Below, piece by piece: positions 1 to 25,893 of a DNA stretch of 25,893 nt. Source of the DNA: a virus; the IMG/VR virus record IMGVR_UViG_3300049927_000107, positions 1 to 25,893 of that record. One strand, written 5' to 3'. Below the pieces are notes generated by a model that was not told where the DNA came from, ran no database searches, and worked only from the letters and a program-made list of their open reading frames with translations. Position 1 is the first letter of the stretch, and each line of letters begins with the position of its first letter. The translations under genes and the position numbers were made by a program.

Positions 1-12
1 CTGCTTGGCCAT
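1..12 (-). CDS. 5' end of a gene cut by the window edge
   Basis: On the minus strand an ATG at 12 reads M-A-K-Q and runs off the window. A GAGGAG ribosome binding site lies about 10 nt upstream, inside the 3' end of the repressor gene. This suggests a second gene co-transcribed with the YdaS-like repressor. Only four codons are visible, so no function can be given. Confidence 0.35.
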
Positions 13-15
13 GGG

Positions 16-276
16 TTACGCGCTCCTCGCGCTGCTGTTGTTGGGGTTTCGTCGATAGATATCCGGACGGATCAGGCTGCGAGGTCGACCGATGGCGCGC
101 TCGACATCACGGACCCGTTGCTGCGGCACGCGGACCCAAAGCCGCACGGCTCCAGGTGTGATCCCGCATTGCAGGGCAACCGCATTCCAGAGGGTTTTGC
201 GGGCGATGTACCGCATTGTCGCGTCGCGTTCCTTGGTCAACGGACGACCGCGTTTGGCTTCTCCGTTCGATGCCAT
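16..276 (-). CDS. YdaS/Cro-like helix-turn-helix protein
   Basis: 86 aa. Residues about 28-75 form a compact HTH: an A-L-Q-C-G-I-T-P-G-A-V turn-helix, then V-P-Q-Q-R-V-R-D-V-E-R-A-I-G and a terminal L-I-R-P-D-I-Y. The 'VPxxRVxxVE..G..R..LRPDIY' ending is typical of the YdaS family, small Cro-like DNA-binding proteins found in the immunity/early control region of lambdoid-type prophages and sometimes called antitoxins. It is transcribed away from the early genes, as expected for a repressor/Cro-type regulator at a divergent promoter. The N-terminus is basic (K-R-G-R-P). Function as repressor or as an antitoxin partner cannot be separated here; no toxin-like YdaT is visible. Confidence 0.75.
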   Translation of the reverse strand: MASNGEAKRGRPLTKERDATMRYIARKTLWNAVALQCGITPGAVRLWVRVPQQRVRDVERAIGRPRSLIRPDIYRRNPNNSSARSA

Positions 277-695
277 CTCAACCTTTCCTCATGATCGGGA
301 GCGTCATGGCTATCGAAGCGCGATCGGCACCGTCAACATTCTTGAGGTGCGAGTTTCGAGAAAAACCGGCCGAATATCTTTTCCGATCAATGGCATCCAA
401 CTATTCGCGGGTGTGGATTTCGGTTTTGTTAGCGGCGTTGCGTTAGCGGCTGTTACAAAGAAAGTTTTTCGGCTAACGGAAATGTCTGGCACGGGAAATG
501 CACCCCACGCGGCTATAGTAAGATTCTTATCTTCCAGAAGGGCCGATAGGCCCCGTTCTGTATCCGGGGAATCTAACGCGGCTTGCATACGGCGCTATCG
601 CGCCTGTAACGGCAAAATAAACCGCGAGACACCTCGCCGGTTTTGGCGGCAAAATATTTCCGACAATTTCCAAAACACCGATGTCGGAGTCCCGC
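277..695. promoter_or_regulatory. Divergent control region with repeated GTTAGC elements
   Basis: About 420 bp between the divergent YdaS-like gene and the first rightward gene, with no convincing gene in either direction. GTTAGCGGC occurs as two direct copies at 428-436 and 442-450, and the inverted core GCTAAC lies at 472-477. These are candidate operators for the neighbouring repressor. An AT-rich stretch near 646-680 may hold a rightward promoter, but no clear -35/-10 pair is seen. Confidence 0.35.
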
Positions 696-857
696 ATGAG
701 CGACCAATCCATTGCCGCTATTGCCAGAGAACTTGCCTTGGCTCTGCTGCATCGCGCGCGAACGCGCGGACCTGACGATCAAAAAGCGGTTCTCTCGCTA
801 CAAACACAACTTGTCCAAGAATACTTGGCCGAGCCTATCAACGCCGCTGAAAAATAA
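696..857 (+). CDS. Small hypothetical protein
   Basis: 53 aa, starting at ATG 696 behind GGAG with a 6-nt spacer. The predicted protein is a charged/alanine-rich helix (M-S-D-Q-S-I-A-A-I-A-R-E-L) that contains A-R-T-R-G-P-D-D and ends A-E-P-I-N-A-A-E-K. It has no transmembrane segment or cysteine. It is the first rightward gene after the control region, in the position where lambdoid phages keep early regulators. No family recognised. Confidence 0.5.
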   Translation: MSDQSIAAIARELALALLHRARTRGPDDQKAVLSLQTQLVQEYLAEPINAAEK

Positions 858-867
858 ATCGCCCAAG

Positions 868-883
868 AGTCCAATTTTGCACT
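868..883. promoter_or_regulatory. TGTC-N8-GACA-type dyad, site 1
   Basis: AGTCCAATTTTGCACT; its reverse complement matches the window-wide consensus TGTCCAAAATTAGACA with an A/T-only centre. It lies 67 bp before the nuclease gene at 950 and is one of the weaker copies. Confidence 0.45.
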
Positions 884-949
884 TTCAGCATTGCTGGCAA
901 TAGGCAACGGTGCGTTTTAGGTTTTGCACAGAAAGTTTGAGTACCAAGA

Positions 950-1873
950 ATGACTGCGCCCATCCGATGGGACGGCAGACCGATCACGGCTGACGGCTGG
1001 TATGATCGCGTCCCGCTATCCACCTACCACTCATCAAAAATCACCGTCGGGCCGTCGATCTCGTCGAGCGGGTTGCGGTTGCTTTGGTCCAAATCGCCGA
1101 AGCATTTTTACGCGAAATGGCCGGGTAATCCGAACCGCGACGAGATCGCCGAGGAGGAAAGCCAGGCGTTCTTGCTCGGCCGCGCCGCGCATCATCTCTT
1201 CCTCGGCGAGGATGATTTCTCGCTGCAGTTCATCGAACGGCCCGCGAAGATTGCCGGGCTAGACTGGCATGGCAATCGGACGGAATGCAAGGCATTCGTG
1301 AAACAGCAGGCGCAGCTCGGCCGCACCGTGCTGACGCCGAACGATATCAAAACCATCCGAGGCATGGCGCGGAGTCTCGCCGAGGAACCGCTGGCGGTCG
1401 ATCTGCTGCAGGGCGCGGTTGAGCAAACCCTGATCGCGCAGGACCCGGACACCGGCATCTGGCTTCGGGCGCGGCCGGACGTGATGCCGTCGTCGGACGG
1501 CATGTTCGCCGATCTGAAGACGACGCCGAGCGTACTCGATATCGATCTGAAGCGGACGCTGCGGGACTACGGATATCATCAGCAAGGCGCCGTCATTTGG
1601 CAGGTATGCGAACTGCTCGGGCTGCCGTTCGATGGCTTTGTGCTGATCTTCATCGAAAAGAAATCGCCGTTCTGCACCCGCATCGTCGAGTTGACGGATG
1701 ACGACCTCGGTCGTGGCAGGTTGCAGAACATTGCCATGATGCGGCGGCTCAAGAAGTGCATCGACAGCGGCGCTTGGCCCGGGCCTGGCAAGCACGATGC
1801 AGAGTTCTTCTCAATGCCGGCATCGGAACAGGAATTCATTGATCTGCGGCTGCGCGAACTGGAGGCGGCGTGA
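950..1873 (+). CDS. PD-(D/E)XK phage exonuclease, RecE/DUF3799-like
   Basis: 307 aa. It probably degrades one strand of duplex DNA to make the single-stranded substrate for the adjacent RecT annealase. Signatures seen: G-R-A-A-H-H-L-F-L near residue 82 (the conserved N-terminal histidine helix); R-A-R-P-D-V-M-P near 172 followed by F-A-D-L-K-T-T near 187, giving the D...(x)LK catalytic core; and Y-H-Q-Q-G-A-V near 212, the Q-motif of RecE/AddB-like PD-(D/E)XK nucleases. Length suits the C-terminal nuclease domain of RecE-type proteins (PDDEXK-like, DUF3799). The RecE-RHH-RecT order with overlapping ends supports the role. The start has only a weak ribosome binding site. Its 3' end abuts the next ATG. 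Confidence 0.85.
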   Translation: MTAPIRWDGRPITADGWYDRVPLSTYHSSKITVGPSISSSGLRLLWSKSPKHFYAKWPGNPNRDEIAEEESQAFLLGRAAHHLFLGEDDFSLQFIERPAKIAGLDWHGNRTECKAFVKQQAQLGRTVLTPNDIKTIRGMARSLAEEPLAVDLLQGAVEQTLIAQDPDTGIWLRARPDVMPSSDGMFADLKTTPSVLDIDLKRTLRDYGYHQQGAVIWQVCELLGLPFDGFVLIFIEKKSPFCTRIVELTDDDLGRGRLQNIAMMRRLKKCIDSGAWPGPGKHDAEFFSMPASEQEFIDLRLRELEAA

Positions 1874-2049
1874 TGGATAAGCACTCTGAGGATATTATTC
1901 TTCATGTCCCGGCGAAACGTGAACTGGCCGATCGCGTGGATGTATGGCGATCGACGATGGAAATTATCCCATCTCGGGCAGCGGCATTGCGCTACCTGCT
2001 TGAACTTGGCCTCAAAGTGGTCCTGAAAAAACCGAAGGGGCAAAATTGA
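1873..2049 (+). CDS. Small ribbon-helix-helix-like protein
   Basis: 58 aa, ATG 1873 to TGA 2047-2049. An initial beta-like stretch (D-I-I-L-H-V-P) precedes helices ending S-R-A-A-A-L-R-Y-L-L-E-L-G-L, which resembles Arc/CopG-type ribbon-helix-helix proteins. It is wedged between the nuclease and RecT genes: its ATG touches the nuclease stop and its TGA overlaps the RecT ATG (TGATG), so translation is coupled. It may regulate the recombination operon; the fold is inferred from pattern only. Confidence 0.65.
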   Translation: MDKHSEDIILHVPAKRELADRVDVWRSTMEIIPSRAAALRYLLELGLKVVLKKPKGQN

Positions 2050-2918
2050 TGGCGTTTGACGTCAATAAAATCGAAGAGCGGATCGACAAGGTCGTCACGG
2101 GCGGCATCGAACTGAACGATGAAGGTTCCGGCATCGCGATCAAGCGCCTGATCGACGCGATGGAGGTGGCAAAACTGATGTCGATCTCCGGCCCGGCGGT
2201 CCCGCAGTTCATGCAAGGCCAACCAGGCATCTGCTACGCCTGCGTGGTGCGCGCGGTGCGCTGGGGCATGGACCCGTTCTTTGTCGCCGAGCAGAGCTAT
2301 CTCGTCAAGAACCCGAAGAACGGCGAGGAGAAGATCGCCTTTATGGCGCAGCTCGTCGTTGCAGTTATCAACGCGCGCGCGCCGCTGCAGAAGAAGCTCT
2401 GGGCCGTCTATTCCGGCGAAGGCGACGCCATGAAGGCGACGGTCTATGGCTTGCCGAAGGGCCAGACCGAGCCGCTGGACTACGAAACCCCGACGCTGAA
2501 AGAGCTGATCGCGGTCAAGGGTCGCAACGAGTACGGCAAGGTCAAGGGCTCGCCGCTCTACGATACCGACGCCAAGCAGGCGCTTTGGTACTACGGCGCG
2601 CGCGGGTTCTGCCGGCGGCATTTCCCCGAGGTCCTGGCCGGCGTTTACGATATCGACGAGTTCGAACCCGTCGAGCCGAAGGACGTCACGCCGGGGCGCG
2701 GCACGCTCGCGCAGCGCCTGAAGGGACAAAAACGAATTGCGTCATCGCGCGGGTTCGACGCCGCGCATGTCGAGCGCGAGACGCAAAAGGATGACTCGGC
2801 CGCGCTTACTCCCACGGCCGGGTCTGAGGCCGCGCCGTCCGAAACCCTCGCAGTGGTGGCGGGCGGCGCGGTACCTCTCAAGGAAGAAATCACCGTAGAC
2901 CAGGGGAACAGCGCATGA
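2049..2918 (+). CDS. recT: RecT-family single-strand annealing protein
   Basis: 289 aa from ATG 2049 (an in-frame TTG just upstream is less likely). RecT proteins coat ssDNA produced by a partner exonuclease and anneal complementary strands. Characteristic features: a central G-M-D-P-F-F-V-A-E-Q-S-Y-L-V near residue 75; I-A-F-M-A-Q-L-V-V-A-V-I-N; and S-P-L-Y-D-T-D-A-K-Q-A-L-W-Y-Y-G followed by R-R-H-F-P-E-V-L near 185, ending in an E-F-E-P tail. The C-terminal ~60 residues are low-complexity and polar, like the protein-interaction tails of phage annealases. TGATG overlap with the preceding gene and ATGA overlap with the next place it in a coupled operon. Confidence 0.9.
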   Translation: MAFDVNKIEERIDKVVTGGIELNDEGSGIAIKRLIDAMEVAKLMSISGPAVPQFMQGQPGICYACVVRAVRWGMDPFFVAEQSYLVKNPKNGEEKIAFMAQLVVAVINARAPLQKKLWAVYSGEGDAMKATVYGLPKGQTEPLDYETPTLKELIAVKGRNEYGKVKGSPLYDTDAKQALWYYGARGFCRRHFPEVLAGVYDIDEFEPVEPKDVTPGRGTLAQRLKGQKRIASSRGFDAAHVERETQKDDSAALTPTAGSEAAPSETLAVVAGGAVPLKEEITVDQGNSA

Positions 2919-3211
2919 CGCGCCAGCCTATTACCGTGGACAAGAATGTCGCGCGGCAGAAGAACAGCGCTTACCAAGTGCAGAAGGATGTCGCGTTGCC
3001 GCGTCGGCAGGCGATGTGGGCAATCTACCCATTCCTTGAAATGGAAGTGGGGGATTCGTTCGCCTTACTTAAAGGCGATCTGCTTGAGCGGGAAAGGGTG
3101 CGCGCCGCCGCATCTTATTATGGTATCCGCCATGCGCCGAAAAAATTCTCTATCCGCATCGCCGACCCGAGCGCCAACCCCAAGACCTATCGCTGCTGGC
3201 GGGTTTCATGA
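2915..3211 (+). CDS. Small conserved phage hypothetical (DUF7303-like pattern)
   Basis: 98 aa, coupled to recT by ATGA. The middle reads M-E-V-G-D-S-F-A-L-L, then R-A-A-A-S-Y-Y-G-I-R-H, then F-S-I-R-I-A-D and a closing R-C-W-R-V. That layout ('vG.SF....R...aa..yg.r...kf..R......rvWR') is common in small phage proteins near recT in proteobacterial phages, and I recall it as DUF7303-like. Function unknown. Soluble, basic, no membrane segment. Confidence 0.7.
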   Translation: MTRQPITVDKNVARQKNSAYQVQKDVALPRRQAMWAIYPFLEMEVGDSFALLKGDLLERERVRAAASYYGIRHAPKKFSIRIADPSANPKTYRCWRVS

Positions 3212-3218
3212 GGGCACC

Positions 3219-3377
3219 ATGGAATTTTTGATTGGATTTATTGTCGGCGCAATTGTCAGCGGTACCGTCAGCGCCATCGTCGTCGGCGCGCTGATGGTCG
3301 CGAAGCGCGCCGACCGCGACTATGAGAGCGAGTTGAATGAGCCGCAAAGTCGAAGAGTGGATCGGCAAGAACGATGA
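3219..3377 (+). CDS. Tiny single-pass membrane protein
   Basis: 52 aa from ATG 3219. Residues 3-27 are a glycine/valine-rich transmembrane helix (F-L-I-G-F-I-V-G-A-I-V-S-G), followed by a strongly charged cytoplasmic tail with K-R-A-D-R-D-Y-E and R-R-V-D-R-Q-E-R. It overlaps the start of the HNH gene by 41 nt in another frame. Weak ribosome binding site (AGGGC). Function unknown. Confidence 0.55.
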   Translation: MEFLIGFIVGAIVSGTVSAIVVGALMVAKRADRDYESELNEPQSRRVDRQER

Positions 3378-3711
3378 TGAGCCGGTACCGCCGAGGGTGC
3401 GGCTCCGGGTGTTCGACAGGTTCGGCGGCATCTGCTGCGAATGCGGGGCCAAGATCGCAGCCGGTCGCCGATGGGTATGCGATCACCGCCAGGCGCTCGT
3501 CAACGGAGGAGCGAACCGTGAATCCAACTTGGGACCGATCCATGAGGCCTGCGACAAGACCAAGACCGCCGCCGACGTTGCGGAGAAATCGAAAAATGCC
3601 CGGGTGCGCAGCAAGCATCTCGGACTGCGAAAACGAAAAGGACCACCAATGCCGGGCTCACGCAACAGCCGGTACAAACGGAAAGTTGGCGGCGGATTCG
3701 AAACGAGATAG
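3337..3711 (+). CDS. HNH endonuclease
   Basis: 124 aa. The HNH core is clear: C-C-E-C-G near residue 34 (zinc ligand pair), C-D-H-R-Q-A-L near 48 (first His), N-G-G-A-N near 56, then S-N-L-G-P-I-H-E-A-C-D (third His and closing Cys), completing a Cys4-type zinc HNH motif. The C-terminal third is very basic (K-R-K-G-P-P, S-R-Y-K-R-K). Phage HNH enzymes nick or cut DNA, often in packaging or recombination; here the position next to recT suggests recombination or replication. The stop codon (3709-3711) is followed with no gap by the first pentamer array. Confidence 0.85.
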   Translation: MSRKVEEWIGKNDDEPVPPRVRLRVFDRFGGICCECGAKIAAGRRWVCDHRQALVNGGANRESNLGPIHEACDKTKTAADVAEKSKNARVRSKHLGLRKRKGPPMPGSRNSRYKRKVGGGFETR

Positions 3712-4066
3712 CGCCACTGCACCTCACCACACTGCACGTCACTGCACAACACCGCACGTCACGCCACACCACCTCATGACACCGCATGACAAGCCACATC
3801 ACAACACCGCATGACACAGCACCTCGCTTCACAACACCGCACAACCCATCACGGCACGGCCCGGCATAACACGGCATATCACTTCATATCACCACATGCC
3901 ACCTCATATCACCACACAACACGCCACGCCATCACACCACGCTTCATGGCACGACACTACACCGCATGACACGACACCACATGGCACTCCATGTCACCGC
4001 ACCGCACTACACGGCACTTCATAACACTTCACCTCACACCACCGCACTGCACACCATGTCACCGGA
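3712..4066 (+). repeat. Phase-locked degenerate pentamer array 1, (YNNCA)71
   Basis: 355 bp divide without a single phase slip into 71 pentamers. 66 end in CA and all but one start with C or T; positions 2-3 vary freely (for example ctgca, cgtca, caaca, tatca, cggca). Off-pattern units: cctcg 3822, caacc 3842, cggcc 3857, ccacg 3937 and the last, ccgga 4062; agcca 3792 is off at position 1. The array starts at the first base after the HNH stop and its last unit supplies the GGAG ribosome binding site of the next gene. The plus strand is A/C-rich and G-poor. Strict CNNCA repeats cannot encode a stop in any forward frame. Not a CRISPR array and not a simple microsatellite. Confidence 0.95.
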
Positions 4067-4074
4067 GATCATAA

Positions 4075-4644
4075 ATGTACCGAGCCATCGTCACCCTTCG
4101 CGGCGTCGCGCCGCTCTCGCAGTCGAAGCAGCACTACACTGAGTTTCTAGACGGCGAGTCTCATGAAGAGCTGGACCGCCGCACATGGAGGGAGAAATGC
4201 AACTACGACGACAAGGGCATCGTCTACATCCCCGCGATGGCGTTCAAGCAGGCGATGGACAGCGCCGCGAAGCGGCTGGCGATCCCGGACCCAGACAACA
4301 AGCGCGCCAACCTAACCAAGTATTTTGTCTCGGATGTGATCTGCGAGAACAACCTGTCGATCGGCATCCACAAGGACAAGATGCCGTTCATCACGATCAG
4401 CGCGAATGTCGATGGCGTTCGCGGGTCTGGCAAGCGTGTGCCGCGCATCTTCCCGCAGGTACCAGATTGGAGTGGCGACACCAGCTTCCTGATCATGGAG
4501 GAGAAGATCAAACAGGACATTTTCCAGAAGGTCTTGGTAACGGCCGGGCGCTCGATCGGCGTCGGCCAGTTCCGGCCGGAGAAGGGCGGGCTCAACGGCA
4601 GATTCGAAATCGTCAAGATCAAGTTCGAGAAGATCGTGGTTTAG
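4075..4644 (+). CDS. Phage hypothetical with RAMP-like Gly-rich C-terminus, flanked by pentamer arrays
   Basis: 189 aa. N-terminus V-T-L-R-G-V-A-P-L-S-Q-S-K, a beta strand followed by G-x-x-P-L as in RAMP/Cas7-like ferredoxin folds. Near residue 58 there is I-P-A-M-A-F-K-Q-A-M-D-S-A-A-K, a helix after a strand. The C-terminus carries A-G-R-S-I-G-V-G-Q-F-R-P-E-K-G-G near 160-175, then N-G-R-F-E-I-V-K-I. I recall a widespread phage family of unknown function with this 'G.G.fRPe.gG..GRF' ending. Seen: the motifs and the array flanks on both sides. Inferred: an RNA- or ssDNA-binding protein, possibly acting on the arrays. The start at 4075 follows CCGGAG, donated by array 1; the stop at 4642-4644 is followed directly by array 2. 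Confidence 0.8.
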   Translation: MYRAIVTLRGVAPLSQSKQHYTEFLDGESHEELDRRTWREKCNYDDKGIVYIPAMAFKQAMDSAAKRLAIPDPDNKRANLTKYFVSDVICENNLSIGIHKDKMPFITISANVDGVRGSGKRVPRIFPQVPDWSGDTSFLIMEEKIKQDIFQKVLVTAGRSIGVGQFRPEKGGLNGRFEIVKIKFEKIVV

Positions 4645-4829
4645 CTGCACTGCACGACACAACACAGCATGGCACAACACTACACTTCACCTCACATCAC
4701 GACGCGGTATGCCACTTCACGACACGACATTGCACTACACGGCACGACACTTCGTAACACTGCACTGCACTGCACGCCACTGCATACCATGTCACTTCAC
4801 ACGACGGCACTTCACAACACAACACCAGG
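4645..4829 (+). repeat. Phase-locked degenerate pentamer array 2, (YNNCA)37
   Basis: 185 bp, 37 consecutive pentamers with no phase slip, 32 ending in CA. Off-pattern units: cgacg 4700, cggta 4705, cttcg 4750, cacga 4800, ccagg 4825. As in array 1 the first unit abuts a stop codon and the last unit runs into the AGGAG ribosome binding site of the following gene. Strand polarity is the same as in array 1. Confidence 0.95.
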
Positions 4830-4837
4830 AGCACTCA

Positions 4838-5308
4838 ATGCCAATGACCTTCGAACGATCGGCCGACACCGACGCCGTCATCGTTGCATTGCGCGGCTGC
4901 AATAACGAGATTTCATACAAGGATATGGCCAAGCACGCCGGTCTCACCTTGCTCCGCGCCAAGCAGGTGCTGCCGTCGGCGAGGCGCGCGCTGCGCGCTG
5001 AAAACGGGGTGCTGTTCGGGGTTATCAGGGGCGAGGGACTTCGCCGGCTGACCGACGCCGACAAGGTCAAGAAGCCGGAGGCGTTCAAGAAGCGCGTCTT
5101 CCGTGGCGCTGGCCGCGAGATCAAGGACCTCGGAACGATCAGTTATGACAATCTTTCAAAATCCGACCAGCACAGCGTTACGACCAACCGCACGGTGCTC
5201 AACGTCATCAGGCAGCAGGCGACCGTGAAGCCAGAGCCGCCGAGAACCATCATCGCGGCGCAGCCGATGGCGAATATCGAAAAGCTGATTCCGAAAGCCT
5301 CAACCTGA
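4838..5308 (+). CDS. Putative winged-helix phage protein
   Basis: 156 aa from ATG 4838, chosen because AGGAG lies 6 nt upstream; the frame stays open far upstream only because the pentamer array contains few stops. Residues 12-50 read like a small DNA-binding domain (E-I-S-Y-K-D-M-A-K-H-A-G-L, then L-L-R-A-K-Q-V-L-P-S-A-R-R-A-L), followed by V-L-F-G-V-I-R-G-E-G-L as a wing. The C-terminal half is basic and polar with S-V-T-T-N-R-T. Resembles conserved hypotheticals of rhizobial phages; exact role unknown. Confidence 0.75.
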   Translation: MPMTFERSADTDAVIVALRGCNNEISYKDMAKHAGLTLLRAKQVLPSARRALRAENGVLFGVIRGEGLRRLTDADKVKKPEAFKKRVFRGAGREIKDLGTISYDNLSKSDQHSVTTNRTVLNVIRQQATVKPEPPRTIIAAQPMANIEKLIPKAST

Positions 5309-5314
5309 ACGGCG

Positions 5315-5506
5315 ATGACGAAAATCAAGCGGCATTTTTCGAAGAAGAAGATCAACGACGCCGAACTGAAGCGGTTATGGCCGTCACGACTAACAGACGC
5401 TGAACTGGCGAAACGGCTAGGTCATCACCCATGGGTCTTGCGCCGCCGCGTCGTCAAGCTCGGTCTGCCGTCATCGCGACGCGAACTATGGGCGAGCCAG
5501 TCATGA
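5315..5506 (+). CDS. Small helix-turn-helix protein
   Basis: 63 aa. A basic N-terminus (K-I-K-R-H-F-S-K-K-K) is followed by an HTH: L-T-D-A-E-L-A-K-R-L-G-H-H-P-W-V-L-R-R-R-V-V, the pattern of a sigma-region-4-like or MerR-like helix pair, then K-L-G-L-P. Its stop overlaps the next start (ATGA at 5503). Likely DNA-binding; target unknown. Confidence 0.65.
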   Translation: MTKIKRHFSKKKINDAELKRLWPSRLTDAELAKRLGHHPWVLRRRVVKLGLPSSRRELWASQS

Positions 5507-5835
5507 CCCCGAGCCAGATCATCCGCGAGACCTCTCTGAAGCACGGCATTGGTTCTACGGAAGTCACCAGCCAATGCCGCAGCGACCGTGTGGTCCGTGC
5601 TCGCATCGAGATCGCGCACGAGCTTTCGGCTCGGGGCTACAGCCCGAGCCGCATTGGCATGATGCTGAACAAGGATCGCAGCACGATCGTTTTCTACCTG
5701 GGGCGCACCAAGAGGGAACCGAGCGTCAAACTGCGTCCGCCGAAGGTCCAGGTCGCGAAGCGCAAGCGCTACCTCATTCCCTACGCCGGCGCCTACTGGC
5801 CGGAATACGATTGGAAGGAGAGATCATGCGGGTGA
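5503..5835 (+). CDS. DnaA domain IV-like DNA-binding protein
   Basis: 110 aa from ATG 5503, preferred because it overlaps the previous stop as ATGA. Residues about 4-70 match the C-terminal DnaA-box-binding domain: I-I-R-E-T-S-L-K-H-G-I near the start, then R-V-V-R-A-R-I-E-I-A-H-E-L, then S-P-S-R-I-G-M-M-L-N-K-D-R-S-T-I-V, equivalent to the DnaA signature 'iG...g.rdHsTv'. There is no AAA+ domain. It could recruit host initiation machinery to a phage origin or compete with DnaA. The tail is basic (V-A-K-R-K-R-Y) with a tyrosine-rich end. Confidence 0.75.
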   Translation: MTPSQIIRETSLKHGIGSTEVTSQCRSDRVVRARIEIAHELSARGYSPSRIGMMLNKDRSTIVFYLGRTKREPSVKLRPPKVQVAKRKRYLIPYAGAYWPEYDWKERSCG

Positions 5836-6056
5836 ACACGATGAGTTGCACCTACAGGATTTATCCATCCTGGTTCGGCGGCGAGAGCGCCAAGGCGATC
5901 ACAGAACTGGCGCGCGGTTCTGCAGATCGGATGGGACGGCGCGTGCTCGCCATTGATGTCTTCAAGAATGACCGTGACTGGCGCGGCGAATTCATCGATT
6001 TCCGGGTGACCTATACGTCGACTGTCGCGCACGACTGGATGCAGAGGAAGCCATGA
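5826..6056 (+). CDS. Small phage hypothetical
   Basis: 76 aa from ATG 5826, preceded by a strong AAGGAGAG. It contains I-Y-P-S-W-F-G-G-E-S-A-K-A-I-T, then R-V-L-A-I-D-V-F and F-I-D-F-R-V-T-Y-T, an alternating alpha/beta pattern. It overlaps the end of the DnaA-like gene by 10 nt and couples to the next gene through ATGA. Function not recognised. Confidence 0.6.
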   Translation: MRVNTMSCTYRIYPSWFGGESAKAITELARGSADRMGRRVLAIDVFKNDRDWRGEFIDFRVTYTSTVAHDWMQRKP

Positions 6057-6550
6057 GCAAATTCATGTTGTACCCAACGGAGTCCCTGACGATGGAAAAT
6101 TCTGCAAGACCATTCAGCTTATCCGATGTCGAAAACGACATCGCGACCGAGCTGCGCAGGTCTCCGCCGCTACGCCAACAGCTTCCCGTCGACTACGCGC
6201 CGCCGGCCGTGCGCTCGCCGCTGGTGCCAATGCCGGACTACGTCGAGCATGCCGATGGTGTCAACGACGTCGGCAGGCTCTCCGCCGAGGCCATGGTCCG
6301 CGACTATGAAGCAGCGGCGAAAGAGGTTGAGGCGATGTTTTGCGAGCTGACCGATGCCGCCAAGCGGTGCGAGACCATGGTCGCCGCCGTACTCAAGACG
6401 GCTGCCGAGATCAAGGAAACGGCGGCGTTCTTCCGCGAGGAAGGCAAACGCGTGTTCGAAGAGATTCAGCGCTGCTCGCTGATGAACGAACAGGTCCGAG
6501 AGACCTGCAACACCCTGAAGGCGAATATCGCCGGATCAAAGGAGACGTGA
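6053..6550 (+). CDS. Coiled-coil phage protein, conserved in rhizobial phages
   Basis: 165 aa. The N-terminal 75 residues are polar and proline-rich (Y-A-P-P-A-V-R-S-P). From about residue 78 the protein is one long amphipathic helix: R-L-S-A-E-A-M-V-R-D-Y-E-A-A-A-K-E-V-E, then D-A-A-K-R-C-E, I-K-E-T-A-A-F-F-R-E-E-G-K-R and Q-V-R-E-T-C-N-T-L-K. I recall near-identical blocks in many Bradyrhizobium/Rhodopseudomonas prophages, always unannotated. A structural or scaffold-like role in replication complexes is possible but unsupported. ATGA coupling upstream. Confidence 0.75.
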   Translation: MSKFMLYPTESLTMENSARPFSLSDVENDIATELRRSPPLRQQLPVDYAPPAVRSPLVPMPDYVEHADGVNDVGRLSAEAMVRDYEAAAKEVEAMFCELTDAAKRCETMVAAVLKTAAEIKETAAFFREEGKRVFEEIQRCSLMNEQVRETCNTLKANIAGSKET

Positions 6551-6551
6551 A

Positions 6552-6965
6552 ATGAGAATCGCTGGCCTCCCGGTCGTTGATGCACCGAAGAAGCGCACGA
6601 TAACGATAACCGAAAGCGACGTTGAGAAAGGCAATACCAAGGACCCCGCGAAATGCGCGGCGGCGCAAGCTCTCTTGCGTGAGAAAGACTGCACCGAGGC
6701 GCGGGTTCATATTGGCCGCACCTATCTGAAGATTGGCAAGAAGTGGGTTCGCTATCATACGCCAGAATCGTTGCGCGGAGAGATCATTTCGTTTGATCGC
6801 GGTGCCATGTTTCAGCCGGGTGAATACACGCTGACACCAATGCAGCCGACCAAGAGAGCCACCGGAAAGGCGCAAGGCAGCCCCACACTGAAGAAGAAGG
6901 TTACAAACCCGCGCGCCAAGCCGCACGTCGTCTATGGGGTCCGGTCGCATGGGGCCAATCGATGA
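6552..6965 (+). CDS. Conserved phage hypothetical
   Basis: 137 aa. The N-terminal strand reads K-K-R-T-I-T-I-T-E-S-D, the core reads C-T-E-A-R-V-H-I-G-R-T-Y-L-K-I, then K-W-V-R-Y-H-T-P-E-S-L-R and F-D-R-G-A-M-F-Q-P-G-E-Y-T-L. This core is familiar from rhizobial prophages and always sits beside the coiled-coil gene upstream. The tail is basic. The start follows one base after the previous stop. Function unknown. Confidence 0.75.
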   Translation: MRIAGLPVVDAPKKRTITITESDVEKGNTKDPAKCAAAQALLREKDCTEARVHIGRTYLKIGKKWVRYHTPESLRGEIISFDRGAMFQPGEYTLTPMQPTKRATGKAQGSPTLKKKVTNPRAKPHVVYGVRSHGANR

Positions 6966-7612
6966 AGACATTGAACGTCTCGATCCTCGGCATCCCGATT
7001 CCGGAGCGCATGAAGCGCCTGCCGATCTCCAGCAAGGGTTTCCCTGTTCCGTGGTTTGTAGCCATGGTCAACGGCAACTGGGACTTTCGGGTCATCGGCC
7101 CCGGCAAGGTCGATGGCGCGGTTAAGCGAAAGTTGTGTTGGCTCTGCGGCCAGCCGCTCGGCCAGTACCAGGTGTTCGTCATCGGCCCGATGTGCACAGT
7201 CAACCGCGTCAGCGCCGAACCGCCGTCCCATCTCGAATGCGCCGACTATGCGGCGCGGGCCTGTCCGTTCCTGACCAAGCCGGCGATGCGGCGCAACGAG
7301 AAGGACATGCCGGGGCAAGCCAAAGAACCGGCCGGCACCATGATCAAGCGCAACCCTGGCGTTGCCGCCCTCTGGGTCACGAAGTCGTATAGCCCCTGGC
7401 GGGTCGGTAATGGCGTGCCGTTCCGGATCGGCGACCCGGAGCGGGTGCTCTGGTTTTCAGAGGGCCGGACCGCTACCCGCGAGGAGGTGATGGCGTCGAT
7501 CTCGTCCGGCCTGCCGCTTCTCGAAGCAGAGGCGATGAAGGAGGGGCCTGAAGCCATGGAGGAGTTGGCGCAATGCTTCGCAAGATCGCAATCATTATTA
7601 CCATCGGCATAG
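6962..7612 (+). CDS. Conserved phage protein with putative zinc site
   Basis: 216 aa, ATGA-coupled to the previous gene. Near residue 57 there is C-W-L-C-G-Q-P-L-G, near 75 G-P-M-C-T-V-N-R, then P-P-S-H-L-E-C-A-D-Y-A and A-C-P-F-L, giving four to six Cys and one His spaced like a zinc-binding module. The C-terminal half has W-V-T-K-S-Y-S-P-W and V-L-W-F-S-E-G-R-T-A-T. I recall this as a conserved unannotated rhizobial phage family. The 3' end overlaps the next gene by 40 nt. Confidence 0.75.
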   Translation: MKTLNVSILGIPIPERMKRLPISSKGFPVPWFVAMVNGNWDFRVIGPGKVDGAVKRKLCWLCGQPLGQYQVFVIGPMCTVNRVSAEPPSHLECADYAARACPFLTKPAMRRNEKDMPGQAKEPAGTMIKRNPGVAALWVTKSYSPWRVGNGVPFRIGDPERVLWFSEGRTATREEVMASISSGLPLLEAEAMKEGPEAMEELAQCFARSQSLLPSA

Positions 7613-8115
7613 CAATAATTGCGGGCGGGGTGTTTTGCGCGGCTGGGCTTTTAACCCTACTCGAACTCACATGCCGAGCGCACTCGGCGCCATCATGCAT
7701 GAGCAAGGCCGAAGCGCGTCACGCCTTCGAGACATCGCATATCTACTGGCATGGCGTAAGCCATTGCTGGGACGCGACATCTCCGCGTTCGCGTCACGTG
7801 ACGCGTCACGCACCGTCACGTGACGATATGCACGATCGTCACGCCGCGTCACGCGCCGTCACGCCGATTCCGGAGGTTGACCAGCGGAAATTGGTGCTTG
7901 CAGTCCCGGAGCCAGAGCCGGCGACACCTTGGTCCGCTCGCTGGCCCGACATTGTTCAAGTCGGGCCAGGACCGAAGCATGTTGCCGTGCACAAGCCTGA
8001 TCCGATGGTCACCCCGCGCGACGTCGTCGCCGTGGTCCTGGTCGTCTTCCTGTCGATCGCGCTGGCCGAGGTAATATTCGACCGCAGTCGGCGTCCAAAA
8101 TTAGACTCCCTTTAA
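7573..8115 (+). CDS. Membrane-anchored protein with internal CGTCACG repeats
   Basis: 180 aa, start at 7573 behind GGAGG. Residues 4-32 form an N-terminal transmembrane or signal-anchor helix (I-A-I-I-I-T-I-G-I-A-I-I-A-G). Next come C-M-S-K-A-E-A-R-H-A-F and H-I-Y-W-H-G-V-S-H-C-W-D-A, which I recall from other rhizobial exported proteins. The middle (residues 74-96) is encoded by a CGTCACG-repeat stretch and is Arg/His-rich. A second hydrophobic helix lies near 150-168 (V-V-A-V-V-L-V-V-F-L). The two cysteines around the YWHG motif suggest an exported domain. Function unknown. Confidence 0.65.
   Translation: MLRKIAIIITIGIAIIAGGVFCAAGLLTLLELTCRAHSAPSCMSKAEARHAFETSHIYWHGVSHCWDATSPRSRHVTRHAPSRDDMHDRHAASRAVTPIPEVDQRKLVLAVPEPEPATPWSARWPDIVQVGPGPKHVAVHKPDPMVTPRDVVAVVLVVFLSIALAEVIFDRSRRPKLDSL
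7792..7863. repeat. CGTCACG repeat cluster with palindromes, inside a gene
   Basis: CGTCACG begins at 7792, 7804, 7814, 7837, 7847 and 7857, with exact 10-bp spacing in 7804-7814 and 7837-7847-7857. The perfect 12-bp palindrome CGTCACGTGACG occurs at 7792-7803 and 7814-7825. The 10-bp step places the copies on one face of the helix. CGTCA fits the CNNCA pentamer of the large arrays, but the phase is not kept. Confidence 0.75.
8092..8107. promoter_or_regulatory. TGTC-N8-GACA-type dyad, site 2
   Basis: CGTCCAAAATTAGACT, 14 of 16 matches to the consensus. It overlaps the last codons of the upstream gene and precedes the start at 8139 by about 30 bp. TTAGAC followed 18 bp later by TATAAG could also be a -35/-10 pair, so the dyad may overlap a promoter. 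Confidence 0.6.
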
Positions 8116-8138
8116 CTCTCTCAATATAAGGCATTGCA

Positions 8139-8378
8139 GTGCGTACCCGAATCCGGCGACAAAAGGGGATTGCTGTTCCACTTGATCCGAACGACCCCCG
8201 AAATTTGAAGCACCCATTGCATCATGAGCAATGGCTCGAATTGGCAAGGGCGCTTGGTCGACAGGATGCTCGGGAACGGTTTGAGCGAGAGAGAGGGCAC
8301 GCCAGCCATGAAACCGAAGACAGCAGCACTCTACGCCAGGTTCAGCTCCGACCTGCAAAAGGACCGAAGCGTCGATGA
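8139..8378 (+). CDS. Small hypothetical upstream of the recombinase
   Basis: 79 aa from GTG 8139, with AAGG about 8 nt upstream. After a basic N-terminus it reads V-P-L-D-P-N-D-P-R-N-L-K-H-P, then H-H-E-Q-W-L-E-L-A-R-A-L-G-R, then a charged helix. The 'DPNDPRN...P.H.eQWLeLARALGR' block is a pattern I have seen upstream of rhizobial recombinases. It overlaps the recombinase start by about 70 nt. Function unknown. Confidence 0.55.
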   Translation: MRTRIRRQKGIAVPLDPNDPRNLKHPLHHEQWLELARALGRQDARERFERERGHASHETEDSSTLRQVQLRPAKGPKRR

Positions 8379-10023
8379 TCAATTCGCGGTTTGCGAAACC
8401 TATGCAGTGCGCGAGGGGTTCGTGGTCACGCACCGGTTTTCGGATCGGGCAAAATCCGGAGCAAGCCTATTCGGCCGAGACGGTGTCATTGATCTGATGC
8501 TTGCCGCTAAAGAGCGCAAGTTCGACGTCATCATCGTAGAGAATTTTGAGCGCCTATCGCGCGATACCGAGGATTTGGCCGGACTGTTCAAGCGAATGAA
8601 ATTCGCCGAGGTAGCGCTCTACTCGGTTGCTGATGGTGCCGCCGATAACATGAAGGTCAGCCTGCGCGGGTTGCTCGGTTCTGAATATCTCAAGACTCTC
8701 GCGTCACAGGTGAAGCGCGGACATAACGGTCGGGTACGCGCCGGTAAATTTCCGGGTGCGGTGACCTATGGATATGATCGCGTGCCCGGTAACCCTGGCG
8801 AACGTGTCATCAACCAAGAGCATGCCAAAATTATCCGGCGGATTTTCACCGAATACGCCTACGGTATCTCGCCGCGAGAGATCGCCGCCGGGCTTACCCG
8901 CGATGGCATACCGACGCCGACTGGCGGCACAAACTGGAATCACCAGACCTTCGTCGGTGGCGGCGAAAAGAACGGTCTGATCGGCAACCGGCTCTATATT
9001 GGCGAGATTGTGTGGAACAAGAACCATACCGTCAAGGACCCAGACACGGGTGCTGCGAGCATCCGGAGGACTCCGATTGAGCAGCGCATCGTTACCCCGG
9101 TGCCCCACCTGCGCATCATCGACCAGAAGCTATGGGATGCGGCGCAGGCGATCCGCGAAGGCCGCTCGGTGGCGAAGTTCGGGCCGGGCGGGATGAAGGC
9201 GCGCGCCGTCGTCGCGCGCGATCAGCACCTGCTTTCTGGGCTGCTGCGCTGCGGTCAATGCATGGGCAAGATGATCATCACCAACAAGGCGCGAGGGTCG
9301 CAATTCGTCACCTGCGCAGCGGCGCACATGCGATCGGCTTGTCATCACCGCAAAAGCTACAATATTGATCGTCTGAAAGAGGACGTTCTCGACGATATGC
9401 GTGATAGCCTGCCTGATCTCGAATTCATCAAGGAGCGGGCAAAAACAGCGGCGCTCGAATATGCACGAATCCAGAAAGAGTCCAGCAATGAGCGACTGGC
9501 CGTCGAAAAGCAATACAACAAGGTCATCGTCCAGAGAGACCGGATCGTGCTTGCGATCTCCGACAGCGACGATTCAGTGCCCGCTCTGATGGATGCGCTC
9601 AAGGCCAAGGAAACCGAACGACTTGGACTCGAAGAGCGCCTGCGTCATGTCAATGCGGCAACCAATGTCATCACGCTGCACCCAGACGTCGTCACCAACT
9701 ATCGACAGACAGTCGAGAGCATGCATCACGCGCTGATGATCGATCCGGACAAGTCAGAGAACCGCGTTGCATTCCGCACGCTGGTCGATCATGTCGTTGT
9801 CTGGCCTACGGCCTACCGTGCGCCTTACAGGTTCAGCACCTATGGCAGGCTCTCGGCAATCATGGGCATCCGTCTCTTCCCGACAACGCGTTCCAATGAA
9901 GAAATCCTTGCAGAAGAAGGGATTACCCGCCCCGATATCGGCAACCAAGGTTTCTCCGGTTTGGCGCTATCGCAGCAACGAAATGGGCTGATCTTATTGG
10001 GCCGCTGGCGTGCCGCAGCCTAG
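8308..10023 (+). CDS. Large serine recombinase (integrase/resolvase family)
   Basis: 571 aa from ATG 8308. The in-frame ATG at 8224 is rejected because its extra 28 residues overlap the upstream gene and match nothing. N-terminal resolvase domain: A-L-Y-A-R-F-S-S-D-L-Q, with Ser13 of Y-x-R-x-S the catalytic nucleophile; then V-D-D-Q, and E-N-F-E-R-L-S-R-D near 85. The Recombinase domain spans about 150-280 (P-Y/G-Y-D-R-V-P-G, R-R-I-F-T-E-Y, G-N-R-L-Y-I-G-E-I-V-W-N-K). A zinc ribbon near 315-350 has L-R-C-G-Q-C-M-G and C-A-A-A-H...C-H-H-R. A coiled coil near 380-450 follows. This architecture belongs to phage integrases and transposon-type large serine recombinases. No directionality factor or att site can be assigned by eye. 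Confidence 0.9.
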   Translation: MKPKTAALYARFSSDLQKDRSVDDQFAVCETYAVREGFVVTHRFSDRAKSGASLFGRDGVIDLMLAAKERKFDVIIVENFERLSRDTEDLAGLFKRMKFAEVALYSVADGAADNMKVSLRGLLGSEYLKTLASQVKRGHNGRVRAGKFPGAVTYGYDRVPGNPGERVINQEHAKIIRRIFTEYAYGISPREIAAGLTRDGIPTPTGGTNWNHQTFVGGGEKNGLIGNRLYIGEIVWNKNHTVKDPDTGAASIRRTPIEQRIVTPVPHLRIIDQKLWDAAQAIREGRSVAKFGPGGMKARAVVARDQHLLSGLLRCGQCMGKMIITNKARGSQFVTCAAAHMRSACHHRKSYNIDRLKEDVLDDMRDSLPDLEFIKERAKTAALEYARIQKESSNERLAVEKQYNKVIVQRDRIVLAISDSDDSVPALMDALKAKETERLGLEERLRHVNAATNVITLHPDVVTNYRQTVESMHHALMIDPDKSENRVAFRTLVDHVVVWPTAYRAPYRFSTYGRLSAIMGIRLFPTTRSNEEILAEEGITRPDIGNQGFSGLALSQQRNGLILLGRWRAAA

Positions 10024-10027
10024 TACC

Positions 10028-10043
10028 TATCTAAATTTAGACT
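10028..10043. promoter_or_regulatory. TGTC-N8-GACA-type dyad, site 3
   Basis: TATCTAAATTTAGACT, close to a perfect inverted repeat (TCTAAATTTAGA). It starts 5 nt after the recombinase stop and lies 50 bp before the XRE gene start. Confidence 0.55.
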
Positions 10044-10092
10044 TGCATCCTCACCGAGCGCCAACCTCTCGTGTGTATACAAGTTGTCCCGC

Positions 10093-10356
10093 ATGCAGCA
10101 AAATTCAGCATTCACCAACCCAAAGAGGAACAAATTGGCACCCCGGCGACACATCGGAAAAGTTCTCAAGGCCGCTCGCATCAGGAAAAAATTAAAGGCC
10201 GAGGACGTTGGCAAGCGGTGCAACGTCTCGCGAAGTCGCGTCTATCAATGGGAAAAGGATCGCTACGTTTCCGAGAAAAACATCCACGTCCTTGCGAAAG
10301 CCCTCGGAATTCCCGTCAAAATCCTTGAGCGCGAGAATATAAAAAAAGCCGACTGA
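10093..10356 (+). CDS. XRE-family HTH regulator
   Basis: 87 aa from ATG 10093; a TTG three codons upstream is also possible. Residues about 18-78 form a classical Cro/CI HTH: R-R-H-I-G-K-V-L-K-A-A-R-I-R-K-K-L-K-A-E-D-V-G, with recognition helix V-S-R-S-R-V-Y-Q-W-E-K-D, and L-A-K-A-L-G-I-P-V-K-I-L at the end. Very lysine-rich. It stands alone between two dyad sites (3 and 4) and is therefore one candidate for a protein that binds those sites. Confidence 0.8.
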   Translation: MQQNSAFTNPKRNKLAPRRHIGKVLKAARIRKKLKAEDVGKRCNVSRSRVYQWEKDRYVSEKNIHVLAKALGIPVKILERENIKKAD

Positions 10357-10371
10357 GTCCTATTTTGGACA
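10356..10371. promoter_or_regulatory. TGTC-N8-GACA-type dyad, site 4
   Basis: AGTCCTATTTTGGACA, reverse complement TGTCCAAAATAGGACT. It begins on the last base of the XRE stop codon and is 37 bp ahead of the next start. Confidence 0.6.
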
Positions 10372-10407
10372 AGCATTCTCCGGCGGCTGGGGATACGATC
10401 CCCGGCC

Positions 10408-10656
10408 ATGGCCGATGACGATAAAAATCAAATGACCGAACACCTGACACGGAGAAATCCGGAGATGGAAAAGTACGTGGAGATTCAGCCCGTCGTCATG
10501 GAGGACTGTCCCGATGCGCATAGGGTGTATCTCAAGGTCACCAACCAAAGGTTTCAGGTGACGCCATATGGCTGCGAAACCAGGGAAGAGGCCGAATGGG
10601 TGCGCGACATGCTTTGCATCGCCCTGGCTAAAATCGTTGCCGATTCAAGAGTCTAA
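10408..10656 (+). CDS. Small hypothetical protein
   Basis: 82 aa. An acidic, polar N-terminus is followed by a beta-rich core: V-E-I-Q-P-V-V-M-E-D-C-P, V-Y-L-K-V-T-N-Q-R-F-Q-V-T-P-Y-G, then a helix R-E-E-A-E-W-V-R-D-M-L-C-I-A-L-A-K-I. No family recognised and no membrane segment. It is a single-gene unit bracketed by dyad sites 4 and 5, the second of which overlaps its stop codon. Confidence 0.6.
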   Translation: MADDDKNQMTEHLTRRNPEMEKYVEIQPVVMEDCPDAHRVYLKVTNQRFQVTPYGCETREEAEWVRDMLCIALAKIVADSRV

Positions 10657-10665
10657 TTTTGTACA
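10650..10665. promoter_or_regulatory. TGTC-N8-GACA-type dyad, site 5
   Basis: AGTCTAATTTTGTACA, reverse complement TGTACAAAATTAGACT. It overlaps the stop of the upstream gene and is 100 bp before the start at 10765. Confidence 0.55.
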
Positions 10666-10764
10666 CCACGAAACCAAATTTAGTTTCACGCCCAATTGAC
10701 AGCAGTATTTTGCGGATGGATGTTTCACAGCGTTGCTATCACCCAAAAGACGGAGGAGCCCGCT

Positions 10765-11181
10765 ATGAATAAGCAGTTGTCGGCCGACGAAGTTGCCAAC
10801 CTGTCGATGCCGATCCCGATCGTCGAGCCGATGACCCGGCAAGCAAAGCTGCAGCGCTTGGCTGACATTGCCAGGACAAGTTACCCGACCAGGATATATC
10901 ACCAGCTCGAACATTATCCCGACGAAGCGTATGACCAGATGGGCACCACAGGCTCGGTGTTCCATCTTGCGAAGAATGATCCTGACCTGCGCGCCGCCGG
11001 TTATGTCGGGGAAACGCTCGGCGATGCAAAGCGGTTCTTCGAATTGAGCCGCGATGACCTGCATGCGTTCTCATGCGACTGCGGCGGTGAAGTCACCAAC
11101 CAGGACATGGCGGATCGAATCGAGAAGATCGCTGGCCGCGTTCCGCAGATCGTGGTCGACTCGAAATCTTGGACTGGCTGA
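10765..11181 (+). CDS. Hypothetical soluble protein
   Basis: 138 aa from ATG 10765, chosen for the strong GGAGGAG 7 nt upstream. It begins M-N-K-Q-L-S-A-D-E-V-A-N-L-S; the middle has K-L-Q-R-L-A-D-I-A-R-T and Y-H-Q-L-E-H-Y-P-D-E-A-Y; a later segment reads S-V-F-H-L-A-K-N-D-P-D-L-R-A-A-G. It has two cysteines (F-S-C-D-C-G-G). Not recognised. Faces the Crp/Fnr gene tail to tail. Confidence 0.65.
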   Translation: MNKQLSADEVANLSMPIPIVEPMTRQAKLQRLADIARTSYPTRIYHQLEHYPDEAYDQMGTTGSVFHLAKNDPDLRAAGYVGETLGDAKRFFELSRDDLHAFSCDCGGEVTNQDMADRIEKIAGRVPQIVVDSKSWTG

Positions 11182-11192
11182 ATTCGCCGAAA

Positions 11193-11250
11193 CGAGAGGC
11201 TGTGCAGGAGGCTATGCCCAGCCCTGTAGCTCTGACCTGCAGGTCTCTCG
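11193..11250. terminator. Bidirectional hairpin between convergent genes
   Basis: CGAGAG (11193) and GCAGG (11204) pair with CCTGC (11236) and CTCTCG (11245), enclosing a loop that itself can fold. It sits between converging genes and may act as a factor-assisted terminator for both. No T-run follows, so it is not a classical intrinsic terminator. Confidence 0.35.
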
Positions 11251-11292
11251 GGGAGGGGGTCGTCGACGAGCGGCAACGTCGGCGGCCCTTTT

Positions 11293-11973
11293 CTATTGTG
11301 TGTCTTCCTGCCTCTCATGCAGCACGGCATTGAGCAGCGCGGTGTTTACCTCGATCTCGCCATTGTACTTGATCATGCCGAGCTTCCGAAACTTGTTCAT
11401 GAAGTGATTGACGTATTGTCGTGTGGTGCCGATCATTTCGGCCAGCATCTCCTGGGAGATATGGCTCGGGATCACGCGCTTGTTGTCCGCGCCTGAATTT
11501 GCCAGCAGTAGCAACAGCCGCGCCAGCCGCTTTTCCCTCGAATTGAAAAGCTGGTCCATCAGGTCGGCTTCGATGCGGCGATTGCGATGCGACATGTAGT
11601 CAATAAACAATTGCAAGAAAGTCGGTTCGCGCATCAGGAATTCCATCATCGTGTCTCTCGTGATTGTTGTGATCACGCTGGGCATCAGGGCAACCGTCGT
11701 TGTCAGCCTGGTGTGTGTGCCGCCTTCCAAAGTGGTCTCGCCGAAAAACTGGCCTGGGTCCAAGATGCCGACGACGACTTCCTTGCCGGCCACGGCCTCT
11801 TTGCCCTGATCGGAAGTAACAGTGACCTTGACTCGGCCGGTTTGCAGATAGTGCACCATGGTCGCAGGCTCGCCCTGCTTGTAGATGATCTCGCCGGTCT
11901 TGAATTTTGTGATGGTTTTGCCTTCCCCGGGCCTCGACAGAAATGCCCTCGGATCGAACCGCGTATCGCGCAC
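11293..11973 (-). CDS. Crp/Fnr-family transcription regulator, 5' end apparently frameshifted
   Basis: 226 aa if started at GTG 11973; the frame stays open up to 12168. Cyclic-nucleotide-type beta barrel: F-K-T-G-E-I-I-Y-K-Q-G-E-P-A, L-Q-T-G-R-V-K-V, V-V-V-G-I-L-D-P-G-Q-F-F-G-E. Dimerisation helix: L-M-D-Q-L-F-N-S-R-E-K-R-L-A-R-L-L-L-L-L. C-terminal HTH: S-Q-E-M-L-A-E-M-I-G-T-T-R-Q-Y-V-N-H-F-M-N-K. The recognition helix aligned with E. coli CRP R-E-T-V-G-R is R-Q-Y-V-N-H, so the CRP Glu181 position is Gln. This is a Bradyrhizobium-type subfamily. The strong GGGAGGAAGG and ATG at 12029 are one base out of frame: adding one base near codon 3 would give M-A-G-S-E-S-N-G-F. Possible pseudogenisation, sequence error or downstream start. 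Confidence 0.85.
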   Translation of the reverse strand: MRDTRFDPRAFLSRPGEGKTITKFKTGEIIYKQGEPATMVHYLQTGRVKVTVTSDQGKEAVAGKEVVVGILDPGQFFGETTLEGGTHTRLTTTVALMPSVITTITRDTMMEFLMREPTFLQLFIDYMSHRNRRIEADLMDQLFNSREKRLARLLLLLANSGADNKRVIPSHISQEMLAEMIGTTRQYVNHFMNKFRKLGMIKYNGEIEVNTALLNAVLHERQEDTQ

Positions 11974-12087
11974 TGGTCGTACTCGCTTTTCATGGATAGT
12001 GGAAAATCCATTGCTTTCGCTCCCGCCATGACGTTCACCCTTCCTCCCGTTTGGGGTGAAAAAATCTTGCGCGTATCGGCTCAGGTT

Positions 12088-12093
12088 ATTATA
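12088..12093 (-). promoter_or_regulatory. Extended -10 promoter for the Crp/Fnr gene
   Basis: Minus strand TGCTATAAT is a perfect extended -10; the -35 is weak. Transcription would start near 12081, downstream of the dyad at 12152-12167 and upstream of the Shine-Dalgarno at about 12036-12045. This excludes the GTG at 12168 as a practical start codon. Confidence 0.55.
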
Positions 12094-12131
12094 GCAGAGC
12101 TTGCAAATGTCGCAGAAACGCTCTAGCAGTT

Positions 12132-12167
12132 TGGACACATTAAAGTCCAGATGTCCAAAATTAGACA
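12132..12167. promoter_or_regulatory. TGTC-N8-GACA dyad, site 6, plus adjacent inverted repeat
   Basis: TGTCCAAAATTAGACA at 12152-12167 is the exact consensus. Next to it, TGGAC at 12132-12136 and GTCCA at 12145-12149 form an 18-bp inverted repeat of opposite polarity. The pair occupies the divergent space between the Crp/Fnr gene and the operon beginning at 12210, the expected position for autoregulation and divergent control. Confidence 0.7.
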
Positions 12168-12209
12168 CGAGATGTAACCTTACCGCTTAAGCTTTTAACG
12201 GGGCAGACG

Positions 12210-12635
12210 ATGGTCTACAGGAAAATATACCGCGCGATTCTGATCGATCCGAAAGCCCGAATCGTAAGGCCTGTCGAATACGACGGAGGCTATGATACCA
12301 CTCGCAATCTGGTTGCTGCGGCCGGGACAGACCATTTCCGGCTCGCCGATCATGACGAGAGCTGGGATTATGGCTGGTGCGACGACGAGGGCTTGACCCG
12401 AGGGCAGCCGATCGAGGCTTTCCTTTTCAGCATTCGATCGGACCCAATCGGCGGCCTTTGCTTGATCACGGGAGTCCAAAAGGAGACAGGTGACAATTGC
12501 GACGCCAAGTTCGATATCGAGATATTGCGCCGCGAGATAACCTGGCTCGGCACGATTGTCCCCGAGGTAACCTGGGATGAACCCAGTCCCGGCCACCACA
12601 AGGCCATCGTCACCTATTCGCGGGTGCGCGCATGA
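12210..12635 (+). CDS. Phage-type hypothetical protein
   Basis: 141 aa. It begins Y-R-K-I-Y-R-A-I-L-I-D-P-K-A-R, with V-E-Y-D-G-G-Y-D-T-T-R-N-L after; the middle reads D-Y-G-W-C-D-D-E-G-L-T-R-G-Q-P and F-S-I-R-S-D-P-I-G-G-L-C-L-I-T-G. The pattern 'ilIDp..r.v..v...' with a GxxL..GP-like strand resembles small phage proteins of the DUF3846 type, but the match is only suggestive. First gene of the 12210-16623 operon and directly downstream of dyad site 6; ATGA coupling to the next gene. Confidence 0.65.
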   Translation: MVYRKIYRAILIDPKARIVRPVEYDGGYDTTRNLVAAAGTDHFRLADHDESWDYGWCDDEGLTRGQPIEAFLFSIRSDPIGGLCLITGVQKETGDNCDAKFDIEILRREITWLGTIVPEVTWDEPSPGHHKAIVTYSRVRA

Positions 12636-12907
12636 GCTTGGAGGAGGGGGACGACATACTGATCACCTGCGATGGCCAGACCATCGCAGGGAAGTTAACC
12701 ATGATCTCCAAGGACGGCGTGTCGGCGCTGCTGTCATTCGGCAAGGAGATTTTCGCCGGCCATGTCGGCGGGATACCGGTGCAGCGGTACGATCTAGCGC
12801 GCGGCGTCTATCGATCGATCATCGACGGCACCGCCGTCACCTTCCAGAAGAAACCCGAGGCGGCTTCGCCGCCGCCACCCGCAAGGCCGCGCAAACGCTC
12901 GGTCTGA
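12632..12907 (+). CDS. Small hypothetical, beta-barrel-like
   Basis: 91 aa. Beta-rich N-terminus: G-D-D-I-L-I-T-C-D-G-Q-T-I-A-G-K-L-T-M-I-S, then V-S-A-L-L-S-F-G-K, resembling an SH3/Sm-like small barrel. The tail is proline/arginine-rich (S-P-P-P-P-A-R-P-R-K-R). ATGA overlap with the preceding gene. Function unknown. Confidence 0.6.
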   Translation: MSLEEGDDILITCDGQTIAGKLTMISKDGVSALLSFGKEIFAGHVGGIPVQRYDLARGVYRSIIDGTAVTFQKKPEAASPPPPARPRKRSV

Positions 12908-12929
12908 TCTCAACGCCATTGGAGGAGTT

Positions 12930-13664
12930 ATGGCAAAACAACCACCAGAAATACGGGATAGATTTCGAATTTATGTCGAGACGACCATGGAGCAGATGGG
13001 CTCTGTAGTTGCGACACTCACCAAAATGGGGGTCGAAAATATCGGCCATGAGCTGATCACCGACGTCAAGGCCTGGGGCCGCAAGGAGCACGACACCACG
13101 GCGGCAGAGGCCATCGCTGAATACGTCCAGGAACATCCGACGTTCCATATCAGCGAACTCGTTGCTCATTTCAAACAAGCTGGTCGGTCGCGTGGTGCGG
13201 TCGATGCTGCTGTGAGGAACATGGTCGCCAAAAACCTGCTGACTAAACTTGGTGACGGCAACTATCAAAGCGCCGACGTCAAGGCGATAGCGCCGCCAAA
13301 GGCGGCGGCGCCAGTAGCGACAAAGAAAGCGCGGCCAGCCAACAAGGTCCCGCATTACGACATCAGCAACAAGGATTTGATCTGGCGGCACATCAAGAAC
13401 CGCGTGCGGTTCAAGCTCGCCGATCTGCGGGTTTTATTCCGCGCCAACAATCGCCCGGATAAATCCGTCAGCCCGCTGATGACCAAGATGGTCGGTGAGA
13501 AGCTGATCAGGCTGGTAGGCCCTGGCGAGTACTTGGTCATGAAAAAAGTAATCAAGGCAACCGCGAAGAAGAAATTCGCGGTGAAACGCGGCAAACATCA
13601 ATCGCCGATCGAGCCACCTGCGGGGGATGGATCGGCAACATCGGGGATGACGATCAATGGCTAA
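12930..13664 (+). CDS. Protein with two winged-helix-like domains
   Basis: 244 aa, with GGAGGAG upstream of ATG 12930. Two similar halves: residues about 55-112 (A-I-A-E-Y-V-Q-E-H-P-T-F-H-I-S-E-L, then L-L-T-K-L-G-D-G-N-Y) and about 147-205 (D-L-I-W-R-H-I-K-N-R-V-R-F-K-L-A-D-L, then L-I-R-L-V-G-P-G-E-Y). Each ends in the same 'L....G.G.Y' wing, so this looks like an internal duplication. An Ala/Lys/Pro linker joins them and the tail is basic. Likely DNA-binding. Confidence 0.7.
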   Translation: MAKQPPEIRDRFRIYVETTMEQMGSVVATLTKMGVENIGHELITDVKAWGRKEHDTTAAEAIAEYVQEHPTFHISELVAHFKQAGRSRGAVDAAVRNMVAKNLLTKLGDGNYQSADVKAIAPPKAAAPVATKKARPANKVPHYDISNKDLIWRHIKNRVRFKLADLRVLFRANNRPDKSVSPLMTKMVGEKLIRLVGPGEYLVMKKVIKATAKKKFAVKRGKHQSPIEPPAGDGSATSGMTING

Positions 13665-14070
13665 GAAATCGAAAACAAACGGGCATGGCGGCATGGGGCA
13701 TAATTCCAAAGCTGTCGGCATGCTCTGGCTCAGGCGCTCGTACAATGACATTGAGCGAGACCCTGAGATCGATCGCTTCCACTCGATCTTTAATAGAGAG
13801 CGCATCAAGGAAGATGATCTCGCGGCAGTTGCCGGTGTCGCCACAACGACCGTCAAGAACATGTTCGACGGAACAACGCGAAGCCCGCGCCATTCGACCT
13901 TCGCGAAACTTGCCGGCGGCATGGGCTACAAATATGGCCTCACCCGCGATGACGACCAGAAACCAAATTACGAAAAGGAAATCCCGAAGGCTCGGGAGGA
14001 GCGGAAGGGCTACCGCGCATTTTTAGCCAAGAAGCGTGAGCGCGAAGAGCGCAATCAACAGAAGAAGTGA
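13657..14070 (+). CDS. HTH-type phage protein
   Basis: 137 aa, overlapping the preceding gene by 8 nt. N-terminus M-A-K-K-S-K-T-N-G-H-G-G-M-G-H-N-S-K. The HTH spans about 45-80: R-I-K-E-D-D-L-A-A-V-A-G-V-A-T-T-T-V-K-N-M-F-D-G, followed by S-P-R-H-S-T-F-A-K-L-A-G-G-M-G. This layout is familiar from rhizobial prophages. A lysine/arginine/glutamate coiled tail closes the protein. Its first seven residues are shared with the XRE protein that follows. Confidence 0.7.
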   Translation: MAKKSKTNGHGGMGHNSKAVGMLWLRRSYNDIERDPEIDRFHSIFNRERIKEDDLAAVAGVATTTVKNMFDGTTRSPRHSTFAKLAGGMGYKYGLTRDDDQKPNYEKEIPKAREERKGYRAFLAKKREREERNQQKK

Positions 14071-14084
14071 GAGGAACAGGGCTG

Positions 14085-14492
14085 ATGGCAAAGAAATCGA
14101 AGACAGTGCGCAATCCGCGCACTGCAGGCAAGGCAGAAGAAACGATGGGCCACCGCATTCGGCTGCGGCGGGTCGAGCAGCATATGTCGCAATCGGAGTT
14201 GGGCAAAGCGCTGGGCGTCAGTTTTCAGCAGGTCCAGAAATACGAAAAAGGCGTCAATCGTGTTGGCGCAGGCCGCCTTCAGCACATCGCCAGCATTCTG
14301 CAGGTCCCGGTGACGTTCTTTTACGAGGGCACCAATGGCAAGGAGTTGGAGGTCGACAGTCTGCTGTTCTTAGACAGCAAATTCAGCCTGCGGCTGTTGC
14401 GAGCCTATTCCAAGGTCACGGATCAGAAGGTTCAGCGCCAATTTGTCTCGCTGATCGAAAGCGTCGCCGGCATCGAGGCTGCCGCCGACTAG
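14085..14492 (+). CDS. XRE-family transcription regulator
   Basis: 135 aa from ATG 14085, with GAGGAA upstream; an earlier in-frame start at 14067 lacks a good site. The HTH at residues 21-75 is excellent: H-R-I-R-L-R-R-V-E-Q-H-M-S-Q-S-E-L-G-K-A-L-G-V-S-F-Q-Q-V-Q-K-Y-E-K-G, then N-R-V-G-A-G-R-L and I-L-Q-V-P-V-T-F-F. This matches the alphaproteobacterial XRE subgroup with 'GVSFQQVQKYEKG'. The C-terminus is helical. It could control this operon or the lysis-lysogeny decision. Confidence 0.85.
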   Translation: MAKKSKTVRNPRTAGKAEETMGHRIRLRRVEQHMSQSELGKALGVSFQQVQKYEKGVNRVGAGRLQHIASILQVPVTFFYEGTNGKELEVDSLLFLDSKFSLRLLRAYSKVTDQKVQRQFVSLIESVAGIEAAAD

Positions 14493-14499
14493 AGAGCTT

Positions 14500-14566
14500 G
14501 CTCCGGGACTGAGAGATTCCGGCTTAAGGACGTCAGCAGTATTAAGCAACTTTCAGTTCCCGGAGC
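14500..14566 (+). other. Nested hairpin in the gap before 14678
   Basis: GCTCCGGGACTGA (14500-14512) pairs with TCAGTTCCCGGAGC (14553-14566) with one bulged base. Inside it GCTTAA (14522-14527) pairs with TTAAGC (14542-14547). It lies in the 185-nt gap between the XRE gene and the next small gene. It could be a structured leader, a small RNA or a factor-dependent terminator; no U-tract follows. Confidence 0.5.
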
Positions 14567-14677
14567 GAGACCGTGGGTTCATTGCATCGCGTTCGGCGGC
14601 TCCGCCATTGTCAGCGGAGCATTTTATTTTTGAGTTGCGAGGCTGGCATGGTGCTGGCCGCAAAAGAGGAGGCTAGA

Positions 14678-14926
14678 ATGCACGGAACTATGCAGGTGAT
14701 GGATATTACGGGCCATACCACGGTGACGTGGGACCCTGACGTCGCGACGTCGGTCACTGATGCCAGGCGTGAATTCCGGGACTTGATCCGGAGAGGATAT
14801 CAGGCCTTCCGGATGAATGTGGTCTCCGAGAACGGTGTCGTCGTTGAGGAGAAGGGCGAGCGCATTACCGAGTTCGATCCGGTTGCGGGCAAGGTCATGA
14901 TGGTCCCGCATCTGCGGGGCGGCTAA
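14678..14926 (+). CDS. Small hypothetical protein
   Basis: 82 aa from ATG 14678, chosen for GAGGAGG 6 nt upstream; an upstream in-frame GTG (14573) reads through the hairpin. It contains H-T-T-V-T-W-D-P-D-V, A-R-R-E-F-R-D-L-I-R-R-G-Y-Q-A-F and E-F-D-P-V-A-G-K-V-M-M-V-P. The strand-helix-strand pattern with a late V-M-V-P strand is common in phage proteins near virion genes, but no function is known. TAATG overlap with the next gene. Confidence 0.65.
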   Translation: MHGTMQVMDITGHTTVTWDPDVATSVTDARREFRDLIRRGYQAFRMNVVSENGVVVEEKGERITEFDPVAGKVMMVPHLRGG

Positions 14927-15579
14927 TGCCGATCTTCTGGCAGAACCAGACAAACGGGACCGCCCCAATACAGGCGGTCCCGACCTTCGTGACGGCGCAG
15001 GGCCTTAGTCAGCTTTACCAGACACAGATAGCGACAGGCCTGTATCAGCAGGCCATGATGAGCCAGACGACGGCAACCCAATGGGTAATGTCGCCAGCAT
15101 CGACGAATGCATATTGTGACACGGCGACGGGGGATATCTGGGTGGACAATTCGCAATATTACTACTTGGCCCAAGGCCGCGCCGTGGCTTATCGCGTCCG
15201 AACCGAAGAAGAGCGGCTGCGAGAGCAAGAGCGGGTGCGCCAGGCGCAGATCGCTATGGAGCAGAGGGCCCGAGAAACCAAGGCCGCGCTCGCCCGATCG
15301 CGCGAACTGCTTCTTGAGCACCTTACGCCCGACCAGCGCACCACCTTCGAACAGCACAAATGGTTCATCGTTCAAGGCGGCAAGAGCAAGCAGAGATACC
15401 GCATCCGCACGGAGACCTATGCAGGCAACATCGACGTCCTCAATGGCAGCAAGATCAGCCATCGCCTTTGCGTCCATTGCGACAGCATCCCGCTGTATGA
15501 CCATCACCTCGCGCAGAAGCTGGCCCTCGAATATGACGAAGAGCGCCTTCTGCAAATCGCGAACAGGCAAGCCGCATGA
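14926..15579 (+). CDS. Conserved phage-associated hypothetical
   Basis: 217 aa. The N-terminal part is Gln/Thr-rich (Q-L-Y-Q-T-Q-I-A-T-G-L-Y-Q-Q-A). A charged helix follows (E-E-E-R-L-R-E-Q-E-R-V-R). The C-terminal domain is the recognisable part: S-R-E-L-L-L-E-H-L-T-P-D-Q-R, E-Q-H-K-W-F-I-V, G-N-I-D-V-L-N-G and H-R-L-C-V-H. The block 'LL..hLtp.Qr..f..h.wF.V.G....YrI...G.v.Nv..l' is widespread in phage and plasmid proteins without known activity. Translation is coupled on both sides (TAATG, ATGA). Confidence 0.75.
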   Translation: MPIFWQNQTNGTAPIQAVPTFVTAQGLSQLYQTQIATGLYQQAMMSQTTATQWVMSPASTNAYCDTATGDIWVDNSQYYYLAQGRAVAYRVRTEEERLREQERVRQAQIAMEQRARETKAALARSRELLLEHLTPDQRTTFEQHKWFIVQGGKSKQRYRIRTETYAGNIDVLNGSKISHRLCVHCDSIPLYDHHLAQKLALEYDEERLLQIANRQAA

Positions 15580-15785
15580 GCGACCGATGGTTCCGGAATC
15601 ATCGACAGGACTGGATTGCGGAGACGCTGCGCGTGTTCGGATTCATCAACCGTTTTCACATTGAAAAGAAGTTTGGCCTTTCGTCGATGCAGGCGGCACT
15701 CGATCTAAAGCTGTTCATGGCGAACCATCCTGGCGAAATTGAATACAATGCGAGGTCGAAGCGATACGAAACGAGCAACGCATGA
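15576..15785 (+). CDS. Small winged-helix-like protein
   Basis: 69 aa. W-F-R-N-H-R-Q-D-W-I-A-E-T-L-R-V-F-G-F-I-N-R is followed by K-K-F-G-L-S-S-M-Q-A-A-L-D-L-K-L-F and a final A-R-S-K-R-Y. This resembles the DeoR-like HTH found in many alphaproteobacterial phages and genomic islands. ATGA overlaps both neighbours. Confidence 0.7.
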   Translation: MSDRWFRNHRQDWIAETLRVFGFINRFHIEKKFGLSSMQAALDLKLFMANHPGEIEYNARSKRYETSNA

Positions 15786-15997
15786 GCGACGGCCTGTCGA
15801 TCTGGACCATCTATGACAGCCCGCCGGAGTTCCCGGGCCAGTTTGTTGCGATCCTATGGCACGACACAGAGCCGACGAATGTTGCGATGGTCTCGGCGAA
15901 CCTGGAGGCGCTGCGCGCGAACCTGGCGGGGCAGGGACTTGTGAAGCTTTCGCGCTCGCTTGATGACGATCCGAAAATTGTAGAGGTATGGTTATGA
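15782..15997 (+). CDS. Small hypothetical protein
   Basis: 71 aa. I-W-T-I-Y-D-S-P-P-E-F-P-G-Q-F-V-A-I-L-W is an alternating aromatic strand segment, followed by L-E-A-L-R-A-N-L-A-G and a conserved-looking I-V-E-V-W-L end. The beginning resembles small phage proteins with 'WtvYd.P.DyP..fVAr'. Function unknown. Coupled at both ends by ATGA. Confidence 0.65.
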   Translation: MSDGLSIWTIYDSPPEFPGQFVAILWHDTEPTNVAMVSANLEALRANLAGQGLVKLSRSLDDDPKIVEVWL

Positions 15998-16305
15998 AAT
16001 TCCCGGTGCTCATCCAGTTGATCAGGATTTGCAGTCTCGCCATGGCTGGGATCGCATTTGGCCTGGCCATGCTCGCCACCGAGCGTTGGGCTATTATGCT
16101 GCTTTCGTTTGTTGCCGGCGCAAACATTGCTGGCGTCGGGTCTGTTACAGGCGCCCTCAGAATGCGGAAACGTATCAAGGAGCAAACCGATAGCTACAAC
16201 AGGATGAATCAGGCCAGCATGATGCTCCGGTATTCGCTCAGTGACAGCTGGGACAGCACGGAAGAGCAGCCGGTGCGTTCCGAGTACGACCGCTGGATGC
16301 ATTGA
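15994..16305 (+). CDS. Small two-helix membrane protein
   Basis: 103 aa from ATG 15994, chosen for ATGA overlap with the upstream stop (another ATG lies at 15988). Hydrophobic helices at about residues 8-30 (I-C-S-L-A-M-A-G-I-A-F-G-L) and 33-55 (I-M-L-L-S-F-V-A-G-A-N-I-A-G-V), then a basic stretch M-R-K-R-I-K-E-Q and a polar tail. Function unknown; a holin cannot be excluded, but no lysin is nearby. Confidence 0.6.
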   Translation: MKFPVLIQLIRICSLAMAGIAFGLAMLATERWAIMLLSFVAGANIAGVGSVTGALRMRKRIKEQTDSYNRMNQASMMLRYSLSDSWDSTEEQPVRSEYDRWMH

Positions 16306-16424
16306 TGAACCACATACCGGCCACTCTGCTTTTTGAAAAGCTCACGACTTTTCAGGCTGTCGGGCTGGGGCTGGTCTTGCTCGCATTCGTCGCTCTGGTA
16401 ACCTATCTGGACTTAAGGGGATGA
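16305..16424 (+). CDS. Tiny single-pass membrane protein
   Basis: 39 aa, TGATG-coupled to the gene before. One helix: Q-A-V-G-L-G-L-V-L-L-A-F-V-A-L-V-T-Y, ending L-D-L-R-G. The gene is real by position and coupling rather than by homology. Confidence 0.5.
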   Translation: MNHIPATLLFEKLTTFQAVGLGLVLLAFVALVTYLDLRG

Positions 16425-16437
16425 AGCGGAGCGGATT

Positions 16438-16623
16438 ATGGAATTGCGGTGCACCCGCGATCTCGCGCTACGGTTGGGCGCAATCGGCCCGGAGACGATC
16501 GCGCACCATAAGGAATTGAAGAAAGCCGGCCACATGCTGGTGCGGGACACGGAGACGTCCTGGCCGATGTTCTGGCCGTGGGAATTGAGCCGCGATGATA
16601 TGGTCGCCGCGAAATCCAGCTAG
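16438..16623 (+). CDS. Small hypothetical protein
   Basis: 61 aa behind GGAGCGG. It reads R-D-L-A-L-R-L-G-A-I-G-P-E-T-I, then K-K-A-G-H-M-L-V-R and S-W-P-M-F-W-P-W-E-L-S. Its TAG and the stop of the opposing gene share the palindrome CTAG at 16620-16623. Last gene of the rightward operon. Unknown function. Confidence 0.55.
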   Translation: MELRCTRDLALRLGAIGPETIAHHKELKKAGHMLVRDTETSWPMFWPWELSRDDMVAAKSS

Positions 16624-16703
16624 AGGAACGCCGCAAGCCAGAGCAATCCGAGCGCGAGAAAACAGCCAACAATCACGATCGCAACGTCGGTCGAAAAGTT
16701 CAT
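16620..16703 (-). CDS. Tiny membrane protein (27 aa)
   Basis: M-N-F-S-T-D-V-A-I-V-I-V-G-C-F-L-A-L-G, then L-L-W-L-A-A-F-L. One transmembrane helix makes up nearly the whole protein. The ATG at 16703 overlaps the stop of the preceding gene as ATGA, and GGAAGA is upstream. End of the long minus-strand operon, converging with 16438-16623. Confidence 0.5.
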   Translation of the reverse strand: MNFSTDVAIVIVGCFLALGLLWLAAFL

Positions 16704-17023
16704 GATTTTGTCTTCCCGTCATGTTCCGGGCCGGGCAAGCATATCACCGTGTCGGCCATCTTTGTCGGCGTCGGGTTCGATCCATTTCCAAACCGCAGAT
16801 TATAGAGCTGCGCGCCTGCATCAGTAATTGAAAAATCGTGCTGACCGTGCCACGTCACCAAATCTTTCGGGAAGGTCAACGCTGCCCAAATAAGCCGTAT
16901 TGACGCGCCTTGTGGCAGGTTGGGGCTATGCAGCACTTCCATTCGGTTCAAACGATGGACGCCCTTTTGGCGAGACCGCATGAGCAAGTCCAACACCAGC
17001 CATTGTTCATCGGAAAGGTTCAT
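16700..17023 (-). CDS. Small winged-helix-like hypothetical
   Basis: 107 aa. N-S-D-E-Q-W-type beginning (L-S-D-E-Q-W-L-V-L-D-L-L-M-R-S-R), then N-R-M-E-V-L-H-S, I-R-L-I-W-A-A-L and H-D-F-S-I-T-D-A-G-A-Q-L-Y. The closing 'itdaGa.ly' is a common feature of winged-helix proteins. Couples by ATGA to TetR upstream and to the 27-aa gene downstream. Confidence 0.6.
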   Translation of the reverse strand: MNLSDEQWLVLDLLMRSRQKGVHRLNRMEVLHSPNLPQGASIRLIWAALTFPKDLVTWHGQHDFSITDAGAQLYNLRFGNGSNPTPTKMADTVICLPGPEHDGKTKS

Positions 17024-17619
17024 GCCGACACCATCGCAGAACCGTACATCCGCGCCACCACCTTGCGCGCGGTAGCGTTCGGAACGCCGATGCCCCGCAG
17101 AACGAATAGGATGGCCATGGATGCCCGTTCATCGTCCCGGCCATGAGCCATGGTCATGCCCACGATCGCGCCCACCGTGACGCGCGCGGCCCATTTAACC
17201 TCTTTCGGGCTGGCATCGACCGCAGCGCGGATCAGCCGCTCGAATTCGTCGCGGATTCCCTTTTCATAGATCGGCGCGGCCATCGCCGCGCGAACCAGGT
17301 GCAGCCAGTTTAATCTGGTATAGAATACCGCAATTGCCGCCGCGAGCGCGTTCAACGGGTCTTTCTCGGCGCTCGTCCGTTCACGTAATGCGGCAAGATC
17401 GCGCGCCAGCAAATGCGCAAAGACTGCCGCCAGCAATTCGGCCTTGTCCGGGAAATATTTATAGAGCAATCCAGCCGCGACGCCCGCGCGAGCGGCGACC
17501 ATGTCGGTTGTAAAGCCCTCCATTCCAACTTTGGCAATGACATCAATTGCCGATGCGACAATCAAATTGCGCTTTGCCTCAGCTTGGGCGCGCGTCTTCT
17601 CGGTCTCGCGATATGCCAT
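17020..17619 (-). CDS. TetR-family transcription regulator
   Basis: 199 aa. N-terminal DNA-binding domain: R-N-L-I-V-A-S-A-I-D-V-I-A-K-V-G-M-E-G-F-T, then V-A-A-R-A-G-V-A-A-G-L-L-Y-K-Y-F-P-D-K-A-E-L, the textbook TetR HTH. The ligand-binding half is alpha-helical, with V-R-A-A-M-A-A-P-I-Y and R-V-T-V-G-A-I-V-G-M-T-M. TetR regulators sense small molecules and usually repress efflux or fatty-acid genes; none is next to it, so its target is open. Starts 3 nt after the upstream stop. Confidence 0.85.
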   Translation of the reverse strand: MAYRETEKTRAQAEAKRNLIVASAIDVIAKVGMEGFTTDMVAARAGVAAGLLYKYFPDKAELLAAVFAHLLARDLAALRERTSAEKDPLNALAAAIAVFYTRLNWLHLVRAAMAAPIYEKGIRDEFERLIRAAVDASPKEVKWAARVTVGAIVGMTMAHGRDDERASMAILFVLRGIGVPNATARKVVARMYGSAMVSA

Positions 17620-17622
17620 GGC

Positions 17623-17892
17623 TCAATCCACCTGCTTCATGATGGCTTTCATCAGCGCGACTCCGGTCGCGTGAAGCGTGAATTTGTTCAATTCCTCCAA
17701 GGGAAGGCGCAGGATTTCCTCCTGCGTAAAGGCGGAAACGGCGCATACGTCGTGATACATGCTCTGAACGCCGCATTTGGCGACATCGATCATTCGCCGA
17801 TCGTCACTAATACCGCCGCAGGCGTCGCAGGCGCGCCAATGCCGGATATCATGACAGGTATTGAGTTCCACATCGTGGACAATTTTAACCAT
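17623..17892 (-). CDS. Small protein with Cys/His cluster
   Basis: 89 aa. N-terminal V-E-L-N-T-C-H-D-I-R-H-W-R-A-C-D-A-C-G-G, then V-A-K-C-G-V-Q-S-M-Y-H-D-V-C. The four to five cysteines and histidines suggest metal binding. A helical second half (Q-E-E-I-L-R-L-P-L-E-E-L) follows. The leader is G-A-A-A-G-G-G-A-G-type (GAAAGGGAGC), a partial version of the hairpin leader seen upstream in the operon. Confidence 0.65.
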   Translation of the reverse strand: MVKIVHDVELNTCHDIRHWRACDACGGISDDRRMIDVAKCGVQSMYHDVCAVSAFTQEEILRLPLEELNKFTLHATGVALMKAIMKQVD

Positions 17893-18001
17893 GGATTGCT
17901 CCCTTTCGAGTCAAATGATGATGGTTTTTGGGCAATTTGCCTAGATGTTTCAGTCGGTTTAAGGTGCACAGATCACCGCACCCGCCTCCCGCGTGTTCCC
18001 C

Positions 18002-18062
18002 TTTCAGGCGCCGGGACGCCTGCAGTGATAGACCCGGCCGGGACGCCAATCTCGGCCGGGTC
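18002..18062 (-). other. Two strong intercistronic hairpins
   Basis: Read on the minus strand, GACCCGGCCG and CGGCCGGGTC (18053-18062 with 18031-18040) form a 10-bp stem whose 12-nt loop includes ATTGGCG. Next, CAGGCG and CGCCTG (18005-18022) enclose TCCCGG and are followed by AAAGGGGAAC, the same order as the operon's leader hairpins but with no gene directly behind. About 175 bp around this (17893-18066) hold no gene. Confidence 0.6.
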
Positions 18063-18066
18063 GCTT

Positions 18067-18279
18067 TTAGCCCCTTAATGCTTCGTGGTTCGGGTGGATG
18101 CGCCGCAGCGCGGTCTTGATGTCCTTGACCAAGCGTTCGTCCGTGACGTCCCAAAGATCGCGAACGAGCGATGCCGCCACGGAAAGCATGAGTCCGTGCG
18201 CATCATAATCGCCTAGGAAGTAGCAATCGTCATTTCCAGCCAGCCATTCAATGGCATCTCTATATCCGGGCCGCTTCAT
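18067..18279 (-). CDS. Small conserved phage hypothetical
   Basis: 70 aa. R-D-A-I-E-W-L-A-G-N-D-D-C-Y-F-L is followed by L-S-V-A-A-S-L-V-R-D-L-W, V-K-D-I-K-T-A-L-R-R and a basic end. I recall 'YRdAI.WiA.nDd.....d......s..a.LvadlF......va.dl...l' as a frequent small phage protein. Ribosome binding site AGGGAGAACC. Function unknown. Confidence 0.7.
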   Translation of the reverse strand: MKRPGYRDAIEWLAGNDDCYFLGDYDAHGLMLSVAASLVRDLWDVTDERLVKDIKTALRRIHPNHEALRG

Positions 18280-18295
18280 TGGTGGTTCTCCCTAT

Positions 18296-18457
18296 TCAGC
18301 CGTCGACCTCGACGACCTGGATTGTGTCGCCATGGGCCAGAAACGGCAATTCTTGCAGTATCTGGATTGCGACGTCCCGCGCTTCTTCCTCGGTCGCGGC
18401 CATATCGCGCGACAATTCCCCGCCGCTATTCGACAGGATGATATGGTAATGCGTCAT
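18296..18457 (-). CDS. Small hypothetical protein
   Basis: 53 aa from ATG 18457, overlapping the previous stop as ATGA. M-T-H-Y-H-I-I-L-S-N-S-G-G-E is a strand, E-E-E-A-R-D-V-A-I-Q-I-L is a helix and T-I-Q-V-V-E-V-D-G is a strand. A strand-helix-strand mini-fold with an acidic character. Unknown function. Confidence 0.6.
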   Translation of the reverse strand: MTHYHIILSNSGGELSRDMAATEEEARDVAIQILQELPFLAHGDTIQVVEVDG

Positions 18458-18543
18458 AGCGCGCTCCCAATGATGATCATGATGAAGAAAACGCCAATGG
18501 CGACGAAAACCGCCTCCAATTGGCTTAGTCGATATGGATTCAT
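18454..18543 (-). CDS. Tiny membrane protein (29 aa)
   Basis: M-N-P-Y-R-L-S-Q-L-E-A-V, then F-V-A-I-G-V-F-F-I-M-I-I-I-G. A short polar head and one transmembrane helix. It is supported by the full hairpin/AACTGAAAGGGG leader right in front and by ATGA coupling to the next gene. Confidence 0.6.
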   Translation of the reverse strand: MNPYRLSQLEAVFVAIGVFFIMIIIGSAL

Positions 18544-18551
18544 GGTATCTG

Positions 18552-18585
18552 ATCCCCTTTCAGTTAGCGGACCCGCCAAGGTCCG
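18552..18585 (-). promoter_or_regulatory. UUGGCG-loop leader hairpin, copy A
   Basis: Minus strand CGGACC-TTGGCG-GGTCCG (18568-18585), 6 perfect base pairs, then 2 nt and AACTGAAAGGGGAT (18552-18565), which contains the ribosome binding site of the 29-aa gene. In the rest of the intercistronic gap, CATGCCCC/GGGGCATG forms an 8-bp stem upstream. Confidence 0.8.
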
Positions 18586-18644
18586 GTCGGCAGTGTTGCC
18601 GATCATGCCCCGCGCGATGTCGGGGCATGGGCTGCAACGCTGGA

Positions 18645-19001
18645 TTAACGTTCGCTCGGCAAACAGATCACGCCGTTCTCAAACCAGATGGCTACCTCAT
18701 CCAGGGGAAAATCCGTGAAAGTGATGTGCTCGGAATAGACGGCATTGTCATTGCCATCCTCGCAGGTAAGCGTCGCTGTGTTGTTCGTGACCTTCAAGCG
18801 CCAGACTTGAAACTCTTCTGACTTGATCCGGGGGATTGATTGCAACGTGGCGATTTTATCGATCAGCCAATAACATTCGCCGTGCTCGGCGAGATACTGC
18901 ACACCGTCGGTGTAAAGCACGTTGCGGCAAATGCCGTGCCTAAACCACGTTTCAGTCCCGGTAAACTGCGCCAAGTCCGCTTGCGTCAATTTCGCATTCA
19001 T
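18645..19001 (-). CDS. DUF6876-like phage protein
   Basis: 118 aa. L-A-Q-F-T-G-T-E-T-W-F-R-H near the N-terminus, V-L-Y-T-D-G-V-Q-Y-L-A-E-H-G-E-C-Y-W-L-I-D in the middle, F-Q-V-W-R-L-K-V-T, and a final V-A-I-W-F-E-N-G-V-I-C-L. These blocks match what I recall as the DUF6876 family, widespread on phages and plasmids and without known activity. Full length. The leader has AACTGAGAGGGTTT but lacks the UUGGCG loop. Confidence 0.8.
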   Translation of the reverse strand: MNAKLTQADLAQFTGTETWFRHGICRNVLYTDGVQYLAEHGECYWLIDKIATLQSIPRIKSEEFQVWRLKVTNNTATLTCEDGNDNAVYSEHITFTDFPLDEVAIWFENGVICLPSER

Positions 19002-19005
19002 TGTG

Positions 19006-19078
19006 AAACCCTCTCAGTTGCAGATTGCCGATGGCCATCATCAGGCACCGCATCACGGTGCGAGGGGCTTTCGCCCCT
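19006..19078 (-). other. Structured gap between 83-aa and DUF6876 genes
   Basis: Minus strand: AGGGGC-GAAA-GCCCCT (19063-19078), a GNRA-capped stem, then GCACCG/CGGTGC (19045-19061) with a 5-nt loop, then AACTGAGAGGG (in 19006-19019) leading to the DUF6876 start. Each gap of this operon is built from such hairpins. Confidence 0.7.
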
Positions 19079-19084
19079 TTCGGC

Positions 19085-19336
19085 CTAGATGATATAATCG
19101 GCCGGCTTGATGTCGTGGAACCAATTCTTTTCGTTCAAAAAGTCTGCCGCGATTTCTTCCGCTTCGTCATCGTCAAGGCGGACGTCGAGATAAGACCACA
19201 CCGCAACGAACAGCGGTTCAAAGCCGCATTGCCAGCCAACAAAACGCGCATTGGCTGGCATGTCCGCGATGTTGCGTTCGCTCAATGCGTCGTCGACCGC
19301 ATACGCGAGGTACGGCATAACTTGCTCTTTGGTCAT
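19085..19336 (-). CDS. Small conserved phage hypothetical
   Basis: 83 aa. M-P-Y-L-A-Y-A-V-D-D-A-L-S, F-V-G-W-Q-C-G-F-E-P-L-F-V-A-V and D-D-D-E-A-E-E-I-A-A-D-F-L. Acidic, helical, soluble. The last block is typical of a small phage protein with an 'eA...A.dyL..i.w' ending. Preceded by the best hairpin leader of the series. Confidence 0.7.
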   Translation of the reverse strand: MTKEQVMPYLAYAVDDALSERNIADMPANARFVGWQCGFEPLFVAVWSYLDVRLDDDEAEEIAADFLNEKNWFHDIKPADYII

Positions 19337-19340
19337 GGTA

Positions 19341-19373
19341 TTCCCTTTCAGTTATGGAGCGCGCCAACGCTCC
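19341..19373 (-). promoter_or_regulatory. UUGGCG-loop leader hairpin, copy B
   Basis: Minus strand GGAGCG-TTGGCG-CGCTCC (19356-19373), 6 perfect base pairs, then 2 nt and AACTGAAAGGGAA (19341-19353), followed by the ATG at 19336. It begins 7 nt after the stop of the 28-aa gene. Confidence 0.85.
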
Positions 19374-19379
19374 GTCAGG

Positions 19380-19466
19380 TTAAAGAAACAGGATCAGAAG
19401 CCAAAGCGCGGCATTGGAGCCGGCAACGATGGCAACGGCGGCAAGTAATTCAGTCTTGGTTATCAC
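19380..19466 (-). CDS. Tiny membrane protein (28 aa), GTG start
   Basis: GTG at 19466 reads M-I-T-K-T-E-L-L-A-A-V-A-I-V-A-G-S-N-A-A, then L-W-L-L-I-L-F-L. A nearly complete transmembrane helix. The GTG start is fixed by the leader hairpin and AGGGG spaced 5-6 nt ahead. Confidence 0.6.
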   Translation of the reverse strand: MITKTELLAAVAIVAGSNAALWLLILFL

Positions 19467-19471
19467 GGTAG

Positions 19472-19505
19472 CCCCTATCAGTTGAAAGACCAGCGCCAAC
19501 CGGTC
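19472..19505 (-). promoter_or_regulatory. UUGGCG-loop leader hairpin, copy C
   Basis: Minus strand GACCGG-TTGGCG-CTGGTC (19488-19505), six pairs including one G-U, with an extra A-U pair at the base, then AACTGATAGGGG (19472-19483). The stem sequence differs completely from copies A and B while the loop and downstream element are kept, which is a covariation signal. Confidence 0.8.
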
Positions 19506-19518
19506 TCTATTGCCTTAA

Positions 19519-19545
19519 GGCGGGAAGGTCTTTCGACCACCCGCC
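19519..19545 (-). other. GAAA-capped intercistronic hairpin
   Basis: Minus strand GGCGGG-T-GGTC-GAAA-GACC-TT-CCCGCC, a 10-bp stem with a small internal loop and a GAAA tetraloop. It lies right before leader copy C, downstream of the 79-aa gene. Confidence 0.7.
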
Positions 19546-19566
19546 GTAAAGCCGATGATGGGAAGG

Positions 19567-19806
19567 TCAGGCAACGCGCGGCATGTCAGAGTAGCGGCGA
19601 TCAGGTCCGCCCTTGATGGTGCGGGACACGTTGCCATGACGATCAAGCTCTTGAACGTCCAGGCCCATCGCCAGCACGTTAAGCAGCGTGACGCGCGTCA
19701 AGGTCTTGGTCCCTGCGATATCGGCAAAGCACTTCGCCGCGTTGTTAACCGGATACGCCTTTTCCTCGCCGTAAACGTTGCGGATCGATATTTGAACTGT
19801 GATCAT
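19567..19806 (-). CDS. Small conserved phage hypothetical
   Basis: 79 aa from ATG 19806 (a TTG two codons upstream is possible). M-I-T-V-Q-I-S-I-R-N-V-Y-G-E, then K-A-Y-P-V-N-N-A-A-K-C-F-A-D-I-A-G-T-K-T-L-T and L-L-N-V-L-A-M-G. I recall 'iyP.c..A..FA.iaGTKTLt' as a small phage protein of unknown function. Two nucleotides separate it from the upstream stop; GAGAGGG lies inside the previous gene's end. Confidence 0.7.
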   Translation of the reverse strand: MITVQISIRNVYGEEKAYPVNNAAKCFADIAGTKTLTRVTLLNVLAMGLDVQELDRHGNVSRTIKGGPDRRYSDMPRVA

Positions 19807-19808
19807 GA

Positions 19809-19958
19809 TCAAGCCCTCTCAACCGGGTTGCAATGCAGCGTGCCAATCGCCTTTGGCTTGCCGCATGGGCAGAACGTCGATTGCCGTATCGCGATGGTTC
19901 GCGCGTCCTCTTTGGGATGACGCTCTGTCCAATCGATCAGTTCTAGCTTTAGGATCAT
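19809..19958 (-). CDS. Small protein with Cys pair
   Basis: 49 aa. M-I-L-K-L-E-L-I-D-W-T-E-R-H-P, then R-Q-S-T-F-C-P-C-G-K-P-K-A-I-G, then L-H-C-N-P. C-x-C-G-K-P and a later C may form a small zinc knuckle. Preceded by leader hairpin copy D. Confidence 0.6.
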   Translation of the reverse strand: MILKLELIDWTERHPKEDARTIAIRQSTFCPCGKPKAIGTLHCNPVERA

Positions 19959-19962
19959 GTGA

Positions 19963-19997
19963 TTTCCCTCTCAGTTACCGCGACGCGCCAACGCCGC
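19963..19997 (-). promoter_or_regulatory. UUGGCG-loop leader hairpin, copy D
   Basis: Minus strand GCGGCG-TTGGCG-CGTCGC (19980-19997), six pairs with one G-U, then 3 nt and AACTGAGAGGGAAA (19963-19976). It overlaps the stop codon of the 58-aa gene. A second small stem, CGCTA with TAGCG around TTCG (19995-20008), adjoins it. Confidence 0.8.
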
Positions 19998-20173
19998 TAT
20001 TCGTAGCGTATCAGAATAGCTGTGAATATTATTCCAAAGATCGCCAAAAGAGAGAATGATATTGCAAAGATTGAGAGTGCGCCCAGAGATTGGTTCAAAC
20101 CAGAATAGTTTAAGCTTAAAGCAATGCCGATGCCCTCGCTACATTTAACGTAGCAGACGCGCCTAAGAGCCAT
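19997..20173 (-). CDS. Small membrane protein (58 aa)
   Basis: ATG 20173 to TAG 19997-19999. A polar N-terminal part with two Cys (R-R-V-C-Y-V-K-C) is followed by a long hydrophobic helix: L-G-A-L-S-I-F-A-I-S-F-S-L-L-A-I-F-G, then I-I-F-T-A-I-L-I-R-Y-E. The ribosome binding site is poor, so a shorter form starting at TTG near residue 26 is possible. First gene after the operon promoter. Confidence 0.45.
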   Translation of the reverse strand: MALRRVCYVKCSEGIGIALSLNYSGLNQSLGALSIFAISFSLLAIFGIIFTAILIRYE

Positions 20174-20210
20174 GCAATATCAACGCTCTAACAACCCCCT
20201 TGACAGAGGT

Positions 20211-20216
20211 ATTATA
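20211..20216 (-). promoter_or_regulatory. Candidate -10 of the minus-strand operon
   Basis: TATAAT on the minus strand (attata at 20211-20216), about 38 nt upstream of the ATG at 20173. No good -35 is found at 16-18 bp. It is the best promoter candidate for the 13-gene leftward operon. Confidence 0.45.
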
Positions 20217-20305
20217 CATCAGGCCGTCTCGCGCGCGGCTCAACACCCCCTGAACCGACTCTCAAAGCTTGCAGAACAAGCGCAGCGCAGAGTATCCTGC
20301 ACCGC

Positions 20306-20827
20306 ATGCCAGCACTCGATAACCCGCGACATGAACGCTTTGCCCGCATGCTCTGGAAACACGGAGTAAAGGCAAAGGCTTATCTCAAAGCAGGGTACAC
20401 ACCAAAGACCCGCAGCGGTCTAGACGCCGCTGCATGCAGGCTGGCAAGACATAGCAAGGTCAAGGGTCGGATCAGGGAGCTAAAGCACCAAATGGCAGCC
20501 AGAAACAGGGTTACAGTCGATAGTTTGCTCCAAGACCTGGCAGACGACCGCGCGTTAGCGCGTGATCTGGGACAGCCCGGCGCGGCGATACAAGCGACGC
20601 AGTTGAGCGCAAAGCTCGTCGGCCTACTGGTTGATAGGAAAGAGAGCGGCGCACCGGGAGACTTTGCAGGCCTGCAGAGCGCAGACGAGGTGCTTGCTTT
20701 GGTGACAACTGAACTCGGCGCCGAGACTGCGGCGTTGCTCGCTAAAGCCTTGGGCAAGCAAGAGGATAGCGAGCCAGTTGAAGCGGTCGACGAGGTGACG
20801 CGCGACGCTGATAGCACGCTGCAGTAG
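20306..20827 (+). CDS. Phage terminase small subunit-like protein
   Basis: 173 aa. N-terminal HTH-like region typical of Terminase_2 / Nu1-type small subunits: N-P-R-H-E-R-F-A-R-M-L, then A-K-A-Y-L-K-A-G-Y-T-P-K, C-R-L-A-R-H-S-K-V-K-G-R-I-R-E-L. The central part T-V-D-S-L-L-Q-D-L-A-D-D-R-A-L-A and A-K-L-V-G-L-L-V-D-R-K-E-S-G match the class, then S-A-D-E-V-L-A-L-V-T-T-E-L-G. Small terminases recognise pac/cos DNA and load the large ATPase-nuclease. No large subunit or portal follows in the window, so it may be an isolated or displaced copy. Confidence 0.8.
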   Translation: MPALDNPRHERFARMLWKHGVKAKAYLKAGYTPKTRSGLDAAACRLARHSKVKGRIRELKHQMAARNRVTVDSLLQDLADDRALARDLGQPGAAIQATQLSAKLVGLLVDRKESGAPGDFAGLQSADEVLALVTTELGAETAALLAKALGKQEDSEPVEAVDEVTRDADSTLQ

Positions 20828-21142
20828 TCAACGCTGTATGGCCGTTAGTCAACGAGTGTATCGCTGTCCGGAGATACCGATACGCGCGCCACGGATGCTA
20901 GCAATATCAATGACTTAGCCGGCCATGAGCGGCGCTTGGCCGCGCCCCAAGGGGAGCCGTACTACCCGGGCGGGGGCCGTTAATGGGCCGCGTTCATATA
21001 AATATAGACCGGCCCTTGTCTCGAAGGGACCCTTATTTTTGCTACGAAAAATATTTCTGGGAATATTCCTTTGCCTGTCCAAAATTGTACAGTCTGGGCC
21101 GGGGGGTGTTATTTTCCTGGGGAAATTTTGGTGAAGGGACCC
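20828..21142. other. Non-coding stretch, about 315 bp
   Basis: No credible gene on either strand. GTATCG (20858-20863) pairs with CGATAC (20878-20883). A GC-rich block (20935-21000) is followed by AT-rich DNA at 21030-21075 and dyad site 7. The GGGACCC element recurs around 21027-21033 and 21137-21143. It may be the packaging site or promoter area near the terminase gene; this is not demonstrated. Confidence 0.4.
21076..21091. promoter_or_regulatory. TGTC-N8-GACA-type dyad, site 7
   Basis: TGTCCAAAATTGTACA, 14 of 16 to consensus, 52 bp before the small membrane-protein gene at 21143. Confidence 0.65.
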
Positions 21143-21289
21143 ATGATCATTCTCGATTATTTGATGTCACGGATATTGCCTGACCGTCCTTCGGACCTGG
21201 ACATTTGGATGGGTTCCTACGCCATTTTTCTTGGGATGTTCTGGGCAGTTGGGCTGTGCGTATATGTAGTGAGGCGGTTTTTGTTTTAG
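21143..21289 (+). CDS. Small membrane protein (48 aa)
   Basis: ATG 21143 behind GAAGGGA. M-I-I-L-D-Y-L-M-S-R-I-L-P-D, then D-I-W-M-G-S-Y-A-I-F-L-G-M-F-W-A-V-G-L, then Y-V-V-R-R-F-L-F. One central transmembrane helix. Single-gene unit between dyad sites 7 and 8. Confidence 0.5.
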   Translation: MIILDYLMSRILPDRPSDLDIWMGSYAIFLGMFWAVGLCVYVVRRFLF

Positions 21290-21326
21290 GGCGGCCCCCT
21301 ATTTTTGGAGGGACCGATTTTTCAAC

Positions 21327-21342
21327 TGTCCAAAACTAGACA
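21327..21342. promoter_or_regulatory. TGTC-N8-GACA-type dyad, site 8
   Basis: TGTCCAAAACTAGACA, 15 of 16 to consensus, with both outer half-sites intact. 67 bp before the start at 21409. Confidence 0.7.
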
Positions 21343-21408
21343 TTGCGATGAACCTTTCGGTTTCCCGGCGGACCTATTTCATGTAGTGTATCGGAATAGG
21401 AGGTTGGG

Positions 21409-21606
21409 ATGAAACATTTGGAAGTTAAAAGGTTCTCTGCGGTATCGCGGCGGTTTTCGCCCGACATGGAGTTGCGCTGGCTACCTACAGTTAATGGGAA
21501 GGTCATTGTCGGCGGTGCAATCCCTTTTTCTGGATTTGATACTCGCGCCCAGGCGGTGGCTGCGGCGGGCGTCGCTGCATCGCCGGCATGTGAGGAACTG
21601 TCATGA
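21409..21606 (+). CDS. Small hypothetical coupled to resolvase
   Basis: 65 aa, with AGGAGG upstream. K-H-L-E-V-K-R-F-S-A-V-S-R-R-F, then E-L-R-W-L-P-T-V and F-D-T-R-A-Q-A-V-A-A-A-G-V-A-A. Its stop overlaps the resolvase ATG (ATGA at 21603), so both are made together. It may be an accessory factor; no family recognised. Confidence 0.6.
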   Translation: MKHLEVKRFSAVSRRFSPDMELRWLPTVNGKVIVGGAIPFSGFDTRAQAVAAAGVAASPACEELS

Positions 21607-22310
21607 TTCATGCGGTTGGCTACATGCGGACAAGCTCCGCGACGAATGTTGGGGAGGGCAAGGACAGCGAGCCGCGCCAGCGGGCGGCGATTAGCGCATA
21701 TGCGGAGAAGGCCGGGTATGTCATCGCTGAGGACGACTGGTATTACGACGCGGCGGTGCGCGGCGCTGACAGCCTTGATGCGCGGGAGGGGTTTATTGCG
21801 ATGCTGGCGCGGATTGAGGCGAACGGCGTTCGGACGATTATTGTTGAGACGGCGAACCGCTTTGCGCGGGATCTGATGGTGCAGGAGATTGGGTTTAAAA
21901 TGTTGAGGAAGGCGGGGATCGCGTTGATCGCCGCCGACTCCCCGTCGACGTTCCTTGACGATGGGCCGACGTCGACGATGCTCCGTCAGATACTCGGCGT
22001 GGTTGCGGAGTTTGAGAAGGCGAGCATGGTTGCGAAGCTGAAGGGTGCGCGGGATCGGAAGCGCATGGTTACCGGGAAGAAGGTTTCCGGGCGGAAGAAT
22101 TATGCGGAGATGCGGCCTGCGGTGGTTGAGCGGGCGCGGTGGTTTGCGGTGCAAGCGCACCCGGAGCGAACGAAGGCGATGCCGCATCGGGCGCTTTCCT
22201 TGCGGGAGATATCGGCGGCACTTGCAAACGAGGGGCATCTGACGCCGAGCGGCAGGCCGTATGCGCCGATGGCGGTGCGGTCGATGCTGCGGACGCAGCA
22301 GCAGCCTTGA
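21603..22310 (+). CDS. Small serine recombinase / resolvase
   Basis: 235 aa. G-Y-M-R-T-S-S-A-T-N, with the first Ser of Y-M-R-T-S as the likely nucleophile; E-P-R-Q-R-A-A-I; then I-I-V-E-T-A-N-R-F-A-R-D, the conserved resolvase block; E-F-E-K-A-S-M-V-A-K-L-K. The C-terminal part (L-S-L-R-E-I-S-A-A-L-A-N-E-G-H) is the HTH, followed by G-R-P-Y-A-P-M-A-V. It lacks the zinc ribbon and coiled coil of the larger recombinase at 8308. It could be an invertase or resolvase of a mobile element. No flanking inverted repeats were recognised. Confidence 0.85.
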   Translation: MIHAVGYMRTSSATNVGEGKDSEPRQRAAISAYAEKAGYVIAEDDWYYDAAVRGADSLDAREGFIAMLARIEANGVRTIIVETANRFARDLMVQEIGFKMLRKAGIALIAADSPSTFLDDGPTSTMLRQILGVVAEFEKASMVAKLKGARDRKRMVTGKKVSGRKNYAEMRPAVVERARWFAVQAHPERTKAMPHRALSLREISAALANEGHLTPSGRPYAPMAVRSMLRTQQQP

Positions 22311-22312
22311 TG

Positions 22313-22328
22313 AAGGAATGACCAAGTG
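22313..22328 (+). promoter_or_regulatory. Repeated ribosome binding module, copy 1
   Basis: AAGGAATGACCAAGTG, the leader of the 32-aa gene. Shares GGAATGACCAARTG with copies 2 and 3. Confidence 0.6.
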
Positions 22329-22424
22329 ACCCACCCACTGATTCAGTTATTTCTGTGGAGCGTTTGCGTCTTTTATTTCTTTTGCGAAAACGCTTTTACA
22401 GGCGGCTTCCTGAGCTTGTTTTGA
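22326..22424 (+). CDS. Tiny hydrophobic protein (32 aa), GTG start
   Basis: GTG 22326 reads M-T-H-P-L-I-Q-L-F-L-W-S-V-C-V-F-Y-F-F-C, then E-N-A-F-T-G-G-F-L-S. One transmembrane segment. The start is supported by the shared GGAATGACCAA leader. Confidence 0.45.
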   Translation: MTHPLIQLFLWSVCVFYFFCENAFTGGFLSLF

Positions 22425-22434
22425 ACCCAATTTA

Positions 22435-22453
22435 GGGAGGGAATGACCAAATG
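22435..22453 (+). promoter_or_regulatory. Repeated ribosome binding module, copy 2
   Basis: GGGAGGGAATGACCAAATG, leader of the 51-aa gene, identical over 19 bp to copy 3. Confidence 0.65.
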
Positions 22454-22606
22454 AGCAAGCGCGACGAATCTATCACGAAGCACTCAAGGATAATCCGTCG
22501 AGCGCTGGGCGCCTTGCGAACAATTGATGGATGCCTTCCGTTTGGTGTTTTGACAATCCTTATCGAACAGGAACTGGCCGGTGCTGGGGAGGGAATGACC
22601 AAATGA
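22451..22606 (+). CDS. Small hypothetical protein (51 aa)
   Basis: M-S-K-R-D-E-S-I-T-K-H-S-R-I-I-R-R, then L-P-F-G-V-L-T-I-L-I-E-Q-E-L. Basic N-terminus and amphipathic end. Its last codons are the ribosome binding module of the next gene (G-E-G-M-T-K), and the two overlap by ATGA. Confidence 0.5.
   Translation: MSKRDESITKHSRIIRRALGALRTIDGCLPFGVLTILIEQELAGAGEGMTK
22587..22605 (+). promoter_or_regulatory. Repeated ribosome binding module, copy 3
   Basis: GGGAGGGAATGACCAAATG, identical to copy 2 over 19 bp, but here inside the coding end of the previous gene. It precedes the 58-aa gene. Confidence 0.65.
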
Positions 22607-22779
22607 TTGATCCATGGAGAAGCCCCGATCTCGTCGAACGTCTTGAAGAACGCGCCGCCTATTACGAGAATAGTGCGGATGCAAATCACGATACAGCAGC
22701 GCTATTGCGTGAAGCCAAACTCGAAATTGAGGCATTGCGAAACGTGACCGCGTGGAGACTAGGACCGCAACAGTCGTAG
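22603..22779 (+). CDS. Small helical hypothetical (58 aa)
   Basis: M-I-D-P-W-R-S-P-D-L-V-E-R-L-E-E-R-A, then D-T-A-A-L-L-R-E-A-K-L-E-I-E-A-L-R. The pattern 'dlve.L......A..L..eAa..ie.L' matches small coiled-coil phage proteins often described as Lar-like or structural. Unknown function. Confidence 0.6.
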   Translation: MIDPWRSPDLVERLEERAAYYENSADANHDTAALLREAKLEIEALRNVTAWRLGPQQS

Positions 22780-22786
22780 GCTGAGA

Positions 22787-23032
22787 ATGCCCTGCGTATG
22801 TGGATCATTGGAGCTGATGAAGAAGCAGAAGCTCTGCAGGGGCTGCTATAATGAGAAAATGCGGGCACGCCCGCCCGTCATCGCCACGCGGCTACATCGT
22901 TTGCGAATGCAGCCGCGTAACTGCCCATGTGGTTCGGTCTTTACCGAGATGCACATTCTTAGCGAGCGCAAGGTCGTCTGGTTGTGCCGGCGCTGCGCCG
23001 ATCCGCAAAAATCAAACATCAGGGAGAACTGA
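22787..23032 (+). CDS. Putative zinc-finger protein
   Basis: 81 aa from ATG 22787; an in-frame ATG at 22817 has a better GGAG site and would give 71 aa, losing the first C-V-C-G. Cysteine pairs: C-V-C-G, C-R-G-C, C-P-C-G and C-R-R-C, spaced as two zinc ribbons, with basic stretches (R-L-H-R-L-R) between. Nucleic-acid binding is likely. The stop lies 1 nt before the next ATG. Confidence 0.6.
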   Translation: MPCVCGSLELMKKQKLCRGCYNEKMRARPPVIATRLHRLRMQPRNCPCGSVFTEMHILSERKVVWLCRRCADPQKSNIREN

Positions 23033-23033
23033 C

Positions 23034-23318
23034 ATGGACGACAACGAGAGCCTTCGCAACATCGCCGCATCGCTGCGGCAGCTTGCCCGCGCAGGTTATG
23101 GGTTTCCTCCTGCGGTTCGGGTGAAGGTCGAGAGCCTTATCGAGATTGCGGCCCGGCTGGAGAAGATTGCCGATGCTCCTGCGCAAGGTGCCTTTTACGG
23201 GGCCGAGTGCCCGTCCTATCCTGATTGCGCGGGCGGTTGCGGGTTGGGATGCACCAAGGAAGTCGATCGGCGCCGCGCCGAGTCCAAAATTGAACAGACC
23301 ATATCTGTCCAAAATTAG
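23034..23318 (+). CDS. Small hypothetical with Cys-rich C-terminus
   Basis: 94 aa from ATG 23034 behind AGGGAGAA. The N-terminal half is a helical pair (L-R-N-I-A-A-S-L-R-Q-L-A-R, V-E-S-L-I-E-I-A-A-R-L-E-K). The C-terminal half reads C-P-S-Y-P-D-C-A-G-G-C-G-L-G-C-T, four cysteines in 15 residues, probably metal binding. The final codons (T-I-S-V-Q-N) and the TAG stop lie within dyad site 10. Confidence 0.6.
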   Translation: MDDNESLRNIAASLRQLARAGYGFPPAVRVKVESLIEIAARLEKIADAPAQGAFYGAECPSYPDCAGGCGLGCTKEVDRRRAESKIEQTISVQN

Positions 23319-23321
23319 ACA
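23281..23321. promoter_or_regulatory. Tandem TGTC-N8-GACA dyads, sites 9 and 10
   Basis: AGTCCAAAATTGAACA (23281-23296) and TGTCCAAAATTAGACA (23306-23321, exact consensus). Centres are 25 bp apart. They precede the outer-membrane gene by about 105 bp and overlap the end of the upstream gene, so the site sequence has been kept despite coding. Confidence 0.75.
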
Positions 23322-23426
23322 ATTGGCGTCCATTTTTGCCAAAGTGTGGCTTCTAGGAGACGCGCCTTCGAGCGCGTCTGGTCTATCCTCCGAATCATTC
23401 GAACCCAGTAACGGAGTTTTTAGATC

Positions 23427-24320
23427 ATGAAGAAGCACATATTCGCGGCCTGCATTGCCGCTCTTGGCGTCGCCCCGGCTGCTGCCGCAGACATGGCGTT
23501 CAAGGCGGCCCCGGCCGCCATCGCGCGGCCAATTTACGACTGGACCGGGCTCTATCTCGGTATCAACGGCGGCGGCGGTCAGAGCCATAACTGCTGGGAC
23601 CTGAATGGTGCCAACGTCCCGGTTTATGGCGGCCCTGTGCCCGGTGGTTCTGCCTTCATCGGTGTCAGCGGTGCGTTCAATCCGGCCCTGTCCGAGGGCT
23701 GCAACAACGGCACGGGCGCGGTTGCCGGCGGTCAGATCGGCTACCGGTACATGGTCAACAGTTTCGTGTTCGGCATCGAGGCACAGGGCGACTGGGCCAA
23801 TTTGAAGGGCAGTAACACGAGCAGCATCTTCAACAAGATCAATGCGGCCATCACGCCGGCCTCAATCAATCTGACCAACACCAGCAAGGTCGACGCGATC
23901 GGCATGTTCACCGGTCAGATCGGCTACTCGTTCGGGCCGTTGCTCTGGTACGTGAAAGGCGGCGCTGCGGTCACCAACAACCAGTATGACGGCGCTCTCT
24001 CTCTGAATGTCCCGGCAGGAGAAGAGAACCAAGCATTCGGCTTGACGGCGACTGACCATGCCTCGGCAGTTCGGTTCGGCGGCGTTGTCGGCACTGGTCT
24101 CGACTATATGTTCGCGCCGGGCTGGTCGGTCGGTGCGGAGTACAACCATCTCTTCATGGGAAGCCGTGAGGTCGGGCTTGCTTATACGGGCGCAGCCGGT
24201 ACCGGTGCTTGGTCTGGTCTGATCAACAGCCCGGCCGGCGTGCCGAGCCGTCATGAGACCATCAGCCAGGACATCGACATGGCTACCGTTCGGCTGAACT
24301 ATAACTTCGGCGCGCGCTAA
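23427..24320 (+). CDS. Omp25/RopB-like outer-membrane beta-barrel protein
   Basis: 297 aa. Signal peptide about 1-21 (K-K-H-I-F-A-A-C-I-A-A-L-G-V, cleaved after A-A-A). Mature part: I-Y-D-W-T-G-L-Y-L-G-I-N-G-G-G-G, the hallmark first strand; Q-I-G-Y-R-Y-M-V-N-S-F-V-F-G-I-E; later I-G-Y-S-F-G-P-L-L-W-Y-V-K-G-G; L-D-Y-M-F-A-P-G-W-S-V-G-A-E-Y-N-H; final A-T-V-R-L-N-Y-N-F. This is the porin-like Omp_b-brl family abundant in Bradyrhizobium. On a phage it would be a lysogenic-conversion (moron) gene altering the cell surface or receptor. It has its own dyad-controlled upstream region and terminator. Confidence 0.9.
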   Translation: MKKHIFAACIAALGVAPAAAADMAFKAAPAAIARPIYDWTGLYLGINGGGGQSHNCWDLNGANVPVYGGPVPGGSAFIGVSGAFNPALSEGCNNGTGAVAGGQIGYRYMVNSFVFGIEAQGDWANLKGSNTSSIFNKINAAITPASINLTNTSKVDAIGMFTGQIGYSFGPLLWYVKGGAAVTNNQYDGALSLNVPAGEENQAFGLTATDHASAVRFGGVVGTGLDYMFAPGWSVGAEYNHLFMGSREVGLAYTGAAGTGAWSGLINSPAGVPSRHETISQDIDMATVRLNYNFGAR

Positions 24321-24344
24321 GCATCCAAGGTTCTCCCAAGACTT

Positions 24345-24371
24345 GGCCACCCTTCGGGGTGGCCTTTTTTT
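24345..24371 (+). terminator. Intrinsic terminator of the outer-membrane gene
   Basis: GGCCACCC-TTCG-GGGTGGCC, eight perfect pairs with a UUCG tetraloop, followed by TTTTTTT. Textbook Rho-independent terminator 25 nt after the stop. Confidence 0.95.
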
Positions 24372-24372
24372 C

Positions 24373-24388
24373 TGTCCAAAATCGTTCA
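24373..24388. promoter_or_regulatory. TGTC-type half-dyad, site 11
   Basis: TGTCCAAAATCGTTCA; the left half is perfect, the right half degenerate. Directly after the terminator, 57 bp before a possible small gene at 24445. Confidence 0.4.
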
Positions 24389-24444
24389 TCTTGACGACGG
24401 CAAAAATTGAGCCCATGCTCATAATCGGATCAAGGGAAGAGCAC

Positions 24445-24558
24445 ATGCTCCGCGCCGCCACATATACGCAGAAATCAGCCCGACCGCTCTTGGGGTCGGA
24501 TAGTTTTTGCCTGCGCGCGATTAATATGCAGCCTGAAGGGCGCAGAATACCAAGTTAA
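24445..24558 (+). CDS. Possible small gene (37 aa)
   Basis: ATG 24445 behind AGGGAAGAG. M-L-R-A-A-T-Y-T-Q-K-S-A-R-P-L-L, then F-C-L-R-A-I-N-M-Q. Only the good ribosome binding site speaks for it. A stem (CCGACC 24480-24485 with GGTCGG 24494-24499, then ATAGTTTTT) lies within it. Confidence 0.25.
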   Translation: MLRAATYTQKSARPLLGSDSFCLRAINMQPEGRRIPS

Positions 24559-24728
24559 ACCGGCCAAGGGTACGCCCTCTGCCGGTAAAGGCAGAGAGAA
24601 ACTACCCGACAAAACCCCTCCCTGCCTGAATTTATCCTGCTGACATGCCTTGTGCATAAGCATGTCCGATGACTGTGTGGTCCACCCGGGCCGGTCTCCA
24701 GCTTCGATCATTTCGTTTTTCAATTTTT
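24559..24728. other. Non-coding lead-in to the tRNA array with two hairpins
   Basis: CTCTGCC-GGTAAA-GGCAGAG (24577-24596) and GACATGC/GCATGTC with an 11-nt loop (24642-24666). No gene or tRNA recognised; possible small RNA or processing elements. Confidence 0.4.
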
Positions 24729-24804
24729 GCTGCCTTAGCTCATCGGGTAGAGCGGCCCTTTCGTAAGGGGCAGGCGCGGTGTTCGAGCCACCGAGGCAGC
24801 TCCA
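24729..24804 (+). tRNA. tRNA-Thr (CGU)
   Basis: Acceptor GCTGCCT/AGGCAGC; D-arm GCTC/GAGC; anticodon arm GCCCT-TTCGTAA-GGGGC, anticodon CGT with normal U33; T-arm CGGTG-TTCGAGC-CACCG; discriminator T and encoded CCA. Reads ACG. Confidence 0.9.
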
Positions 24805-24845
24805 AAGGCCCTGTGTGGCCCCGAGCGTGGTCGGGGCAACTAATT

Positions 24846-24920
24846 GCCGGTTTAGTTCAGTGGTAGAACGCCGCACCTGTAATGCGGATGTCGCGGGTTT
24901 GATTCCTGCAACCGGCTCCA
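24846..24920 (+). tRNA. tRNA-Thr (UGU) with C33
   Basis: Acceptor GCCGGTT/AACCGGC; D-arm GTTC/GAAC; anticodon arm CCGCA-CCTGTAA-TGCGG, anticodon TGT with C at position 33 instead of U; T-arm GCGGG-TTTGATT-CCTGC, where C56 is replaced by T; encoded CCA. Reads ACA. Confidence 0.85.
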
Positions 24921-25064
24921 GATCGAGAGCCTGAAGGTAGTCTCGCAGAGATCGGGAAGATGCTGGTGTCGAATCCAGTCGGCCCTTCGGGGCTGTAGCT
25001 CAAGACAGAGCGTCCCGACGCATTCAGGGAAAGAACGAGGCGCCGGTCCGCGCCTACTCGTCAT
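24921..25064 (+). other. tRNA-like remnants or unassigned RNA
   Basis: 144 bp in the tRNA array without a complete cloverleaf. It contains a T-arm-like piece (CTGG-TGTCGAAT-CCAG near 24962-24977), a GCCC-TTCG-GGGC hairpin (near 24984-24995) and a D-arm-like TAGCTCAAGACAGAGCG (near 24999-25015). Possibly one or two decayed or very unusual tRNA genes. Confidence 0.35.
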
Positions 25065-25139
25065 GCTGCTTTAGGCCAGTGGTAGACCGCCTCTTTGGTA
25101 AAGAGGAAGTCCGGGGTTCGATCCCCCGAAGCAGCACCA
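25065..25139 (+). tRNA. tRNA-Thr (GGU)
   Basis: Acceptor GCTGCTT/AAGCAGC; D-arm GGCC/GACC with one mismatch; anticodon arm CCTCT-TTGGTAA-AGAGG, anticodon GGT; T-arm CGGGG-TTCGATC-CCCCG; discriminator A and encoded CCA. Third threonine tRNA in the array. Confidence 0.9.
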
Positions 25140-25140
25140 T

Positions 25141-25217
25141 GTGCGACTAGCCCAACTGGTAGAGGCGCCGGTTTCAGAAGCCGGAGGTTCGGAGTTCAAA
25201 TCTCCGGTCGCATACCA
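25141..25217 (+). tRNA. tRNA-Leu (CAG) with short variable region
   Basis: Acceptor GTGCGAC/GTCGCAT; anticodon arm CCGGT-TTCAGAA-GCCGG, anticodon CAG; only 5 nt (AGGTT) between anticodon and T stems; T-arm CGGAG-TTCAAAT-CTCCG; encoded CCA. Bacterial tRNA-Leu normally has a long variable arm, so identity by anticodon alone is uncertain. Confidence 0.8.
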
Positions 25218-25221
25218 ATTC

Positions 25222-25299
25222 GCCCGTGTGGCCAAAAGGCAAAGGCTACCTGCTCAAAACAGGTCGATGTGCGGGGTTCGAATCCTGCCACGGGCACCA
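25222..25299 (+). tRNA. tRNA-Leu (CAA) with short variable region
   Basis: Acceptor GCCCGTG/CACGGGC; anticodon arm ACCTG-CTCAAAA-CAGGT, anticodon CAA; variable region of 6 nt; T stem GCGGG/CCTGC around an 8-nt loop; discriminator A and encoded CCA. Again no long variable arm. Confidence 0.8.
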
Positions 25300-25300
25300 C

Positions 25301-25375
25301 GCGCCGTTAGCTCAGAGGAAGAGCGCCTGTTTTACACGCAGGATGTCGGGATTTCGAAATTCTCACGGCGTACCA
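25301..25375 (+). tRNA. tRNA-Val (UAC)
   Basis: Acceptor GCGCCGT/ACGGCGT; D-arm GCTC/GAGC; anticodon arm CCTGT-TTTACAC-GCAGG, anticodon TAC; T stem GGGAT/TTCTC with one mismatch around TTCGAAA; encoded CCA. Reads GTA. Confidence 0.85.
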
Positions 25376-25379
25376 ATTC

Positions 25380-25454
25380 GCGTCTTTAGCTCAGTGGTAG
25401 AGCGCCGCGTCGACATCGCGGTTGTCCGGCGTTCGATCCGCCGAAGACGCACCA
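25380..25454 (+). tRNA. tRNA-Val (GAC) with C33
   Basis: Acceptor GCGTCTT/AAGACGC; D-arm GCTC/GAGC; anticodon arm CCGCG-TCGACAT-CGCGG, anticodon GAC with C33; T-arm CGGCG-TTCGATC-CGCCG; encoded CCA. The rest of the molecule is canonical, which makes the C33 change stand out. Confidence 0.85.
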
Positions 25455-25459
25455 TTCAC

Positions 25460-25534
25460 GGCCCCGTCGTCTAGTGGCTAAGGCACACGCCCGATAAGCG
25501 TGGAAAGTCGGATCGTAACCGGCCGGGGCTACCA
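25460..25534 (+). tRNA. tRNA-Ile (GAU) with C33
   Basis: Acceptor GGCCCCG/CGGGGCT; D-arm around TAGTGGCTA; anticodon arm CACGC-CCGATAA-GCGTG, anticodon GAT with C33; T-arm GTCGG-ATCGTAA-CCGGC with an unusual loop; encoded CCA. Reads ATC. Confidence 0.8.
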
Positions 25535-25550
25535 ACAACAGGAGAGCAAC

Positions 25551-25727
25551 ATGAACCGCGATCTAAGCGATGCGATGCGCTCTTTACCGGCGCTCGACGA
25601 TCCATACTGGTATTACGAGCATCCGGAGGGCGTTCATGTCCTCTCGTTGGAGAGCCAGGCCATCTTGAAGCGCGCAGCCGAGCGCGACGCCGCGCTCCAG
25701 GCGCGGCACACCAAACGCGGGTCCTAA
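25551..25727 (+). CDS. Small hypothetical inside the tRNA array
   Basis: 58 aa from ATG 25551 behind AGGAGAG. M-N-R-D-L-S-D-A-M-R-S-L-P-A-L-D-D-P, then Y-W-Y-Y-E-H-P-E-G-V-H-V-L-S and A-I-L-K-R-A-A-E-R-D-A-A-L. Unknown function. Placed 16 nt after tRNA-Ile and 4 nt before the tRNA-Lys gene. Confidence 0.6.
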   Translation: MNRDLSDAMRSLPALDDPYWYYEHPEGVHVLSLESQAILKRAAERDAALQARHTKRGS

Positions 25728-25735
25728 TTTGGACC
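25720..25735. promoter_or_regulatory. Dyad site 12, overlapping the tRNA-Lys 5' end
   Basis: GGTCCTAATTTGGACC, a near-perfect inverted repeat related to the window-wide dyad, but the outer bases differ. It overlaps a stop codon and the first 5 bases of the tRNA-Lys acceptor, so the similarity may be partly accidental. Confidence 0.4.
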
Positions 25736-25805
25736 GCGAGTAGGAAAGTAGCACACCGATCTTTTAAATCGTGAGAAGTTGGGGCAGTACCAACGCGGTT
25801 CACCA
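25731..25805 (+). tRNA. tRNA-Lys (UUU), divergent D-arm
   Basis: Acceptor GGACCGC/GCGGTTC (one G-U); anticodon arm CCGAT-CTTTTAA-ATCGT, anticodon TTT, one mismatch in the stem; T-arm GTTGG-GGCAGTA-CCAAC; discriminator A and encoded CCA. The D-arm (GTAGGAAAGTAGCAC) does not form a normal stem. Confidence 0.65.
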
Positions 25806-25893
25806 TGCGATACTGCACAGACTGGAAACCCTGCATCGTTTGCTTGGCGTGGCACAAGAACCAGATGTATTGTTCATACATCTGTTCGGCCTC
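25805..25893 (+). CDS. Cys-rich protein, cut by window edge
   Basis: ATG 25805 overlaps the last base of the tRNA-Lys CCA. 29 codons are visible without a stop: M-R-Y-C-T-D-W-K-P-C-I-V-C-L-A-W-H, then Y-C-S-Y-I-C. Five cysteines and a His suggest zinc binding. No ribosome binding site because the tRNA is directly upstream. Confidence 0.4.
   Translation, partial: MRYCTDWKPCIVCLAWHKNQMYCSYICSA

Follow-up and report, generated by a model that had tools for sequence, protein, structure and literature searches.

We report that a phage locus very probably encodes a VIPR system built on a CAY scaffold, in which the variable NN pairs of two pentamer arrays would act as guide bases against the DNA of rival phages. 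VIPR (Viral Interference Programmable Repeat), described in April 2026 in a preprint (PMC13142463), has been put forward as a noncontiguous RNA-guided system, possibly an ancestor of CRISPR. The DNA analysed here, a phage record of 25.9 kb from IMG/VR, is referred to throughout as the window; in it, vipr and the gene for a Vipr-accessory protein (vap) are interleaved with arrays of Y-NN-C-A pentamers (Table 1). The CAY scaffold, the covariation of Gln/Arg with A/G, the empty insertion site and the match to an HNH gene, all set out below, go beyond the main text of PMC13142463.

Table 1. Features of the predicted VIPR locus and its border in the window
Feature	Position	Strand	Description
HNH endonuclease gene	3337–3711	+	Pfam HNH, phrog_333; 3' end borders the cassette
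VIPR cassette (array 1-vipr-array 2-vap)	about 3697–5306	+	absent from the syntenic sibling phage L307
Array 1	3712–4066	+	71 YNNCA pentamers, CAY/NN scaffold, uninterrupted
Candidate guide	3807–3866	+	units 19–30 (0-based) of array 1; xNN, 1-nt skip
vipr	4075–4644	+	189-aa Cas7/Csm3-like RAMP protein; phrog_4652
Array 2	4645–4829	+	37 YNNCA pentamers
vap	4838–5308	+	156 aa, predicted winged-helix DNA-binding fold

Two uninterrupted pentamer arrays

The initial annotation of this DNA had counted 71 and 37 consecutive pentamers without a phase slip, and our recount confirmed both figures. CA ends 66 of the 71 pentamers of array 1, and 65 have the full form YNNCA; for array 2, which is a little less regular, both figures are 32 of 37. 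The overall count of 98 of 108 pentamers ending in CA was likewise correct and lies far above dinucleotide shuffles: in 2000 dinucleotide-preserving shuffles of each array's own sequence, in-phase CA reached at most 29 for array 1 (66 observed) and 18 for array 2 (32 observed). A pyrimidine occupies position 1 in 107 of the 108 units (C 86, T 21, A 1), as had been described. Positions 2 and 3 had been called free. Their usage is indeed near-random, with 15 of 16 and 13 of 16 dinucleotides in use; they would not be idle, being the putative guide bases that carry the information. No further pentamer array was found in the window when both strands were searched. A short CGTCAC-rich stretch at 7780–7866, within the ORF 7573–8115, is out of 5-nt phase and probably unrelated.

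Each array begins at the base directly 3' of a TAG stop codon and runs into the next ribosome-binding site, in agreement with the annotation. The final units, CCGGA in array 1 and CCAGG in array 2, are already ribosome-binding-site sequence, so that 70 and 36 is a cleaner count than 71 and 37. Judging from a guide step of ~12 units, array 1 presumably holds about six 12-unit guides and array 2 about three. No break or recognisable 3' tail was seen in either window array. The sequence of array 1 is C-rich and G-poor, and its predicted RNA fold is no stabler than those of shuffles (fold z +0.6). Scans for promoters and terminators gave nothing above chance and no promoter-like site. A gathering-level Rfam search of the window and 11 relatives returned no hammerhead ribozyme, so hammerhead-interspersed VIPR arrays were not encountered in this set; in the window, Rfam found tRNAs only, eight of them clustered on the + strand at 24729–25531, near the right end of the record. 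CRISPR repeat-spacer structure, with identical repeats and unique spacers, was not found in the window.

The proteins of the locus

The product of the gene between the arrays is a Cas7/Csm3-like RAMP protein related to SUSP1 Vipr, as judged from an AlphaFold model, a fold search and a family profile. The AlphaFold2 model has a pLDDT of 94.1, and in the fold search (Foldseek, VIA-align) type VII Cas7 and Csm3 chains ranked first, with Z up to 12.9 over ~160 residues; the search covered entries released by April 2026, 36pp not being among them. When a profile of 29 Vipr homologues was run against the PDB, the single relevant chain was 36pp_D, which is SUSP1 Vipr (E 7.7e-7), and a single-sequence phmmer search of a relative gave a weak match (E 0.04). 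Moreover, the annotated Pseudomonas phage LESphi2 encodes a protein 29.5% identical to the window Vipr, and upstream of its gene lie YNNGG arrays that carry hairpin-like tails, which is the published architecture. LESphi2 appears on these grounds to bridge the window locus and published VIPR. The annotation had pictured the arrays as a ladder for an oligomeric protein that contacts every fifth base, with TRAP as the known parallel. The ladder and its 5-nt step fit a VIPR RAMP protein binding pentamer-repeat RNA; the notion of a TRAP-like regulatory site does not stand.

Vap is 79% identical in L031, and vap homologues lie next to vipr in many related loci. The N-terminal part of the Vap model resembles a winged helix, and Foldseek gave a weak match (E 5e-3) to MarR-like DNA-binding proteins of this fold. 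Some VIPR types have vap proteins that bind DNA, and the predicted fold agrees with this.

The arrays accompany vipr and vary by whole modules

In L031, which holds the closest homologue of the window Vipr (81% identity), arrays flank and separate the two corresponding genes, and their lengths and sequences are other than those of the window. The annotation had suggested a pattern search for in-phase YNNCA units. Run over IMG/VR with ten units and no protein information, it yielded 113 stretches and did recover arrays beside Vipr homologues: about 40 of the stretches encode a homologue adjoining the array, and the rest are mostly microsatellites, fragments and coding repeats. A protein-only search revealed pentamer-periodic arrays at 99 of 99 distinct loci, so that the arrays are tied to vipr; in the annotation, arrays found at random without association to the locus would have spoken against its reading. 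The density of the array pattern is 122 per kb within −500 to +800 of a vipr homologue vs 0.47 per kb far away. No homologue of the window Vipr was found in a search of plasmids.

Length variation among relatives also agrees with the annotation, which had predicted that arrays would not differ by indels indivisible by 5. Related arrays differ by whole modules: L123 is without exactly one 65-nt module, its arrays being otherwise identical to those of L130 and L126. Modules in clades of this type end in a constant stretch, ACGACACGACAACCGCTTTTC, of which no counterpart is visible in the window arrays, and array blocks in relatives comprise 10–15 units with constant ends. Modules appear to be gained and lost whole in these relatives. 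Among the richest guide arrays seen are those of L209, where ~14 CGY-type blocks around vipr (1459–4059) alternate with constant interruptions.

If the arrays were a decayed microsatellite expansion, the pentamer period would be accounted for, and some of the IMG/VR pattern hits are indeed plain microsatellites. We give this origin practically no credence: the NN pairs are near-random while Y1, C4 and A5 are kept in nearly every unit, and the linkage to vipr is found at every protein-identified locus.

An empty insertion site in a sibling phage

The window and the sibling phage L307 align collinearly over several kb, mostly at 87–99% identity. By blastn, window 3218–3695 corresponds to L307 10809–11283 and window 5307–5491 to L307 11288–11472, and the former HNH 3' end, GAACGGCGATGACGAA, is located downstream of vap in the window. 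No vipr was found in the whole 31-kb L307 record, which may be a fragment. This alignment shows what we read as an insertion of the cassette at the 3' end of the HNH gene, delimited by the vipr-less L307. In the window, the neighbouring genes encode HNH, RecT, exonuclease and DnaA-like HTH proteins; no cas genes were seen near the VIPR locus. Farther away, a large integrase-type serine recombinase (8224–10023, phrog_95) and a resolvase-like ORF (21603–22310) are encoded and, given these two serine recombinases, the record may contain a provirus end or two elements.

L307 carries recT but no vipr and no arrays, which bears on two alternatives that the annotation had left standing, a giant Rho-loading (rut-like) region and a substrate of RecA or RecT, as well as on a TRAP-like binding site. 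A C-rich, G-poor sequence with no more structure than shuffles, lying near a RecT gene, is what the first two would lead one to expect, but neither Rho nor RecT requires a strict 5-nt phase or a fixed partner protein, and the arrays follow vipr, not recT. Because of this linkage, such readings are already contradicted, and we hold them to be extremely improbable.

Guide decoding across the family

We compared the NN pairs of 451 arrays adjoining vipr in the family with related phage DNA (2.8 Mb, arrays masked), allowing skips of 0 to 3 bases between pairs and removing low-complexity cases before the skips were compared. With a skip of 1, six matches reached a score of at least 18, against 0–1 in each of three shuffles, the best scores being 23.0 and 22.5. 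Skips of 0, 2 and 3 gave no excess over shuffles after filtering. The family's arrays thus seem to follow a 1-nt-skip rule, under which a run of ~12 pentamers would guide to ~36 bp.

Several of the best targets lie within long reading frames, where the base passed over is the third of its codon. A guide of L246 matches one helicase-like gene in both L254 and L245, the copies of which differ largely at wobble positions. Another, in L245 (array 1356–1480), decodes to the conserved C-terminal codons FRPEKGGLNG of vipr in other phages, and L245's own vipr differs at some of the positions targeted. Decoded guides of L246 (array 9264–9343) and L254 (array 6808–6882) match one another's genes, an apparent case of reciprocal targeting.

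The position of the window arrays exactly between stop codons and ribosome-binding sites, uninterrupted and tail-less, and with no promoter of their own seen, could also suggest that Vipr coats its own polycistronic mRNA and so autoregulates the translation or stability of vipr and vap, with no DNA guiding. Such a cis-regulatory leader, however, would leave the 1-nt-skip matches between NN pairs and foreign coding sequence unexplained, and in relatives discrete modules with tails are acquired or dropped as complete units; we consider it quite unlikely.

A candidate guide against the HNH gene

Under the guide reading, one stretch of array 1 stands out. With a skip of 1, units 19–30 share 21 of 24 bases with the final codons of HNH in L307, RDSPFKAKIGGG (L307:11249–11284), directly at the cassette insertion site. 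When units were shuffled, 64 of 48,458 shuffles matched equally well or better anywhere in the 20-kb L307 locus (p 0.0013). Array 1's best match again falls on these units where the HNH genes of L314 (19/24) and L318 (17/24) end, as well as in the window's own HNH gene (20/24).

For none of the window guides did the searches yield a perfect target, and an exact IMG/VR scan for the HNH guide (10 units) returned none. Since there is no exact target and the other array segments are undecoded, the HNH stretch is regarded as a candidate target. A pattern scan of 397 genomes from the order of Methylobrevis, tolerating at most 3 mismatches, gave two hits where the control gave one, and these were attributed to chance. 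Decoded peptides of both arrays, in both orientations, gave nothing significant against PHROGs.

The arrays could thus be guides while the HNH match itself reflects coincidence, or ancestry without function, with no present target. The 3 mismatches to L307, the 4 to the window's own gene and the lack of an exact IMG/VR match favour this, and the database-wide chance expectation of a hit with this score would be ~0.05–0.1 for the window's share of units. It has to be set against the low p value at the sibling locus and the recurrence of the same 12 units as array 1's best match at HNH 3' ends in three further sequences. We regard this reading as a real possibility, if well short of an even chance.

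Proposed scaffold dialects and residue 165

Base 5 of the arrays belonging to 95 non-redundant Vipr proteins is bimodal, with A in some clades and G in others, and its label changes 15 times on the Vipr tree vs 39 in shuffles. Sister clades have CRY and GGY scaffolds; that of the window is CAY/NN, not GGY. The best-associated residue is at window position 165, in the G-loop GVG[Q/R]FRP, where the window protein has Gln. All 21 proteins with Gln165 have A5 and all 49 G5 systems have Arg165, the exceptions being 8 proteins of GGFYGRF subclades that combine Arg with A5, and 2 that have Ala. It should be noted that the four independent supported switches agree 3.8 times on average (p 0.125 at best) and are too few for the Gln/Arg covariation to reach significance. 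Residue 93 also covaries with the scaffold, being Asp in 39 of 49 CG systems and 2 of 31 CA systems.

The pairing of Gln with A and of Arg with G is what classical base readout would lead one to expect, and residue 165 may read the base directly. Tentatively, and with slightly less than even confidence, we propose that residue 165 reads base 5, that the dialects leave each other's guides unused, and that the cassette's guide targets the uninterrupted insertion site in siblings. This is a single-residue hypothesis for scaffold specificity; orthogonal scaffolds would also be of use in programmable repression.

Proposed mechanism and comparison with known systems

By extension from published relatives, the arrays would be transcribed, and Vipr subunits would bind the array RNA via its constant CAY bases, in steps of 5 nt. 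The exposed NN pairs would then read double-stranded DNA, one base being skipped per pair, so that ~12 pentamers form one guide for ~36 bp, mostly in coding frame, so placed that the skipped base falls on the wobble position. The outcome of DNA binding would be repression of competing phages' genes. One stretch of array 1 would decode to the HNH 3' end, which is the cassette site here and is uninterrupted in the VIPR-less sibling.

According to PMC13142463, the RNAs bound by Vipr contain 9–16 YNNGG pentamers, whose NN bases recognise double-stranded DNA and pass over one base per pair. The characterised vrRNAs, from type II clades, have 9–16 repeats plus a 3' tail; the scaffold is given as GGY "or a related consensus", GGY being the one tested biochemically, and array architecture is said to differ among types. 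The window resembles the VIPR systems of SUSP1 and P. fulva type II (PMC13142463) in its phage-encoded ~20 kDa RAMP protein, its pentamers of three constant bases plus variable NN, its accessory protein (predicted here to bind DNA) and the arrays flanking vipr, and its family shares the 1-nt-skip matches to other phages' coding sequence. It differs in having CAY instead of GGY, and in arrays that are unbroken (71 and 37 units) and tail-less where the characterised vrRNAs have short, tailed ones. The window locus would thus be a CAY version of VIPR with very long unbroken arrays. To the published picture the present analysis adds an empty-site comparison with L307 that delimits a VIPR cassette, and an independent statistical test that repeats the 1-nt-skip rule on other clades.

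Vipr shares its fold and a glycine-rich loop with the Class 1 CRISPR-Cas backbone (Csm3, type VII Cas7), and oligomerisation on guide RNA would be expected for both. The window, however, has no CRISPR repeats, no cas genes were seen near the locus, and its 5-nt step with a noncontiguous code differs from the 6-nt step of Class 1 systems. TRAP, whose fold is unrelated to that of Vipr, offers with its NAG repeats another regularly spaced RNA motif for an oligomeric protein; in the window, unlike in TRAP targets, it is the spacer bases that would carry the information.
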